This document shows, in pieces, positions 1 through 62,437 of a DNA stretch of 62,437 nt (within the stretch, counting starts at the first letter, position 1; every line of letters starts with the position of its first letter). The notes beneath the pieces are model-generated. The model worked only from the letters and a program-made list of their open reading frames with translations, was not told where the DNA came from and searched no databases. The DNA lies in the NCBI GenBank assembly GCA_002787235.1, contig PCWG01000033.1:1-62437 (forward strand). The letters are read 5' to 3'. A program made the translations under genes and the position numbers. This DNA comes from Nitrospinae bacterium CG11_big_fil_rev_8_21_14_0_20_45_15. GTDB taxonomy: Bacteria > Nitrospinota > Nitrospinia > Nitrospinales > VA-1.

Positions 1-18
1 AGGCCGGGTTTACATATT

Positions 19-56
19 AAAAGCCCCATCTCTTCATAGAAGAGATGGGGCTTTTT
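19..56 (+). terminator. Rho-independent terminator
   Basis: A perfect inverted repeat (arms 19-33 and 41-55, 7-nt loop) is GC-rich at its centre and runs into a T tract. It would end a plus-strand transcript entering from outside the window. The A tract on the left side means it could also serve a minus-strand transcript. Confidence 0.8.
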
Positions 57-384
57 CTATTTATATACAACTTCCAATAAAACAACTCCTCTATTCCCGC
101 AATGCAAAAGCATTCGTCCCCTCAAACACTCGGCAAAATACACCTTCCCGCCCCCACAACAACACCTATATCCAAGTCCAAGTTACGCATTATCCTATCT
201 ACTTACTGTGTTTGGTTTGTACTCTTATATTACTTGTAATATCAGAATAGGTTATATTGACGACACATTGCTTCTTTTTTTCTTGTGTCGGTACTATGAA
301 GCTAAATTATTTAGAGTAGAAACTATAAATTCAGAGAATATAACTAATTTGAATTATAATGTTTTTATATAATTGAATATAGTG
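57..384. other. AT-rich intergenic region
   Basis: No gene is visible between the terminator and the RelA/SpoT-domain gene. The stretch is clearly more AT-rich than most of the window. It holds one perfect short palindrome (227-242) and a TATAAT hexamer (355-360) close to the following gene, without a convincing -35 box at standard spacing. Confidence 0.5.
227..242. promoter_or_regulatory. Palindrome, possible operator
   Basis: Two perfect 7-bp arms (ATATTAC and GTAATAT) are separated by 2 nt, about 140 nt upstream of the RelA/SpoT-domain gene. The size and symmetry suit a dimeric repressor site, but AT-rich DNA yields such palindromes by chance and no regulator gene is adjacent. Confidence 0.25.
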
Positions 385-1488
385 ATGACTGTTAATGACC
401 CAAAGCGTACTTTCAATAATATGTTTAGGAGCAAAATATTGAAAAAGAATCATGCACTCTCTTTCCCAGGCGGCTCTAAGAGTCGCGTTAACAAAGCAGG
501 AAATAATGTGCGGAATAAACAGCCAAGTCCAGAAGATTGGATGGTTATAGAAGAATGGAGGGCTGCACATAGAGCCGTATTAAATACATTTCAAGCAAGT
601 TTGCGAGGAAGAACAAGAAGCACAAAAATTGTTGTTGCTCAACGTCATAAGCGAAAGTCAACTATCGTAGGCAAATTAGATAGATTACCCGAGATGCAGC
701 TCGCGCGAATGGATGATGTCGCAGGCTTTCGTTTAATATTTCCCTCTATAAATGATCTTTGTTTATTTAGACAGAAATTTCATAAAGCTAAATTTAAGCA
801 CCGACTTCGCAATGAAATAGATAAATATGATTATATTAAATGCCCTAAGCAGACTGGCTATAGAGGAATTCACGATGTGTACGAATACGATGTCAACTCT
901 GAAGTAGGGCGTCCTTTGAAAGGACTGCTTGTGGAGGTGCAGTATCGTACGTTTATACAACACTCTTGGGCGACAGCTGTGGAAATAATTGGTTTTATAA
1001 CGGAAAGCCAGCCAAAATTCGAGCAAGGAGACTCTAGATACCAAAATGCGATGGCATTGTGTAGCGAAATTATTGCACGAAGCCATGAAGATTCTAATGG
1101 TCCTTTTCCTGAGTTGGAAGATAAAGTTCTTGTCGAAGAATTTTTGGAAGTTGAGAAAGAATTAAGCTTGTTGAAAACATTACGTAGTTTAAGAGCCGTA
1201 AAAGAACAGGCTACTGTTAACCGCAATGCAATACTAATATTTTCAAAATTTAAGAAGCTGGAGATTAGAACTTATCCTCTTGCAACGGATGCTCTTCGAG
1301 ATTTGTTTAAATTAGAAAAAGAAATGCCTGAAAATGATATAGTTCTTGTTAAAGCTGATAAGAGTGAAGATATTAGGTTGGCATTTAAAAACTATTTCTC
1401 CGATGTGAATGATTTTGTCAAATTAATTGAAAAAGGTTGTCAAGATCTGTCAGGTAAGCACATTATAAAGGCTCAAGATATAAAATAA
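385..1488 (+). CDS. RelA/SpoT-domain nucleotide pyrophosphokinase-like protein
   Basis: A stand-alone protein of about 367 residues with a (p)ppGpp-synthetase-type nucleotidyltransferase core. Counting from an upstream TTG at 373, visible motifs are the basic RHKRKSTIVGK segment (91-101), MDDVAGFR (113-120), GYRGIH (162-167) and VEVQYRT followed by HSWA (187-200). There is no HD hydrolase, TGS or ACT domain, so it is not a long Rel enzyme. Roughly 170 C-terminal residues are of unknown function. Proteins of this type include small alarmone synthetases and toxSAS toxins that pyrophosphorylate nucleotides or tRNA; which applies here cannot be told. No adjacent antitoxin gene is evident. Codon use is AT-rich relative to the neighbours, suggesting acquisition. 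The ATG at 385 is preferred over TTG 373; neither has a good ribosome site. Confidence 0.8.
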   Translation: MTVNDPKRTFNNMFRSKILKKNHALSFPGGSKSRVNKAGNNVRNKQPSPEDWMVIEEWRAAHRAVLNTFQASLRGRTRSTKIVVAQRHKRKSTIVGKLDRLPEMQLARMDDVAGFRLIFPSINDLCLFRQKFHKAKFKHRLRNEIDKYDYIKCPKQTGYRGIHDVYEYDVNSEVGRPLKGLLVEVQYRTFIQHSWATAVEIIGFITESQPKFEQGDSRYQNAMALCSEIIARSHEDSNGPFPELEDKVLVEEFLEVEKELSLLKTLRSLRAVKEQATVNRNAILIFSKFKKLEIRTYPLATDALRDLFKLEKEMPENDIVLVKADKSEDIRLAFKNYFSDVNDFVKLIEKGCQDLSGKHIIKAQDIK

Positions 1489-1640
1489 ATGCCAGCTTTT
1501 GGACGTAAGCAGACAATGATATCATCATAAATCTATTGCTCCATTCCACAAAAGGATCATAAAACTAGTTCATTTTGTCCCGAAATGGTACTTAAGTGCG
1601 GTATCACTAATTCGCATTAGAAGAACACCCAACAATAAAG

Positions 1641-1667
1641 GCACTCTGCTCGGCAGAGTGCTTTTTT
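1641..1667 (+). terminator. Rho-independent terminator
   Basis: A 9-bp perfect stem (1641-1649 with 1653-1661, loop of 3 nt) is followed by six T residues. It lies about 150 nt after the RelA/SpoT-domain gene and is oriented to end its transcript. The 1489-1640 stretch before it has no recognisable gene. Confidence 0.8.
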
Positions 1668-1736
1668 ATGTTTGCAGTTGTGGTGATGAAGGGGGAGAAA
1701 AGGTTTGAGATTACGGAGCGGTGAACAACTTCTCAT

Positions 1737-1756
1737 TCCGTAGCTAATGCTACGGA
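1737..1756 (-). terminator. Hairpin after tlyA
   Basis: Arms TCCGTAGC and GCTACGGA enclose a 4-nt loop a few bases beyond the tlyA stop codon. No T tract follows on the minus strand, so it may stabilise the mRNA end or be a weak terminator. Confidence 0.4.
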
Positions 1757-1759
1757 GAA

Positions 1760-2566
1760 TCAATTATTCGAGTCGTTCAGTACGGTTTGGATTGCCTCGC
1801 TACCCAGCTCGCCTTCTTTGCCGGGTTCGGCGAAGTGCATGAGGAATTCTTTGTTGCCTTTTTGGCCGTGGATAGGGGAGGTGGTCAGACCGTAGATGGC
1901 GTGATGTTGTGATTTTGCGAAGTCCATCAGGGTTTCTAATACCTGCTGATGTTTTTTGGGATCTTTGATGATGCCTTTGTTTTCCATCTGGTCTTTGCCA
2001 ACTTCAAACTGGGGTTTGACGAGGGCGATGCAGTCGCCGCCTTCCTTAAGCACTCGCCATGCGGCGGGCAGGATGTGGGTCAGGGAGATAAAGGACACGT
2101 CGATGACGGCAAGTTCGACGCTTTCTCCGATGTCTTCGATGGTCAGGTTGCGGGCGTTGACTCGGTCGAGTCGATGCACGCGCTCGTCGGTTTGCAGTTT
2201 CCAGGCGAGTTGTCCGTAGCCCACGTCGACGGCGTATACTTTGACGGCTCCGTTCTGGAGCAGACAGTCGGTGAATCCTCCGGTGGAGGCTCCGATGTCT
2301 ATGGCGATTTTGTCTTGCGCGGATACGGCAAATTCTTTCAGCGCGAGTTCGAGTTTTAGCCCGCCGCGACTGACGTAGGGGTGCAGTTCTCCGGTGGACT
2401 CGACAAGGCTTTCGGGTGAGATCAATTTCCCGGGTTTGTCGATGGGGATGCCATCCACGCGTATTTTCCCTGCCAGTATCAATCCCTGTGCTTGCTCCCG
2501 TGAGGGTACAATATTCAATTGCACGAGAAGTTGATCCAGTCTCAATTTTTCGGGTTTGCGGGTCAT
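1760..2566 (-). CDS. tlyA: TlyA-family rRNA 2'-O-methyltransferase (hemolysin A family)
   Basis: The first ~60 residues form an S4 RNA-binding domain (RLDQLLVQLN, then AGKIRVDG). The rest is an FtsJ/RrmJ-type SAM methyltransferase with the glycine motif DIGASTGGFTD (90-100) preceded by SRGGLKLE. TlyA enzymes methylate cytidine ribose in 16S and/or 23S rRNA in the cytoplasm; the older 'hemolysin' label is historical. Length (268 aa) is normal. It lies 39 nt downstream of xseB, a pairing common in bacteria, so the two are probably co-transcribed. Confidence 0.93.
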   Translation of the reverse strand: MTRKPEKLRLDQLLVQLNIVPSREQAQGLILAGKIRVDGIPIDKPGKLISPESLVESTGELHPYVSRGGLKLELALKEFAVSAQDKIAIDIGASTGGFTDCLLQNGAVKVYAVDVGYGQLAWKLQTDERVHRLDRVNARNLTIEDIGESVELAVIDVSFISLTHILPAAWRVLKEGGDCIALVKPQFEVGKDQMENKGIIKDPKKHQQVLETLMDFAKSQHHAIYGLTTSPIHGQKGNKEFLMHFAEPGKEGELGSEAIQTVLNDSNN

Positions 2567-2605
2567 GCGGTTTTTCCCGTCGGGGGAAGGGCGGGGGAGA
2601 TGAAA

Positions 2606-2863
2606 TTAAAAGGGGATTTCGTCTTCGCCTATTTCGTCTTTGGTTTCTGGAAATAGCTGAGTAGTCAGGTCGCCTTTTTTATCCTGCGTGAGTTTCTCTA
2701 TTTTGGATTCTGCTTCTGCCAGTTTTTGCGAGCAGAGGCGGGACATTTTGATGCCTTCTTCAAACATTTCGAGCGATTTGTCGATGTCCAGATCGCCTTT
2801 TTCCAAATCTTCGACGATCTGCTCCAATCGCTTCATCGCCTTTTCAAATTTTAATTCTGCCAT
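2606..2863 (-). CDS. xseB: Exodeoxyribonuclease VII small subunit
   Basis: A protein of about 85 residues, nearly all helical, matching the XseB signature: FEKAMKRLEQIVEDLEKGD near the N-terminus, then ALEMF-like 'SLEMFEEGIKMSRLC' and a coiled coil. XseB subunits coat the large XseA subunit of the single-strand exonuclease. The ATG at 2863 is chosen because GGAG lies about 8 nt upstream; an in-frame GTG three codons earlier is less likely. The large subunit xseA is not in this window. Confidence 0.92.
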   Translation of the reverse strand: MAELKFEKAMKRLEQIVEDLEKGDLDIDKSLEMFEEGIKMSRLCSQKLAEAESKIEKLTQDKKGDLTTQLFPETKDEIGEDEIPF

Positions 2864-2927
2864 GAAATACACTCCATAATGATTTTCCCCATTCTATCGT
2901 AAACGCTTTCACAATGGGCAAGCTTTT

Positions 2928-3398
2928 TCACTTGCGCGCGTTTTTCTTCTGGAAAAATTCTGATACGATTGCCAGAAGTACGGTGATCAATGCGACCCAG
3001 GGCCAATCGGTGGACTCGAACAGGCCGAATCTGAGGGGATGGTCATAGAGCGGCCACAATACATAATAAAAGCCCGGTCCGAGGTTCGTTTGCGCGAGGT
3101 CAAAAGTCTGGTGCAGAATCCAACCCAAAGTCAGGGCTTGAAATACGCGGACCCTCTGTTTGCGAATGAAAAAGGTGGAAATCAAAACAGTTTGGAAAAA
3201 ACAGGCGACAGGGGTATGAAAAAATTGCGCGGTGAGGGTCCATTCGGGAAATAGAACCATGGTGCCTCTGGCAATAATATCCGGTAAAAAGACGCCCAGT
3301 AACACCATTCCAAAATAGCGTTTCCCAAACAGGGAGGATTGCGGTTTTATATTCTTTACAAGATAGGCCGATGCGGCGTGGCTGAGTAAATCGGGCAT
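2928..3398 (-). CDS. Membrane protein, YdjM/metal-dependent hydrolase-like
   Basis: About 156 residues with four or five hydrophobic segments. Conserved polar residues sit as in the YdjM/DUF457 'metal-dependent hydrolase' membrane family: LLSHAASAY near the start, FLPD, FFHTP and WILHQTFD. The enzymatic activity of that family is largely unproven, so the call is structural. The gene begins only 3 nt after the preceding unknown membrane-protein gene, so it probably belongs to the same transcript as the methyltransferase and cytochromes upstream. Confidence 0.6.
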   Translation of the reverse strand: MPDLLSHAASAYLVKNIKPQSSLFGKRYFGMVLLGVFLPDIIARGTMVLFPEWTLTAQFFHTPVACFFQTVLISTFFIRKQRVRVFQALTLGWILHQTFDLAQTNLGPGFYYVLWPLYDHPLRFGLFESTDWPWVALITVLLAIVSEFFQKKNARK

Positions 3399-3401
3399 GA
3401 T

Positions 3402-3866
3402 TTATTGTTGTTTGCGCGGAGCTAATCGCAACCCTTTTTTTGAAATGTGAAAAATTTGAAATAATTTCCATAGGAGAAATCCCAAAGCCAATGCTGAAGA
3501 TCCAAATTTTAAAAGGATGTTCGCATGGTCTTCTCGTTGCAAAATGTGGATGGTTCGGTCGGGATTCAGGTAGCCCTCTACGATCGTCATGGCGTGAAGG
3601 GTTGATTTCTTTGTTGAAGATGAGAATCTGACGATGCCGCCCGAACGATCTTTGAATTCGACATGACCTTTAAGGGGTGACTTTTCAAGACGCCCCCAAA
3701 AAAAACCGGGTTCGGTGCCTGGGTTGTGGTTTGATACTTCTTCGCGTGCGAAGCGTTCAACTATTATAGAAGAATGAAAATAGATTGCTCCAAGCAGAAG
3801 TAAACATAAAGATATCCATCCTGACCAAAAGGGATGGTTTTTTAGACATCGATTGATGATTTTCAT
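3402..3866 (-). CDS. Hypothetical two-helix membrane protein coupled to the DNA methyltransferase
   Basis: I do not recognise a family. The 154-residue protein has a hydrophobic helix at about 15-36, a soluble domain of about 80 residues that is probably periplasmic (it contains FWGRLEKSP and VRFSSSTKK), a second helix at about 118-138, and a basic tail. Its ATG shares its first A with the last base of the methyltransferase TAA stop (TAATG), indicating translational coupling. The next gene follows after 3 nt. Nothing in the sequence resembles a restriction nuclease. Confidence 0.6.
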   Translation of the reverse strand: MKIINRCLKNHPFWSGWISLCLLLLGAIYFHSSIIVERFAREEVSNHNPGTEPGFFWGRLEKSPLKGHVEFKDRSGGIVRFSSSTKKSTLHAMTIVEGYLNPDRTIHILQREDHANILLKFGSSALALGFLLWKLFQIFHISKKGLRLAPRKQQ

Positions 3867-4819
3867 TAAACGGCGATTTCCTGTTTTTTCTCTGACTGAG
3901 ATACTATTTTTAATGCAGATATCATATTTTCTGCAATGGCCTGAATGACGGGCACGCTGACGGCATTGCCAGCTTGTTTGCGTATTTGGCTATAACTTCC
4001 GATGATTTTAAAATCTTCAGGAAAACCTTGAAGCCGTAGCATTTCGCGTTCGGTCAGCCGTCTTTCACCGTTTACCAACAGGTAGTTGTGCGAAGCATTG
4101 GCTCGTAGTGCGCAGGAATAGGGCAGGGCAGAAATATTCCCGCTTTTATTTTCGTGCCAGATTCCGGGGCGGGGTGGTTGGGTTTTGATGGCCTCCTGTC
4201 TGCGTTTGATGATGTGTGCGGATGCGTGGTAGCGTCGCTCGGTCTGTTTTTCCAGTATCGAAGCCAATTGGTAAGTCTTGTCACCGGTTGGGAAATTGAA
4301 AGACGTGTTTTCGCGGAAGCCGACAATGTATGTTCTCTCGCGTTTTTGGGGCAGACCAAAGTCGAGCGAGTTCAACACGCTGGAATGGATATGGTATCCC
4401 AGATCGATGAGTTTTTTCTGGATGATGGCAAAGGTTCGCCCGTTGTCATGGGAGCGCAGTCGTTTGACGTTTTCCAAGAGGAATCCGGCAGGTCTTTTTT
4501 CGCGCAGGATACGTTCGATATAAAAAAATAAAACGCCGCGAGAGTCCGCAAATCCATTTTGCAGACCGATGATGCTGAAGGCCTGGCAGGGGAATCCGGC
4601 GAGCAGAATGTCGTGATCGGGAATGGATTCAGGTGCAATGTTTGTGATGTCTCCGGCGGGTTTCATCCCGTGATTGAGCTCGTAAATTTTCTGACATGCC
4701 GGGTCGATTTCTGAAGAGAAGACGCACTCTCCGCCCATTTCATTGAAAGGAATACGCATGCCACCAATGCCCGCAAACAGCTCTATGAATTTAAATTTCG
4801 GACGTGTTGGCGTTGGCAT
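3866..4819 (-). CDS. DNA (cytosine-5-)-methyltransferase
   Basis: All main C5-methyltransferase motifs are readable: motif I FAGIGG (15-20), motif IV GFPCQAFS with catalytic Cys78, motif VI ENVKRL (116-121), motif VIII QKRER (158-162), motif IX RLTEREMLRLQGFP (254-267) and motif X GNAVSVP (284-290). The target-recognition stretch (about 180-250) is short, typical of enzymes with small recognition sites; the target cannot be predicted. It would transfer a methyl group from SAM to cytosine in DNA. No restriction endonuclease is adjacent, so it is an orphan. It starts 9 nt after a cytochrome c gene and its stop overlaps the next start. Confidence 0.93.
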   Translation of the reverse strand: MPTPTRPKFKFIELFAGIGGMRIPFNEMGGECVFSSEIDPACQKIYELNHGMKPAGDITNIAPESIPDHDILLAGFPCQAFSIIGLQNGFADSRGVLFFYIERILREKRPAGFLLENVKRLRSHDNGRTFAIIQKKLIDLGYHIHSSVLNSLDFGLPQKRERTYIVGFRENTSFNFPTGDKTYQLASILEKQTERRYHASAHIIKRRQEAIKTQPPRPGIWHENKSGNISALPYSCALRANASHNYLLVNGERRLTEREMLRLQGFPEDFKIIGSYSQIRKQAGNAVSVPVIQAIAENMISALKIVSQSEKKQEIAV

Positions 4820-4828
4820 GGCGATAGA

Positions 4829-5275
4829 CTATTTTGAAAAAGTTCTGATGAACTGGACGAGTTCCCAGATTTGCGTGTTGTTCAATGTATTTCTATGTGC
4901 GGGCATGGCGGTACTTCTCGAACCGTTTTGAATGATCCAGAACAATTGTCCATCTGAAATCGTGTTCATGGTTTTAGCGCAAGTGAAGTTTCGGGGTGGT
5001 GGTTCGAGTCCGGGTGCCAAACGACCGTTGCCGTTACCCTTCATCCCATGACACATTTTGCAGGTCGTTGGGCGTGCAGTTTCATGGTACAGAAGTCTTC
5101 CTTTCTCGATAGTTTTTTCATCGGGTGGAAGCGGGTTTTTCTGTTCGACAAAGGAGCCGGGGGCCGTTGCCGTTGTACGTTGTTGGGGGCAGATGCCGCT
5201 TGCATTTGCGAGCAAAGGTATCAGCATAAATCCTGATAACAGCAGACAGATTGCTGATTTGCGGTGTGCTTGCAT
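4829..5275 (-). CDS. Periplasmic monoheme cytochrome c (cassette member 4)
   Basis: A signal peptide (about 1-26, ending LLANASG) precedes one class I cytochrome c domain with heme site CKMCH (72-76) and a likely axial methionine Met124 in STAMP. It shares with the next two cytochromes upstream an N-terminal CPQQR motif (Cys29) and a PPPRNFTC segment (Cys99), which may form a disulfide. It should carry one electron between periplasmic partners; the partner is unknown. It is the last of four tandem cytochrome genes and lies 9 nt before the DNA methyltransferase. Confidence 0.88.
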   Translation of the reverse strand: MQAHRKSAICLLLSGFMLIPLLANASGICPQQRTTATAPGSFVEQKNPLPPDEKTIEKGRLLYHETARPTTCKMCHGMKGNGNGRLAPGLEPPPRNFTCAKTMNTISDGQLFWIIQNGSRSTAMPAHRNTLNNTQIWELVQFIRTFSK

Positions 5276-5304
5276 ACTTCCCGAATTTTGTTGGAACGGG
5301 GAAA

Positions 5305-5847
5305 TTATTTACTGGATGAAAACTGGCGCAGGTACAAAATGATTTGCCAGATTTCATTGTCCTTTAGATTGAGTTTGTAGGGGGGCATGCCCGTTCCTTG
5401 CGAACCGTTTTTGATGATCCAGAACAACTGTCCGTCGGATATGTCCTTCATGGTTTCGTTGCAACTGAAATTGCGTGGCGGTGGATTCAGTCCACGTGCC
5501 ATCATGCCCAGTCCATTGCCGCCGGGACCGTGACACACTTTGCATGCGGTCGGTTGAGCGTCTGTATGAAAGAAAGAGCGACCCGCCTCAAGGTTTTGGT
5601 AATTTGCTTCAACGGGATTGGTTTGATTTCGGATCTCTTCGGGCGCGGCTTCGGTGAATCTTTGTTGCGGGCAGACACCCGGGCCTTCCGAGCCCAGTCC
5701 ATGATGTTCCTGTGTGGAAAGTCGATGCCGCATCCGCGGATTCAGTCCTGCCGCTTCAGAAATACTGTCGAGGACAGGCATGAGAAAAGCGGTGCTCAAG
5801 AGTATCCCGAATAGTATGGGGCGTAGTTTGAAAGTTTCTATGGTCAT
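5305..5847 (-). CDS. Periplasmic monoheme cytochrome c (cassette member 3)
   Basis: Paralogue of its neighbours, with an uncleaved or cleaved N-terminal signal (about 1-33) and an extra ~25-residue segment before the shared GVCPQQR motif (Cys59). Heme site CKVCH is at 102-106, PPPRNFSC at 124-129 and the probable Met ligand at 154 (GTGMPPY). The segment ISDGQLFWIIKNGS is nearly identical to that of member 4, indicating gene duplication. The function is electron transfer; the specific route is not evident. The gene is 29 nt upstream of member 4. Confidence 0.88.
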   Translation of the reverse strand: MTIETFKLRPILFGILLSTAFLMPVLDSISEAAGLNPRMRHRLSTQEHHGLGSEGPGVCPQQRFTEAAPEEIRNQTNPVEANYQNLEAGRSFFHTDAQPTACKVCHGPGGNGLGMMARGLNPPPRNFSCNETMKDISDGQLFWIIKNGSQGTGMPPYKLNLKDNEIWQIILYLRQFSSSK

Positions 5848-5897
5848 TTTATATTTAAATTAATTTTTGAAGGCTTGTTGATTTATATTTTACTAAT

Positions 5898-6383
5898 TTA
5901 CTTGCTTAAGTGACGAATGTACAGAATCAATTGCCATATTTGTTCGTCGTATAACTCTTCATATTTGGGCATGGGAGTGTGAGGCGAGCCATATCGGATG
6001 ATCCAGAACATTTGCCCGTCAGATATTTCTTTCATCGTGTAGCTACAGGTGAAGTTCCGGGGAGGAGGGTTCATTTCTTTACTTTTATCACCCATGCCGT
6101 TTCCACGAACGCCATGACAGGACTTGCAGGCAGGTTGAGTGTCGAGGTGATAGAGGTTTTCACCGAGTCGCAAATTGAGGGGGGTGTCTTCGAGAGGGCT
6201 TCCCATACGGAGAAAATTTGTGGGAGCACGGTGGGTTAGCCGCGTTTCCGGGCATGGACCGATCTTCAAAGCAGTGGCGAGAGTGGTTTCTGGATTTTCG
6301 GCATCTGCCCAAACCGGATTTCCTTGCAAACAAATGAGCGTAATTAAAAAAAATATTCTCAAGGAGACATAGTGTTTGCGCAA
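5898..6383 (-). CDS. Periplasmic monoheme cytochrome c (cassette member 2)
   Basis: Third paralogue of the Cys-pair subgroup: signal peptide to about residue 27, GPCPETR (Cys44), heme site CKSCH (86-90), PPPRNFTC (Cys113) and Met138 in HTPMPKY. The apparent start is TTG at 6383, five nt after the stop of member 1; no ATG lies in a better position, so translation may depend on ribosomes ending the upstream gene. About 50 nt separate it from member 3. Confidence 0.85.
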   Translation of the reverse strand: MRKHYVSLRIFFLITLICLQGNPVWADAENPETTLATALKIGPCPETRLTHRAPTNFLRMGSPLEDTPLNLRLGENLYHLDTQPACKSCHGVRGNGMGDKSKEMNPPPRNFTCSYTMKEISDGQMFWIIRYGSPHTPMPKYEELYDEQIWQLILYIRHLSK

Positions 6384-6388
6384 GGATC

Positions 6389-6817
6389 TTATTTCCCTTT
6401 AAAGGTGCGGATGAAATGGATGACGCTCCAACCTTCCTCTTCGTTGATGACTTTTCCGACGCGGATGGGCATCCCCGTTCCAGGACTGCCATTTTTTAAA
6501 ACCCACATCAATTCACCATCTTCGCGCAGATTCTGCCATTTAACATCTGTGAAATCACGCGGCGAATGTCCCGGTAATCGGACTCCTTTGCCGTTATTGC
6601 TGTGACAAGTCACACACAAACCTTTACCAAAATAAATCTTTCGGCCGATTTCGATGCGCTCAGGAGTCGCAGGGTAAGGGTTGTCCTGATCCTGCAATTT
6701 CGCTAATAATTCAAGAGGCACTCTGGGCTGATATTGATCTTTGTGAAAAGCAAAAGTTGTAAGAGTGCTAAGAAACAACGTACACAGAGTGATGGGTAAA
6801 ATTTTTATAATAGACAT
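6389..6817 (-). CDS. Periplasmic monoheme cytochrome c (cassette member 1)
   Basis: First gene of the cytochrome run. A signal peptide (about 1-23) is followed by a class I cytochrome domain with heme site CVTCH (68-72), a shorter loop, and probable Met ligand 116 in GTGMPIR. Unlike the other three it lacks the CPxxR and NFxC cysteines and has a shorter N-terminal arm, so it is a more distant relative. It probably has a distinct place in the same electron chain. It lies about 77 nt downstream of the DUF1264 gene. Confidence 0.87.
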   Translation of the reverse strand: MSIIKILPITLCTLFLSTLTTFAFHKDQYQPRVPLELLAKLQDQDNPYPATPERIEIGRKIYFGKGLCVTCHSNNGKGVRLPGHSPRDFTDVKWQNLREDGELMWVLKNGSPGTGMPIRVGKVINEEEGWSVIHFIRTFKGK

Positions 6818-6894
6818 AATAATGTATTGGGAAAAGAAGCATGCCCTTGCATTGTGAGGCCAAGAGCATGCTCAATATCAAATGAAAATCACGA

Positions 6895-7542
6895 TCAGTT
6901 TCCGCCCGACATTTCCTTAATGCCATTCCTTTTTAAAATCTCGTTGATATCAACCGTCGGGCCTGTCTCAGGAGCCGAAGCCGCTGGAGCAGAATGAGAG
7001 GATGTGGATGATTGGACTTTGCCGTGCAATGCTTCCCAATGGCCTACAGATTGAGCAATGGTCACCGAGCCGTCTGGTATGGGCGCGCCATGCGGCCAAA
7101 GGTGAAAAATGATTCCATCCGTCATGGCGACGTATTCCGCCAATTCTTCCTGGGCTTTGGGAGAGGATGGTGAATGGATCGCTACGCGCCCGGTGGCGAT
7201 TTCCTCAGCGTGGTCGTGCCAGTTTTGTTGGTGCGACCATCCGGGGATGACTTTTCTCACGAGTTTTTTGGACACCATGTACTCGACTTCCGTCATGCGG
7301 GCGTCGGGTTCGGTGGATTCAAACAAAATGCACTGGATGATGTCGGGATTAATCGGCTTGCAATAATGATGAAACGGGCCAATCACTTCGCCGTCCATCA
7401 TATGCGGTGCAGATACATGAATGGTGTAACCTTCGAGCGGATTAGCCCCAGCGGGTTGTACTGCCATGCCCAAAACAGCCCACAGTCCAAATAACATCAT
7501 GATTCTAAATTTTCGAGACGTTTTTTTGCGACCGATCATCAT
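6895..7542 (-). CDS. Exported DUF1264 (OBAP-like) protein
   Basis: An N-terminal signal peptide (about 1-33, ending QPAGAN) precedes a DUF1264 domain recognisable from FHHYCK, an IQCILFES segment, EYMVSKKLV and QNWHDHAEE. DUF1264 proteins occur in bacteria and as plant oil-body-associated proteins; no biochemical role is established. The many conserved histidines could bind metal, which is inference. The last ~40 residues are Ser/Ala/Pro-rich, then a short helical tail. It may be co-transcribed with the cytochromes. Confidence 0.8.
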   Translation of the reverse strand: MMIGRKKTSRKFRIMMLFGLWAVLGMAVQPAGANPLEGYTIHVSAPHMMDGEVIGPFHHYCKPINPDIIQCILFESTEPDARMTEVEYMVSKKLVRKVIPGWSHQQNWHDHAEEIATGRVAIHSPSSPKAQEELAEYVAMTDGIIFHLWPHGAPIPDGSVTIAQSVGHWEALHGKVQSSTSSHSAPAASAPETGPTVDINEILKRNGIKEMSGGN

Positions 7543-7576
7543 AAATTCCTCCAGAAACCTCAGTTGATAAAAAGCG

Positions 7577-7608
7577 TTTATTGAGAGAAGTGTTATTTAC
7601 TCAATAAA
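7577..7608 (-). promoter_or_regulatory. Inverted repeat between DUF1566 and DUF1264 genes
   Basis: Perfect 9-bp arms (TTTATTGAG at 7577-7585, CTCAATAAA at 7600-7608) flank a 14-nt loop. On the minus strand the second arm is followed by CGC and then five T residues, so it may end the DUF1566 transcript; alternatively it is an operator for the DUF1264-cytochrome unit. Confidence 0.4.
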
Positions 7609-7674
7609 AACCGCTAGTGGTGAAAAATTTTGTTTCACTTGTTTAACAACAATGTCCAGAAAAATCCTTCTGTT

Positions 7675-8208
7675 TTAAGGGGTTGCAGTACGTACCAGAC
7701 GGATAAAGGCATCGGTGCCATCGACTTTATCCTGATAACTGCTACCGCCCTCATCTTTATAGGATACCACCATCGCTTTGTCTTTTTTCTCTGCGCTGGT
7801 CCATGTGCTCCAGCCGGGGCCTTGTGGGAAGATCGGATCGATGAAAATTTTATCGCCATCTTTATCCAGATTGCGTTTGCGCCGGTTGTAAAGTGTCTGT
7901 GCTTCTTCGACGGTAGGGAGACGCCAATCGGTATATCCTGCAAACTTTCTATTGTTCATTCGCTGAACAAATTCGCTCGCGGTATACCAGTTCACCCATT
8001 GTTTGAACATCTGCCAATAATCGTTACGCATCCATAGCAGACCCGTATTTTTATCAAGAATGGTCGCATTTTCAAACTCAAGCAATTGTCCATCGGCAGA
8101 GCGGGAAACAGGAGCTCCGATATCTCCCGCAAAAGCTAAGGAAGTGTTCAAGCAGAGGCAGATCAAAAATGTTCCCAATAAAAATTTTACGCTGATACTT
8201 GACTTCAT
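7675..8208 (-). CDS. Exported DUF1566 (Lcl C-terminal-like) protein
   Basis: Starting at the ATG at 8208, the product is about 177 residues: a signal peptide (ending SLAFAG), then a DUF1566 domain identified by DKNTGLLWMRN, GYTDWRLPTVEEA and a C-terminal DAFIRLVR. DUF1566 is a lectin-like/FGE-like surface domain, usually of unknown ligand. A longer reading frame upstream exists, but the start at 8208 gives a clean signal peptide and has a GGGG-containing ribosome site. It precedes the DUF1264 gene on the same strand. Confidence 0.78.
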   Translation of the reverse strand: MKSSISVKFLLGTFLICLCLNTSLAFAGDIGAPVSRSADGQLLEFENATILDKNTGLLWMRNDYWQMFKQWVNWYTASEFVQRMNNRKFAGYTDWRLPTVEEAQTLYNRRKRNLDKDGDKIFIDPIFPQGPGWSTWTSAEKKDKAMVVSYKDEGGSSYQDKVDGTDAFIRLVRTATP

Positions 8209-8405
8209 AAGTTCAATTCCCCTGATGACTGAGAGCCCTCTTAAAAAATCCTGAAAGTTCTTCAAAGGACGATATGATATGTTTAAGTAAGAAAATACGT
8301 TTGTACCTAAATTGTCTATTGGCATCCATGAGTTTGTCAACAGTATATCGCACTGCCAAAACTGTCCTCAAGAAAGTTTTATTTTTCTGACAAGGAGAAC
8401 TGTTC

Positions 8406-9044
8406 ATGAAAACCACACAATTGAAACGATGGATCCCGTTAATGGCGATTGTTTTGATATGGATTCTAGGAGTTTTCCAAGCGCAGGCAAAACCTAAAGA
8501 TAAAGATCGCTGGAATGAAAAATACAACACTGAAACCTTTATTTTTGGTGAAAAACCAACGCGTTTCATCGCTGAAAATTATGACCTTTTAGGTAAAGGA
8601 AAAGTTCTCGACCTGGCTATGGGTGAAGGCCGCAATGCGGTTTTTCTGGCAACGAAGGGATTCGATGTGCTAGGAATGGATATTTCCGAAAAGGGGCTTG
8701 AAAAAGCACATGCGCTTGCGAAAGCCAATGGAGTTTCTATTGAAACAAAAGTTGTTGATCTCGAAAATACGAAGTTGGAAAAAGACAGTTATGACAGCAT
8801 CATTTGCACTTATTTTTTGCAACGAGATTTGTTTCAACAAATGAAAACAGCCGTAAAATCCGGGGGGCGAATATTGGTGGAGACTTACAATGTGGATTAT
8901 CTCAATTATTCGAGTTTTCCCCGAAAATATTTATTGGAAACCAACGAACTGCTTGATATCTTCAAGGATTTTAAAATCATCCGCTATGAAGCTTACGACA
9001 ATGGCAAGGAAGCCTATTCTGCAATCATCGCAGAACGGCCTTAA
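8406..9044 (+). CDS. Class I SAM methyltransferase with an export signal
   Basis: Residues 1-28 form a textbook signal peptide or anchor (basic start, long hydrophobic run, AQA before KP). The remainder is a compact class I methyltransferase with VLDLAMGEGRNA (67-78), GMDIS at the end of strand 2 and a TehB-like layout beginning DRWNEKYNTETFIFGEKP. Cytosolic relatives normally start at that point, so the signal looks added. SAM is not known to be available in the periplasm; the protein may be membrane-anchored facing the cytoplasm. Substrate unknown. AAGGAG lies just upstream of the ATG. Confidence 0.8.
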   Translation: MKTTQLKRWIPLMAIVLIWILGVFQAQAKPKDKDRWNEKYNTETFIFGEKPTRFIAENYDLLGKGKVLDLAMGEGRNAVFLATKGFDVLGMDISEKGLEKAHALAKANGVSIETKVVDLENTKLEKDSYDSIICTYFLQRDLFQQMKTAVKSGGRILVETYNVDYLNYSSFPRKYLLETNELLDIFKDFKIIRYEAYDNGKEAYSAIIAERP

Positions 9045-9053
9045 TATTCCACT

Positions 9054-10022
9054 GTGAACCAGGTCGAACGTTGTTTCATCACACTCGCCAATGCCTTTCC
9101 TGTCTGGGTCGTATCCGGTGCATTGCTGGCGTTGTGGATGCCGGAAACGGCATTGTGGTTCAAGTCTGGCTGGATTCCGTATTTTCTCGGCATCATCATG
9201 TTGAGCATGGGCTTGACGCTGGACTGGCCTGATTTCCGAAAGACTCTGCAAACACCACGCTTGTTGATTCTCGGTGTCGGACTGCAGTACCTCATCATGC
9301 CCTTGATGGGCTTGGCGGTATCTCTGCTGTTTCATCTGCCGCTGGATTTCATGATCGGGGTCATTCTGGTTGCCTGTTGTCCGGGTGGAACCGCTTCAAA
9401 CGTGGTTTGTTTCATTGCCCGCGCCAACGTCGCATTGTCCGTGAGCTTGACCACAGTTTCCACGTTGCTCGCAGTTATTCTCACACCTCTGTTAACCACT
9501 CTGCTCATCGAGCCGCTGTCAGAAGAGTTGACGGGAACTGCTTTGCAAGTGGATACATTGGGGTTGCTTCTGAGTACCTTTAAAGTGGTGATATTGCCGG
9601 TGACGCTTGGTGTCTTGCTGAATCATTTTTTTCATCCGATGGTGCAAAAAATCAATCCCTACACTCCGTTGCTGGCGGTGTTGTCCATCGTTTTTATTGT
9701 TGATTTTATCCTCGCGGTAAAAAAAGATGCCATCATCGAATCGGGAGCTTCCCTGATTATGGCGATCGTTCTGCTTCATCTGATGGGATTTGTTCTGGGT
9801 TATGTGATTTCACGCTGGATGAAATTTCCAGATCGCGATGCGCAAACGGTTTCGATTGAAGTGGGGATGCAAAATTCGGGACTGGCGACCGAACTGGCAC
9901 GTTCCAATTTTCCGGGATTTGGATTGGCAACCGTTCCCGGTGCGATTTCAGCACTCACGCATTGCGTGTTGGGTAGCATTGCCGCTGGACTGTGTCGTCT
10001 TACGAACAAAAGAATAGGTTGA
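9054..10022 (+). CDS. Bile acid:sodium symporter (BASS) family transporter
   Basis: About 322 residues with roughly nine hydrophobic segments. The GLTL and VACCPGGTASNVVCFIA segments are the family's conserved ion/substrate-site signature, and a later EVGMQNSGLA is the second. BASS proteins import organic acids with sodium; bacterial substrates range from pantoate to keto acids, and none can be chosen here. It starts with GTG nine nt after the methyltransferase gene and lacks a clear ribosome site of its own, suggesting coupling to that gene. Confidence 0.88.
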   Translation: MNQVERCFITLANAFPVWVVSGALLALWMPETALWFKSGWIPYFLGIIMLSMGLTLDWPDFRKTLQTPRLLILGVGLQYLIMPLMGLAVSLLFHLPLDFMIGVILVACCPGGTASNVVCFIARANVALSVSLTTVSTLLAVILTPLLTTLLIEPLSEELTGTALQVDTLGLLLSTFKVVILPVTLGVLLNHFFHPMVQKINPYTPLLAVLSIVFIVDFILAVKKDAIIESGASLIMAIVLLHLMGFVLGYVISRWMKFPDRDAQTVSIEVGMQNSGLATELARSNFPGFGLATVPGAISALTHCVLGSIAAGLCRLTNKRIG

Positions 10023-10058
10023 GAAAAAAGATGGCAAGAGTCGGGGTTAAGCCATCTG
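10023..10058 (-). terminator. Rho-independent terminator of the glycan operon
   Basis: Read on the minus strand, AGATGGC and GCCATCT form a 7-bp stem with a 15-nt loop followed directly by a run of T. It lies just downstream of the minus-strand methyltransferase and also close after the plus-strand BASS gene. Confidence 0.6.
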
Positions 10059-10075
10059 TTTCAAAGACGTGAATG

Positions 10076-10702
10076 CTAACGCTTGTGTGTTTTTATCGCT
10101 TTGAAGGCCCAGCCTATGGCGAACATTTCCGGCCATAAGGCGGTTGCCTGCGAAAATATTTTTTGTTTGATGGGGCTGGACAAAATAGGCACTTCCGCGA
10201 CTTCAGTTTCTATCACGAATCCGGCAGATTGAATCAAATCGCGTGCTGTCTGGAGTGTGTAGAAGTGAAGGTGTGTTCGGTCGAGAATGCCTTGGTCCTG
10301 ATATTCCCATTGACCGCAGAGGAGTCCCAGACGATTGGTCCAGAACGCGACATTGGGCAAGGATACGATCAACGTTGCTTCTTCGTTCATAAGAGAGCCG
10401 ACTTTTCGTAATAGTTCCGAAGGATTCTGCAAATGTTCCAGCACATCGGCGAATATCAGTGCCGAGTAATCCCCATAAGAGACAGAGGTCGCAGGATTTT
10501 CCACATCCCTTTCCCAAAGGTTACGGTACGACCTGCGTCGATCTCCAAGACGTGCTAAGGAAATATCCACGCCATCAACCGCTTGTCGATCCGAGGTCAC
10601 AGCCAGAGCCAGTTCGCCACCGCCGCACCCGACATCTAACAGCGTTTGCGCCGGACCCGCCAATTGTGCCAGTAAATCGTATTTAGCCGAGGAAGTTCGC
10701 AT
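10076..10702 (-). CDS. Class I SAM methyltransferase in surface-glycan operon
   Basis: A cytoplasmic methyltransferase of about 208 residues with motif I LLDVGCGGGELA, DGVDIS, then ADVLEHLQNP and a SLPNVAFWTNR segment typical of Ubi/glycan-type methyltransferases. Its ATG lies 5 nt after the NeuB-like gene stop and no ribosome site is evident, implying coupled translation. Position last in a wzx-neuB transcript suggests a sugar or lipid-linked glycan as acceptor; this is inferred from context. Confidence 0.78.
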   Translation of the reverse strand: MRTSSAKYDLLAQLAGPAQTLLDVGCGGGELALAVTSDRQAVDGVDISLARLGDRRRSYRNLWERDVENPATSVSYGDYSALIFADVLEHLQNPSELLRKVGSLMNEEATLIVSLPNVAFWTNRLGLLCGQWEYQDQGILDRTHLHFYTLQTARDLIQSAGFVIETEVAEVPILSSPIKQKIFSQATALWPEMFAIGWAFKAIKTHKR

Positions 10703-10707
10703 GGGGG

Positions 10708-11772
10708 TCAGTTGGATTTGTTGGGCGATTCGATGCTATCCCAGACAATGGTTTCTTCAGCTGTGATATCCGTACGGGCTCGACAGCCGATGAGTTGTTC
10801 CATTTCTTCAGGCGGAATCCCCGTTCCGGGCCGTTTGACAGAAATCATATCGGGTTCAATGATGGTTCCTGCCGCGATATCGACTCTGGCGGTGAGGCTC
10901 CTTCGTGCCGAACGTTTCACGGGAATCTCTGAATTTTGAAGCGATTTTTCAGCAGAGCCTAATGTTTCAAAAATTCGCAATGCGCCAGATTTCAAAGCCC
11001 GCAACTCATCGGGTTCGATGGATAAAGCCTGATCGACACCGGGCGAATTGCGATTGAGGGTGAAGTGTTTTTCGATCATCACCGCGCCCAGTGCTATGGC
11101 CGATAAAGCGGAGGTCATGTCTTCGGTGTGATCCGAAAGTCCGACAGGCGTTTGCAGACGTTCGCGCAGAACGGGCAGGCAATTCAGATTCATTTCCTTG
11201 CGCTCGGCGGGGTAATGCGAAACACAATGCAGGATGACAATGCGATCGTTTCCTTCCTCACGTATAGCAGTAACCGCTTTCTCCACTTCCTCTAAAGAAC
11301 TGGCACCTGTGGACAAGATGATGGGTTTTTTAAGACGAGCGGTTTGTCGGAGGAAGTCCAGCCAGGTCAAATCCGGTGACGCAATTTTGTAGGCGGGACA
11401 ATTCAGGTCTTCGAGCATTTGCAGTGATGCCGAGTCGAAAGCTGCTGAAAACAGGGGGATGTCCAGTTCGTGTGCATAACGAAACAACCCTTCGTATTCC
11501 TCGCGCTTCAATTCAAAGCGTTTGAAAAACTCGAAGAAAGGAATCGTGATTCCCGGATGGTCGGGATCTTCGGCCATTACTTTTTTCGAGATCATTTCTT
11601 CCGCGATGAATGTTTGCAACTTGACCGCATCGGCTCCGTTTTCTTTTGCAGAGAGGATCATCCGCCGGGCAAGCTCCACGTCGCCGTTGTGATTGAGGCC
11701 TATTTCGGCGACGATCCAGGGTGGCAGGCCGGGACCGATCATTTTTCCGCAGAATTCAAAGGTAGCTGTCAT
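10708..11772 (-). CDS. NeuB-family nonulosonic (sialic-like) acid synthase
   Basis: About 354 residues. A TIM barrel (1-~275) begins with the NeuB signature WIVAEIGLNHNGD and contains KLQTF, FSAAFD, KIASPDL, STGAS, HCVSHYPA, GLSDHT and EKHFTLN; a SAF/antifreeze-like domain (about 290-345) follows. Such enzymes condense phosphoenolpyruvate with a hexosamine derivative to make N-acetylneuraminate, legionaminate or pseudaminate. The substrate cannot be fixed from sequence reading. No activation (NeuA) or epimerase gene lies nearby, so the rest of the pathway must be elsewhere. Wzx is 15 nt upstream. Confidence 0.88.
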   Translation of the reverse strand: MTATFEFCGKMIGPGLPPWIVAEIGLNHNGDVELARRMILSAKENGADAVKLQTFIAEEMISKKVMAEDPDHPGITIPFFEFFKRFELKREEYEGLFRYAHELDIPLFSAAFDSASLQMLEDLNCPAYKIASPDLTWLDFLRQTARLKKPIILSTGASSLEEVEKAVTAIREEGNDRIVILHCVSHYPAERKEMNLNCLPVLRERLQTPVGLSDHTEDMTSALSAIALGAVMIEKHFTLNRNSPGVDQALSIEPDELRALKSGALRIFETLGSAEKSLQNSEIPVKRSARRSLTARVDIAAGTIIEPDMISVKRPGTGIPPEEMEQLIGCRARTDITAEETIVWDSIESPNKSN

Positions 11773-11787
11773 GGGGATCGCTTTAAG

Positions 11788-13317
11788 TTATTGGGTTTGA
11801 GAATCGGAAGAAGTTTCAAGAGATCGTACAAAAATCCCGACTCGTTTGCCCCAGCCGGGAAATGATTCTTCGATTTTTGTTTGCCACTCGCTATTGAGTG
11901 GTTTGAACCAAACGAGTGCTGTAAAGAATGATATCAAATAGAGCAGGGCGTTCAAAGCCAGAGAATCGATTCCTGCCATGGACAGGCCCACTCCGGGAAC
12001 AGCCGCTGAGATACAAAGGAGAAGTCTCTCAAGCATAGCCCGCAAGGCCGGAACCACGTCAAACTCACCCGCCAGGGCATGCAGTTGTCGCAACACCATA
12101 TAAAGCATGGACACACCGGTTCCTGCAACCGCTCCCATGGCTCCGTAGGTGGGGATGAGTATAAAATTCAATGCCAGATTCAGGATGCTGGCCTCGGCCG
12201 TAGAGCGCAAGGCCATTTGGCGACGTTGCAGAACGAATAAAAGGGAGTAGCTGAAGTTGATCCCGAGTACGGTTTGCAATCCTGCAAAAATAGCGAAAGC
12301 GATCAAAAGAGGACTCGCTTTGGTAAAGTCACTGCCATATATGAATTGTAAAATCGGCTCGGCATTGAAAATAAAAAATGCGTAAATGGGTGCGGTCAAA
12401 AAACAGGCGATGCCCAGAATATCCTGAAACAGACGTTCCAATCCCGCACGGGCGGATCGTGCAAAAGTTTCCGAAAATAAAGAAAGTGCCATGGGCGCGA
12501 CACCGATGAGAAGGAAAGCCATCATGCCGCCCAGCCCGGTGGCGAGATGGTAAAATCCGATGCTTGCGGATTCAATATGAAAAAAATTCATGAGAACGAT
12601 ATCGCTTTGCGTCATCAAACCAAACCCGAGCAGTGCGATGAGCCAGGAGTTGATCGCAAGACCCAGAGCATCGCCCGCAGGGGGGCGTTCTCTGGGCGCG
12701 CCCCATTCGTGGTGACCCCATAAGAAATAGAGGAGCAGGTTGATGCCAACGGAAAGAATATAGGCGAGCATGACACCGCGTACACCCAAGTCCAGAAAGA
12801 TGAACAGGCCGAGAAAAATGAGGTTCAAAAATGCGCAGGAGGTTTCGGCGATGGTGATGAGCCGATACTTCAAACGCGTCATGAACAGGGAACTCATGAA
12901 CGAATCGAGAGTGATCGCCAGAAAATAAAAGGCCAGCGTTCCCCGGTATTCGGTCAGTTCCACTCGACCGATCATCTCTGCATAGATCGGAAAAAGAAGA
13001 TAAATTGCGGCAAATAAAACGGCTGAACTGGCAAACCGTATTTTCAGCAGACGAAAAGTTAACCAGCGTGCTTGCGCTCCGCTGGGATCTTGCACGTCAA
13101 GCTCGGGTAAATTTTTATTGAGAGCCGTTTCGAGACCCATCGCATTGAGCAGTCTCACAAACACCGGTACGGCCAGCAAGCTTGCGTAAATGCCTAGCTG
13201 ATCTTTGCCCAGATACCGTGTGAGCAAAATGGAAATGACGAACAACTGGAGGTGGACGACGATTTTTCCGACAGTGGTCCAGGGTAGATTGGAAATGAAA
13301 CGGTGGAGGGGAGACAA
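11788..13317 (-). CDS. Wzx-type polysaccharide/O-antigen flippase
   Basis: About 509 residues with some 12-14 hydrophobic helices, starting SNLPWTTVGKIVVHLQLF and VISILLTRYLGKDQLGIYA, as in MOP-superfamily polysaccharide flippases (PST/RfbX). It should move lipid-linked glycan units across the inner membrane. The start is TTG with a GAGAG sequence a few nt before it; no ATG is available near the N-terminus. It heads the minus-strand glycan operon with the NeuB-like and methyltransferase genes. Confidence 0.88.
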   Translation of the reverse strand: MSPLHRFISNLPWTTVGKIVVHLQLFVISILLTRYLGKDQLGIYASLLAVPVFVRLLNAMGLETALNKNLPELDVQDPSGAQARWLTFRLLKIRFASSAVLFAAIYLLFPIYAEMIGRVELTEYRGTLAFYFLAITLDSFMSSLFMTRLKYRLITIAETSCAFLNLIFLGLFIFLDLGVRGVMLAYILSVGINLLLYFLWGHHEWGAPRERPPAGDALGLAINSWLIALLGFGLMTQSDIVLMNFFHIESASIGFYHLATGLGGMMAFLLIGVAPMALSLFSETFARSARAGLERLFQDILGIACFLTAPIYAFFIFNAEPILQFIYGSDFTKASPLLIAFAIFAGLQTVLGINFSYSLLFVLQRRQMALRSTAEASILNLALNFILIPTYGAMGAVAGTGVSMLYMVLRQLHALAGEFDVVPALRAMLERLLLCISAAVPGVGLSMAGIDSLALNALLYLISFFTALVWFKPLNSEWQTKIEESFPGWGKRVGIFVRSLETSSDSQTQ

Positions 13318-13509
13318 GGCACTCTCACTTGAAAAAAAATGGCGAGCGAATTTTACCTGGTTTCGCCAGAGGGTTAGCGTGCGATGTCAAAACATTTTTG
13401 TGCATTGTATTGGCTTTCCCCTTGTTTGCTGTTTGGGATTTCCTGGTAGCGGCGCTATATTATGATCGGTTCAGATAATGATCATCTTTAAATTAATGGA
13501 GGAAACTCG

Positions 13510-13791
13510 ATGCCTGTTTACAATGTTCTGGTCGTTTCTCAATTCAATGAAATTGAGGAAGATGCCAGAAAAGAAATTATACACCGATTGGAAGAGCACG
13601 GTATGGAATCCATCCCCACTATTGAAGGGCTTTGGGAAATGAACTGCGAAGCGGCAGATGAAACCGATGCAAAGGACAAGGCCATAGAAACATTTGTGAA
13701 TATTTGCAGGACTTATCCTTTCGAGTTGCGACTGGTTGCGCAATGTGGAACCTCGCAAATCCTGCGTCGAAAAAAGAAATTCGAGCCGTGA
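13510..13791 (+). CDS. Small hypothetical cytoplasmic protein
   Basis: A 93-residue acidic protein with no family I recognise. It has an N-terminal strand (MPVYNVLVVSQF), a helix, and repeated alpha/beta-like pattern that could be a ferredoxin-like fold. No signal peptide or membrane segment is present. A strong GGAGG lies 7-12 nt before the ATG, so expression is likely efficient. It is a lone gene between the divergent wzx and a convergent parvulin. Confidence 0.65.
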   Translation: MPVYNVLVVSQFNEIEEDARKEIIHRLEEHGMESIPTIEGLWEMNCEAADETDAKDKAIETFVNICRTYPFELRLVAQCGTSQILRRKKKFEP

Positions 13792-13802
13792 ACATGAAAC
13801 TG

Positions 13803-13827
13803 GAGCCCCGTTGTCATGATGGGGCTC
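13803..13827. terminator. Hairpin between convergent genes
   Basis: GAGCCCC and GGGGCTC arms with an 11-nt loop lie just after the small hypothetical gene and about 60 nt from the end of the convergent parvulin gene. There is no T tract on either side, so it could be a bidirectional, inefficient terminator. Confidence 0.5.
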
Positions 13828-13884
13828 AAGTGTTTGCTATAGACTTTTGTGTGCGTTCCCGTTTGTTATTGTAAGTGACACTTT

Positions 13885-14280
13885 TCAAAGTCGGCGGGTG
13901 GCGTATTCTTGAGAAATCAGAACGAGGTGATAACCCTGGCTGGTTTTGACAGGACCGAAAAGAATGCCTTTTAGCAGGGTCATTTTTTCCGACGCTTCGC
14001 GAACGATTGTTTCCAGTTCGTGATTTGCTAAAGTAAAATATTCTCCTGCAGGGGATGATAAGCTACCGGGGGACACTTTTTCCCAGTCGAGCTCAATCCA
14101 TCCCAAGTTGCCACCGTCGTCTTTCGATTCGCATATGCTGTATTTTTCAGCCAGACGCATTAGCATTTGAACACGATCTTTTGCACTGGGGAGGCTATCG
14201 ATGGTTTCTTTAAGAAGATTGGCTACCGTTTCTTTTTCTACAACGATGTGACGCAGTTGAATTTGGTGCGAACCTGACAT
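13885..14280 (-). CDS. Parvulin-type (PpiC) peptidyl-prolyl isomerase, cytoplasmic
   Basis: About 131 residues without a signal peptide. The parvulin pattern is visible: LRHIVVEKETVANLL at the start, a KYSICESKDDGGNLGWIE segment, and GPVKTSQGYHLVLIS at the end. Between them, the usual short region is replaced by a longer stretch (about 75-110). Parvulins accelerate cis/trans proline isomerisation. Client unknown. Divergent from maf. Confidence 0.78.
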   Translation of the reverse strand: MSGSHQIQLRHIVVEKETVANLLKETIDSLPSAKDRVQMLMRLAEKYSICESKDDGGNLGWIELDWEKVSPGSLSSPAGEYFTLANHELETIVREASEKMTLLKGILFGPVKTSQGYHLVLISQEYATRRL

Positions 14281-14366
14281 TATGTTGAAACTCCATCCTG
14301 AAAATTATTTTAACTAATTGAACCCACTGCATTCTATCTTAGTTTGCCTGACTTGAAAATCCTATA

Positions 14367-14942
14367 ATGTCCTTTTTTGAAATCGAAATTATTCTAGCTT
14401 CAAAATCACCACGTCGAGCTGAAATTCTCGAATCGATGGGTTTGAAATTCCGCGTTGTCCCCAGTCTTGCAGATGAAGTGATTCGAGACGATCTCACTCC
14501 CGCAGAAAATGCACGCGTTCTTGCCGAGGCGAAAGCATTGGCGGTCAGTTCTTTGCATCCGGGGAGTTTTGTTTTGGGAGCCGATACTCTGGTGGTCCTG
14601 GGTGACGAAATCATCGGCAAACCGCGTGACAAAAATCACGCGATCGAGATACTCCGGCTTTTGAGTGGAAAAACTCACAATGTTGCAACCGGTATCGCCG
14701 TAGCTCTTGGCGACGTGGTTGTGGGTCAAACGGTGGTGTCTCAGGTAACCTTTCACTCTTTGACGGACAATCAAATTGCTGATTATGTTGCTACAGGAGA
14801 GCCCATGGATAAGGCAGGGGCTTATGCCATTCAGGGACTGGGAAAGGCCTTGACGGCAGGTTACGAAGGCTCGTGGTCCAACATCGTCGGCCTGCCTGTG
14901 GAAGAGACGAGGCATCTTTTGAATAAGGCAATGAGTCTTTAA
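14367..14942 (+). CDS. maf: Maf-family nucleoside triphosphate pyrophosphatase
   Basis: 191 residues with the Maf hallmarks: ILASKSPRRAEIL near the start, VLGADTLVVLGDEIIGKP (about 69-86, catalytic Asp73) and the GKTHNVATGIAV segment. Maf proteins hydrolyse non-canonical or canonical dNTP/NTPs to monophosphates and have been linked to septum control. Length and motifs are complete. It is monocistronic, with a hairpin downstream. Confidence 0.93.
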   Translation: MSFFEIEIILASKSPRRAEILESMGLKFRVVPSLADEVIRDDLTPAENARVLAEAKALAVSSLHPGSFVLGADTLVVLGDEIIGKPRDKNHAIEILRLLSGKTHNVATGIAVALGDVVVGQTVVSQVTFHSLTDNQIADYVATGEPMDKAGAYAIQGLGKALTAGYEGSWSNIVGLPVEETRHLLNKAMSL

Positions 14943-15015
14943 TGAAAGTGCCGGGATTAAAAAACCTTGACATATCAAGCCGATCGGGAGTTCATTTTTT
15001 ATTGACCCAATAAAA

Positions 15016-15042
15016 AGCACTTGCGGAAACTCAAGAAGTGCT
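15016..15042 (+). terminator. Hairpin downstream of maf
   Basis: AGCACTT and AAGTGCT arms enclose a 13-nt loop and the right arm is followed by TCT and then A-rich sequence. It is about 75 nt after maf; likely a weak intrinsic terminator. Confidence 0.4.
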
Positions 15043-15120
15043 TCTAAAATAGGCGATGGTAAATTGTTTGCGATGGATTCATTCTTTTCACTAGAGTGGT
15101 TTGGAATAGGTATTTGAGCG

Positions 15121-15324
15121 ATGATAAAAATTCACGGATATTGTCATAAATGCAAGGCCCCTGTTTTTCTGGAGTCGACGATGGATGCTCTGGGAAATAC
15201 TGTGTCGATTTTGCATTGCTGGAACGGGCACTATCACTGGATCAACATCGACAACCTCAGCGAAGATCTTCCTCCAGAGACTCGAAAGCATATTGTTGAG
15301 CAAATTTCTTTTTTTACGGTCTGA
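15121..15324 (+). CDS. Small zinc-ribbon-like protein
   Basis: A 67-residue protein with CHKC near the N-terminus and CWNGHYH about 22 residues later, a spacing suitable for a single zinc site. No family is recognised. Its TGA stop overlaps the start of the next gene (TGATG), so the two are translationally coupled; it may act with that exported SUMF-like protein or merely share its transcript. Confidence 0.65.
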   Translation: MIKIHGYCHKCKAPVFLESTMDALGNTVSILHCWNGHYHWINIDNLSEDLPPETRKHIVEQISFFTV

Positions 15325-16118
15325 TGATTTCTAGACATCCATTTCATCTCTTTGGTGTGGCACTCATCCTTTGGCTGGTTTTTATTTCCCCCACACTGTC
15401 CAACTCTGCACCACTTCCTGTTCCGCCGCCGGGGATGGTTTATATTCCTGAAGGATATGCACAGGTGGGTGACTCTTCAGGTGCGGATGATGCACGCCCC
15501 ATGCATTTTGTTTCCACATCTGCATACTTTATGGATAAGTATGAAGTGAGCAATTCAGAGTATTCCGTGTTTGTCGCTGAGACGGGCCATATCAAACCGC
15601 GTTATTGGGATGACGATCGTTTCAATCAACCCGATCAACCTGTTGTGGGCGTGAGCTGGGAAGATGCCATGACCTACGCACATTGGAAGGGCGGAAGGCT
15701 TCCCACGGAAGCAGAATGGGAAAAGGCCGCACGCGGTGACGATGGCCGCCCTTATCCCTGGGGACGTAAATGGGACAAAGGATCTGCATTTTATTTCCTC
15801 AATATTTTTGGAGAAGTGGATCAGTACAAGCAGACCGCCCCGGTTGATTATTATCAATCGGGAGCCAGTCCTTACGGTGTCTATAATATGGCCGGCAATG
15901 TTTGGGAGTGGTGTTTGGACTGGTACGATCCCAACTATTACAAGACGAGTCCGGAATTCAATCCTGAAGGTCCTCTGAAGCCACTAAAAATGAAAGTTTT
16001 ACGTGGCGGGTCCTGGATCAATTCCATCGACAGTGTGACGACCTACCACAGGGCACGTAACTACCCCAGTGTGAAAAACGAAATCTACGGATTCAGGACC
16101 GTAATACCTATCCGGTGA
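15324..16118 (+). CDS. Exported SUMF/FGE-like domain protein without active-site cysteines
   Basis: A signal peptide (about 1-27) precedes a complete sulfatase-modifying-factor fold: GMVYIPEG, DKYEVSNSEY, PVVGVSWEDAMTYAHWKGGR, LPTEAEWEKAARG, YPWG, NMAGNVWEWC and VLRGGSWINS ending YGFRTV. In true formylglycine-generating enzymes cysteines occupy the stretch after RGGS; here it reads INSIDSVTTYHRAR, so sulfatase activation is unlikely. No sulfatase gene is near. Such domains otherwise serve as binding modules or in varied oxidative chemistry. Both its ends overlap neighbouring genes. Confidence 0.85.
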   Translation: MISRHPFHLFGVALILWLVFISPTLSNSAPLPVPPPGMVYIPEGYAQVGDSSGADDARPMHFVSTSAYFMDKYEVSNSEYSVFVAETGHIKPRYWDDDRFNQPDQPVVGVSWEDAMTYAHWKGGRLPTEAEWEKAARGDDGRPYPWGRKWDKGSAFYFLNIFGEVDQYKQTAPVDYYQSGASPYGVYNMAGNVWEWCLDWYDPNYYKTSPEFNPEGPLKPLKMKVLRGGSWINSIDSVTTYHRARNYPSVKNEIYGFRTVIPIR

Positions 16119-17344
16119 ATTCCAAATCCCCCTCGGGAAAACTCGCCATCTTTTCCTGGTCGTTGTACGACTTCGCGAACACTATTTTCTCGATGAATGT
16201 GATTTCCTTGTACTTTGCCCTCTGGGTTACAAGCGATCACGCGGGATCGGATATCCTCTACAGCTTGGCGTTGTCACTTTCCATGCTTGCGGTTGCTTTG
16301 AGTGCGCCCTTGTATGGTGTTTTCTCCGATCATACTGGAAACAGAAGAGGACCGCTCATCGCATTCACCCTGTTGTGTGTTCTGGCGACAGGAGGGATTG
16401 GGATGACGGATCAGTTAGGAACCGGTCTGGTTTTGTTTGTGATTGCCAATTATGGTTATCACTGCGCGTTGGTTTTTTACAATGGGATGCTTCCGGGGCT
16501 GGCAAGTGGTGCGCGCATGGGATTGGTTTCGGGTTATGGCGTTTCTCTGGGGTATGTGGGGGCGATTGCCGGTCTGCTATTGGTCAAACCGTTTGTAGAA
16601 GCGGGGGGGCGTTCCTCAGCTTTCATACCAACAGCAGTTTTGTTTCTCGTATTTTCAATTCCCTGTTTTCTGTTTGTTCCCGACAGTGCTCGTAAAAATC
16701 CAGAACCGGTTTCATTGCAGAAGATTTGGCGCACCGCATTGCAGACGGGTCGCGACATTCAGCGTTACCGTATCCTTTTTAAATTTCTTCTGATCCATTT
16801 TCTGATTCTTGACGTTGTGAACACGCTCATTGCTTTTATGGCGATATACGCCAACAAAGTCATGGGCTTTAATGACAGTCAGATCAATACCTTTTTAATC
16901 CTTTCAACAGTTGGTGCGATGCTAGGCTCTTTAGCGATCGGCGGCTTGGCGCGGTGGAAGGGGGCGCAGAAAACCTATCTGCTGGTATTGTGGATATGGA
17001 TCATTGTGCTTGCCCTGGCGGTCTTCAGTCCCGACCAGACCACGTTCTGGTGTGTCGGACCCTTGGCGGGAATGGGGATGGGGGGCGTGTGGACGGTGAG
17101 CCGCGCTTTATTGGCAGAATGGTCGCCGGCAGAAAAATTGGGTGAGTTTTTTGGATTTTATGGAATGGCTGGTAAAATAGCGGCCATTATGGGGCCTTTG
17201 CTTTGGGGGAGTGTGGTGTGGGTGTTGAACGATTTTCCCATCCTTAAATATAGAGGTGCTGTCTTCGCACTTTTGTTGATTGCAATAGGAACGCTTTTTC
17301 TTTACCGGAGTTTGATGAAGGAAGTTGGGGGCATTCGCGCCTAA
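16115..17344 (+). CDS. UMF1-family MFS transporter
   Basis: About 409 residues and 12 predicted helices. The N-terminal FSWSLYDFANTIFSMNVIS is characteristic of the UMF1/Atg22-like branch of the major facilitator superfamily, as is the GVFSDHTGNRRGP loop after helix 2. The substrate is unknown; related proteins include amino-acid effluxers in fungi. The GTG start overlaps the TGA stop of the preceding SUMF-like gene (GTGA), so synthesis of the two is coupled. Confidence 0.87.
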   Translation: MNSKSPSGKLAIFSWSLYDFANTIFSMNVISLYFALWVTSDHAGSDILYSLALSLSMLAVALSAPLYGVFSDHTGNRRGPLIAFTLLCVLATGGIGMTDQLGTGLVLFVIANYGYHCALVFYNGMLPGLASGARMGLVSGYGVSLGYVGAIAGLLLVKPFVEAGGRSSAFIPTAVLFLVFSIPCFLFVPDSARKNPEPVSLQKIWRTALQTGRDIQRYRILFKFLLIHFLILDVVNTLIAFMAIYANKVMGFNDSQINTFLILSTVGAMLGSLAIGGLARWKGAQKTYLLVLWIWIIVLALAVFSPDQTTFWCVGPLAGMGMGGVWTVSRALLAEWSPAEKLGEFFGFYGMAGKIAAIMGPLLWGSVVWVLNDFPILKYRGAVFALLLIAIGTLFLYRSLMKEVGGIRA

Positions 17345-17431
17345 TAATGGACTTGACAGCCCGCCCCCATTGCGCTTAGTTTAAAATCAAATTCCACACA
17401 TTCAATCCAGACAAATTATGAAGGGTATTCA

Positions 17432-18436
17432 ATGAACTCGATTTTTAAAAAAATTATTTTTGCCTGCGCCACGTTAACTTTTATGGGAGTGACGCAAATG
17501 GCCTTTGCCCATTCGGGTCATAAACATGAAGCGGGCCCGACGATATCTTTGCCCGAAGTGGTCGCAACGGTTAATAAAACAGAAATCAAACAAGAGATCA
17601 TTATTCAGGAATTAAAAAAAGCGATCAGTGCTTATAAAGAACGAGGTTTGCCGCTGTCATCGGATCAAGAAAAGACTGCGGCAAAAAAACTGATTCAGGA
17701 TGAAATCGATCGTACCCTCCTCAAACAAAAGGGAGAGGAACTTGGAGTCACTGTCAGCGATGACGAAGTAAAAGCAAAGATCAAGGAAGTCAAAGATAGT
17801 TTCAAATCCGATGCGGTGTTTGGTCATACCCTTGCAAATCAGGGAATCACCTTAAAGGGATATGCCGAGCAATTGCGCGAAGATATTTTTCTGGAAAAAG
17901 TAATTGAGCAGGAAGTGGGGAAAAATGTAAAAGTGGAAGAGGAAGAAATCAGCCGTTTTTATGAGGAAAATCAAGACCGTTTTAAAACTCCTGAAAAAAG
18001 GAGAGCGAGTGTGATTCTCATTAAAACTCCAAAATCCAAAGGCTCCGAAGGTGAGGCGGCGGCAAAGAAAAAACTCGAATCCATTCGCACACAGGTTGTC
18101 AATGGTGCAGAATTTGATGATCTTGCGCAACGGTTTTCGCAAGACAGTCTGGCGAAAAAGGGCGGCGATTTGGGTTTTTTTACTGCGACGGAAATGTTCA
18201 GTCCCTTTTCCAGCAGAGCTTTCAAATTAAAAGTGGGAGATGTGAGTGAGGTGTTTAAGACGGGTCATGGTTACCATTTGCTAAAGGTTACCGGTGAAAA
18301 ACCAGCAGAGATTAAGACACTGGCGGATGTTCACGATGAGATTCTTAGCATTTTCAAACGCAGAAAAACGGGCAAAGCAACAATGGATTATCTGGAAGAA
18401 TTGAAAAAAAGCGCAACGATTAAAGTCTATTTCTAA
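17432..18436 (+). CDS. Periplasmic SurA/PrsA-like peptidyl-prolyl isomerase
   Basis: A signal peptide (about 1-26) is followed by a short His-rich stretch (HSGHKHE), an N-terminal helical SurA-like chaperone region (about 45-170) and one parvulin domain (about 190-290) with RRASVILIKTP, GGDLGFFT and FKTGHGYHLLKVT. It should assist folding of exported or outer-membrane proteins. A TTGACA hexamer at about 17352 could be a -35 box. The His stretch right after the cleavage site might bind metal. Confidence 0.88.
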   Translation: MNSIFKKIIFACATLTFMGVTQMAFAHSGHKHEAGPTISLPEVVATVNKTEIKQEIIIQELKKAISAYKERGLPLSSDQEKTAAKKLIQDEIDRTLLKQKGEELGVTVSDDEVKAKIKEVKDSFKSDAVFGHTLANQGITLKGYAEQLREDIFLEKVIEQEVGKNVKVEEEEISRFYEENQDRFKTPEKRRASVILIKTPKSKGSEGEAAAKKKLESIRTQVVNGAEFDDLAQRFSQDSLAKKGGDLGFFTATEMFSPFSSRAFKLKVGDVSEVFKTGHGYHLLKVTGEKPAEIKTLADVHDEILSIFKRRKTGKATMDYLEELKKSATIKVYF

Positions 18437-18447
18437 CCAGAGAATGC

Positions 18448-18487
18448 TTGCTGAAAGTATGGGAACCATTTCCCATACTTTCAGCAA
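18448..18487. terminator. 18-bp perfect hairpin between convergent genes
   Basis: Arms 18448-18465 and 18470-18487 are perfectly complementary with a 4-nt loop, lying between the convergent SurA-like and HbpS-like genes (12 nt from each stop). No T tract is present on either strand; it probably acts as a bidirectional terminator or RNA-end stabiliser. Confidence 0.6.
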
Positions 18488-18500
18488 AATAGATCTTTTG

Positions 18501-19049
18501 TTATTTGGCCGGTTCCTGGGTGCCGGCTCCAATGCTGTCCAATCCTGCTTGTGCACAGGCTTCATCTAAATGTCCACCCGGTGCGCCACCCACCCCGATA
18601 CCCCCTAAAACTTCATTGCCAATTTTAATCGGCAAGCCACCTCCAAGAAGAAGCATTTGCTCGTTCATGTTCTTGAGGCCCTGGGCCTCTGGCATTTTCA
18701 CGATTAATTTTGCCAGATTTCCGGTGGGTTGTCTCATGCTGGCTGAGGTGTATGCTTTCTTGCGACTGCTGTCTATTGTATGCGGACCCGCTCCATCCTG
18801 TCTCAATAAAGCTCTAAGATTTCCACCCATATCTACTACGGACACGCTCACCCGGTAGCCATCCTTGAGACATTTGTCGACGGCCGCATGCGCTGCTTGT
18901 GTAGCCATCGTGAGAGGCAAAACACTGGTTTGGGGCAATTCTGAGGCGGATACATTTTCGCTTGAAATTGCCAACAGGCAAAATGCAAAGAGCCCTGCTT
19001 GCAATTTGATTGAAGTCTTGTTCTTTGAAAGTTTATCCTCAGTGGACAT
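18501..19049 (-). CDS. Exported GlcG/HbpS-family protein
   Basis: After an export signal (about 14-36) comes a full GlcG/HbpS domain: TMATQAAHAAVDKCLKDGY, VSVVDMGGNLRALLRQDGA, SRKKAYTSASMRQPTG, LLLGGGLPIKIGNEVLGGIGVGGAPGGHLDEACAQAG. Streptomyces HbpS binds heme and senses redox stress; other members are of unclear role. An exported copy in a cytochrome-rich cell could handle heme, which is inference. AAGGAG precedes the ATG. Confidence 0.88.
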   Translation of the reverse strand: MSTEDKLSKNKTSIKLQAGLFAFCLLAISSENVSASELPQTSVLPLTMATQAAHAAVDKCLKDGYRVSVSVVDMGGNLRALLRQDGAGPHTIDSSRKKAYTSASMRQPTGNLAKLIVKMPEAQGLKNMNEQMLLLGGGLPIKIGNEVLGGIGVGGAPGGHLDEACAQAGLDSIGAGTQEPAK

Positions 19050-19070
19050 TTCCCACTCCTTTTTAATTGG

Positions 19071-19790
19071 TCATTCGATTTGTATGATTGGCAACTTCAA
19101 TTTAGAGGAGCTTACGGCTCCTGCGGATTCCAGAATTTTTACAATTTTAGAAAATCCCTTTTTTTGTGCGTGCTGTAGTGGCGTGATTCCATCATGATCT
19201 GAAATATTTACGTTGGCTCCAGCATCAACGAGTGCCTGTACTATTTCCTGATGTTGAGGGCCGCCGTCACTCAACACGATCGCTTCTAACAAGGCGGTCC
19301 AACCTAAGTGGTTTACATGATTGATGTCTACTTTTGTCTGCAACAAAGTTTTTACTACTTCTACGTGCCCGCGCTCACAAGCCGGAATCAAGGCCGTACC
19401 TCCATACCTGTTGTACACAACGAAATCTGGAGATGATTGAAGAATCAGCCGTAAAATATCAAGATATCCTCTTGCTCCTGCCAACAATAAGGGACTGTCT
19501 TGTATGTGATCCTGAGCATTTACATCGGCTCCCGCCGCAATTAAAATTCGAGCGATTTCTATTTGATTTTCAGAGACAGCAATCAGGAGAGGTGTGCGCC
19601 CTCTAGCATCTTTTTTATGAATGTTTGCCCCTTCATTGACAAGTTGCTGAACGGTTTGGAGATCTTTCTGCGTCACTGCAGAGATCAAGCGTTTGTCTCT
19701 TTCTTCCATCGGAATGGCTCGACCTGCAAAGCCAAGGAGGGTTGCCAGTATCACCGTGCAGAATATTTTAAGTGTTCCTATGGGTTTCAT
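19071..19790 (-). CDS. Exported ankyrin-repeat protein
   Basis: Starting at the ATG at 19790 the product is about 239 residues: signal peptide (ending about AGRAIP), then five to six ankyrin repeats recognisable from GANIHKKDARGRTPLLIA, GADVNAQDHIQDSPLLLAG, RYGGTALIPACERGHVEVVK, NHLGWTALLEAI and GANVNISDHDGITPLQHA. It is a periplasmic protein-interaction scaffold without catalytic part. An in-frame extension upstream has no better start. It lies 21 nt before the HbpS gene, likely co-transcribed. Confidence 0.85.
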   Translation of the reverse strand: MKPIGTLKIFCTVILATLLGFAGRAIPMEERDKRLISAVTQKDLQTVQQLVNEGANIHKKDARGRTPLLIAVSENQIEIARILIAAGADVNAQDHIQDSPLLLAGARGYLDILRLILQSSPDFVVYNRYGGTALIPACERGHVEVVKTLLQTKVDINHVNHLGWTALLEAIVLSDGGPQHQEIVQALVDAGANVNISDHDGITPLQHAQKKGFSKIVKILESAGAVSSSKLKLPIIQIE

Positions 19791-20157
19791 TTTTTGTGCC
19801 TGAAAAAGAATATGATGGGTCTGAACAATCAAAACGTTCAGCCACAATTCAACTTTCCATTCTGACTTCACTTCTCTTTATTTTATTCTGAATCTGAATA
19901 TATTAGATATCTATAATTCGAAATCTTATGGAAGTTTGCAACAAGGAAGAAATCATTTGACATGGAAAAGCCTGGAATAATTGGATGAGGAAAGGCTTGT
20001 TTGAAAAATGTAGATTCAAAAGCTCAGAGGGAAGGTAATAAAACAGCAAAATGTGTTCGCAGAGAATCCGATGGACTCTGCAAAGCGTTGATTTTGTGTT
20101 TGGCTAGGAAAGGTTTTGCTACGCCGGGCGGGATTGCCCTGCCCGGTTTCCAGATGC
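19791..20157. other. Intergenic region without a recognisable gene
   Basis: Between the ankyrin gene and the small Lys-rich protein gene (both minus strand) nothing resembles a conserved coding sequence. The right part contains the hairpin at 20124-20146; the left part is AT-rich and should hold the ankyrin-gene promoter, though no clear consensus pair stands out. Confidence 0.5.
20124..20146 (-). terminator. GC-rich hairpin after small Lys-rich gene
   Basis: CCGGGC pairs with GCCCGG and an inner GGG with CCC across a 4-nt loop with one bulged base. It lies 12 nt past the stop of the minus-strand gene at 20158. No T tract follows, so its efficiency as an intrinsic terminator is uncertain. 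Confidence 0.5.
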
Positions 20158-20349
20158 TTATTTTTTCTTTTTTTCTTTTTTATCCTTGCTTGCTTTTTGT
20201 CCCAACTCTGCCATTTTTCGTTTAACAATTTTGCCTTTGTCTTTCTCAAAATCGACTTTTAGGTAAACTGTGTTCTCGAATGCCTTGTGAACCACGCCTT
20301 CTTTTTGTTTTCCTGCAAAATCGAATTTTATTTTGTCCCCAACCTTCAT
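20158..20349 (-). CDS. Small basic protein with SH3/KOW-like start
   Basis: 63 residues. The first ~45 (MKVGDKIKFDF, then EGVVHKAFENTVYLKVDF) resemble a small beta-barrel of SH3/KOW or Tudor type; the tail is a lysine cluster that would bind nucleic acid or acidic surfaces. GAGG sits 5 nt before the ATG. Role unknown; it is short but has the codon use of neighbouring genes. Confidence 0.6.
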   Translation of the reverse strand: MKVGDKIKFDFAGKQKEGVVHKAFENTVYLKVDFEKDKGKIVKRKMAELGQKASKDKKEKKKK

Positions 20350-20515
20350 CTTGACCTCGCTTAGAACCGCCGAGAATAAAATTTCCTCTGGCGCATTTAA
20401 TATTTCCTTACTATAAAGAAGCTCTTGAGATTAGAGTAAAATAGCTCCAGAGTCAACACCTTCCTCAATTTGTCTTGTTTATCCGTATATAATTCGCTGG
20501 GTTCTATGAAAATAA

Positions 20516-21199
20516 TCATTGCGGGCAGGTTTTTGAGATTCGAAATCCCAGTACTTCCGCATCCAGCTTACTTCCAAAAATTATCAGGCCCTTATGTTCT
20601 GTGGGATATTTGCGGCAAGCGGGCCAGTAATAAATGCGACTTTTAGGGTCTCCCAGGATTCCATAGCTGAAGATTTCATCATAATCGGTGTATTCGGGTT
20701 TGCTTGGCGGCAAGGGGATGTCATTTCCGCGACGAAATTCCCAGGGTGGGATGGGCTTGTCCTGAACCCATAATCCCAGTTTATTTTTCCAGGCCTGGTA
20801 TTCAAGGTTGGAAAAAATCTGGCTGGGTGGGCGTTTGACCCGATAATGCCAGGCGTAGCCATATCGGATCATTTCTTCGTTTAATAATTTCCCATTGGGT
20901 AGGACGACGTCTCCGATCAGACGATTGTGATAATCTTTGATCTGGTAATTGACGCGTACCCTCATATCCATAGCCAATTCTTCGGTGAAATTCCGGGATT
21001 GTCTGCCAAAGGGTTGTTTCAGCTCAGGAGCATCAATGTTAGCGAGGCGGATTTTATGAATGATATCGTTGTCACTCAATATAGTGATGTTGTCGCCGGA
21101 AGAAACTGCAATGACTTTGCCGTTGATGGACTTTCCCAAAACGATAGTGGGGAAAATCAATGTTAAGAAACAGATGAAAAGACTAAATTTCAAATTCAT
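20516..21199 (-). CDS. Exported thermonuclease-like nuclease with C-terminal Cys motif
   Basis: A signal peptide (about 1-22) precedes a staphylococcal-nuclease domain (about 24-150). The residues equivalent to the active site are present: Arg and Asp/Glu in IRLANIDAPE, and Arg in YHNRLIGDVV. The C-terminal part (about 175-227), GDPKSRIYYWPACRKY followed by ...SKTC, resembles the small Ada/Excalibur-like Cys-containing module often attached to secreted SNases. It probably cuts DNA or RNA in the periplasm or outside, for nutrient recovery. Confidence 0.87.
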   Translation of the reverse strand: MNLKFSLFICFLTLIFPTIVLGKSINGKVIAVSSGDNITILSDNDIIHKIRLANIDAPELKQPFGRQSRNFTEELAMDMRVRVNYQIKDYHNRLIGDVVLPNGKLLNEEMIRYGYAWHYRVKRPPSQIFSNLEYQAWKNKLGLWVQDKPIPPWEFRRGNDIPLPPSKPEYTDYDEIFSYGILGDPKSRIYYWPACRKYPTEHKGLIIFGSKLDAEVLGFRISKTCPQ

Positions 21200-21631
21200 G
21201 ATGGTATCTTTTTGAAGCTATTGCATTCATTGACTTTGTTTTAGTTTATTGTCCCATAATTATGGATAGATCGGATAGAAAATTAAGTTGAATTGTTTTG
21301 AACAAAACCAAATCTTCGCTTTCGCTGTGCGGGCGATTTTTCTGTGAAAAAGACATTATTGTTCTAGGGAATAAGGGTAGACGTTGAAAATAAAATATTG
21401 TATGTTAATCTGACCGATATAGCTGGAATGAGTTTTTTTGCTGAGTCCTTTTTGATGAGGATTGAAAGCAATCGAAGGTCTTATGGTTCCCCAAAAAATA
21501 AATAAAGAGTTTCTGAATCAAGTCACTAAAGATGGTCTCTCATAAGTCTTCCGAGGCAGTCCAATCTTTTCCCAGTGTATTTTTCAAACTCTGTTTAGCA
21601 ATTTCTAATCTTTCCAAACGGGAGCACCTCA
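21200..21631. other. Intergenic region between divergent genes
   Basis: About 430 nt between the minus-strand nuclease and plus-strand MBL gene. I see no conserved gene. A 20-codon reading frame starting ATGGTTCCC at 21483 is unsupported. Promoters for both flanking genes must lie here; no strong consensus boxes were seen. Confidence 0.5.
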
Positions 21632-22519
21632 ATGTACGAGGTTAATGAAATTTGTAAGGATGGCGAGTCCTTACCTCTGACTACAGATGGGCGATTGCGT
21701 GTTGTTTTTATAGGAACTGGTTCGGCATTCGCCAAGCGTCGTCGTCAATCCAATATGTTGATCATTCAAGGGGATCATCATGTTCTCGTTGATTGTGGCA
21801 CTCAAGGACCGCTGGCATTGACCGATATTGGTCTCAATGTTCTGAAGGTTCGATGCTATTTGCCAACGCACAGTCATGCCGATCATATCGGAGGTTTAGA
21901 AGAAGTTGCTTTGATGAACCGTTACACCCCCAATAGCACCAAACCTCAGATGATTGTTCTACGCGACTATCAGGACAGTTTATGGACCAAGAGTCTGTCC
22001 GGGGGGGCTGAATTTTGCGAGGCGAATCAGGGCAGGCCTTTACAGCTTGCTGACTTTTTTGAAATTCTTCGCCCCAAAAGTATTCAATTCGACGGACGTA
22101 AATTTTGGGAATATCAGCATGGTCCCATCAAAATTGACATCATGAGAACCAGACATTTCCCCGACACAGCGATCAGTGTGGACGAGTCTCAATGGTGCTC
22201 GGGTGTTATGATCAATAACAAGGTATGGATTTCAGGCGATACGATGTTTGATGCAGACTATCCTGCTAGATTTGCAGAAATCGCTGAAATTATGTTTCAC
22301 GATTGTCAGTTATTTTACGGAGGAGTTCATGCTTCCTATCAGGAATTGATGACGCTCCCTACAAGTATTCGTGAAAAAATGTTTCTTTATCATTACGGTG
22401 ATAATTGGGACAAGCCCGAGACCTGGGTGAACGATACGCATGAATTTTCAGGCGATCCTGTAAAAGATGGTTTTCTGGGTTGGGCCGAACAGCAGGTCGC
22501 CTACGATTTCCTTCCGTAA
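21632..22519 (+). CDS. MBL-fold metallo-hydrolase
   Basis: About 295 residues, cytoplasmic. The metallo-beta-lactamase signature is THSHADHIGG (about 75-84), after VFIGTGSAF and VDCGTQGP; a later RTRHFPDTAISV and ISGDTMFD supply further metal ligands. The layout resembles RNase Z/phosphodiesterase-type members rather than lactamases. Substrate unknown. GGGAG lies upstream of the ATG. It is followed by the DUF898-M48 gene pair, perhaps in the same unit. Confidence 0.85.
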   Translation: MYEVNEICKDGESLPLTTDGRLRVVFIGTGSAFAKRRRQSNMLIIQGDHHVLVDCGTQGPLALTDIGLNVLKVRCYLPTHSHADHIGGLEEVALMNRYTPNSTKPQMIVLRDYQDSLWTKSLSGGAEFCEANQGRPLQLADFFEILRPKSIQFDGRKFWEYQHGPIKIDIMRTRHFPDTAISVDESQWCSGVMINNKVWISGDTMFDADYPARFAEIAEIMFHDCQLFYGGVHASYQELMTLPTSIREKMFLYHYGDNWDKPETWVNDTHEFSGDPVKDGFLGWAEQQVAYDFLP

Positions 22520-22606
22520 CGATTTAACATTTGCGTTGCGATTAGATTTTGTTGCAAATCTCTGCTGTACAAGTGAAACTTTTGGGGAGCAAAGGCCCCT
22601 TTTGCC

Positions 22607-23851
22607 ATGAGTTATCATCTCACCCTCCATGCATGGAGCGGTACTGATCCAACTGCAAGCGGCGAAAAACTGGCTAAAGTCTTTCGTCTTGACCCCGCCG
22701 TAGCTATTCGCATTGTTCAAGACATACAGGCAGGTCAATCCTGGACCTTCGGTCACACCATCTCCAATGAACAAGCGGATCTGACTGTAAAATATTTACA
22801 TAGTTTGGGTTTTAAAATAGACCTGGCACCCGTTCTTCCTCCAGACATTCCTGCAATCAAACAAACCGAAACAGCGTCTTCAATGGTTGAAGAATCTTCT
22901 ACCGACGTGGCCACTTCAGATGTATTTAGTTTTTCTGGAACCGGCGGCGGACTTTTTAAAATTTTTATCAAGAATTTGATCTTCACCATAGGCACACTGG
23001 GTATTTACCGGTATTGGGCCAAGACCAATGTGCGGAAGTATCTATGGGACCACACTTCATTTCGCGGCGACCCTTTTCAATATCACGGAACGGGTATGGA
23101 GCTGATGCGTGGAAGCATACGATTGGTGGGATTGATTATTTTAGTGTCTGTGGGCATAGGTGTTGGCTGGTACATGGAGATTTTGGACGATGAGGCCATC
23201 GATTTTTTAACATCGTTTCTAAACATAATGATCCTTGCTTTGATCCCGGCATTTATGGTCGGCGCGCGTCGTTACTTGCTATCACGCAGTTCCTGGCGGA
23301 GTGTTCGATTCTCGTTTCGGGGAGGCCGCAAAGATGCCACGGTTTTATACATCAAAGGCTGGTTGCTCTCTATAATCACTTTGGGATTTTACTGGCCTTA
23401 TTTTCTGGTTGAAAAGGAAACCTATTGGCGTAATCAAAGTTATTTCGGAGATAAAAAGATAACATTTGATGGTGTGGGAAAAGACATTTTGAAAGCCTAT
23501 TTTCTGATGGGTTTGCTTGTCATTCCAACTTTGGGTATTAATCTTTTTTGGTATCAGGCCAAGTTGCAAAGCTATTTTTGGAGTCGTACACATTTCGAAG
23601 GTGCGACTTTCCGCTTCACAGCTACCGGCAAAGAGTGGATGCTACTGGGGTTCGGCAACTTGTTCATTCTAATTTTTTCCTTCGGATTGGCCTTCCCCTG
23701 GGTCACAACACGCTCTATGAAATTTACGATGAAGCATTTGTTTGTTGAAGGAAGTATGGATCTCGATCATGTTGTTCAACAAATGCAAGATAGCGGAGCC
23801 TTTGGGGATGTGATGCTGGATGCAATGGATGTCGATATGGACATCGGTTGA
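22607..23851 (+). CDS. DUF898 (YjgN-like) inner-membrane protein with N-terminal extra domain
   Basis: Residues 1-~80 form a soluble domain (SYHLTLHAWSGTDPTA, FRLDPAVAIRIVQDIQAG) that looks like a small L7/L12-like module. From about 105 on is DUF898, with two repeats of the family motif: FKIFIKNLIFTIGTLGIYRYW and LYIKGWLLSIITLGFYWPYF, plus FRGDPFQYHGTG. The family is multi-spanning and of unknown role. A probable M48 protease gene follows after about 30 nt; this pairing recurs in bacteria. Confidence 0.82.
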   Translation: MSYHLTLHAWSGTDPTASGEKLAKVFRLDPAVAIRIVQDIQAGQSWTFGHTISNEQADLTVKYLHSLGFKIDLAPVLPPDIPAIKQTETASSMVEESSTDVATSDVFSFSGTGGGLFKIFIKNLIFTIGTLGIYRYWAKTNVRKYLWDHTSFRGDPFQYHGTGMELMRGSIRLVGLIILVSVGIGVGWYMEILDDEAIDFLTSFLNIMILALIPAFMVGARRYLLSRSSWRSVRFSFRGGRKDATVLYIKGWLLSIITLGFYWPYFLVEKETYWRNQSYFGDKKITFDGVGKDILKAYFLMGLLVIPTLGINLFWYQAKLQSYFWSRTHFEGATFRFTATGKEWMLLGFGNLFILIFSFGLAFPWVTTRSMKFTMKHLFVEGSMDLDHVVQQMQDSGAFGDVMLDAMDVDMDIG

Positions 23852-23882
23852 TTTTATTGTATCCCTAAAACACTCACCTCTC

Positions 23883-25064
23883 ATGTCGCAAAAATTTACT
23901 GCCGATTATTTCGATGGTCGTACTGCGCGCAAGCAAAGTGTGTCGGTTTCGGTATCCCGTGAAGGATTGCATTTTGCTCTGGAGAGCAAAGGCGATATCC
24001 TTTGGAGTTTCGCAAATATTCGATTGCAGAAAATCGGCAACAATCTTCAAAATCTTCGTTTCGAATACGAAATAGAAACTGAAGAGGGTCGTTTTGTAGA
24101 AAGCCTGATTGTAACGGACCGGGATTTTAGAGAAGTGATCATTGCTCTGGCACCTCCCGGATTTTCCACTTCCCTTCGCCCGCCTGACTTGAAACGTAAA
24201 ATCGGCTTTGCTCTGGGAGTCCTCCTCATACCGTTCGTTTTATATGCCCTTTGGATCAGCATCATTCCTTCCATTGCCAGAAGCTTGACTCTTAAGGTAC
24301 CCGTAGCCTGGGAAGAGAAATTGGGAGACACGATTCTGGGATCCATGTCGCCGGAAGAATCCAGGAGAAATGCTCCACAGACACAGCAGGCTCTTGAAGA
24401 GATCGTGGCCCGATTGTTAGCCACCGATCCTCAGCAACCCTATAAAATCAAAATTCATTTACAGTCCGATTCATTAGTCAACGCCTTTGCCTTGCCCGGA
24501 GGACACATCATTGTCTTTCAGGGATTGCTTGACCAGACGGATTCAGCTGAAGAAATGGCGGGGATTTTGGCGCACGAATTACAGCATGTTCTGCGTCGTC
24601 ATACCACACAGGCGATCATACGCAGTGTGTCGATCTACCTTATTTTTTCAACACTCACGGGCGATGTCACCGGTGCCATGCAGACAGTACTTGATACCGC
24701 ATCGAATTTGGGACACTTGTCCATGAATCGAAGTATGGAAACCGAGGCCGATCGAGATGGGATGCTGATGATTCTAAAAGCAGGTATCAACCCAGCGGGC
24801 ATGATCCAGGCATTTCAGAAACTTGATGATAATTTAAACAGTGATAAAAATCAAAGTTCTCCTGATGATTTGAAAACAGAATCCTCATCCAATATATTGA
24901 AGTACATTTCCACGCACCCTTTGGGGGCTGAAAGAGTAAAGAATTTGCAGGACATTGCCAGGAACAGTGCAGAAAAAAACTACAGTCCTTTATTGCCTGA
25001 TCTGGACTGGAAGAAGATGATCGAACGGGAATTCCCGAAACCGGAAAAGAAGGAATCTTTATGA
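23883..25064 (+). CDS. M48-family membrane metalloprotease
   Basis: From the ATG at 23883 the protein is about 393 residues: an N-terminal beta-rich domain (TADYFDGRTARKQSVSVSV), one membrane helix (about 107-130) and an M48 peptidase domain with zinc motif HELQHVLRRH (from about 231) and third ligand in METEADRDG. It should be a zinc endopeptidase exposed on the periplasmic face, as for BepA-like quality-control proteases. An upstream in-frame ATG at 23820 would overlap the DUF898 gene and is less likely. Its stop overlaps the hldD start (ATGA). Confidence 0.87.
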   Translation: MSQKFTADYFDGRTARKQSVSVSVSREGLHFALESKGDILWSFANIRLQKIGNNLQNLRFEYEIETEEGRFVESLIVTDRDFREVIIALAPPGFSTSLRPPDLKRKIGFALGVLLIPFVLYALWISIIPSIARSLTLKVPVAWEEKLGDTILGSMSPEESRRNAPQTQQALEEIVARLLATDPQQPYKIKIHLQSDSLVNAFALPGGHIIVFQGLLDQTDSAEEMAGILAHELQHVLRRHTTQAIIRSVSIYLIFSTLTGDVTGAMQTVLDTASNLGHLSMNRSMETEADRDGMLMILKAGINPAGMIQAFQKLDDNLNSDKNQSSPDDLKTESSSNILKYISTHPLGAERVKNLQDIARNSAEKNYSPLLPDLDWKKMIEREFPKPEKKESL

Positions 25065-26032
25065 TAATAGTTACAGGAGGTGCAGGGTTCATCGGATCAG
25101 CAATCGTCTCTGAATTGAACCGCCGCGGTCATCGTGAAATCATGATCGTTGATTGTGTCGATCATCCCGAAAAGCAGAGCAATCTGGAGGGGTTGGATTA
25201 TGTTGAACTTTGCGCTATTCCGGAGTTTCTGATTCGAGTTCGAGAACGAAAGCTAGCAACGTCATCTGCCATCATTCATATGGGTGCATGCTCCTCTACG
25301 ACGGAAACAAATGAAAAATTTTTACGTGAAAATAATTATGAATACACCCGCCATTTGGCAGAGTATTCGTTAGAGAAAAGTATCCGATTTATCTATGCGT
25401 CGAGTGCCGCGACTTACGGCGATGGAGCGCAGGGATATTCTGACGATGAACAAACTCTCGATCACTACGCGCCTCTCAATCTGTATGGTCATAGCAAGCA
25501 TCAATTCGATTTATGGGCTCGGGGGGAAGGTGTGCTCAACCAGATTGTGGGCTTGAAATACTTCAACGTCTATGGACCCAACGAATACCATAAGGGCAAT
25601 ATGCAGAGCATGGTGCGTAAAGGATTTTATCAGGCCCGGGATGAGGGAGTGTTCAAGCTGTTCAAATCCTATAAGCCCGAATACCCGGATGGCGGGCAGG
25701 AACGTGATTTTGTGTACATCAAAGATGCGGTGGAGATGACGCTCTTTTTTCTGGAAAACAGGGATGCCGGTGGATTGTATAACGTGGGCTCAGGCAAAGC
25801 GCGCAACTGGAACGATCTGGCGCATTCTGTTTTTTCTGCATTGGGACAAGACGCTCAAATCCAATATGTAGATATGCCTGATAGTATCCGCGACCAATAC
25901 CAATACCATACTCAGGCGGAGATGGCTAAAATACAGAGCGCAGGTTATCAGGGAGGTGCCACTTCACTGGAAGAAGGTGTGCGAGACTACATAACGAATT
26001 ATCTTATCCCAGAACGCCGCCTGGGCCGCTGA
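25061..26032 (+). CDS. hldD: ADP-L-glycero-D-manno-heptose 6-epimerase
   Basis: 323 residues of the short-chain epimerase class. GGAGFIG (6-12) binds NADP, catalytic Tyr142 and Lys146 lie in LYGHSKHQFD, and IIHMGACSSTTE, KYFNVYGPNE and GGQERDFVYIKD are typical of RfaD/HldD. It makes the L-glycero heptose donor for the LPS inner core, supporting a Gram-negative envelope. The start overlaps the M48 stop (ATGA). Its own TGA sits in the loop of the terminator hairpin. Confidence 0.94.
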   Translation: MIIVTGGAGFIGSAIVSELNRRGHREIMIVDCVDHPEKQSNLEGLDYVELCAIPEFLIRVRERKLATSSAIIHMGACSSTTETNEKFLRENNYEYTRHLAEYSLEKSIRFIYASSAATYGDGAQGYSDDEQTLDHYAPLNLYGHSKHQFDLWARGEGVLNQIVGLKYFNVYGPNEYHKGNMQSMVRKGFYQARDEGVFKLFKSYKPEYPDGGQERDFVYIKDAVEMTLFFLENRDAGGLYNVGSGKARNWNDLAHSVFSALGQDAQIQYVDMPDSIRDQYQYHTQAEMAKIQSAGYQGGATSLEEGVRDYITNYLIPERRLGR

Positions 26033-26040
26033 GGCCCAGG
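26020..26040 (+). terminator. hldD: GC-rich hairpin enclosing the hldD stop codon
   Basis: CCTGGGCC pairs perfectly with GGCCCAGG across a 5-nt loop whose last three bases are the hldD TGA. The hairpin separates hldD from the convergent UPF0182 gene; there is no strong T tract. Confidence 0.6.
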
Positions 26041-26063
26041 ACGTTTGCGTTTACTGAGTCCAC

Positions 26064-28829
26064 TTACTCAACCGTGACGGCTTGTTCCGGTTTGTTTTGT
26101 TCTTTGGTTTCTGTGGTTCTGCCTAGATTGATGCTGGCTCCCAATTGCTCCAGCTTGGCACGATTGGTTGAGATCACTTTTTCTAAAGTAACCTGCGACG
26201 ACAGAACTTCTTCCAAAACAGAGCGGATTTTCTCATACTCCTCACGATTCAACACGATCTTTTCCCCCACCGTCAGAGCCGAACGCTCGGCAATGGAAGT
26301 CGATGGACTTGCCTGTACGTCTGGAGTTTCTTGAGCGAGTTCCGGGAAAATTTTTCTAAATGCCTGGTCGAGAGTGGGTTCCATGGCGATGCTGTCTTCG
26401 TAGCTGACTATGACACGTTTCAATTCAGGGATTTTTCCAGCGTCGGCTTTCAGATATAGCGGACGAACATAGATGAGCGATTCCTCGATGGGTATCACGA
26501 GCAAGGTTCCTTGAATAACGCTGGAGCCGCGTTGATCCCAAAGCGAAATTTGTCGTGAAATTTCGGCATCCTGATTGATGCGGGCGACAATCTGACTGGG
26601 GCCGTAGACCAATTTTCGCTTGGGAAAAGTGTAGGCTTCCAGTTTCCCATAATGAACGTCATCGCTTCGGGCGACGATCCATGCCGAGAGATTGCTTTTC
26701 CCGCGTGGGGTGAATGGCAACATCAGAATATATTCTTCTCCCTCTTCTTTCGGCAGTCTCATGATGGTGTAGTACGGTTGCATCGTTTTGCCGTCAATTT
26801 CCGGAATCTCCCACTGATCTTCCTTGTTGTAAAAAATCTGTGGTTCCTTCATGTGAAAGGTTGCGAAAATAAAAGTTTGAATCGAAAAAAGGTCGATGGG
26901 GTAACGGATATGTTTTCGAAGATCCTCGTCCATTTCATTTAAATCTTTAAACATAGTTGGAAAGATTTTTTTGTAGGTCTGAATGATGGGGTCTTTGGGA
27001 TCTGAAATAAAGAAATCGATAGAGCCATTGTAAGCATCGATCGAAATTTTGACTGAATTTCGAATATAATTTCCAAAATTTCCCAACATATGTGAGTAGG
27101 GGAATTTGTCGCTCACGGTGTAGGCATCGTAAAGCCAGATCAACCGGCCCTTGGAGATCACCAGATAAGGATCGTTGTCGAGTTTTAAAAAGGGTGCTAC
27201 TTTTTCAACTCGGTCGGTGATGTTGCGATACATCAGCGTTCTACTGTCGTTGCGAATATCATTAGAGAATAAAATTTTTGTGGTTTTGAAACGATAGGCC
27301 AGTAAAACCTTACGCCAGAAACTGCTGATGGGGAATCCGCCCTTTCCTTCATAATTTTTATAAACGTTAGTGGTGCCCTGAGGGTAATCGAATTCCTTGG
27401 TGTCGGTGTTTACAAAAACCTGGTCGCTGGACAGTTCTCCAAAATAAATTTCGGGACGATCCACCTTCAGATCAACTTCTGATCGTGGGGGAATATCCTT
27501 GATGAACAGAAAGGGCAAGCCTTCGGGTGTGACTTCGTTGACGGGACTCAAGGACACGCCATAACCATGGGTGAAGGTGAGGTGCTCGTTTACCCAGGTT
27601 CGGTTGGGCAGACTCGGTGTCATCAATTCTCGCGGAGACAGCAAGGTTTGACGATAATTCCCATCAATGGAATAGCGGTCGTTGTCGATAGAATTGAATT
27701 GATAGTAAGTGCGGATTTCCTGAATTTGACCCAGAGTATCGAGAAGGGGTTCCTGATCCCATAAGCGGATATTTTCTATCGTTGCTGAATTTTCTAAAAT
27801 GCTTGTGGCGGTAAGAGCATTCTCTCCTGAAAGTTCGTTGACTTCCGTTTTGTCCAATCCAAAACCTTTGAGTGTTCCTGCAATCGTGTGTTCTATAAAA
27901 GGTGCTTCCTTGATGAGCTCATTGGGAGTCACCACAAACTTTTGCAGAAGTGTCGGGTAAAAATTGCCTACGCCATAAATAATACCCACTCCCAAGGCCG
28001 AAAGAATCACTTTGCGAATGCCAAAGCGAAATGCGTTATAAAAACAAACGATGCCAGCGAGTGTGGAGACGGCACTTAAAATATTCAGTAATGGAAGCTT
28101 GCCGTGAAAGTCTGCATAGGTGATGCCATCGACCACGCCATTGCTTTTCATCATCAAACCATAACGTTGCAGATAAAAATCCCAGGCCAATACGAGAAAC
28201 AACAAGCCTGACAGAATGGAAAGCGTTCGGCGTGCATTGGGCAGAAGGACGATGCCCTTGGTGTCTACGAAAAGGAAACGTTTGAAAAAGAAAACCAGCC
28301 CGGCACCGATGCTGACGATGATCAAAATTTCCCACAGCATGGACTTGGCAAGCAATAAAACAGGGTAAGCAAAAAGAAAAAACGAATAGTCTTTCTGAAA
28401 GATCGGGTCCGATTCTCCAAACGGTACGGCATTCAAAAATAACAGGACCTTCTCCCACTGCAAACCAAAGGCCAGACCGGACATGAGGCCCAATGCCAGT
28501 GGGCCGAATAGAAACAGAGGTCGCAGGTTGGAAGATAGAAATTCCAGCAGGGGCACATCGCGTCGAATTTCATCGGACAGCAGTATGGGTAAATGTGAGG
28601 TTCTACTCAAAATCCGGTTCAAAGGGAGGTAGGTCGCCATAAAAATAAAGATAGCCGTCGCTCCACCGACCACATACTGCGACCCTATTACGGTCCAAAA
28701 AACAGATTCGTACTGTAACGAATCAAACCAAATCCAATCGATATAGAAAGAAACTATTTTATCGGCGAATAGCGAACCCACAAATATAACTAATACTAAT
28801 AAGCCGAGACTTTTTTTCAATTTTTCCAT
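26064..28829 (-). CDS. UPF0182 family membrane protein
   Basis: A large protein (921 aa) with about seven N-terminal membrane helices (to about residue 290) and a long extracytoplasmic domain with AFLKLDNDPYLVI-type features, e.g. VAPFLKLDNDPYLVIS and GRLIWLYDAYT, diagnostic for UPF0182/COG1615. Role unknown across bacteria. A predicted coiled coil ends the protein (about 855-905). Next upstream gene is the thioredoxin-like protein, 12 nt away. Confidence 0.92.
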   Translation of the reverse strand: MEKLKKSLGLLVLVIFVGSLFADKIVSFYIDWIWFDSLQYESVFWTVIGSQYVVGGATAIFIFMATYLPLNRILSRTSHLPILLSDEIRRDVPLLEFLSSNLRPLFLFGPLALGLMSGLAFGLQWEKVLLFLNAVPFGESDPIFQKDYSFFLFAYPVLLLAKSMLWEILIIVSIGAGLVFFFKRFLFVDTKGIVLLPNARRTLSILSGLLFLVLAWDFYLQRYGLMMKSNGVVDGITYADFHGKLPLLNILSAVSTLAGIVCFYNAFRFGIRKVILSALGVGIIYGVGNFYPTLLQKFVVTPNELIKEAPFIEHTIAGTLKGFGLDKTEVNELSGENALTATSILENSATIENIRLWDQEPLLDTLGQIQEIRTYYQFNSIDNDRYSIDGNYRQTLLSPRELMTPSLPNRTWVNEHLTFTHGYGVSLSPVNEVTPEGLPFLFIKDIPPRSEVDLKVDRPEIYFGELSSDQVFVNTDTKEFDYPQGTTNVYKNYEGKGGFPISSFWRKVLLAYRFKTTKILFSNDIRNDSRTLMYRNITDRVEKVAPFLKLDNDPYLVISKGRLIWLYDAYTVSDKFPYSHMLGNFGNYIRNSVKISIDAYNGSIDFFISDPKDPIIQTYKKIFPTMFKDLNEMDEDLRKHIRYPIDLFSIQTFIFATFHMKEPQIFYNKEDQWEIPEIDGKTMQPYYTIMRLPKEEGEEYILMLPFTPRGKSNLSAWIVARSDDVHYGKLEAYTFPKRKLVYGPSQIVARINQDAEISRQISLWDQRGSSVIQGTLLVIPIEESLIYVRPLYLKADAGKIPELKRVIVSYEDSIAMEPTLDQAFRKIFPELAQETPDVQASPSTSIAERSALTVGEKIVLNREEYEKIRSVLEEVLSSQVTLEKVISTNRAKLEQLGASINLGRTTETKEQNKPEQAVTVE

Positions 28830-28841
28830 TTTTTTCCTGTG

Positions 28842-29393
28842 TTATTTTTTCCACTTTATGGAGCAACCCATCGAGGATATTTGCTCGGAAGAAATTTCTT
28901 TTCCGGCGATTAATTTTTTCAAAGCATCTTTAAGATCCTGCTTTGTTACTTTTTCGGGTTCCTTCCAGTTGTCGTCAATTCTTCCGCGATATTTCAAAGT
29001 TCTATCGGGACCATAAACAAAGATATCGGGAGTGCATACGGCATCATAATTTTTTGCGACTTGCTGAGTTTCGTCAAAAAGATAAGGGAATGAAATATTC
29101 GCCTCGCGTGTCCATTTTTGCATATTCTCAAAAGAATCTTCAGGATAACGGTCTGCATCGTTGCAATTGATTCCCAGTAATTGCACACCTTGAGGACCGA
29201 GCTCGTTTTGCAAGTCGATCAAGCGTTGGATGACGGCTTTCACATAGGGGCAATGGTTGCACATGAAAATTATCGCCAGAGCCGGGATGCCATTGAAGCG
29301 GGCGAGATTATAGATTTTGCCGTCGACACCTTTCAGATTGAAGTCGCGAGCGGGTGTTCCAAGTGGAACCATTGTAGAATATTCGAGAGCCAT
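28842..29393 (-). CDS. Thioredoxin-like redoxin (AhpC/TSA type)
   Basis: 183 residues with an AhpC/TSA-like thioredoxin fold and no signal peptide. The active-site stretch is MCNHCPYVKA (Cys45, Cys48), the signature of a common but uncharacterised redoxin family; PTPD-like cis-Pro segment appears as CTPDIFVYGPD. It may reduce peroxides or disulfides in the cytoplasm. The gene is 12 nt upstream of UPF0182, likely one transcript. A palindrome lies about 85 nt upstream of the start. Confidence 0.88.
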   Translation of the reverse strand: MALEYSTMVPLGTPARDFNLKGVDGKIYNLARFNGIPALAIIFMCNHCPYVKAVIQRLIDLQNELGPQGVQLLGINCNDADRYPEDSFENMQKWTREANISFPYLFDETQQVAKNYDAVCTPDIFVYGPDRTLKYRGRIDDNWKEPEKVTKQDLKDALKKLIAGKEISSEQISSMGCSIKWKK

Positions 29394-29478
29394 CCTGCCG
29401 TCCTTTAAAATTAGGAAAAGTTTTTAAAAGTTCAAGGGGAAGAATCTTCGGTTTTGATCGCTGTGTTGAACTGATGAA

Positions 29479-29501
29479 ATTTTACCTGTAGTAGGTAAAA
29501 T
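29479..29501. promoter_or_regulatory. Palindrome upstream of redoxin gene
   Basis: Perfect 9-bp arms (ATTTTACCT and AGGTAAAAT) with a 5-nt spacer lie about 85 nt before the redoxin start and about 100 nt after the radical SAM gene. It suits an operator for a dimeric regulator. Confidence 0.4.
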
Positions 29502-29600
29502 GCTAACACATTTAACTCCCACAGGAAATAATAAGCAGAAGGCAATTTGCCAAGGATATTGTGATGGCCTAAACCTTTTGTTCCAAGCGGGATTGCAAAA

Positions 29601-30491
29601 TCAGGATTTGCAGGTCATGCCAGTGACCCTGCAGGTGTAGCAAGCAGAGTGAGAAAGAGGAAAGGAATGTGTTGTTTCTTTCAACGTGGCTCCCATGCGC
29701 GCAGAGTCTTCCTCGACAAGGATGGGGCAGACGTAAACGCCCTTGCCAGTAGCCATCCGCGATGTGGCGCATTGCAGGTTGGTGATGTCATAATTCTCAA
29801 AGCATTTTTCAGTGACGCGTTCGTCTGCATTGTAAGAGCGCTCGTTGCTTTCCTGACGCCCGAGCAAAAAACCGGGAAGAATTTTGACCTGTGGTTTCGA
29901 AACCTTGCATTCCTGGAGGAATTGAATGAACTTTTTCGTCATGGCAGGGTCTTCTTCTTCCTCCCAAGTTCGGGTGACCGTGAGGATGGGGGAAAACCCG
30001 ACCTTGGCCAGCAGGCAAATTCCTTCTTTTGCTTTGGCAAATGCATTTTCTCCTCTTATTTTGTCGTTATCCTTTTCGTCAAAACTTTCCATACTGATTC
30101 GAAATTGCAGAGGGTAGGGCGCGCAGTCCCTGATATCCGCCAGGCGTTGAGCTTTCTCTGGAGTGATGAGGGAACCGTTGCTGAGAACATTCAGTGGGCC
30201 GTAGGCAAGAATCGCACTCAGAATTTCAAAAATCTCCTTGTTCATGAAGACTTCGCCACCGGTTATATAATAATCCTTAACGTTCAGCTCACGTGATTCT
30301 ATCAGATAAGATTGAACTTGCTCCAGAGTCATCATGGGATGACTGTCGTTTTTAGGTCCGCAACTGATGAAGCAATGCGAGCATGAAAAATTACAAAGCG
30401 TGCCTCCCACCTGCATCCATAGCGTGTCCAGGGACACTAGTGGAACTTTAGGTGTCGATGTGGAAACAAGGGGTTGAGATGAATCTGGCAT
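29601..30491 (-). CDS. Radical SAM protein with C-terminal cysteine cluster
   Basis: 296 residues. The radical SAM cluster motif CNFSCSHC (Cys33, 37, 40) follows WMQVGGTLC, then GGEVFMNKEI (SAM-binding GGE) and ISMESFDE. C-terminal cysteines, including those in ATGKGVYVCP and CYTCRVTGMTC, indicate a SPASM-like auxiliary Fe-S site. Such proteins modify peptides or cofactors, but no small precursor peptide gene was seen beside it. Substrate unknown. Confidence 0.85.
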   Translation of the reverse strand: MPDSSQPLVSTSTPKVPLVSLDTLWMQVGGTLCNFSCSHCFISCGPKNDSHPMMTLEQVQSYLIESRELNVKDYYITGGEVFMNKEIFEILSAILAYGPLNVLSNGSLITPEKAQRLADIRDCAPYPLQFRISMESFDEKDNDKIRGENAFAKAKEGICLLAKVGFSPILTVTRTWEEEEDPAMTKKFIQFLQECKVSKPQVKILPGFLLGRQESNERSYNADERVTEKCFENYDITNLQCATSRMATGKGVYVCPILVEEDSARMGATLKETTHSFPLSHSACYTCRVTGMTCKS

Positions 30492-30571
30492 AGGGTTTGT
30501 TTGAAAATTTGATGTTTGCTAAGAGACTGTCCTGTTCAGTCGGTGGAAATGTTCAAACCTTACGTATCATT

Positions 30572-32017
30572 TTATTTTTTCCAGAACATTGGGAAAAATA
30601 AAATGAGTATAGTGAAAAGTTCCAGCCTTCCCACCAGCATTGCAAAAGAAAGGATCCATTTTGCAGGATCAGACAGAGGCTTGAAATTTCCAGCCGGTCC
30701 AATGATATCGCCCAACCCAGGGCCTACATTTGCGATTGCAGTGATTGATGCACTCACCGAAGTGATAAAATCGAGTCCCATTAATGATAACAGGATAGCA
30801 ATTACGCCGGTGAATAAAACATAAAAAGCAAAAAAAGTAGCTATCGATTCCCGCGCTTCATCTGAAATTGTGTTTTTATTGAATTTGGGAATGGTGATGA
30901 TATGAGGATGGCTCAGTCGCTTTATCTTGACCAAAATCAATTTGAAGATCACCTGAAATCGAAAAATCTTGATGCCACTGGACGTGGAGCCGGAGCACCC
31001 TCCGATAAAAAGAAAAAAGAAAAACAGTTCGAAGGCCAATGTTCCCCAAAGGCTGTAATCTGTTGTTGTGTAACCGGTTGTAGTGATGATTGAAACAATA
31101 TGAAAAGCGACATGATTCAAGACATCTCCAAAGGGTTCATTTCGGGTGTTCCAAAGCCAAAGGGTGAGCAGGAAAATCGAAATAAATAAAAATGCCAGAT
31201 AAAATCGGACTTGTTCGTCTTCCCACAATTCTTCTCCGTGCCCTTGTAGCGCACGCACATAAAGAAGGTAAGGGAGACTGCCCAGAATCATGAAAACCAC
31301 AGCTTCCCAATGAATCACAGGGTTTTCAAAATGCCCCATGGACAAATCTGAGGTGGAAAATCCTCCGGTCGAAAGGGTTGTCATGGCATGAACGCAGGCT
31401 TCAAATAGATTCATTCCTGAATAATGATACGAGGCCGTACATAAAAGGGTCAGCCCAATATAAACCAGAGTGATAGTACGGGTCAGGGTTTTGAGCTTGG
31501 GCATGGGTTTGGGAGATTGCTCGGAGGATTCAGTGTGAAACAGGTGCATCCCTCCCACGCCAAGAAAAGGCAGGACACTGATTGCGAGTACGATAATGCC
31601 AATGCCGCCAATCCATTGCAGAAGTCCCCGCCAAAGCAAAATCCCCATGGGCATTTGGTCCAGTCCGACAAGGATTGTAGAACCTGTCGTTGTCAGGCCG
31701 GAAATGGCTTCAAAAAGAGAGTCTGTAAAACTGACGGACAGGTTGGAAAGATAGATGGGAACTGCGGCAAAAAGGCTGATTAAAAACCATGTGAAGGATG
31801 TCAATACGAAGGACTCGCGAACATTCAAATGGATTTCTGTTTTGGGATAGCTGAAGTACATACCGCTTCCGCAGGCAAGCGTGATCAAGCCCGCTGATAA
31901 AAAACTTTTCCAATCGGCATTGTTGTCTTTAAAATCGACGATGGCAGGGATGAACATGGCGATCCCAAACACAATGAGAAGGATTCCAATGATGTAGAAT
32001 ATTTGTCGAAAGTTCAT
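30572..32017 (-). CDS. trkH: TrkH-family potassium uptake channel subunit
   Basis: 481 residues, about ten or more membrane helices. Four pore segments are visible: GLTTTGSTIL, TLSTGGFST, IITTTGYTTTDY and ITAIANVGPGLG. It is the K+ translocating subunit of a Trk/Ktr system; the regulatory TrkA gene is not in the window. The usual length is kept. It is on the same strand as the two genes upstream (radical-SAM-like, Mpl) but about 190 nt away. Confidence 0.93.
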   Translation of the reverse strand: MNFRQIFYIIGILLIVFGIAMFIPAIVDFKDNNADWKSFLSAGLITLACGSGMYFSYPKTEIHLNVRESFVLTSFTWFLISLFAAVPIYLSNLSVSFTDSLFEAISGLTTTGSTILVGLDQMPMGILLWRGLLQWIGGIGIIVLAISVLPFLGVGGMHLFHTESSEQSPKPMPKLKTLTRTITLVYIGLTLLCTASYHYSGMNLFEACVHAMTTLSTGGFSTSDLSMGHFENPVIHWEAVVFMILGSLPYLLYVRALQGHGEELWEDEQVRFYLAFLFISIFLLTLWLWNTRNEPFGDVLNHVAFHIVSIITTTGYTTTDYSLWGTLAFELFFFFLFIGGCSGSTSSGIKIFRFQVIFKLILVKIKRLSHPHIITIPKFNKNTISDEARESIATFFAFYVLFTGVIAILLSLMGLDFITSVSASITAIANVGPGLGDIIGPAGNFKPLSDPAKWILSFAMLVGRLELFTILILFFPMFWKK

Positions 32018-32209
32018 TTGAGGTTACTTGTGGTTGAAAGCAAACACTTTTAAGCGTCTTTGAAATTTTGTCTGAATTTGATTCAGATTGCAAGGATTGT
32101 CAGACAACAGGGAGGCTATGTTTTTGCCGTGCAATAGAATGAACAAGATTGTGATTGCACGATGCCACGAACAATTTTTAATATGTGGAGCTAAAAGTAT
32201 TCCAGAGGG

Positions 32210-33322
32210 TCAAAGTCCTGCCGACTCAAATGAATCACTGATGTTTTTGATGCGAAGTTTTCTTCTGAATGCGGCAAATCCTTCTTCCGCTTTTTTACCA
32301 AAAGAAGATTGATAGAGAGGTTTTGTTTTCAATTGTGGAACGGCACCTTCAATATAAAAACCGGCGTCCAGCGGGGTTAGATATTGGCAATTGGGATACA
32401 TCCATTTGAGAGGTATCTTGAATTGAGTGCTGGCGTCTTGGAGAAATTGAGCGGCTTCCCTTAGTTTTATGTAGGATTCGGCGGAGGGCATAGCCAGGGG
32501 TTGAAGTCTGATCAATGGTAGAGAATTTTGTGCCATCAATTCATAAATGGATTGCTTCATATCGAGAGATTGCCCCCTCAGAACCAGTTCGGTCCATACC
32601 GCTCCTTTGGGAAATATGCCACTGGCATATTCGAGTGCGCGCAAAATTTGCTCCTTGGAAATCGAATGTTTGCTGGGCAAATTGTCAGCGCAGTCATTCA
32701 AAGGGAGGTTTATAATGTCCACGCCTGCGGCGTACAGTTGATCCAAAATTCGTAGATCATCGGGTGGAAATCCTTTGAGTGCTATGAAGGCATTGAATTT
32801 TTTTTTCACGGTGGCTATCACAGGAATCAAACGTTTGAATCCGCGATCTGGATCTTTGCAATAGTCCATATTGAATTGAATCAGGTCGGCGGCTTCCTCC
32901 TCAAAGGCCATTTGAATGACATCGATGATTTCCTCGGCAGTGAGATTGAGGCGATTTTTTTGACCGACGGCTCGTAAAAAAATCTTGAGACAGAAACCAT
33001 CCAGAGTAACGTTTCCTGATACGGGTGATCGCTGGTTCAGAGATCCTTTGATGAAATGCAGTTGCGGAGCTACCATGACTTCCAACTTGCCGCTGGAGCT
33101 TGCCAGCATGAATTTATTTTCGGCATGTTCCAAGTGCAGGCGATCGGTCGCTGGAGACTTGGGTTGCGGCTTGACTGTCAGATTTTCTGTCAGAACCAGT
33201 GTGAGTTCGTTTTCAGCTGGGTTGGGGAGTGCTTCATCCCAGGCAAGAGCGCGTTGTGCTTCTTCTGAAACAGAAATACCTTTATTGATCAACTCGTATT
33301 TTATTTCTCCCAGGGTTTTCAT
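32210..33322 (-). CDS. Radical-SAM-like TIM-barrel protein without the cluster motif
   Basis: About 370 residues, no confident family name. The middle resembles biotin-synthase-like radical SAM enzymes: LTAEEIIDVIQMAFEEEAAD, LRILDQLYAAGVDIINLPLND and SKEQILRALEYASGIFPKG match strands and helices of that barrel. Yet where CX3CX2C is expected it reads GFCLKIFLRAVG, and the four cysteines are scattered, so no 4Fe-4S radical SAM cluster can form. It may be a pseudoenzyme. ATG at 33322 is preferred over the adjacent TTG. It lies about 85 nt downstream of mpl. Confidence 0.5.
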   Translation of the reverse strand: MKTLGEIKYELINKGISVSEEAQRALAWDEALPNPAENELTLVLTENLTVKPQPKSPATDRLHLEHAENKFMLASSSGKLEVMVAPQLHFIKGSLNQRSPVSGNVTLDGFCLKIFLRAVGQKNRLNLTAEEIIDVIQMAFEEEAADLIQFNMDYCKDPDRGFKRLIPVIATVKKKFNAFIALKGFPPDDLRILDQLYAAGVDIINLPLNDCADNLPSKHSISKEQILRALEYASGIFPKGAVWTELVLRGQSLDMKQSIYELMAQNSLPLIRLQPLAMPSAESYIKLREAAQFLQDASTQFKIPLKWMYPNCQYLTPLDAGFYIEGAVPQLKTKPLYQSSFGKKAEEGFAAFRRKLRIKNISDSFESAGL

Positions 33323-33405
33323 CAATAGGTACGGTCGTTCCAGCAGGTTCTAAGGCTTTTAGGGATCAAGTTGTGATTGATCGTGTCAGTTTTTTTCATA
33401 AGGAA

Positions 33406-34821
33406 TTACAGGCGATCCAGCAATTTTTCGTGAATGCCATCAAAACCTCCTGATGACATGATGAGCACGACATCACCGGATACGCAATTTTTTTGAAGTC
33501 GTTCGAGAATGGATTCCAGATCGGGGATATACCAGGCTTCGGCACCCGTTGCCTGAATTTCGCTGACTGCTTTTTCCGGGTCGAATCGTTCTTCGGGTCG
33601 TATTTTTTCTGGAGCGTAAAGTCCGGCAACGATTGTTTTATCCGCAGGTGCAAAACTTGAGGGAAACTCTTTTTGAAAAGTGTTCCTGCGACTCGTCGCG
33701 GAACGCGGCTCAAACACAGCCCACACGCGACCCTCTGGAAATCCTTCTTTAACGGACCGGATGGTTTTTTCTATAGCGGTTGGGTGGTGTGCAAAGTCGT
33801 CTATCACCGTGATACCATTTTTAACGCCTCGTACTTCTTGTCGGCGTTTGATGCCTTGAAATAGTTCCAGCGCGGAAGCGATACGGTTTTTGTCGGCTCC
33901 AAGTTTTAAAGCCATGGCGATCACGGCGGAAGCGTTTTCGACATTGTGCCGTCCTCGCATCGGAAACCGAAAGGAACCGATATCGTTGCCTTGAAACTTT
34001 AAATTGAATTCTGCGCCGTCCCGGGTGCACTGGTATTGAGAAACAAACCAGTCGGCCTGTTCTGCAAATCCGTAGGTTTGAATTTCACAGGCGGCCGATC
34101 CCAATACTTCATGATTGTCCTTTTGTGAGTGTTCTACCAGGAGGAATCCATCCGGCCGTACCAATTCAGCGAAGTGGCGAAATGCCGTTTGTATATGTGC
34201 CAGACTGGGGAAGATGTCGGCGTGATCAAATTCAATCCCTGTCAATATGGCGGCGTAAGGTTGATAATGGAGAAATTTGGGCCGCTTGTCGAAATAGGCG
34301 GTATCGTATTCATCGCCTTCAACAACAAAATATTCACCTTTGGGACAGCGATAATTCCCGTCAAAATTTTTCAACCAGCCGCCGATCATAAAACCAGGTT
34401 CGAGACCGCATTCTACAAGCACCCAGCTCAGCAAAGATGAGGTCGTGGTTTTCCCATGGGTGCCTGCGACGACAAGAGATTTCCGTCCTTCAAGAAAAAA
34501 TCGCGCCAGCGCAGAGGGAAAGGAGGCGTAGGGCAGTCGCCGTTCCATAGCTTCCTGAGCTTCTACATTGTCACGCGAGATGGCATTGCCGATGATGACG
34601 AGATCGGTGTCTGGAGCAATATTTTCACGATTCCAGCCCGGCTTTACTTCAATACCCGCCTTGGCCAGGATCTCGCTCATGGGAGGATAAATATTGGTGT
34701 CAGAACCGGTCACATGAAATCCCTGCTCCTTGAGCAGGCAGGCAAGGGAGGCCATTCCAGTTCCACAAACGGCTATAAGATGAACGGTTTTAATCGAACC
34801 GGGGCGTGAGAAGAAATCCAT
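33406..34821 (-). CDS. mpl: UDP-N-acetylmuramate:L-alanyl-gamma-D-glutamyl-meso-diaminopimelate ligase
   Basis: About 471 residues from the ATG at 34821. It has the Mur ligase layout: an N-terminal Rossmann domain starting VHLIAVCGTGMASLACLL, the ATP-binding GTHGKTTTSSLLSWV, and the Mpl features FFLEGRKSLVVAGTHGKT and VEGDEYDTAYFDKRPKFLHYQP. Mpl recycles the cell-wall tripeptide in the cytoplasm. The longer frame (to 34860) contains a perfect promoter and is probably not translated. Confidence 0.92.
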   Translation of the reverse strand: MDFFSRPGSIKTVHLIAVCGTGMASLACLLKEQGFHVTGSDTNIYPPMSEILAKAGIEVKPGWNRENIAPDTDLVIIGNAISRDNVEAQEAMERRLPYASFPSALARFFLEGRKSLVVAGTHGKTTTSSLLSWVLVECGLEPGFMIGGWLKNFDGNYRCPKGEYFVVEGDEYDTAYFDKRPKFLHYQPYAAILTGIEFDHADIFPSLAHIQTAFRHFAELVRPDGFLLVEHSQKDNHEVLGSAACEIQTYGFAEQADWFVSQYQCTRDGAEFNLKFQGNDIGSFRFPMRGRHNVENASAVIAMALKLGADKNRIASALELFQGIKRRQEVRGVKNGITVIDDFAHHPTAIEKTIRSVKEGFPEGRVWAVFEPRSATSRRNTFQKEFPSSFAPADKTIVAGLYAPEKIRPEERFDPEKAVSEIQATGAEAWYIPDLESILERLQKNCVSGDVVLIMSSGGFDGIHEKLLDRL

Positions 34822-34831
34822 GAGAGCAGGA

Positions 34832-34860
34832 ATTGTAGGGTGCGTTCTTGGTAATGTCAA
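34832..34860 (-). promoter_or_regulatory. mpl: Near-consensus sigma-70 promoter of mpl
   Basis: On the minus strand TTGACA (34860-34855) and TACAAT (34837-34832) are separated by exactly 17 nt. Only 10 nt separate the -10 box from the mpl ATG, so transcription would begin about 3-5 nt before or at the start codon, implying a leaderless mRNA. Confidence 0.6.
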
Positions 34861-35196
34861 GAAAGTATGCAGAAGACGATAGTGTGTGTTATAGATGCGA
34901 TATAATACGCAAAATGGGTTTTGGAAATTGTCAGTTCAAGGAAGACAGAAGGTCGCTACCAAAGTGATTTCTTCATCATCTACCACAAAGGGGATCACAA
35001 GGTCAAAAGCGGTGACCAATAGCATTTTAAACTCCTGCGTGTCTTTCATCAAGTATTGAGGCAATCCAAGGTTAAATTTTAGAAATTCTGTATTCGTTTG
35101 GGGCAACTGTTTTCTATAGGGTCTTCAGCCGTCGCTGTTACCATGTACTGAGCCGATGCCGTTTGCGTGTGCTTGATAAGCAAAGAAGCCACGGTG
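34861..35196. other. Intergenic region with coding-like open frame
   Basis: No recognised gene. On the minus strand, the frame of the lipoprotein continues past its TGA for 23 codons to a second TGA (35125-35127) and then 62 codons to a third TGA (34936-34938). The last segment has a protein-like composition (ends EEITLVATFCLP). It may be a decayed gene or chance open frame. Confidence 0.3.
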
Positions 35197-35694
35197 TCAA
35201 TTGTTTTCTATTCTGGAAGATTTGAAAAAACTATCGAGGTCGGGTTGTACAAACCAGCGATCCTCTTTTAGAACCCATTTTTGTTTTATAATATGTGTTT
35301 CGAGCGTTACGCTTGGAGAAATGGTCATTTGATAGCTGAATATTGCTGATGCAGATTTGAAATCTTCGTCGTCGAGTGATTTTTTTGTCAGTGGTAATCC
35401 ATCCTCATTAAGAAATTCTAAATTGATCAGCGCACTGTCCATGAAGCGGACACGCTCATTGAAGGAATTAATTTTAGACATATATGCTTCCCTGAAATCA
35501 GGGTCGACGAGGTAAAGGACATGGTGTCCGGCCTGGCTTTCAAACTTTAGATTGAAGAGCCTGATATTATCGTCCAGTTGGTCTGCTGTTCGGGTGAACA
35601 TACCGGGGGTACAGGCGGTCAATGCAATACAAAACAGGTACAAAAAAATAAATGTTCTTAACGGTGAATATAAAATCAGGCGGATTGGGTTCAT
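35197..35694 (-). CDS. Hypothetical lipoprotein
   Basis: 165 residues with a lipoprotein signal ending in the lipobox ALTAC (Cys28). The mature part is mixed alpha/beta, acidic, with a C-terminal VLKEDRWFVQPDLDSFF segment typical of small NTF2-like or SIMPL-like lipoproteins, but I cannot assign it. It probably sits at the outer membrane. Divergent from the plus-strand methyltransferase. Confidence 0.7.
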   Translation of the reverse strand: MNPIRLILYSPLRTFIFLYLFCIALTACTPGMFTRTADQLDDNIRLFNLKFESQAGHHVLYLVDPDFREAYMSKINSFNERVRFMDSALINLEFLNEDGLPLTKKSLDDEDFKSASAIFSYQMTISPSVTLETHIIKQKWVLKEDRWFVQPDLDSFFKSSRIENN

Positions 35695-35843
35695 GAGATT
35701 CTCGTGTGATATGATGGCACCGTCTGTGACATTACAGGCGGAAGCCTGTGTTGATTATAAAGGAAGGAATCTTATTCTACAAATTTTGCGAGAGCACGAT
35801 TGAAAATAACGTTGCTCCCAAAACTTTCGAAAGCTGAACGATT

Positions 35844-36722
35844 ATGAAATCAAGAAGAAAAGTTCCTGCAAGGCAGACGGCAGGGAAAAGAACCCCGTCC
35901 AGACAAGTTCCCGGAAAAAGCGTCAAACCCAGATCGGCTCCACGTCAAGCCCCGGAAAGGGCAGAGTTGACAGATTGGGATCAGGCGGCAAGATGGTACG
36001 ACGCTTTGGTGGGACAGGAAGGGTCGGATTTTCAGAAGGACATCATCATGCCCGGTGTGTTTCGTCTGCTGGGATTGAAGAAAGGCGATCGTGTTTTAGA
36101 TCTGGCCTGTGGGCAAGGGGTATTTTCTCGATTCTTGTCACAGAAGGGATTGAAGGTGATCGGTCTGGATGCTTCTGAAGCCTTGATTCGACACGCACGT
36201 TCGCGTTCCACAGATTCAACTAAATATATGTGTTCCGATGCGGGCGACCGCGAGGCTCTTGCCGGGGAAAAATTTTCCGGTGTTGCCTGTTTAATGGCGG
36301 TCCAGAATATGGAGAATATTCAACCGGTATTTGAAAATATCGCCAGATGGCTTACGCCGGGCGGTCGCTTTGTGCTTGTCACGACGCATCCTTGTTTTAG
36401 GATTCCGCGTCAATCGCATTGGGGATGGGATGAGGATAAGAAAATGGAATACCGCAGGATGGATTTGTATTCATCGGAGACGGCGATTCCAATTTTCACT
36501 CCACCCATGCGCACGGAAGGGCCACACACATGGACGTATCACCGCCCATTGGCAAGTTATTTCTCAGCATTGAATAAAGCGGGACTCGCGGTTGTTGATT
36601 TGGAGGAGTGGACTTCTAACAAGTCGAGTCAGCCGGGGAAACGCGCGAAAGCTGAAAATCGTGCTCGGCGCGAGTTCCCCGTATTTTTGACTCTTGTTGC
36701 CACCCCGTTAAAGGAGGGATAA
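35844..36722 (+). CDS. Class I SAM methyltransferase with basic N-terminal extension
   Basis: Residues 1-40 are rich in Arg, Lys, Pro and Ser and probably disordered or nucleic-acid binding. The methyltransferase core follows with VLDLACGQGVFSRFL (about 77-91), GLDASE and LTPGGRFVLVTTHPCF. A late segment, GPHTWTYHRPLASYFSALN, matches SAM methyltransferases acting on small molecules. The substrate is unknown. The following gene lies 5 nt after the stop, with its own strong ribosome site inside the end of this gene. Confidence 0.82.
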   Translation: MKSRRKVPARQTAGKRTPSRQVPGKSVKPRSAPRQAPERAELTDWDQAARWYDALVGQEGSDFQKDIIMPGVFRLLGLKKGDRVLDLACGQGVFSRFLSQKGLKVIGLDASEALIRHARSRSTDSTKYMCSDAGDREALAGEKFSGVACLMAVQNMENIQPVFENIARWLTPGGRFVLVTTHPCFRIPRQSHWGWDEDKKMEYRRMDLYSSETAIPIFTPPMRTEGPHTWTYHRPLASYFSALNKAGLAVVDLEEWTSNKSSQPGKRAKAENRARREFPVFLTLVATPLKEG

Positions 36723-36727
36723 TTCCT

Positions 36728-37087
36728 GTGCCGAGCTACACTTACGAGTTGCCCGACCCTGCAAGATTATTGTCGCAGGCGAAGAAGAATGTCACCGGTT
36801 TGGGAGAAGGCTGGGATGAAATTGCGGTGCGTCTTCTGCAGGGCCATGTTGAATATCAGCCACTCCGCAATAATCCCATGCGTTCGGGATATGCATTTGT
36901 TTACCAGAAAGCCAAACTCAATCTCATTCTTTATTTCCCGGAAGAAGATTTCAACCGATTGCATGAATTTCTCGACAGCGAAAAACTGCAATTGCTAAGG
37001 GGTGCTTTTCAAACGGCAATACCTTCCCGCTCGGGCTACGATCTGCACGAATTCAAAATCAAAGGTATTCTGGAATCACCCACATAG
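36728..37087 (+). CDS. Small hypothetical protein
   Basis: 119 residues, no family recognised, no signal or membrane segment. It contains an internal QPLRNNPMRSGYAFVYQ segment and a LILYFPEEDFNRLHEFL stretch and looks like a compact alpha/beta domain. GTG start with AAAGGAGGG about 9 nt upstream. It is probably co-expressed with the preceding methyltransferase. Confidence 0.6.
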   Translation: MPSYTYELPDPARLLSQAKKNVTGLGEGWDEIAVRLLQGHVEYQPLRNNPMRSGYAFVYQKAKLNLILYFPEEDFNRLHEFLDSEKLQLLRGAFQTAIPSRSGYDLHEFKIKGILESPT

Positions 37088-37142
37088 CAATTTCAGAAAT
37101 TGAAAACGAGAATGCCTGGCTGGCATCAAGCCACACTGACCT

Positions 37143-38075
37143 TTAATATTTCAGATCGTTGCCAGCAAGGCTGAACTCTGTGTAAGCACGTTCGATATTC
37201 ATGTCAATCCATTTGTGTTTTTTCCAATCGGCATACTTTTCTTTAATCTTCGGACCGACAATGGTTTGTGTTTCTTCGAGCGTTTTACCTTGTTTGATCT
37301 GCTCAACCACCCAGGTCTTCAGGTTGATAAGATAGTGTTTCATCGCAATGACAATGGGTTTGCCACCGACTTCACCATGACCGGGGATGTAGATTTCGGC
37401 GCGAAGTAGCTCAAGGTCGTCAACGGCCTTGATCCAGTCTTCAACATAGCCGTCATTCATATAAGGGATTATTTTGTTGGAAACGAGATCGCCTGTGATG
37501 ACGGTTTGCAACTCGGGCATGAAAATGTAGCTGTCTCCATCGGTATGCCCTCTGCTATGAGCGATTTTTAATCGGTACCCGCCGAGAAAAATTTCAAGGT
37601 TGCCGTCGTAAATCAGATTCGGAGGGGTGACCTTTGTTTCTTCCAATCCTGGTAACTTGAAAGTTTTAAAAAGTTCGAGGTGCTCTTTGCCGCGGATTCC
37701 TGCCAAAATCTTGTGCACGTTTTTATGCGCGATGATTGTTTTACCTTCCAGAAAATACTGGTTTCCAAAAGTATGATCGCCGTGATAATGCGTATTGATC
37801 GTGTAAACGATTGGCGAATCGGTGCGTTGTCTGATCTCGCTCAAAATATGCTTTGCATCGTCTGGAGTGGTGCGCGTATCGACTACAATGACCCCGTTGT
37901 CTGTGATGATGAAGGTACTGTTCGAGTCTATCCCAGGGCCTCCAACGACAGTAAAAACCTTTGCGAGGGGATTAACGGTTTTTGAAACCGCAGGGGGGGC
38001 ATCTGCGAACGTGATGGAAGCAGATAACAATAATGCGAGGCCGACACTCACGCCCTTGAAAATGCTGGAAACCAT
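37143..38075 (-). CDS. Exported MBL-fold metallo-hydrolase (quinoprotein-relay/SoxH-like)
   Basis: A signal peptide (about 1-24) precedes an MBL domain with NTHYHGDHTFGN (zinc ligands), HSRGHTDGDS, TGDLVSN and IPGHGEVGG. Periplasmic MBLs of this kind are often found with quinoprotein or sulfur-oxidation systems, though neither is present here. It would hydrolyse a thioester or lactone-like substrate. Length 310 aa is normal. Confidence 0.85.
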   Translation of the reverse strand: MVSSIFKGVSVGLALLLSASITFADAPPAVSKTVNPLAKVFTVVGGPGIDSNSTFIITDNGVIVVDTRTTPDDAKHILSEIRQRTDSPIVYTINTHYHGDHTFGNQYFLEGKTIIAHKNVHKILAGIRGKEHLELFKTFKLPGLEETKVTPPNLIYDGNLEIFLGGYRLKIAHSRGHTDGDSYIFMPELQTVITGDLVSNKIIPYMNDGYVEDWIKAVDDLELLRAEIYIPGHGEVGGKPIVIAMKHYLINLKTWVVEQIKQGKTLEETQTIVGPKIKEKYADWKKHKWIDMNIERAYTEFSLAGNDLKY

Positions 38076-38130
38076 AGATAAAATACCTCGAAAAAAAGTT
38101 TATTTGACGCTAAAATTAGTAAAGAAAAAG

Positions 38131-38155
38131 CAAACGGGTAACTGATTCCCGTTTG
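38131..38155. promoter_or_regulatory. Inverted repeat upstream of sspB
   Basis: CAAACGGG and CCCGTTTG form perfect 8-bp arms with a 9-nt spacer in the 111-nt gap between the divergent MBL and sspB genes. It could be a regulator site or a leader hairpin before sspB. Confidence 0.4.
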
Positions 38156-38186
38156 GTAGATCCATTTTTTATGCTATTTTAACTCT

Positions 38187-38651
38187 ATGACTGCTGAAAA
38201 GAAAAATAAATATGATTTTCTCAACCATCTTCTCAGTGAAGGCGATGCAATGGTTTGTATCGACGCCCGACGAGACGATGTCGATGTCCCCAAATTGCAC
38301 AAAAATAATCCTTCGCTCAATTTGATTTTTAATCTGAATTTTCGACGTACCCTGGAAGTTCTTCCCGAAGGCATCTACGCTACCTTGGCATTCAATGGGA
38401 AACCCCACCAGTGTGTCATCCCGTTTGAAGCAATCTGGGCGATTTATGATCCTAGCATGAAACAGGGGCAGGTCTGGGAGGAAGATTTTCCCAAAGATAT
38501 CGACCCGCTTGAGTTTTCGGCTACAGGAGGACAAGTCCAAAGCCCTGATCCGAAAAAACCGAGCCAGGTTAAAAAGAATCCGGTTAAAAAGACTTTGCCC
38601 GGCTCGGATCGCCCTAAACGAGACCGAAGTCATCTCAGAGTCATCAAATGA
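38187..38651 (+). CDS. sspB: ClpXP protease specificity-enhancing factor SspB
   Basis: 154 residues. The SspB fold is recognisable from KYDFLNHLLSEGDAMVCIDAR, LHKNNPSLNLIFNLNF and IPFEAIWAIYDP. The very end, RSHLRVIK, matches the ClpX-binding XB peptide of known SspB (LRVVK), after a flexible basic linker. It tethers ssrA-tagged proteins to ClpXP. Both parts being present implies a functional adaptor. Confidence 0.9.
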   Translation: MTAEKKNKYDFLNHLLSEGDAMVCIDARRDDVDVPKLHKNNPSLNLIFNLNFRRTLEVLPEGIYATLAFNGKPHQCVIPFEAIWAIYDPSMKQGQVWEEDFPKDIDPLEFSATGGQVQSPDPKKPSQVKKNPVKKTLPGSDRPKRDRSHLRVIK

Positions 38652-38763
38652 ATGACAAACGCTGAGTTTGTTTTGTGCGTTTGATTGTTAACTTGATTTT
38701 ACGAGTGAACGTTTGAGAGTGCGTTGCGACGGGAAGTTTTGGAGTTCAGATCAATGAAGCAAC

Positions 38764-39966
38764 CTATTTGAGATTTGCTTTTATAAACTCAGCGATTTGC
38801 TCAAAATTTTTCAGGAATTCTTCTTCCGGGTGAGGATGGAACCGGAATGAAACAGCACCTTGGTGCCCGCCCCCTCCCATGCAATGTTCTTTGAAGGTCT
38901 CTTTTATCAAATCCTCGGTCTGACGCAGATCAAATCCATTGTAGTTCACCGCACGCCTTAATTTGAGAAAGATACAGTTTTGACCTTCTGCATTTTTACC
39001 TTCAAAAAACAGGGCACCAATTTTCTCGGATTTTTCAGGGACCAGATTGACAAGGTTGACACTCAATTCAGAAAACCAGTTGGTGTCAAAAGGGCGACAA
39101 CAGTCTTGTACTTTTTGATACGTGGAGCTGAGTAAATTCAGAATGCCCAGTCCTTCCTCGATAACAATGAGTTTTTCCAGTTGCTCAATGCAGGTTTCCT
39201 GCTCTTCGGAAAGTTGATCGAGAGCCTGGAGTATCTCTGCGGGATTTCTGAACTTGCTGGTGTGCCCTGTTTTGGGTGCATCGGGAGAAATGATCAGCCG
39301 GGTATTTTTTCCGAGAGCGTCACTCCAGCAATGAAGCCATTTGTCGTAGTCTTCCCTGAAATGAACGACTTTCCCACCGACGGTATCGCTCAGCAAGCCT
39401 GTGATCAAGGCCAGCAGGATATTGCGTCGCTCAAAAGGATTGGGCAGTTCCGGATTTTCTTTTTTGAAAAGTGTGAGTAGTTCACCGATGATCTCGGTAT
39501 TGGCATTGGCTTCCCGAAACAAATGGATGCTGTGATCGAGAATTTGTTCGCTGTCCGCTCCAAAGTGGTGGTCGATTTCAATCACTTTGTCGGCAGATGG
39601 CAGGATGTGTTTGGATAGCTCTGCGTAAAAGGGAACCAACTTGGTATTAGCGGTGTCACAAAAAACCAGGACTTCAAAATTACCACTCAATTCCTCAATA
39701 TGCTCAACACTTCGAACGACTTCGATTTCATTGTATTCAATGATTTTCCGAAAGTGGTCGAGATTGTCACCGAGCGTTTCTGAAATGAGCAAGCCGACTC
39801 TTTTACCGATGCTGGACAAGTAAAGGGATAAGGAAAGCATAGAACCCACGGAGTCAGGATCAATGTCTCCGCCAAAAAGAAAACTTTTGTTATCTTTGAG
39901 GATTTTTACAGCGGAATTGAGGTTTGCTTTCCAGTCCTCGCCTTTTATAGGTGTTTTAACGGTCAT
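38764..39966 (-). CDS. DHH-family phosphoesterase (NrnA/RecJ-like)
   Basis: 400 residues, DHH domain then DHHA1 domain. Motif I is FGGDIDPDSVGS (Asp34, 36, 38), where the usual first histidine is replaced by glycine; motif II FCDTANTK, motif III EIDHHFGA and the DHHA1 motif GGGGHQGAVSFR are intact. Relatives degrade short RNA (nanoRNA) or cyclic dinucleotides. The changed first metal ligand leaves activity uncertain. It stands alone between two minus-strand genes. Confidence 0.83.
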   Translation of the reverse strand: MTVKTPIKGEDWKANLNSAVKILKDNKSFLFGGDIDPDSVGSMLSLSLYLSSIGKRVGLLISETLGDNLDHFRKIIEYNEIEVVRSVEHIEELSGNFEVLVFCDTANTKLVPFYAELSKHILPSADKVIEIDHHFGADSEQILDHSIHLFREANANTEIIGELLTLFKKENPELPNPFERRNILLALITGLLSDTVGGKVVHFREDYDKWLHCWSDALGKNTRLIISPDAPKTGHTSKFRNPAEILQALDQLSEEQETCIEQLEKLIVIEEGLGILNLLSSTYQKVQDCCRPFDTNWFSELSVNLVNLVPEKSEKIGALFFEGKNAEGQNCIFLKLRRAVNYNGFDLRQTEDLIKETFKEHCMGGGGHQGAVSFRFHPHPEEEFLKNFEQIAEFIKANLK

Positions 39967-40100
39967 GTTAATCGGCAGTGCTTTTAGACTCGGATGTGAA
40001 TACGTTAGATGTATGTCAAAGGTTGTATTTTAAACCAAAAGATCAATAAAAACAATAGCTTTTAAGTGTGATGCCAAGGGTGGAATTACTGAAGGTTTCG

Positions 40101-40523
40101 TTATTCGACTCCCAGGTCCTGATCGAAAATTTCATTATAGTCGGAGTCATTTACGTTCAGATCCTCTGATCTGACCCAAGAGTAATCATCACCTTCGGTC
40201 AGACTGTCTTCTTCAAAATCAAAAGCACCTGCTTTTTTGGCTTCCTCTGGAATGGCAGAGTGGGGCAGTATGCGCAAATGCTGGCCCTGACAACGGCAAG
40301 CAGATTCGCCCTCTTTGAATTCTGCTGTTTTAAGAAGCAAAAGACTCATGCCACAATCGTCGCAAAAAATCTCATCATGAGTTTCGTTGAGATTGGGCGC
40401 AATGAGGCCCTCTCTGCATTGATTGCAGACCGGGAACATGTCTGGAGAATAATCCGGGACTACATTTTCGATACGACAGTCTTGACACATTACCATCAGA
40501 TCCCGAGGGTAGCCCGGATTCAT
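40101..40523 (-). CDS. Zinc-ribbon protein of unknown function
   Basis: 140 residues containing three CxxC pairs (CQDC, CNQC, CDDC) and a fourth Cys pair CRC, sufficient for two zinc ribbons, followed by an acidic tail of about 40 residues with Asp and Glu. No family is recognised. It is 28 nt after the ferritin-like gene, probably in the same transcript. Confidence 0.6.
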   Translation of the reverse strand: MNPGYPRDLMVMCQDCRIENVVPDYSPDMFPVCNQCREGLIAPNLNETHDEIFCDDCGMSLLLLKTAEFKEGESACRCQGQHLRILPHSAIPEEAKKAGAFDFEEDSLTEGDDYSWVRSEDLNVNDSDYNEIFDQDLGVE

Positions 40524-40551
40524 GATCGACTCCCTTTTAAACTTTTCAGCA

Positions 40552-40926
40552 TCAGGATTCAGATGAAGCTGGCATATCGCCGCCCATTTGGCCCATTATC
40601 TCAGCGCGTTTTTCAGGATCAGCCATGATCTCGCCCATTTTGGACATATCAATCCCCATAGCCGCAAACTGACCTGTGAAGGGGCATTTGCCTTTTGCTG
40701 GCTCAGGTGCAGACTCTTCCTTGGTATCAGTGGTTTCCAACTGCCCAGATTCGGCCACGATGATCCAGTGCAGGGTGTCGATTTGCTGATTTTTATCGCT
40801 GACGATTTTTTCTATCGTTTCGCGCATTTCACTGTTTTCTATGTTTGGGATGGCTTCCTTGTATTGTTCGAGAGCCTTTTTTTCCAGTTCGATTCCAGCT
40901 TTTAATGCTTTTATAATATTAGACAT
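40552..40926 (-). CDS. Ferritin-like helical protein with short Cys-containing tail
   Basis: 124 residues. The first ~60 form helices with ELEKKALEQYKEAI and DKNQQIDTLHWI, like the rubrerythrin/ferritin-like four-helix bundle, but only one or two iron-ligand Glu/His residues are visible, so metal use is uncertain. The C-terminal part has GKCPFTGQFAAMG and Met-rich, helical segments. Role unknown. Confidence 0.6.
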   Translation of the reverse strand: MSNIIKALKAGIELEKKALEQYKEAIPNIENSEMRETIEKIVSDKNQQIDTLHWIIVAESGQLETTDTKEESAPEPAKGKCPFTGQFAAMGIDMSKMGEIMADPEKRAEIMGQMGGDMPASSES

Positions 40927-41107
40927 GCCCGCTCCTGCAATTCAGGTTAAAATTTAATAGGAAATTGACTCAGTAGAATAGCAAAAAGTTTTCTGATAAA
41001 CAAGTCATTCTAGAGGGCCATTTTGAATCTGTCAAGATGATGGATCAAACTGATGCCACGGAAAATCAACTCCCGTATATCGGGGTTCTGTGTCATTTAG
41101 ATTGAGA

Positions 41108-42484
41108 TTATTTAAAATCTGCCCAGATAAAGGAAATAGGGGCCGGGGGTTGATGGAAAGCCTTTTGTAAATCTTTTTCCCTGTAGCCGATTTTTCTTAA
41201 TTTGGCGAAAGCTGTTTGTACTTCCGTTTCAGTAATATAAGCCACCGTATCGGGTACACCGTTAGGCTTTAGAGCTTGTGCCAGCTTGGCGACGCGCTTT
41301 TTTTGTTTTTTAGGTGCGTCTGGCAATGGCGGGTACTTGAGTTTTTCTGGATAGGGATTGTTGTAGCCGGGCCCGAGTGCGTGCAGAGTCTCCAACATTA
41401 AAACGTCGCGATCCCAAGGTTCCATTTCCATTGCTTGTGGGTGTTCCTGAACGATTTCTAATACGCTGACCACTGGCATATTTATATGCTTAGAAACACG
41501 TTGGTGTTGGTAATCGACCTGGGAGTTCTGGAAACCGAGTTTCTTTCCAACCTCGACTAAAAGTGGGAAATTCACCATATTGGTGTATTGCCCGCCGTAC
41601 AGGTTGAAATAAGGACGGCCTTCGGTATTGACTTCATTCATCGAAAACATTCCGTAGTCCATTCCGGTGTACCCCAGACCCTTGTCTTTCAATACGACCC
41701 GGGCTCTTTCCAGTGCAAGAAACGCTCCTGTGTTGACCGGGATGGGGATTTCTTCACCGGCAAGATCCAAGTGGATTTTAAGGACATCGCTATGGGGCCA
41801 ATCTTCAATTTGTGTGCGTGGAAAACTTCGCTCCCAATAAATATAGGGGAGAAAAGGCGGGCGTTCTGATAATGAAGTCAGATTTTTATCATTAAAATCT
41901 TTGCGGAACTGTTCAAACTCAATATCAACAAAAGATGGATCTATGAAAGGTTGCAGGTGCTCTTCATAATAGATGCCCTGATGTTTGAGGATGACTTTGG
42001 TTGCGAGGTCGTCCCAGATTTCATTGGAAATGATTTTATCGACACTGCCCGGCTCGAAGTCGTCAGATTGGCCTGCTGTGATTTGGATGGTGTCAAAACG
42101 TTCTTTATGTTCCTGTAGTCGGGGGTGGGCGCGAGCCCCTTTCAGAATTTCCAGAGAATAATCGCAGAGCAGGTAATGTAATTTGGGATAAACAAGCCCG
42201 TCTACATCAATCTGTTTCAATCTGCTTAGAAAGCAAGCCGCCAGATTGCCGTTACCGACCCCCCATTCGTGGAGCACGATTGGAACGTTTGTGATGTGTT
42301 TGGCCTGCTCAAAAAATTCATCGGCCAAAGCATGCGCCAGCCGGTGATCCCGACTGACGTAGGTTTGAAAATGATTGTGGATACCCGGTCCCTGTATTCC
42401 GTAGAAAATCGAATTGACATGGGTTTGCCAATGATCGGAAGGAAGAGACTCGCCTAAAGGCAAAAGATTGCTGGGACGTTGCAT
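41108..42484 (-). CDS. MidA/NDUFAF7-like SAM methyltransferase
   Basis: From the ATG at 42484 about 458 residues. The MidA-type features are FQTYVSRDHRLAHALADEF, the SAM motif HEWGVGNGNLAACFL, NEIWDDL and DYGMFS. MidA-family enzymes methylate arginine in complex I subunits in mitochondria; bacterial roles are unclear. The longer frame to 42586 would overlap the upstream TPR gene. Stop and start lie 22 nt apart, suggesting an operon with the TPR protein. Confidence 0.75.
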   Translation of the reverse strand: MQRPSNLLPLGESLPSDHWQTHVNSIFYGIQGPGIHNHFQTYVSRDHRLAHALADEFFEQAKHITNVPIVLHEWGVGNGNLAACFLSRLKQIDVDGLVYPKLHYLLCDYSLEILKGARAHPRLQEHKERFDTIQITAGQSDDFEPGSVDKIISNEIWDDLATKVILKHQGIYYEEHLQPFIDPSFVDIEFEQFRKDFNDKNLTSLSERPPFLPYIYWERSFPRTQIEDWPHSDVLKIHLDLAGEEIPIPVNTGAFLALERARVVLKDKGLGYTGMDYGMFSMNEVNTEGRPYFNLYGGQYTNMVNFPLLVEVGKKLGFQNSQVDYQHQRVSKHINMPVVSVLEIVQEHPQAMEMEPWDRDVLMLETLHALGPGYNNPYPEKLKYPPLPDAPKKQKKRVAKLAQALKPNGVPDTVAYITETEVQTAFAKLRKIGYREKDLQKAFHQPPAPISFIWADFK

Positions 42485-42506
42485 GAAGTGAGAGTCTTTC
42501 CAGAGA

Positions 42507-43619
42507 TCAGGAGAGCGCGCTTTCGGTTCCTGGCTGACTTTCCCCCATGGAACCTCCACCCGCATAACCACCAGATTGCGACACACCGCCGGGGATGTTG
42601 TTGTGGTTCACAGCATCGCCACTTGCACCCGCTCCCATAGGTTGTCCCTTCATGATTTCTTCATAACGCCGATAAGCGTCGTTCCCATCTTCTGTTCGGC
42701 CTACTTCTTTGTAGCAATTGTAGAGATTGAACCAAGCCAATGCATCGTGGTCATTCAGGGTTACGGCTTGTTTGAATTCCTTGATGGCTTTTTCGACACG
42801 GCCAATGGTGGCGTAGAGACTGCCCAGATTGGTGTGGGGGAGTGAATAGTCGGGTGAGAGTTCACTGGCTTTTTTGAATGCTCCAATGGCCTCGTCGATC
42901 ATATCCTTGGTGGAATAGCAACTGCCCAAATTGCAGTAGGCTTGTGGGTCCTTGTCATCCAGATCGACCACGCACAAGGCACTGTTCAGGGCTTCGTCGT
43001 AATTGCCTGAATTGAAGTAAGCGGTCGAAAGTGCCGAACGTAATTCTCTGTCTTCGGGATTGAACATCAATACTTTTTTCAAGGTGTTGATTTCTTCATC
43101 CAGTTTGCCGTATTGATCGTAAGCCGCGGCAAGGTTGGCATAGGCCAGAGTATCACCGGGATCAATCTCAATGACTTTTGAAAAACTGCGGATAGCGTTT
43201 TCAAAAAAATCTTTCAACATATAAACGCCGCCCAGATTGAAAAATATTTCTGGATCGTCGGGCGATAATTCGGCGGCCTTGTTGAGGGTGATGATGGCTT
43301 CATCTTCCTGATTATTCATGGCATAGGCCGTCCCCAGAAGTTTTTGCGCACGTGCTATATTTTTGTCTTTACTGACCACGACAACCAATTCTTTGATGGC
43401 GTCATTGAAGTTGCCTCCGTCCATGTACAGAGACCCCAGTTCCATCAGTAACTCAAGATTTTCAGGATCTTTTTTTAATTCCTTCTTGACCTCGCGGAAA
43501 CGTTTGGTGATCGCCAGCTCCCGCTTTGCTTCTTCAGGGTCTTTCACTCCAAGCTCTTCAAAGATCTCGGGGTGGATCTTCATTTTGATCCAGTCAGTGG
43601 GTTTTGTGGATTCGGACAT
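42507..43619 (-). CDS. TPR-repeat protein
   Basis: 370 residues, about eight tetratricopeptide repeats (from about residue 45 to 320), e.g. AQKLLGTAYAMNNQEDEAI, ELSPDDPEIFFNLGGVYM and LPHTNLGSLYATIGRVEKAI, then a Gly/Ser-rich tail. No signal peptide; cytoplasmic scaffold. It is directly upstream of the MidA-like gene, and the pair may act together on a protein substrate (inference). Confidence 0.88.
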   Translation of the reverse strand: MSESTKPTDWIKMKIHPEIFEELGVKDPEEAKRELAITKRFREVKKELKKDPENLELLMELGSLYMDGGNFNDAIKELVVVVSKDKNIARAQKLLGTAYAMNNQEDEAIITLNKAAELSPDDPEIFFNLGGVYMLKDFFENAIRSFSKVIEIDPGDTLAYANLAAAYDQYGKLDEEINTLKKVLMFNPEDRELRSALSTAYFNSGNYDEALNSALCVVDLDDKDPQAYCNLGSCYSTKDMIDEAIGAFKKASELSPDYSLPHTNLGSLYATIGRVEKAIKEFKQAVTLNDHDALAWFNLYNCYKEVGRTEDGNDAYRRYEEIMKGQPMGAGASGDAVNHNNIPGGVSQSGGYAGGGSMGESQPGTESALS

Positions 43620-43796
43620 ATATAGCCTTCAGCTCCTTTTACAAAAGGGAAGTCGATTGTTTGGTAAAATGATTCTAGGGGATATGCGCATCACTGTCAA
43701 CCCGCTCAATGAACAGAGAGTGTGAGCCTATTTCCCCATAATAACATTAGTCGGCAACTGAATTTTCTATTTTTTTTCACGGCTCTGAAAGGGGAT

Positions 43797-44570
43797 TCAT
43801 TTCAGGCAAAAAGTTTGGTTGAAAGTCTGAACAATGTTTCTCAGTCGCTTGTCGAGAATTGCAAGTGACTGTTTTGAGATTGCGGGCGGAACTTCTCCAT
43901 AAAAAGCTTGTGCGATGCCACCACTGATACAGGCGATGGTGTCACTGTCTCCTCCTATCGAGACTGCTTTGCGTATGGCGTCTTCGTAATTTTTTGATTC
44001 TAAAAAGGCGCGGATGGCTTGTGGAACAGAGCCTTGACAGGTCACGTCGAACTTGTAATGAGGGCGAATTTTATCGAGACTCTGATTCAGATCGTAGTGA
44101 AAATTCTTTTGAATGAATTTCTTAATAGAGCGTTTGCTTTCTCCCTGACGTGCAAGGAAAATAGCACCGGCAACGGCTTGCGCCCCTTTGATGCCTTCGG
44201 GATGATTGTGTGTCGCTATTGCACTTTCTTGCGCGAGAAGTAGAACTTTTTCCCATTGATTACAGGCAAACCCAATGGAGGCGACGCGCATGGCAGACCC
44301 GTTGCCAAAACTGTTATAAGGTTCGTACGAATCGGAACAAGCCCATTGCGTGAATCGTCCTCCATAACCCGCTGTGGGATAAAGCGCATAATAATGTTTG
44401 TAACTTTCAGCGAAAGATTTGTCATTTAAAATGCTGTCGGCAACCGCTACACTCAAGACGCTGTCGTCGGTAAATCTGGAGTGTTTTTGGAACAAAGGGA
44501 ATTCGGTGGTTTTGATATTGTTCCATTCATAAACCGAACCGATGATGTCTCCTGCTATTGCTCCCAGCAT
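43797..44570 (-). CDS. ADP-ribosylglycohydrolase (DraG-like)
   Basis: 257 residues. The metal-binding residues of the family are visible: MLGAIAGDIIGS, FTDDSVLSVA, HNHPEGIKGA and the C-terminal GGDSDTIACISGGIAQAFYG. It removes ADP-ribose from proteins or nucleic acids using Mg/Mn. No DraT or PARP-like partner is in the window. Start ATG at 44570, divergent from the DCC-LMF gene. Confidence 0.92.
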   Translation of the reverse strand: MLGAIAGDIIGSVYEWNNIKTTEFPLFQKHSRFTDDSVLSVAVADSILNDKSFAESYKHYYALYPTAGYGGRFTQWACSDSYEPYNSFGNGSAMRVASIGFACNQWEKVLLLAQESAIATHNHPEGIKGAQAVAGAIFLARQGESKRSIKKFIQKNFHYDLNQSLDKIRPHYKFDVTCQGSVPQAIRAFLESKNYEDAIRKAVSIGGDSDTIACISGGIAQAFYGEVPPAISKQSLAILDKRLRNIVQTFNQTFCLK

Positions 44571-44631
44571 GGGTGACCTTTTAAAATAATTCGAAACTCA
44601 CATATATTATAACAATTGGATTTTAACTAAT

Positions 44632-46527
44632 ATGACCACTCAAAACAAACCACACTTGATCTACGATGGCACTTGTGGGTTCTGTACCAGCTTCATTGAG
44701 CGTTGGAAAGGCACTACCGGCGATCGGGTGGAATACGTTCCCTCGCAAGAATGCGGGGGAAAATTCCCCCAGATATCGAATGAGAAATTTGATGAGTCGG
44801 TGCAATTGGTCGAAGTCGATGGTTCGGTATATCAGGGGGCCGAGGCGGTTTTCAGGACATTGGCTCATGGGCCGCGCAGATTTTCGAATTTACCCTTGAG
44901 AATGTATCAGCTCGTTCCCGGCGTATCATTTTTATCGGAATGTGGCTATCATTTTGTGGCGCAACGCAGGCCGATGTTCAATAAACTTTATTCAGAGTTT
45001 ACCCAATGGGAAATGAACCGATCGGAATACGTTCTTACCCGGAATTTGTTCCTTACCTTGCTGGGTTTGGTCTATTTGACAGCCTTCCTTTCCCTTGCTG
45101 TTCAGGTGGAAGGATTGTTCGGAAGCCAGGGAATCATTCCCATAAAAGAAACGTTGAGCAAACTGGAAGTTCGCTCAGGTGATGGCTTTTGGTGGAAGCA
45201 TCCCACCCTGTTCTGGCTGAATTCAGAAGATTCTTTTCTGAAAGAAGTTTGTTATGCCGGAAGTTTCCTATCATTTCTTGTGGTGTTGGGGGTCGGGCGG
45301 GCACCTTTGTTATTTGTGCTTTGGTTCCTGTATCTTTCATTGATTCAGGTCGGTGGTAAGTTTCTCGGTTATCAATGGGATACGTTACTTTTGGAGATGG
45401 GGTTTCTGTCCGTTTTTTTTGCACCCTTCAGGTTTCGTAAAGCAACCCAGCCGCCTCCTTCTAAAACGATTGTATTTTTGTTGCGACTGCTGTTATTCAA
45501 ACTGATATTTTTCTCTGGCTGGGTAAAAGTTTTCGGAGGTGATCCCAATTGGAAAGAATTGCGCGCTCTCAATTTCCACTATGAAACTCAGCCCTTGCCG
45601 ACCTGGCTGGGATGGTACGCGCATCACCTGCCACATTCTATTTTGCAATTTTCAGTGTTTCTGGTCTTTGTGATTCAACTGGCCATTCCATTTCTTATCT
45701 TTGGAACGCGCAGACCCAGAATTTTTGCATTTTTTGCTCTGGCCTTTTTACAGATTCTGATTTTATTGACCGGGAATTATGGTTTCTTCAACTGGATGAC
45801 GCTCGTCCTCTGTCTGATTTTGCTGGACGATAAATTTCTCAGGCCGTTGATCCAGTTAAAATTTTTGAAACGCTTGCCGTTCTTCTCTATGGCTGCCGTT
45901 GAAGAGGAAAACAAACGGGCTCTGGTGAGCGAACCGGAATTTAAAAAAGCAGTCATAGCTTTTCTATTTGTAATCTTTGTAGCTTTCAATTTTTTTATGA
46001 AAGTCATTCCGTTGCTGGATCGCACCTACAAGCCACCTCAGGTGATGAGCCACTTGTACGAATACATTCGCCCTTATTATATTATTAACGGATACGGGTT
46101 GTTTGCCTGGATGACCACGACGCGACCTGAAATTTCCATCGAAGGCAGTATGGATGGTAAAGTATGGAAGGAATACGAATTCAAATGGAAGCCGGGCGAT
46201 TTGAAAAAAGCTCCCGCTTTTATCGCGCCGTATCATCCGCGTCTGGATTGGCAGATGTGGTTTGCCGCGCTTGGAAATTATCAGCGCAATCCCTGGCTCA
46301 TCAGCATGATGTTACAATTGATGAAAGGTTCGGAGCCAGTGCTGGATCTTCTTGGTAGCAATCCTTTCCCTGAAAAAGCACCCAGGTACATGCGGGCAAT
46401 GATTTACGATTACCGATTCACTGATTGGGAAACAAAAGAAAAAGACGGGACTTGGTGGCGAAAAGAATTGAAAGGAATGTACACCCCGGTATTGGAACTC
46501 CCCATTCCAAACAAGACAGAGGAGTGA
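44632..46527 (+). CDS. DCC thiol-oxidoreductase fused to lipase-maturation-factor-like membrane protein
   Basis: 631 residues. Residues 1-~115 are a DCC (DUF393) domain with redox pair YDGTCGFC (Cys15, Cys18). From about 140 the protein is multi-spanning and resembles LMF1/HTTM proteins: LVYLTAFLSLAVQVEGLFG, YQWDTLLLEMGFLS, LLFKLIFFSGWVKVFGGD, GYGLFAWMTTTRPEI and a C-terminal RAMIYDYRFTDWETKEKDGTWW. The natural fusion suggests disulfide chemistry on a membrane or secreted client. The 9-nt spacing to the convergent small membrane gene is notable. Confidence 0.85.
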   Translation: MTTQNKPHLIYDGTCGFCTSFIERWKGTTGDRVEYVPSQECGGKFPQISNEKFDESVQLVEVDGSVYQGAEAVFRTLAHGPRRFSNLPLRMYQLVPGVSFLSECGYHFVAQRRPMFNKLYSEFTQWEMNRSEYVLTRNLFLTLLGLVYLTAFLSLAVQVEGLFGSQGIIPIKETLSKLEVRSGDGFWWKHPTLFWLNSEDSFLKEVCYAGSFLSFLVVLGVGRAPLLFVLWFLYLSLIQVGGKFLGYQWDTLLLEMGFLSVFFAPFRFRKATQPPPSKTIVFLLRLLLFKLIFFSGWVKVFGGDPNWKELRALNFHYETQPLPTWLGWYAHHLPHSILQFSVFLVFVIQLAIPFLIFGTRRPRIFAFFALAFLQILILLTGNYGFFNWMTLVLCLILLDDKFLRPLIQLKFLKRLPFFSMAAVEEENKRALVSEPEFKKAVIAFLFVIFVAFNFFMKVIPLLDRTYKPPQVMSHLYEYIRPYYIINGYGLFAWMTTTRPEISIEGSMDGKVWKEYEFKWKPGDLKKAPAFIAPYHPRLDWQMWFAALGNYQRNPWLISMMLQLMKGSEPVLDLLGSNPFPEKAPRYMRAMIYDYRFTDWETKEKDGTWWRKELKGMYTPVLELPIPNKTEE

Positions 46528-46535
46528 CGACGAGG

Positions 46536-46820
46536 TCAGGAAGGGTCTTGAAGAAAGCCCACAACAGCGAGACCCAACATAGCGGCTCCGCAAAATCCGT
46601 AAATATACAGTCCTGTGGAGTCTCCAATGATGTTAAAGAAATTCTCTCTGTTAAAGATGAAGCCCCAGTAAAAAGCAAAAGCGAAGGAAGTCAGCAGGCC
46701 CAATTTGTGTTTCCCTGAAATGAGGCAAAGGGAAGTGACAACGACGAGCAATGCGACCTGGCCCAGTGGAATGGAAAATTCTGAGCTGGTGAGAAAGTCC
46801 GAAAGTGTAGCGGTCTCCAC
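46536..46820 (-). CDS. Small hypothetical membrane protein
   Basis: 94 residues with three hydrophobic helices (VALLVVVTSLCLIS, LTSFAFAFYWGFIF, YGFCGAAMLGLAVVGFL). GTG start with GAGGAGGG about 8 nt upstream. Unrecognised family. Convergent with the DCC-LMF gene, stops nearly touching. Confidence 0.55.
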   Translation of the reverse strand: METATLSDFLTSSEFSIPLGQVALLVVVTSLCLISGKHKLGLLTSFAFAFYWGFIFNRENFFNIIGDSTGLYIYGFCGAAMLGLAVVGFLQDPS

Positions 46821-47129
46821 CTTTAAAGCCCTCCTCTAAAAGTTTAAAATTTAAGCCAGTGACATCTGTAATTGTAGCGGTTTTTAAAAATACATTCCAA
46901 AATTTTTACACGACGCTTCAAAAGTTTATGAAATGAGTGCTGGATTTTATAGCATCTCAAACCCTCCTTTGTGTGTTTTTCGAGCTTTAATCGATTTGAT
47001 TCATCTTCCCCAACAAGGTGATTCGCCCTTTAAACAAGGTCAATTCGTTTAGAGTCCTGTTCTGGCACAGAACTTGTAATCTGATACGTTGTATTCGAAT
47101 TTCATTTCGAAATTAAAGGAGCGTTCTCA
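46821..47129. other. Upstream region of nirA
   Basis: About 309 nt without a gene, between the divergent small membrane gene and nirA. It contains the sigma-54-like element at 47063-47078 and an interrupted palindrome (AATTTC/GAAATT, 47098-47114) just before the nirA ribosome site. I found no obvious NtrC dyad (GCAC...GTGC) upstream. Confidence 0.6.
47063..47078 (+). promoter_or_regulatory. nirA: Sigma-54-like promoter of nirA
   Basis: TGGCAC, then 5 nt, then TTGT keeps the sigma-54 spacing: GG at about -24 and G at -12, although the -12 dinucleotide is GT instead of GC. The predicted start is about 40 nt before the nirA ATG. This suits nitrogen-regulated transcription. Confidence 0.55.
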
Positions 47130-48683
47130 ATGAACAAGGTTGAAATTCTGAAACAGGGAAAAAATAGTCTTGAAATAAAAAACAAAATTCAAAAATTTTC
47201 CGAAGAAGGTTGGGAGTCAATAGAAGAGGATGATGTCCAACGTTTGAAGTGGTATGGATTATTTTTAAGAAAACCGACACCGGGATTTTTTATGCTGAGG
47301 GTGCGCATACCGAACGGCAAAGCATTCTCGCATCAAGTGAAATGTCTGGCTAAAATTGCGCGTTGTTTTGGCAATGGGGACATCGATATCACAACCCGTC
47401 AGCAAATTCAGATACGTCATCTGAAAATTGAAAACATTTTAGAAGTGTTCGATTGGTTGTCAGAGGTTGGGCTCACTTCCATGCAAACGGGCATGGATAA
47501 TGTGCGCAATATCATGGGATGCCCCACTGCGGGGATCAATCCTAAAGAACAGATGGATGCTTCCTGGCTGGTGCGGGCCCTGAATGATGAGATCGTCAAT
47601 AATCAGGATTTTTGCAATTTGCCAAGAAAATTCAATATTGCAATTTCCGGTTGCCTGGAAAATTGCCTTCATTCAGAAACTCAAGACCTGGCATTGATAC
47701 CTGCAATAAAAGAAGAAAACGGCCGGGAATTGATTGGATTCAATGTTCTCGCGGGAGGAAAACTGGGCTCTGGAGGCTATCGCATTGCGTCTTCTTTGGA
47801 TATGTTTGTTCTGCCGGAAGAAGTGGTCGAAACCGCGTTGGCGATCATAGCTCTTTATCGCGATCATGGAAACCGGGAAAATCGCAAGCAAAACAGAATG
47901 GGTCATCTTTTGGATGAATGGGGCATTGATAATTTTAGAAATGCGTTGAGTGAATCTTTGGGACGCGACCTGACCTGTGCAGGAATAGATCAGAGAGAGG
48001 TGCAACGTTCCGAACACATCGGCATCTATCGCCAAAAACAGACATTCATGAACTATGTGGGGCTCAAAGTCATTGTGGGACGCATCGAAGCAGAAAAACT
48101 GGAAGGTCTTGCCGAACTGTCAGAAAAATACGGCAATGGGGAAATCCGCTTCACACCCGCTCAGGCGTTGGTCATCCCGCATGTGTCAGACAAAAGACTG
48201 GGAGATTTTCTGGAAGAGCCTCTACTGAAGGAGTTCGTGTATCACCCCTCGGGAGTGATGAAGAATCTGGTCAGTTGTGTGGGCAGTGACTATTGTCACT
48301 TGGCCGCGATTGAAACCAAATCCCGCGCCAGAGAAACGGCGTTCGCTCTGGAGCAAAAACTCGGCGACGCAACGCCCATCTCCATGCACTGGTCGGGATG
48401 CCCGGCAGGCTGTGGCAATCATCTGGTTGCGGATATAGGATTTCTGGGCAAGCGAATTCGCTTGGGGGGAGAAATTGTAGACGCAGTCGATGTGTTCATG
48501 GGGGGCAGGGCGGGTCCGCATCCGAAAGAAGCGGTAAAAATTCTGGAAAATGTTCCCTGCTCAATTCTGGTAGATGTGTTGGCTCAGGTCATTCCCTACC
48601 ATACCCGTGAAAAAATGCATCCTGTTAGAGGGCAAAAATCTGAAAGAAAAAAGATTGCGATCCCGCTCGTTCTTGCGAGTTAA
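47130..48683 (+). CDS. nirA: Ferredoxin-nitrite reductase (assimilatory)
   Basis: 517 residues with two nitrite/sulfite-reductase ferredoxin-like halves. Siroheme/4Fe-4S cysteines are C383, C389 (CX5C: CVGSDYC) and C424, C428 (CX3C: CPAGC). DITTRQQIQIRHLKIENI and NIMGCPTAGI are NirA-typical rather than sulfite-reductase-typical. It reduces nitrite to ammonium with six electrons from ferredoxin. AAGGAG precedes the ATG. nirC follows about 85 nt later. Confidence 0.92.
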   Translation: MNKVEILKQGKNSLEIKNKIQKFSEEGWESIEEDDVQRLKWYGLFLRKPTPGFFMLRVRIPNGKAFSHQVKCLAKIARCFGNGDIDITTRQQIQIRHLKIENILEVFDWLSEVGLTSMQTGMDNVRNIMGCPTAGINPKEQMDASWLVRALNDEIVNNQDFCNLPRKFNIAISGCLENCLHSETQDLALIPAIKEENGRELIGFNVLAGGKLGSGGYRIASSLDMFVLPEEVVETALAIIALYRDHGNRENRKQNRMGHLLDEWGIDNFRNALSESLGRDLTCAGIDQREVQRSEHIGIYRQKQTFMNYVGLKVIVGRIEAEKLEGLAELSEKYGNGEIRFTPAQALVIPHVSDKRLGDFLEEPLLKEFVYHPSGVMKNLVSCVGSDYCHLAAIETKSRARETAFALEQKLGDATPISMHWSGCPAGCGNHLVADIGFLGKRIRLGGEIVDAVDVFMGGRAGPHPKEAVKILENVPCSILVDVLAQVIPYHTREKMHPVRGQKSERKKIAIPLVLAS

Positions 48684-48768
48684 AAATCAAAGCTTGTTTC
48701 CAAATATTATAAAACATAGATTTGACCCTATAATGATTTTCTACATTGGTGTGAGGAGGTAGTGTATT

Positions 48769-49581
48769 ATGTATAATACGGATGTGACAAAATTAAAGAA
48801 CGGTGCGGAGAAGAAGATCGAATACATGAATCGCTCTCCGATTGGGTATCTTCTGCTCTCTGTATTGGCGGGTGTTTATCTGGGCTTTGGTATTGTTCTG
48901 ATTTTTTCTGTCGGCGGTCCCTTTGCAGGTTCGGCGAGTGCTCCCTTTTTGAAGCTGGTGATGGGTGCCAGTTTTGGAGTGGCTTTGAGTCTGGTGATTG
49001 TCGCTGGTGCCGAATTGTTCACTGGCAATAATATGGTGTTCGCCGTGGGTTATCTTGATGGAAGCGTGGGTTATCGTCCGATATTGAAACTTTTTGCATT
49101 CTGTTTTTTTGGAAATCTACTGGGTTCTGTTTTCCTTGCCTGGTTGGTGGCCGAGAGTGGCAGTCTCAGTACGCAGTCAAGGGAATTGGTGCTGGCGGTT
49201 GCGGGCGGGAAAATGGCGTTGAGTGCCAAAACCGCCTTTCTGCGTGGCATCCTGTGCAATTGGTTGGTGTGCCTTGCGGTATGGTGTTCACTGCGCTCAC
49301 AAAGCGAGTCGGCGCGGTTGATCATGGTCTTCTGGTGTCTGTTTGCCTTTATTGGAAGCGGATTCGAGCACAGCATTGCCAACCAATCGCTACTGAGTCT
49401 GGCATTGTTTTTGCCGCACGGTCCCGAAATTTCGCTGGCGGGATTCATTCACAATCAGGTGTTCGTAACGGCCGGTAATATGGTCGGCGGCGGGATCATG
49501 GTCGGTGGTGTTTATTGGTTCGCTTCTAAAGACAGCGACCCATCCGTTTCAGTGTCCCGTGTCCTCAATGAGCAAGCCTAG
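48769..49581 (+). CDS. nirC: Formate/nitrite transporter-family channel
   Basis: 270 residues, six helices of the FNT fold: GFGIVLIFSVGGPFAGS near helix 1, AGAELFTGNNMVF (FNT signature) and the GFEHSIANQSLLSLALF segment. Next to nirA, it probably moves nitrite into (or controls it across) the inner membrane, by analogy to NirC. GAGGAGG lies about 10 nt before the ATG. The gene has no close neighbour downstream on this strand. Confidence 0.9.
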   Translation: MYNTDVTKLKNGAEKKIEYMNRSPIGYLLLSVLAGVYLGFGIVLIFSVGGPFAGSASAPFLKLVMGASFGVALSLVIVAGAELFTGNNMVFAVGYLDGSVGYRPILKLFAFCFFGNLLGSVFLAWLVAESGSLSTQSRELVLAVAGGKMALSAKTAFLRGILCNWLVCLAVWCSLRSQSESARLIMVFWCLFAFIGSGFEHSIANQSLLSLALFLPHGPEISLAGFIHNQVFVTAGNMVGGGIMVGGVYWFASKDSDPSVSVSRVLNEQA

Positions 49582-49617
49582 TTTATTTCCCCCAAGGTCC
49601 TAAGAAAAATTGATTGC

Positions 49618-50019
49618 CTAGCCATTGAGTTTTGCGGCATAGTCGGCCAGACCTTGTTCTACCTGGTTGATAAAGCTATCCACCAGAATAGGTTTGACTG
49701 CGAAACCATCAATTTCTCCTTGTTGGACCATTTCTACCAGCGAATCTTTGGCGATACCCCCGGTCATCATTATTCGAACCGTTCTGGGGCAGTGTTCGCG
49801 AACAAAATTTAGAAATTCTCCACCCGTCATCCCCTCTCCCATATTGTAATTTGAAATAACGACGGCAAATTCTTCCGACTTCGATATGATCTGAATGGCT
49901 TCTTCTCCCGTCAAAGCACTACATATCGTTATGGGACATTCTTCCAGAATGCTACCAAGTAATTCATGCAAACTGGGCTCATCATCTACAATAAGTATGC
50001 AAAAAGGTATTGTATTCAT
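49618..50019 (-). CDS. Single-domain receiver lacking the phospho-acceptor Asp
   Basis: 133 residues: a CheY-like receiver and nothing else. Acidic pocket D12/D13 (VDDEP), Thr86 (MMTG) and Lys109 (VKP) are present, but the acceptor site reads VVISNYNM, i.e. Asn57 replaces Asp. The codon is AAT on the sense strand. It may be a phosphorylation-independent or decoy receiver. No histidine kinase is close. Confidence 0.85.
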   Translation of the reverse strand: MNTIPFCILIVDDEPSLHELLGSILEECPITICSALTGEEAIQIISKSEEFAVVISNYNMGEGMTGGEFLNFVREHCPRTVRIMMTGGIAKDSLVEMVQQGEIDGFAVKPILVDSFINQVEQGLADYAAKLNG

Positions 50020-50406
50020 TGCTGTCTCCTTTTATATAGTCAAAAAAACTATGTGGATGTTGGAGAACGTTGAGTATTGCTATTTACATTGCAATATCAT
50101 TAAGTTTCTTTTTTAGATTTATGAATACAATATTTGATTTATTTATATATCCTTCCCCATGTAAAGGCTTTAAACTAAAGTCAGGTTGGAGTTTTTGCGG
50201 ATGTAGATGTCTGTATTTCCGGTTCAGCACTGGCAGTATTTTTAAATTTCAAAAACCTCAGCCTTCACTATTAAGTTCTAAAATACAACTCATTTATTCC
50301 CCCAAATTAGTTCGAGAGATGATTAGAGGTTTTGATCTTGCCTGTAATAGCGGACACGAATAAATCATCATTACTTAATTTTTTTATCCAAAGAAGGACC
50401 CTGATT
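50020..50406. other. AT-rich intergenic region
   Basis: Nearly 390 nt between the receiver (minus) and the coiled-coil gene (plus). No gene recognised. A 12-bp inverted repeat (50008-50019 with 50121-50132) repeats the first bases of the receiver gene on the opposite strand. Strong AT bias continues into the next gene. Confidence 0.4.
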
Positions 50407-51246
50407 TTGACAAATAGAAAGTATCAATATTTTGTTGTTACTCGGAAATTTCTTCCCTCTGGCAAAGAATATAAAATCGAGTATGCGGCGGATTCTCATG
50501 AAGAGGTTCAGACTATAGAATCAACTCATCTTGATGAGTTGAATAAGTTTGGCAAAGACTATGAGACCATCAAAATAGATGGGCCGTTTACCGAGAGCAC
50601 GGATGATTATTTAATTCTATTTAAAAATAAAGAGATAAAAGCATTTTTAGATATTTCAAAAAGAAATATTGATCGCATGGTTGAAAAACTTGGGGAACAG
50701 GGAGAAGAGGTAGAAGAAATTTCAATTGGTAAACTGCCCAATGAAATTGCAAGTGAGGTTTTGCGGATAGCTAAAGAAACTGCGGTTCAGACGAATGAAA
50801 AAACTATAGAAGTTTGTAGTCACATACTCGAACAAGCTCTTTTACTCAACGACAAATTTCTCCAAAATCGACAAGGTTTCACCGCCGCTTCAATTAATAA
50901 AATATTTTTAGAGGTTTTTGAAATCAGTAAAGTTTTTGAGGCGGAGGTGTTAAATCATACTTCCAAAGCCGCTGACGAATTGGAGTGTCAAGCGGAACTG
51001 GCTCGAAAAGTTGTGCGAGAAAATGAAAATCGTTGGGCTGAGAAATTTTCTGAGGAAGGTGCGACAGGGTTAAAACTGGTGATGATCAAAAGGACGTCAG
51101 AAGCGAGAATGGCTATTGCAGAAGTTGCTCAGTCAAACAAGGTGGCGGCAGGAGAGTTAAAGGCGATTGCCGAGAAAGCTATCGCCAGCATTCATTCCTC
51201 GATTCAAGCTTTAATAGATTCTGAGCTTGTGAAAAATACTGCCTGA
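50407..51246 (+). CDS. Orphan coiled-coil protein
   Basis: About 279 residues, AT-rich codons, no family recognised. The first ~60 residues are beta-rich (NRKYQYFVVTRKFLPSG). The rest is almost wholly helical with heptad-like regions (e.g. LARKVVRENENRWAEKF, LKAIAEKAIASIHSSIQALI), reminiscent of chemoreceptor-like or phasin-like coiled coils. The start is uncertain: TTG at 50407 has a GGA-containing ribosome site; a TTG at 50332 is less supported. Divergent from the degenerate receiver. Confidence 0.5.
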   Translation: MTNRKYQYFVVTRKFLPSGKEYKIEYAADSHEEVQTIESTHLDELNKFGKDYETIKIDGPFTESTDDYLILFKNKEIKAFLDISKRNIDRMVEKLGEQGEEVEEISIGKLPNEIASEVLRIAKETAVQTNEKTIEVCSHILEQALLLNDKFLQNRQGFTAASINKIFLEVFEISKVFEAEVLNHTSKAADELECQAELARKVVRENENRWAEKFSEEGATGLKLVMIKRTSEARMAIAEVAQSNKVAAGELKAIAEKAIASIHSSIQALIDSELVKNTA

Positions 51247-51333
51247 ATCGGTCCCCGCTATTTCAAAGGAATATCACGGCGATATCCGTACTCGGTGAAG
51301 GTATTTCCTTGGTTAAATGATGGCTTGTTGTGC

Positions 51334-51732
51334 TTAGCGTACTACCCGCAATTTTTGAGGATACTGCATCAACTCGATTTCGTACTTGTCCGGGTCTTCG
51401 GTGAAGATGAACTGTGTGCCGTTTTCCGTGGTGATCGGTCCCTCTGTGATGGGGATGCCTTCATGTTCCAAGTGTGCAATGCAATCGTTTATGTCTTCCA
51501 CTTCGAATGCCAGGTGAACGAGGTCTTCGGGCACTTGTACTCCCCCGCTTGAGGGGAAGGAGCAAAGCTCCAGCTCGGCGTCGGTTCCCGGGAATTGCAG
51601 GAACACGAGCTTCGATCCGCGTGGGGAAATTTTCTGATCGGTGACCTCCATGCCGAGAACATCACGGTAAAATTTCAAAGACCGGTCCATGTCGGAAACC
51701 CGGAAGCGTGTGTGTAAATAGTTTATCAGCAT
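51334..51732 (-). CDS. gloA: Lactoylglutathione lyase-like (glyoxalase I, VOC family)
   Basis: 132 residues with the four metal ligands of glyoxalase I in place: His7 (LHTRFRV), Glu in ELELCSF, His in VHLAFEV and Glu in YEIELMQYP. It would convert the methylglyoxal hemithioacetal, provided glutathione or another thiol is present. Substrate is inferred. The start overlaps the end of the phosphomannomutase gene by 7 nt, so translation is coupled. Confidence 0.82.
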   Translation of the reverse strand: MLINYLHTRFRVSDMDRSLKFYRDVLGMEVTDQKISPRGSKLVFLQFPGTDAELELCSFPSSGGVQVPEDLVHLAFEVEDINDCIAHLEHEGIPITEGPITTENGTQFIFTEDPDKYEIELMQYPQKLRVVR

Positions 51733-53105
51733 AGGTCCTCGGGAAGTTTTATGAAAGATTGAAAGGGTTGCAATTCGGCGCGAACGATTTCAATCAATTC
51801 TTTCAATCGTTCGCGAGTGCTTGCTTCGAATCGCAGTGTGAGCGCGGGTTGCGTGTTGGATGCGCGGACCAGAGCCCAGCCGTCTCCAAAGTTTACACGC
51901 ACTCCGTCAATATCGATCACCTCATAGCGTTTGCGAAAATTTTCCGTCAACTCCCGAACGATGTCGAACTTCTTTTCATCCGCGCAGTCGATGCGTAATT
52001 CGGGAGTGGTAGCGGTTTTGGGAAGGTCGGCGAGCAGTTCTGACAACGAGCAGTTGGCATTCGCGACGATTTCCAGTACGCGGCAGGCGGCATAGGTGGC
52101 GTCATCAAATCCATAATAACGATCCGAAAAACAGACATGACCGCTCATTTCACCCGCGAGCAGAGCGTTTGTTTCGCGCATTTTATTTTTGATGAGTGAA
52201 TGCCCGGCGGCAGACATGATGGCTTTGCCACCGCGTTTCTCAATGTCCAAGAACAGGTTTTGGGAACACTTCACTTCGCCGACAATGGTTGCTCCGGGAT
52301 GGGTGCGCAGAATGTCACGGGCAAATAGTGTCATGAGTTGATCGCCCCATACGATGTCACCTTTTTCATTCACAACACCGATGCGGTCCGCGTCTCCATC
52401 GAATCCGATACCGAGTTCGGCTTTTTCTTTTTTCACCAGCGCGATCAAGTCCTGCAGGTTTGCTTCGACAGTCGGGTCGGGGTGATGGTTGGGAAAATCG
52501 CCATCGGGCTCGCAATACAATTCGATGGGTTCTTGGCCGCATTTTTGGAACAGGTCGAGTCCGACAAGCCCGAAGCAACCATTGCCACCATCGGCGACAA
52601 AACGAACCTTGCGCGGGATGTGAATGCCATCCGCAATTTTTTGCATGTAGGCCGAGCGAACGTCCCGGTCTTCTGCTTGGCCTTGTCCCGTTTCAAAATC
52701 TCCCGCTTCGATCAATCGCACTAATTTCTGGATTTGTTCTCCATACATACTGTGTTTGCCGAGGCTGATCTTCAGTCCGTTGAACTCTGGAGGATTGTGG
52801 CTTCCTGTGATCATGACGCCACCGTCGGGTTCCAGATGGTAGAGTGAAAAATAAGCGACGGGGGTCGGCACTTGACCGATGTCCCAAACGTTGCATCCGG
52901 TGGCGAGAAGCCCTTTTTGTACCGCATCACGGATTTGTGGGGAACTTTTTCTCATATCGCGTCCCAGCGTGACCGTTTTGCCGCCGTTTCTGCGGATAAC
53001 GGTTCCTATGGCGCGCCCGATCAATTCTACGGCGGGCGGGGTCAGGTCGTTTGCTACGATACCGCGGATGTCATATTCACGAAATATTCGGGGATTGATT
53101 TGCAT
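51726..53105 (-). CDS. Phosphomannomutase/phosphoglucomutase
   Basis: About 459 residues from the ATG at 53105. The phospho-serine loop is ITGSHNPPEFNG (Ser102); FREYDIRG and GFDGDADRIG complete the active site, and VRASNTQPALTLRFE is the sugar-phosphate site. AlgC-type enzymes interconvert 6- and 1-phosphates of mannose/glucose for GDP-mannose or UDP-glucose needed in surface glycans. The adjacent plus-strand glycosyl genes support that role. Confidence 0.92.
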   Translation of the reverse strand: MQINPRIFREYDIRGIVANDLTPPAVELIGRAIGTVIRRNGGKTVTLGRDMRKSSPQIRDAVQKGLLATGCNVWDIGQVPTPVAYFSLYHLEPDGGVMITGSHNPPEFNGLKISLGKHSMYGEQIQKLVRLIEAGDFETGQGQAEDRDVRSAYMQKIADGIHIPRKVRFVADGGNGCFGLVGLDLFQKCGQEPIELYCEPDGDFPNHHPDPTVEANLQDLIALVKKEKAELGIGFDGDADRIGVVNEKGDIVWGDQLMTLFARDILRTHPGATIVGEVKCSQNLFLDIEKRGGKAIMSAAGHSLIKNKMRETNALLAGEMSGHVCFSDRYYGFDDATYAACRVLEIVANANCSLSELLADLPKTATTPELRIDCADEKKFDIVRELTENFRKRYEVIDIDGVRVNFGDGWALVRASNTQPALTLRFEASTRERLKELIEIVRAELQPFQSFIKLPEDLC

Positions 53106-53278
53106 GGATTCTTTCAATCAAAAAAATATTAAATTCGACGCTAAGAATAAGGGATTCTCTCGATATTCGCAACTTGACATTAAAGAAAATGGAGTGCTTC
53201 TGCGTTTCAATGTATTTATGCTAGAATGGCGCAGGTTTTGACAATTCAACAATACTTCCTTGTATTTGATGGGCTTAC

Positions 53279-54949
53279 ATGTTCGATTCGCTTGCGTCTA
53301 AAAAATTCCCCTGGTTATTTACCGACGCATTTCTTTTATACCTCGTTTGCTTTCTTATGTTTGCCAAACGTTTGTGGCTGTTGGATTACCAGTTCAATCC
53401 TGAAGAAGGAAAAGAAATTCTTCAGGCTCTGGATATTTTGAATGGGAAAGTCATTTACCGCGATTTTTTTGCACAGTACGGACCGGCCGGTCCTTATTTC
53501 ACCGCACTGCTTTATAAATGGACGGGTGACGTCAACCTGATTTTGCCAAGACTCTCCGTGTCTGTATTGGCGACGTTCACCGCTTATTTTTCCTATCGCA
53601 CCGCGCGTTATTTTTTGAGTCCGGGTTGGGCTTTCTGGGCGGCCTTGATGTCCTGCTCCGGTCTGGCCAGTCGTGAAAGCACTTACGGTCACGCCTTCGC
53701 GTTTCTGGGAATGATCGGTTCCCTGTATTTTCTCTTATCCTACTTCAATAAAGAGCGCAGTGGCTGGAAGCTGATTGTTGCGGGATTTTTTGTGTTGCTC
53801 GCTTTAGTGTCGAAGCCGGTTGTTTTTGGAATCGGTGCCGTACTGGTGGGTGTTTTTTGTCTCGGTCTGGGATCGGCGATTTTCAGAGAAAACGATGATT
53901 TAAAATCCCGCCTGTGGTTATTCCTAACGCCTTGCATTCTGCCTTCTCTGGCAGTCTACGGGACTATGTTTGCTTTGACACCGTTGGAAACCTTTGCTTT
54001 TAGTTTTAATCCCTTGAACAGCGGAACCCAACCCACCGAAAGCTATTACCTAAAACCCCTGTTGCCGCCCATTCCCTATTTGCCGATTGGCAACTGGCTG
54101 GCGGATTTGAATTTTTATCTGGTGGATCCCCTGCGTTACTGGACCGTTGTATTGACATTTGCGGGCGGGGCAATTTTCTTACTGTATTCTCTTGTTTTCA
54201 GATGGAAACTCAAGACGGTCAACGTATCGCTTGTGATCTTACTGGTCTATTCACTTTTGATCGACGCAGAGACTTTGGTTTTGATCCGTCGGTCGGTCAC
54301 GCATTACGTCAATTTGCTTCCCAGTTATATTTTGCTGGCGATGTTATTTGCGAGTGTCTTCAAATTTCAGAAAATGCGCAAACCTGTGAACGTTTTGGCG
54401 ATTGGGTTTTGTGTTTTTTATTTTTTCTACCCGGTCGTGAAAATCGCATGGTATTACGGATTGCATGGCGAGCCGATGAAGCTGAAGTATGTCGAATCGA
54501 TTCAGGCGACTCCCTATCAGGCAGAGTCTTATCGTAATACGGTGCGCTACATTCGCCAGAATACCCCGGCGGATCGACCCATCTTTTTTGCCGGGTTTGG
54601 GAGTTTGATTCATCTGGCTTCAGAAAGGCCGATCCTGTTTCCAGAGCAGTATTCCATCTTCATGCGCACGACCCCTTTTCTCTATCACCAGAAAAGCGAA
54701 TTTTATTCTGCCCCGGTTCCACGACAAGTGGATCAGCTCATTGTGGATCGGATTCATTCCAGCAAACCGTCTCTTCTGTTGATCCCGGCTTCTTATATGG
54801 GGGAGAACCGTTTGCAGAATTCGGTTCTTATTCAACACATTGAGCAGGAATGGATTCGCAAGGATATTTTAAACGCGGGTGTATCGCGCGGCCCTTTTGA
54901 TTGGGAAGAATGGGAACTGGAAGCCTGGGTCCCGCGCACCATTTCCTAA
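53279..54949 (+). CDS. GT-C-type membrane glycosyltransferase
   Basis: 556 residues with about 10-12 helices, and a first periplasmic loop NPEEGKEILQALDILNGKVIYRDFFAQYG... that carries the acidic/Tyr residues of GT-C enzymes such as ArnT/PMT or PglB relatives. It should use a lipid-linked sugar in the periplasm. Acceptor unknown. It is the first gene of a plus-strand glycosylation run; the next gene begins 40 nt later. Confidence 0.75.
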   Translation: MFDSLASKKFPWLFTDAFLLYLVCFLMFAKRLWLLDYQFNPEEGKEILQALDILNGKVIYRDFFAQYGPAGPYFTALLYKWTGDVNLILPRLSVSVLATFTAYFSYRTARYFLSPGWAFWAALMSCSGLASRESTYGHAFAFLGMIGSLYFLLSYFNKERSGWKLIVAGFFVLLALVSKPVVFGIGAVLVGVFCLGLGSAIFRENDDLKSRLWLFLTPCILPSLAVYGTMFALTPLETFAFSFNPLNSGTQPTESYYLKPLLPPIPYLPIGNWLADLNFYLVDPLRYWTVVLTFAGGAIFLLYSLVFRWKLKTVNVSLVILLVYSLLIDAETLVLIRRSVTHYVNLLPSYILLAMLFASVFKFQKMRKPVNVLAIGFCVFYFFYPVVKIAWYYGLHGEPMKLKYVESIQATPYQAESYRNTVRYIRQNTPADRPIFFAGFGSLIHLASERPILFPEQYSIFMRTTPFLYHQKSEFYSAPVPRQVDQLIVDRIHSSKPSLLLIPASYMGENRLQNSVLIQHIEQEWIRKDILNAGVSRGPFDWEEWELEAWVPRTIS

Positions 54950-54988
54950 ACGGCTGGATAAAATGTTGAGGTTGGATCGAAGCAACTT

Positions 54989-57370
54989 ATGGAAACCCAC
55001 ATTATTTTCATTCTCATCCTGGGCGGACTCAGCATCCTCATCCGCAAGCCTTTTCTGGATTTCCCCATTGACGATGATTTTGCCGTCCACACCTACATTC
55101 CCCGTTTTGCAAAATGGGGATTGCGTTGGAAAAAGGACCTGGCACTGATCGGCATCCCCATTTGGAAAATGAAATGGCTGGATCGCGTATACGGTCAACC
55201 CGAAGGTGGTATACATCGTACCCGAAATTTGCAGACCGCATTTCACATCGCGGCAGTGTGGGCGGTTTACGGCACGGTGTGGAGTCTCACGGGGAATGTT
55301 TGGGCGGCTTTCGCTGGCGGTGGCCTGTATGCGTTTTATGGAACATCGCCCGATCTGGTCTCGGGTTCGTTCAATCACGAACAGTTCTATATTCCCTTCA
55401 TGCTTGCGGGCGGTGCGTTGGCTTGCTCGGGTGGCGCGATGGCGTTTGGGGCCGGGTTGTGTTTTGGAATCGCGACCTTTGGCAAGACTACGGTGGTTCT
55501 CTTCTCAGCCATTCTCACTCCCCTGATGCTCTATCAATACGGCTGGCTGGCGGGCGTTTTATTTTTAGCGGGCACTGCGTTGCCGATCCTCGTATCACAA
55601 TGGGTCGAACGCAGATCCGGTCACATGGACGAGCTTTCCCGCAAGCAACTGGGATGTCGTTATGCCACCACCATCCGTTCCACCCTCACAAAGTCGATTT
55701 ACTTCAGTCATGTCCCGGAAATCATTCTTTTGCTGAAGCGGACACTTCCGTTGTGGATCGCAGGCCTTCCGGGATTCATCCTGTTGATGATGGCAGAGTC
55801 GGGAATCCTTTTTGCGGGTCTGCTTCTTGCGACGGTGGGAATGATCATCGGACAGCGGGCTTTCTCGCGTTATCACTTTCTGCCTTCACTGGCCTGGTTG
55901 TGTGTGGGTTCGGGAGTGTTGATTCACTTTGCGACCTCCGGTTCTTTCAATAGTACTGTATTTTTTCTGGTGTTCTATGTAGGCATCGTTGCGTTCAATG
56001 TCAAGAGTTTGCTGTTTTTTTACACACGTCCCTGTGCCAAAGAAACACTGGCGCAATATGAAAAGTTTGACCAGTATATCTATGTTCCGTATTTGGCAAG
56101 GGTATTGAAACGCTGGCGTCGTCTGAACGGTCAGGATCGTGAGCGCATTTATGTGTGGGGGACTTTCAGCCAGTTTTACCATTATGCCGATGCACCCTCT
56201 TCAGATACCTATCTCCATTATTGCATTGGACCTTGGGATACCCCGTTTTTAGAGGTTTTCTACGATTCGTTCATCGGCGGATTGTTGCGTCACAAACCGC
56301 CATTGCTGGTGCGGGCCTTTCATGATCTGGACCCGGGCATTTTGGAGGAATTTACGGGTCTGCGTTATGAACGCGTAAAAACCGCCTTGTGCCGATTCCC
56401 CGTTTACCGTTTGACGTCCTTTCGTTCTCAGGAACGTGATCCGTTGCAACTTCCCTGGCAGGAGAAATTGTTCTGGATGGAACTCTTGACACAGGCGGGG
56501 CCGCATATTCCCGGTATTGACCGGTTTGATTTCAAACCCGAGCGAATGGTGGTAGCGTATAAAGAATGCCGAAAGTTGATGCGGCTCAATCCCGAAGATA
56601 TCGATGGGTTGATTTATTTCGGTGAGTTGTCGCATCATTTTAAAAAATTTTCAGACGCGGTCTCCGCTTTTACCAAAGTCATGAAGCGCGAGCCGAAACG
56701 GTGGTATCTGCGGATATTGCTTTCTGCATCCTTGATTGAACTGGATCGGTTTGACGAGGCCGAACGTCTTCTGAAGGAAGAATGGGAATTGTTTGCGGAT
56801 AAGCTCAGTCCCGAAAACGTGCTGGAATGGAAATTTCAGCAGGGACGTGTTGAACTGAAAAAAAATAATCTGGATGACGCGGGAAAATTATTTGAAGAAG
56901 TTCTGCAAAACAAAACTGAGAATATTGGTGTGTGGGAAAGCTGTCTGGAGGTTTTTTCAAGAAAAAAACAATCGGCGGACATGCACCGTTTGCTTGAGAA
57001 AACCGCCGCGATTGAAAACAGGCGTGATCGTGAGTGGTTTGTGACGAAAATAGGAGAATGTCTTGCCAGCTTATCCGACAAGCCCGACTACGAAACGCTG
57101 TCTGCACTCGTTAAAGACCACTCTGGAAACTGTATGCTGGACTATGCCATTGCCTCTGCATTAGGCCGAGCGGGCAAGACTGAAGAGGCTCGCAAAGGAT
57201 TTCAGGAAATCGTAGATTCTGCCGATAGTTATGATAACATCCGGGCGGCGTCATTGTTCCGTTTGGGTTTACTTGCTGACGGGGAAACACGACGTGATTT
57301 TTTTCTGCGCTGTTTGCAGATCGATCCCGAACACAGCGGGGCTCAAAAATTTCTTTCCGAATCAGAATGA
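54989..57370 (+). CDS. Membrane glycosyltransferase-like protein with C-terminal TPR region
   Basis: 793 residues. About 11 N-terminal helices (to about 360) begin with a DDDFAVHTYIPRF-type loop, like GT-C proteins. The C-terminal half (about 520-793) contains at least four TPR-like helical repeats: DAVSAFTKVMKREP, DEAERLLKEEWELF, DDAGKLFEEVLQNK, EEARKGFQEIVDSA. The fusion could hold a protein partner or acceptor. No relative with known function is recognised. Confidence 0.7.
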   Translation: METHIIFILILGGLSILIRKPFLDFPIDDDFAVHTYIPRFAKWGLRWKKDLALIGIPIWKMKWLDRVYGQPEGGIHRTRNLQTAFHIAAVWAVYGTVWSLTGNVWAAFAGGGLYAFYGTSPDLVSGSFNHEQFYIPFMLAGGALACSGGAMAFGAGLCFGIATFGKTTVVLFSAILTPLMLYQYGWLAGVLFLAGTALPILVSQWVERRSGHMDELSRKQLGCRYATTIRSTLTKSIYFSHVPEIILLLKRTLPLWIAGLPGFILLMMAESGILFAGLLLATVGMIIGQRAFSRYHFLPSLAWLCVGSGVLIHFATSGSFNSTVFFLVFYVGIVAFNVKSLLFFYTRPCAKETLAQYEKFDQYIYVPYLARVLKRWRRLNGQDRERIYVWGTFSQFYHYADAPSSDTYLHYCIGPWDTPFLEVFYDSFIGGLLRHKPPLLVRAFHDLDPGILEEFTGLRYERVKTALCRFPVYRLTSFRSQERDPLQLPWQEKLFWMELLTQAGPHIPGIDRFDFKPERMVVAYKECRKLMRLNPEDIDGLIYFGELSHHFKKFSDAVSAFTKVMKREPKRWYLRILLSASLIELDRFDEAERLLKEEWELFADKLSPENVLEWKFQQGRVELKKNNLDDAGKLFEEVLQNKTENIGVWESCLEVFSRKKQSADMHRLLEKTAAIENRRDREWFVTKIGECLASLSDKPDYETLSALVKDHSGNCMLDYAIASALGRAGKTEEARKGFQEIVDSADSYDNIRAASLFRLGLLADGETRRDFFLRCLQIDPEHSGAQKFLSESE

Positions 57371-57400
57371 TCCTCTTAAAACCATCAGATTGCATGAATA

Positions 57401-58366
57401 ATGATTGAATCCGTAGAAGAAAACCTCATACAGGCCAGTGTCGTTGTTCCCAATTGGAACGGCTTGAAATTCGTAGGCATGTGCCTCGATTCGCTTGCCA
57501 AAACAACTATGAAGGCGTTTGAAGTCATCGTCATCGACAATGGTTCCGTCGATGGATCGCGGGAGTTGATTGAGGAAAAATATCCCTGGGTGCGTTTGGT
57601 GAAGTTGCCTGAGAATATGGGGTTTGCCATCGCCTGCAACGAAGGCATCAAAGCCTCGCGCGGGGAATACATCTGCCTGCTCAACAACGATATTGAGGTG
57701 GAACCCGACTGGTTGGAAAAATTGGTCGTGGGTATGGAGCGACATCCAGAGTGCGGGATGGGTACCAGCAAGATGATGTTTCTCCATGATCGCGAGTCTT
57801 TTTACAACACTGGCGATTTGTTTCACGCCTGGTCTGCCGGTGGTGGAAGAGGGCAGGGAGAAAAAGATGTTGGACAATTCGATACGGAAGAATATGTATT
57901 CGGGGCCTGCGCGGGAGCCGGAATTTATCGAAAAAGTTTGTTCGAGACGGCGGGTGTTTTTGATGAGGATTTTTTTATTTTCGCGGAAGATGTGGACTTG
58001 AATATGCGCTGTCAATTACTGGGATTGCAATGCGTGTATTTGCCCGAGGCGAAGGTTTATCATATCGGTACGGCGACCGTGGGTCTGTACAGCGACCGCT
58101 ACGCCTACCTTTGCAAGCGCAACGATATTTTTGTTCTGATCAAGAATTATTCGTTACGCATGTATTTCAAATATTTTGTTTCCATCCTGCGACATCAGTT
58201 CCGCGACGTGACCTACTTCACCTATCGCGGGCAGGGCTGGATTTTGTTCAAGAGTAAAATCGATGCCCTCAAAATGTTGCTCCCCATGTTATACCGCCGA
58301 TGGAAAATACAATCCACGCGTACAATCCCCGACACAGAGATAGAAAGCCTGATAATAAAAGATTGA
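57401..58366 (+). CDS. Family 2 glycosyltransferase
   Basis: 321 residues with a GT-A fold: SVVVPNWNGLKFVGMCLDSL, VIDNGSVDGS, FAIACNEGIKASRGEYICLLNNDIEVEPDWL (acidic metal-binding triad, from about 73-105) and a C-terminal amphipathic helix region. Cytoplasmic enzyme that adds a sugar from a nucleotide donor to a lipid or glycan. It follows the two GT-C genes by 30 nt and precedes the two-domain methyltransferase. Confidence 0.9.
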   Translation: MIESVEENLIQASVVVPNWNGLKFVGMCLDSLAKTTMKAFEVIVIDNGSVDGSRELIEEKYPWVRLVKLPENMGFAIACNEGIKASRGEYICLLNNDIEVEPDWLEKLVVGMERHPECGMGTSKMMFLHDRESFYNTGDLFHAWSAGGGRGQGEKDVGQFDTEEYVFGACAGAGIYRKSLFETAGVFDEDFFIFAEDVDLNMRCQLLGLQCVYLPEAKVYHIGTATVGLYSDRYAYLCKRNDIFVLIKNYSLRMYFKYFVSILRHQFRDVTYFTYRGQGWILFKSKIDALKMLLPMLYRRWKIQSTRTIPDTEIESLIIKD

Positions 58367-58414
58367 GCGTCTGGCGGTATTATTGAAACCCTTTTTTGAT
58401 GAGGAAACAGGCTT

Positions 58415-59488
58415 GTGAATCTGAATAAACTCCTTTCGGCTCAACTTGGACTGCCCAAATACCTCAATGCGGCCTTAAAACGTTTGGGTGGCAATATAGC
58501 GATGGTTGGAACAAAAAATGCGGCGCATGTTCTTGTCAAAGCTATCAATGAAGGCGGCATTCTCTTCAAAGGTGTTTTTGAAAGAGCGCAGGATTATGTT
58601 CCAAACTCAGAATTTGACGGTTTCATCGTTCAACCTTTGAAGAACCTTTCAAAGCTTCAATCCTCTGACACTGTCATTATTGCTTCGAGTCAGGAGGCGG
58701 AAGGACTTTATGAAACCATCACTCAGATAGAAAAGATTTCAAAAGCGAAGGTCCTTCACTTCAAGAGTTTGATGGATGTGTACATGATTCATGACGAATT
58801 GAAAGATTTACTGCGATTTGATTTTTCAGAGTTTTTATTTTGGAAGAGTTTGTTTTTAGGGAAAAACTGGCAAGAACCCCCGCCCATCAGTTTCAAAAAT
58901 AAAGTTGTTTTGGAACTGGGACCGTATGAGGGAAATCAGAGTGTCATGCTGATGCGACAGAACCCTAAAAAAGTAATAGCAATAGAAGGAAGGCCCCTGA
59001 ATTTTGCAAAAACGTCTCTCATCAGCTCCCTCTACAAGTTCAAAAACTTTGAGCTGATTCTTGGGGACATGCATCTATTCCCGCAATTGATAAATGAAAA
59101 AATTGACATCATCTTTTGCGCGGGTGTTCTCTATCATTCCTCCAAACCCTGGTGGTTGCTTGAAAACTGTTTGAAGCATGCGGATACGGTGGTCCTTTGC
59201 GGTCATGTTTCTTCGGAGTTTTCTAAAAATGCTCTTGGATTCAAAAGCATGGATTTGGAGAGTGGAAGCTATGAATTTGAAATTCAGCCAGAATACGGTT
59301 GGGAAGATAATCGGTCGGGAATTTCAGGGACGAGCTTGTGGTTTAAAGAAGAAGATTTGGCCCGTTTTGCCAAATTTTATGGATTCAGTTTCAAACGATA
59401 TAATTCTCACGTCAATTCTACCGGGCGGTGGATTTCTTCCGTATTGAGAAAAACAAAAAAACGTCCAAGGTCTGGTGTACGCAAATAG
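58415..59488 (+). CDS. Two-domain SAM methyltransferase with Rossmann-like N-domain
   Basis: 357 residues, GTG start. The N-terminal part (to about 115; GGNIAMVGTKNAAHVLVKAI and DTVIIASSQEAEGLYETI) looks like the nucleotide-binding half found in C-methyltransferase/glycan enzymes. The methyltransferase core has VLELGPYEGNQSVML, AIEGRP and AGVLYHSSKPWWLLENCLK. A sugar-containing acceptor is suggested by its place at the end of the glycosyltransferase run. Basic C-terminal tail. Confidence 0.75.
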   Translation: MNLNKLLSAQLGLPKYLNAALKRLGGNIAMVGTKNAAHVLVKAINEGGILFKGVFERAQDYVPNSEFDGFIVQPLKNLSKLQSSDTVIIASSQEAEGLYETITQIEKISKAKVLHFKSLMDVYMIHDELKDLLRFDFSEFLFWKSLFLGKNWQEPPPISFKNKVVLELGPYEGNQSVMLMRQNPKKVIAIEGRPLNFAKTSLISSLYKFKNFELILGDMHLFPQLINEKIDIIFCAGVLYHSSKPWWLLENCLKHADTVVLCGHVSSEFSKNALGFKSMDLESGSYEFEIQPEYGWEDNRSGISGTSLWFKEEDLARFAKFYGFSFKRYNSHVNSTGRWISSVLRKTKKRPRSGVRK

Positions 59489-59630
59489 ATTCTAAAACTT
59501 TGTAATTATTGCTACTAAAGAAGTCTCCTTCCTCATTTTGTCTTCGTTCGCAGGGAGAGCAGGTCATTTTCTTGTGCTAATCTTCTCTCGAAAGAACTGA
59601 TATTTTTCTCCCGGTTTCTATGCGTGGTTT

Positions 59631-59639
59631 TGGTATAAT
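59631..59639 (+). promoter_or_regulatory. Extended -10 promoter of the STAS gene
   Basis: TGGTATAAT is a perfect extended -10 (TGN plus TATAAT). There is no clear -35. It lies about 57 nt before the STAS gene ATG, so the leader would be about 50 nt. Confidence 0.5.
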
Positions 59640-59695
59640 AGGAAAATTGGACTTTTTGAATCCGTCTCCGACATTAGAAATGTTAGTCTATAATT

Positions 59696-60073
59696 ATGGA
59701 AAAAATTCATAAAGAAATTCTTGGCTTGATGGGTAAGATCGACATCAACTGCAAAGATGTGGGTGATGTTATTGTCATAGAGCTTGCGGGGCAATTGGAT
59801 ATTTATAATTCTGGCGATCTCGCTCGTTTGATTGATGCTTATATCCTGAGAGGCTTCAAAAAATTTGTGGTCGATCTGGACCTGGTGACGTATTGGGACA
59901 GCTCGACTTTGAGTGTTTTTATCAATTGTTTGAAAAAACTGGAACAGGAGAAGGGAAAATTCGTATTGGCTTCTTTAAAAGGGGCTCCCCGTGAGGTTTT
60001 TGAAATGGCAAAGTTCCAGCAGGTTTTTCAGGTATTCGAATCCATCGACTCAGCTCTGGATGCTTTGGATTGA
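59696..60073 (+). CDS. STAS-domain protein (anti-sigma-factor-antagonist-like)
   Basis: 125 residues. The SpoIIAA-like fold is read from VIVIELAGQLDIYNSGDLARLI and the phosphorylation-loop WDSSTLSVFINCLKKL, with Asp68-Ser69-Ser70 at the site phosphorylated in SpoIIAA-type proteins. It should bind an anti-sigma kinase or a similar partner; none is adjacent, so its switch partner is unknown. A later ATG at 59729 is possible. Confidence 0.83.
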   Translation: MEKIHKEILGLMGKIDINCKDVGDVIVIELAGQLDIYNSGDLARLIDAYILRGFKKFVVDLDLVTYWDSSTLSVFINCLKKLEQEKGKFVLASLKGAPREVFEMAKFQQVFQVFESIDSALDALD

Positions 60074-60187
60074 AAGAAAATTCAGGGGATTCCAGATTGC
60101 ATTTATAAAGCGCGTATTTTTTAAGTTCTCAAAGTTATAGTACAATGAAGCCAGGTTGTTCATCCTTTTGAACAGGAGCATTCACTT

Positions 60188-60676
60188 GTGAAACGCATGA
60201 TCCTCGGTTTTATCATTTTGTTTGTTTTGGGCAATGCTATCCCTGTATTGGCACTTGACGAATGGCCAAATGACAATGTGATCGGAAACAGGGATGTGAT
60301 TCCCAAAGAGCCCGGCTGGAGGGCTCCGTCTTACAGAGGCTGGGAATTATTGAGTGTTCCTGGTTTGATTTCGACTTATTACGATCTTGATCTGGATGGG
60401 AAATTGGATTACATGGTCATTAGAAAAATAATGCGCAAAGTATATTCTGCTGAAACCACTATGGAACAGGCGATTGAAATCGCGCGTTTCGATAAATTAG
60501 CTGTTTACTTTTCGACGCCTCTGATTTATTTCACCAACAAAAACCCGTTATTTTTTTGCCTGGGTGTCGATTATCGCAAGAATTGCCAAGACATTTGGGT
60601 GGACATTGCTGAAGATGGTTTGAACGGCAACGAACAACGTTATTCACTCTCGACTCCCCAACCGCATGTTCGCTAA
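60188..60676 (+). CDS. Exported hypothetical protein overlapping the NxrC-like gene
   Basis: 162 residues with a signal peptide (ending about LALDEW) and no recognised family. It contains a YDLDLDGKLDYMVIRK segment, a possible EF-hand-like loop, and two cysteines in LFFCLGVDYRKNCQD. GTG start with AGGAG 10 nt ahead. Its last codons overlap the NxrC-like start by 11 nt, so synthesis is coupled; it may be an assembly factor or small subunit for that cytochrome (inference). Confidence 0.65.
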   Translation: MKRMILGFIILFVLGNAIPVLALDEWPNDNVIGNRDVIPKEPGWRAPSYRGWELLSVPGLISTYYDLDLDGKLDYMVIRKIMRKVYSAETTMEQAIEIARFDKLAVYFSTPLIYFTNKNPLFFCLGVDYRKNCQDIWVDIAEDGLNGNEQRYSLSTPQPHVR

Positions 60677-62168
60677 AAAATCTTATTGGTTTGTTGTTAG
60701 TTTGACATTTTTTTGCTTCACATTGGCTCCAATGGAGGCAATGTCCGCTGAAAAGAATACGCTGGGTGCCACCGTTTACAAGCATATGTGCATTTACTGC
60801 CACGGTGCCGACGGTAATGGCGGCGGGAAGGCGGTGGACTATCTTTATCCCTGGCCGCGCGATTTCCGAACTGGAATTTACAAGCGTCGTTCGACGCCTT
60901 CGGGTTCCTTACCTCTTGATTCAGATATTTATAACACCATTGCCGAGGGCATATCAGGCACAGGGATGCCGGCTTGGAAAGATTCCCTGACTTCGGAAGA
61001 AATCTGGGGGGTCGTGCAGTATATCAAGGGATTCTCTGATCGTTTTCTCAACGATAAACCAGCCCTCGCAGTTCAGGTAGATCCCATTCCGCAAGCGACA
61101 CCGGAATCCATCGCGTTGGGTGAAAAGATATATAGGGAAACCCAGTGTTCAAAATGTCACGGTTCCGACCTGAAGGGGCGAGGAGAATTAGCTTATGATT
61201 TATTTGATATTTGGGACCACAAGGTTTTCGTTTACGATTTGACAAATCCCAATGCCTACAAATACGGCTTCGACCAGAAAGACATCTACCTCACCCTTAC
61301 GGCAGGGCTTGACGGAACGCCTATGAAAGCGTATACCCATTTGACCGATGAGGAAAGATGGAACCTGACGCACTACGTCCATTCGCAAATACAGGGGGAT
61401 AAATTCGAGCCGGCAGGTTTCGAAATCAGTATGAATGTGACGACCGTTGAAGGTGAGATCGATTTTGATCCAGAGAACCCGATATGGGAAAAGATTCCTG
61501 CACACGCTGTGCATACCTTGCCCCTAAGCGCACGGAATAATCCGGTCAACCGCATCAAAGTGCAAACAGCAGTCAATGATGAAGCAATCGCGTTTCGTCT
61601 GCAATGGAGCGATCCCAATCCCGACCGCAGTTCGACCCGCCATGAGGATTTCAAAGATGCTGTGGCTATAGAGTTTGCATTGGGAGATGCTGTACTGCAC
61701 AAACACGGACACAGCGAGCCATTTTTTGGCATGGGAAATCGTGCGAAGGTGGTCAATATCTGGCAATGGCGTGCCGACTGGCAAACAGAAATTGAAACAA
61801 AAAAGAAACTGGAATACGCGACAGACGGGATCGATTTAGATGTCATGATATTTGGCGGTGAAGTCAATCCCGTAGACTCCCTGAATCCATTCAGAGACGT
61901 TCCTGTCGAAGAAATGAATGCCGAAGGTTTTGGTACTTTGACACCACAACCCCAAACCAAGCAGAATATTTTAGGCAAAGGGGTATGGAAAGATGGAATT
62001 TGGACAGTGGTTTTTTACAGAACCCTGGAGACTTTGAACAAGTGGGATATTGTATTTCAGAATGAGAGACCCGTGCTCATCGCTTTTGCAATTTGGGACG
62101 GTTCCAATCAGGATCGTAACGGACGCAAAGTGATTTCCATGTGGCAGAAACTTGAAATGCCGAATTGA
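60666..62168 (+). CDS. Diheme cytochrome c with EB_dh domain, nitrite oxidoreductase gamma (NxrC)-like
   Basis: 500 residues. A signal peptide (to about 28) precedes two c-type domains, CIYCH (42-46, Met101) and CSKCH (161-165, Met220), then from about 255 an ethylbenzene-dehydrogenase-gamma-like heme-b domain with PFFGMGNRAKVVNIWQWRADWQ (probable Met356 ligand). This architecture is proposed for gamma subunits of Nitrospina/Nitrospira nitrite oxidoreductase and occurs in other DMSO-reductase type II systems. Alpha and beta subunit genes are not in the window, so the role is a candidate only. Confidence 0.75.
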   Translation: MFAKKSYWFVVSLTFFCFTLAPMEAMSAEKNTLGATVYKHMCIYCHGADGNGGGKAVDYLYPWPRDFRTGIYKRRSTPSGSLPLDSDIYNTIAEGISGTGMPAWKDSLTSEEIWGVVQYIKGFSDRFLNDKPALAVQVDPIPQATPESIALGEKIYRETQCSKCHGSDLKGRGELAYDLFDIWDHKVFVYDLTNPNAYKYGFDQKDIYLTLTAGLDGTPMKAYTHLTDEERWNLTHYVHSQIQGDKFEPAGFEISMNVTTVEGEIDFDPENPIWEKIPAHAVHTLPLSARNNPVNRIKVQTAVNDEAIAFRLQWSDPNPDRSSTRHEDFKDAVAIEFALGDAVLHKHGHSEPFFGMGNRAKVVNIWQWRADWQTEIETKKKLEYATDGIDLDVMIFGGEVNPVDSLNPFRDVPVEEMNAEGFGTLTPQPQTKQNILGKGVWKDGIWTVVFYRTLETLNKWDIVFQNERPVLIAFAIWDGSNQDRNGRKVISMWQKLEMPN

Positions 62169-62226
62169 GGTTGCCTCAAGTAGGTTGCTAAATAATTGAT
62201 TTTGTTAATCACCAAATGGGGGGAAC

Positions 62227-62437
62227 ATGTCGGAAGAAGAAATAAGCGAAGCCAGCGATGGTGAATCTACAGAGGAAGAATTTTTTCCTGCACAAAAAAT
62301 CGAAAATTTTGACGAAGTGTTGGAAGAAGATGAATTCGATGAAATTGATGAGGTAGAAGAGGAAGTCAGGCCTGAAAGAGGTGCCTATATGGTATTGGGG
62401 CAGGGAGATTTTTCCATGATCCAGGCCAACCGCGGGG
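62227..62437 (+). CDS. Start of a highly acidic protein (truncated by window end)
   Basis: The visible 70 codons begin with a run of Glu/Asp (about 24 of the first 52 residues acidic), then a more ordinary segment RGAYMVLGQGDFSMIQAN. No signal peptide is evident. A poly-G ribosome-site-like stretch precedes the ATG. The product cannot be named; it may continue as a longer protein beyond the window. It is 58 nt downstream of the NxrC-like gene. Confidence 0.55.
   Translation, partial: MSEEEISEASDGESTEEEFFPAQKIENFDEVLEEDEFDEIDEVEEEVRPERGAYMVLGQGDFSMIQANRG

Follow-up and report, generated by a model that had tools for sequence, protein, structure and literature searches.

How electrons leave the nitrite oxidoreductase (NXR) of the Nitrospinota, the ocean's main nitrite oxidisers, is an open question, on which a pair of overlapping genes in a Nitrospinales genome bears. 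The window, i.e. the whole stretch of 62,437 nucleotides that was analysed, comprises positions 1-62437 of a 255,654-base contig (C17) from a 3.37 Mb genome that is 97% complete. The first gene, P1 (60188-60676, plus strand, GTG start, 162 aa), codes for a predicted exported protein and the second, P2 (60666-62168, plus strand, ATG start, 500 aa), for a candidate NXR gamma subunit; their ORFs have exactly 11 nt in common (60666-60676). The features of the locus are as follows:

60174..60178, plus strand: Shine-Dalgarno AGGAG of P1, from the sequence (anti-Shine-Dalgarno duplex -6.6 kcal/mol)
60188..60676, plus strand: P1, exported 162-aa companion dedicated to P2, an ORF whose orthologues adjoin P2 across Nitrospinales and whose confident predicted fold has no PDB match
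60188..60256, plus strand: approximate Sec signal peptide of P1, VKRMILGFIILFVLGNAIPVLA, assigned by eye; the N-terminus of the model is of low confidence
60383..60409, plus strand: DxDxDGxxD loop of P1, probable Ca2+ site (D66, D68, D70 and D74 invariant)
60557..60586, plus strand: invariant cysteine pair C124/C133 of P1, replacing the second DxDEDG loop of the paralogues
60611..60634, plus strand: EDGLNGNE motif, invariant in P1 and its Nitrospirales relatives
60630..60632, plus strand: putative ancestral P2 start, now lost (ACG here; 50 of 52 other Nitrospinales have ATG)
60666..60676, plus strand: 11 nt in which the end of P1 and the start of P2 overlap; P2 has no Shine-Dalgarno
60666..62168, plus strand: P2, predicted periplasmic protein with diheme c and EB_dh heme b regions (alternative NxrC type)
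60666..60749, plus strand: approximate Sec signal peptide of P2, assigned by eye
60789..60803, plus strand: heme c1 site of P2, C42-I-Y-C-H46; distal ligand candidate M101 at 60966-60968
61146..61160, plus strand: heme c2 site of P2, C161-S-K-C-H165; distal ligand candidate M220 at 61323-61325
61476..62129, plus strand: EB_dh/NxrC-like heme b domain of P2
61731..61733, plus strand: predicted heme b axial ligand M356 of P2 (M155 of KsNXR-C in the alignment)
62127..62129, plus strand: predicted heme b axial ligand K488 of P2 (K305 of KsNXR-C in the alignment)
62227..62437, plus strand: NHL-repeat protein (531 aa), extending beyond the window end; third gene of a conserved block

P1 occurs in 60 of 77 genomes searched within the phylum, all from a single order (a few of these hits being distant paralogues only), and its orthologues adjoin those of P2 wherever the contig is long enough, the lone cases sitting at contig ends. 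The order P1, P2, NHL-repeat gene is kept in 25 of 26 Nitrospinales neighbourhoods compared; genes for a STAS protein, for a small membrane protein and for ABC transport of the phosphonate type are repeatedly found further upstream (the membrane and transport names rest on sequence reading), and no NXR, TorD or oxidase gene was found in any of the 26. Past the window on C17, just downstream of the block, eight Lcl_C-like genes follow one another on the minus strand, and NHL-repeat genes lie close by (L022:10475-17947). P1-P2 is an order-wide module of the Nitrospinales, and its linkage lends good support to P1 as a dedicated partner of P2.

The overlap itself is equally regular. Among the loci of named records whose contig extends far enough, the P2 frame keeps a constant register to the P1 stop in 50/50 Nitrospinales loci, and a first locus set agrees; the overlap thus exceeds chance. 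An ATG is present 47 nt before the P1 end in 50 of 52 sequences, within the AAT GAA codons of an invariant NGNE. N148 is AAT in 50/52 and E149 is GAA in 51/52, against an overall P1 usage of 60% AAT and 59% GAA, and against AAT in 35/52 at the neighbouring N146 and GAA in 40/52 at E142 (Fisher tests, 0.0002 and 0.002, uncorrected for relatedness). We read this ATG as the putative ancestral start of P2. The window's genus has ACG at this position, with an ATG 11 nt before the P1 end instead, devoid of a Shine-Dalgarno, and the 11-nt overlap is therefore a local remnant of an older 47-nt overlap. Synonymous constraint across the overlap was detected at the start codon only and not further downstream, so that the P2 residues encoded there are not conserved as such. 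The Shine-Dalgarno signal at the -47 start showed a slight gain only (median -4.4 versus a background of -2.9 kcal/mol) and is not counted as evidence. The two genes are probably translationally coupled. A frameshift fusion of P1 and P2 was set aside, as a signal peptide comes directly in P2.

By eye, the N-terminus of P1 resembles a Sec signal peptide. No family match was obtained for it in Pfam, NCBIfam, PHROGs or the PDB sequences, and a plasmid search likewise gave none. AlphaFold2 predicts a beta-rich fold with one helix (pLDDT >90 over most of residues 41-150; pTM 0.73), for which Foldseek recovered no PDB match at E <= 0.001 (best E 0.29). Profile comparisons showed that P1 is homologous to stand-alone exported proteins of the same order with two DxDxDG-type loops (hhalign 98.6%), which are encoded away from any P2-type cytochrome gene, and to a Nitrospirales family that has EDGLNGNE in common with it (97.9%). 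Members of the latter (L153, L155, L156, L160 and others) are distant, stand-alone exported relatives that end in W(I/V)D..EDGLNGNE. Relative to its paralogues P1 keeps the first loop, in which D66, D68, D70 and D74 are invariant and which probably binds Ca2+; the second loop is replaced by the invariant C124 and C133, which may form a disulfide. P1 typifies a strongly conserved uncharacterised family with distant Nitrospirales relatives, whose predicted fold is unlike any solved structure found.

P2 also begins with what, by eye, resembles a Sec signal peptide, which is followed by two cytochrome c stretches with the CxxCH motifs C42-H46 and C161-H165 and by an EB_dh domain at residues 271-488 (Pfam PF09459; E 8e-26; 91.9 bits, cut-off 33.3). 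The NCBIfam model TIGR03477 (heme b subunit) scored 127.5 bits, under its cut-off of 169.85. Both CxxCH motifs, M101 and M220 are invariant among 35 sequences, which is how His/Met ligation of the c hemes is predicted; the heme loading of P2 would follow from these sequence features. The N-terminal half matches Kustc0458 in sequence (E 1.2e-45) and by Foldseek (E 1e-16), and the C-terminal half matches KsNXR-C (7b04) and EbdC (2ivf) in both sequence and fold, the structure model being of moderate quality (mean pLDDT 66.5). A preliminary description had reported two c-type hemes and an EB_dh domain in one chain, overlapped over 11 nt by an exported protein of no known family, all of which holds; it had further called the chain an unusual electron wire, and while the architecture is present, such proteins have been known as alternative NxrC since a 2013 publication.

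The heme b ligands of KsNXR-C are Met155 and Lys305 (PMC8387239), with which M356 and K488 of P2 align. Met and Lys are retained in 8/8 P2 orthologues and 8/8 close paralogues examined; they stand at this site in the C38-type and type-3 paralogues described below, the short NxrCs, KsNXR-C and EbdC. Both are absent from the diheme protein of a bd-like oxidase cluster, the triheme protein on contig C37, Nitrospirales alternative NxrCs and class-level relatives. A tree of EB_dh domains splits the ligand-keeping from the ligand-lost proteins: the latter form a clade (100/99), the P2 group and its paralogues another (99/95), and KsNXR-C joins these at 91/90, EbdC being the outgroup, KsNXR-C and EbdC being represented by partial sequences only and some branches being long. 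Heme b is probably missing from this site in the ligand-lost alternative NxrCs. Three loci of the published alternative NxrC type (L172, L173 and L027:6118-7872) have an EB_dh-like domain and lack both ligands, so that their heme b annotation may be wrong. The ligand test thereby sorts true candidates for two c hemes plus one heme b from proteins probably devoid of heme b at the site, and P2 is likely a gamma-type protein.

The genome also encodes what such a gamma protein would serve. nxrA (C37:3-3455) and nxrB (C37:3537-4811) lie on another contig than P1-P2, together with the operon nxrC (C37:5895-6788), so that P2 would have to work in trans. This genome codes for at least six NxrC-like proteins, P2 included: C38 has a paralogue of P2 (50%), C37 has both a triheme EB_dh protein and a second short NxrC, and C7 has a diheme relative within a cytochrome bd-like cluster. 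The preliminary description was right that no alpha or beta gene is nearby, and a genome search and a phylogeny, its own proposed checks, recovered nxrA and nxrB on C37 and placed the EB_dh domain with the Kuenenia NXR gamma subunit rather than EbdC, with moderate support. Its proposal of an NXR gamma subunit is strengthened by this grouping, by both ligands and by the presence of nxrA and nxrB; it is weakened by the operon's own nxrC, by the several NxrC-like paralogues that compete for the role, and by the closest solved relative of the N-terminal half, Kustc0458, being a non-NXR protein. Its suggestion that P1 may be a dedicated assembly or stability factor agrees with the linkage as far as a dedicated partner goes, and such a factor is no likelier than a structural subunit. 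In a genome tally, many good MAGs with P1-P2 had nxrA/nxrB either broken or absent, apparently through the assembly of near-identical copies. Co-loss of NXR and P1-P2 in a single-contig genome (G057) was rejected: the record contains gap N's as well as an EB_dh gene about as large as the operon nxrC, which makes absence there uninformative.

A relative of the same family (G049) displays on one strand, with short gaps, nxrA' (1176 aa), nxrB' (427 aa), a TorD-like chaperone gene (PF02613) and a diheme EB_dh protein (contig C73). The first two products are respectively 55% and 64% identical to those of nxrA and nxrB in the window's genome, and the diheme protein is 39% identical to P2 and keeps both heme b ligands. 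Here the diheme EB_dh architecture occupies the gamma position within an operon for a type II molybdenum enzyme, and P2 may play the same gamma role in trans. The operon is NXR-like and divergent, with the gamma gene terminal (L206:2095-9696).

The close relatives of P2 tend to come with a single small exported protein, of a different kind in each pairing. Immediately upstream of the C38-type paralogue, the window's genome and three others encode an exported Lcl_C protein, and the type-3 paralogue is immediately followed by an FGE-sulfatase-type exported protein at 3/4 loci (Pfam was run for 2 of the 3 FGE cases). This pattern supports P1 as a functional companion and is compatible with a subunit and an assembly factor alike. 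At the C38-type loci (L023:8770-11240, L192:1777-4113, L193:1168-3650 and L207:5527-7908) the preceding Lcl_C protein is DUF1566-type, a protein of ~400 aa with one CxxCH usually comes after the paralogue, and the N-terminus of the latter is His/Met-rich in the window's genome. The type-3 loci (L195:1-2112, L196:826-3219 and L197:1799-4097) constitute a third diheme EB_dh group with the heme b ligands kept, the FGE-sulfatase-type gene adjoining or overlapping.

On balance, and with moderate confidence, we interpret P1-P2 as a periplasmic electron-transfer module in which gamma-type P2 docks in trans on NxrAB and P1 is an accessory subunit. P2 would be an NxrC-like gamma-type subunit extended by a diheme cytochrome c, whose EB_dh domain would bind one high-potential heme b through Met and Lys and take electrons from the last NxrB-type iron-sulfur cluster. 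Its two His/Met c hemes would pass them to downstream carriers, a separate first cytochrome being unneeded. As P2 is encoded apart from nxrAB, this docking would be in trans, with P2 in place of the soluble NxrC of the operon. P1, encoded just before P2 by the overlapping, probably translationally coupled genes, would be exported by Sec and most likely sit on P2 as a small, possibly Ca2+-binding, accessory subunit. The Lcl_C and FGE companions beside the paralogues would fit a general need of such proteins for a companion.

A less probable alternative is that P2 is a soluble, high-potential periplasmic triheme relay that does not dock on NxrB, is fed by NxrABC or another enzyme, and has P1 as a structural partner. 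The structural alignment gives its diheme half 42% identity to Kustc0458, the partner of an HAO-like enzyme, the NXR operon supplies its own NxrC, and soluble electron-transfer roles were proposed for periplasmic alternative NxrCs in the relevant passages of the 2013 genome paper (PMC3578206). However, the heme b site is strictly conserved, the NAEGFGTLT region is common to P2 and KsNXR-C, and the cis operon of G049 favours a gamma role. It is similarly doubtful that P1 is a dedicated assembly factor for P2 (in heme b insertion, disulfide handling or folding) that is absent from the mature protein. Its small size, export, position immediately before P2, invariant cysteines and strict linkage would all suit such a factor; yet it resembles no known chaperone or heme lyase, its paralogues stand alone away from P2-type cytochrome genes, and close P2 paralogues do without it and have unrelated companions. 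Ordinary operon conservation with no physical partnership is improbable, for although the downstream NHL gene, which has no evident signal peptide, is equally conserved in position, the P2 start codon is held within the P1 coding sequence across an order in a constant register, and P2 orthologues devoid of P1 occur only at contig ends.

Going beyond the electron-transfer module favoured above, we tentatively raise the possibility of a second form of NXR in Nitrospinales, in which a triheme gamma subunit and an obligate P1 of new fold would replace the soluble NxrC and offer a direct exit path from heme b to heme c, the companion-bearing gammas (with P1, Lcl_C or FGE-like proteins) being interchangeable on one NxrAB core. 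The P1-P2 pair provides a short testable list for pull-downs.

Among known systems, the diheme cytochrome Kustc0458 (6h5l chain B) resembles the N-terminal half of P2, but has no heme b domain and is the partner of an HAO-like protein. EbdC, the gamma subunit of ethylbenzene dehydrogenase (2ivf chain C), has the fold of P2 and a Met and Lys that align with M356 and K488, but no heme c, and is distant in the tree. The Kuenenia NXR gamma subunit KsNXR-C (Kustd1704, 7b04 chain C) is soluble, as P2 is predicted to be, and has the EB_dh fold, the Met/Lys ligands and the NAEGFGTLT region in common with it, whereas it has no heme c domains and its gene lies within the NXR cluster. The alt_nxrC_2 of Nitrospira moscoviensis (PMC6606698) combines a diheme c region with an NxrC-like domain as P2 does, but has a transmembrane helix and is located with a bd-like oxidase; two Nitrospirales proteins of this type have W and L at the ligand positions. 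Closest are the diheme "alternative NxrC" proteins described from Nitrospina in 2013 (PMC3578206), in a paper whose relevant passages list eight NxrC-type candidates and leave the subunit composition of NXR open. The proteins alt_NxrC1-4 of Nitrospina gracilis have there 1-3 heme c sites and a heme b domain, like P2, with 2/4 predicted to be periplasmic; one of the four is very probably the counterpart of P2, and those passages mention neither a companion gene nor a heme b ligand analysis. Thus, the P2 protein type is not new; what is new is the companion P1, with a confident predicted fold that has no PDB match, the overlapping start, the occurrence of nxrA', nxrB', TorD and a diheme gamma in one operon of a relative, and the ligand test, by which Met and Lys are kept in P2 and its close paralogues and lost in the membrane-type alternative NxrCs tested.
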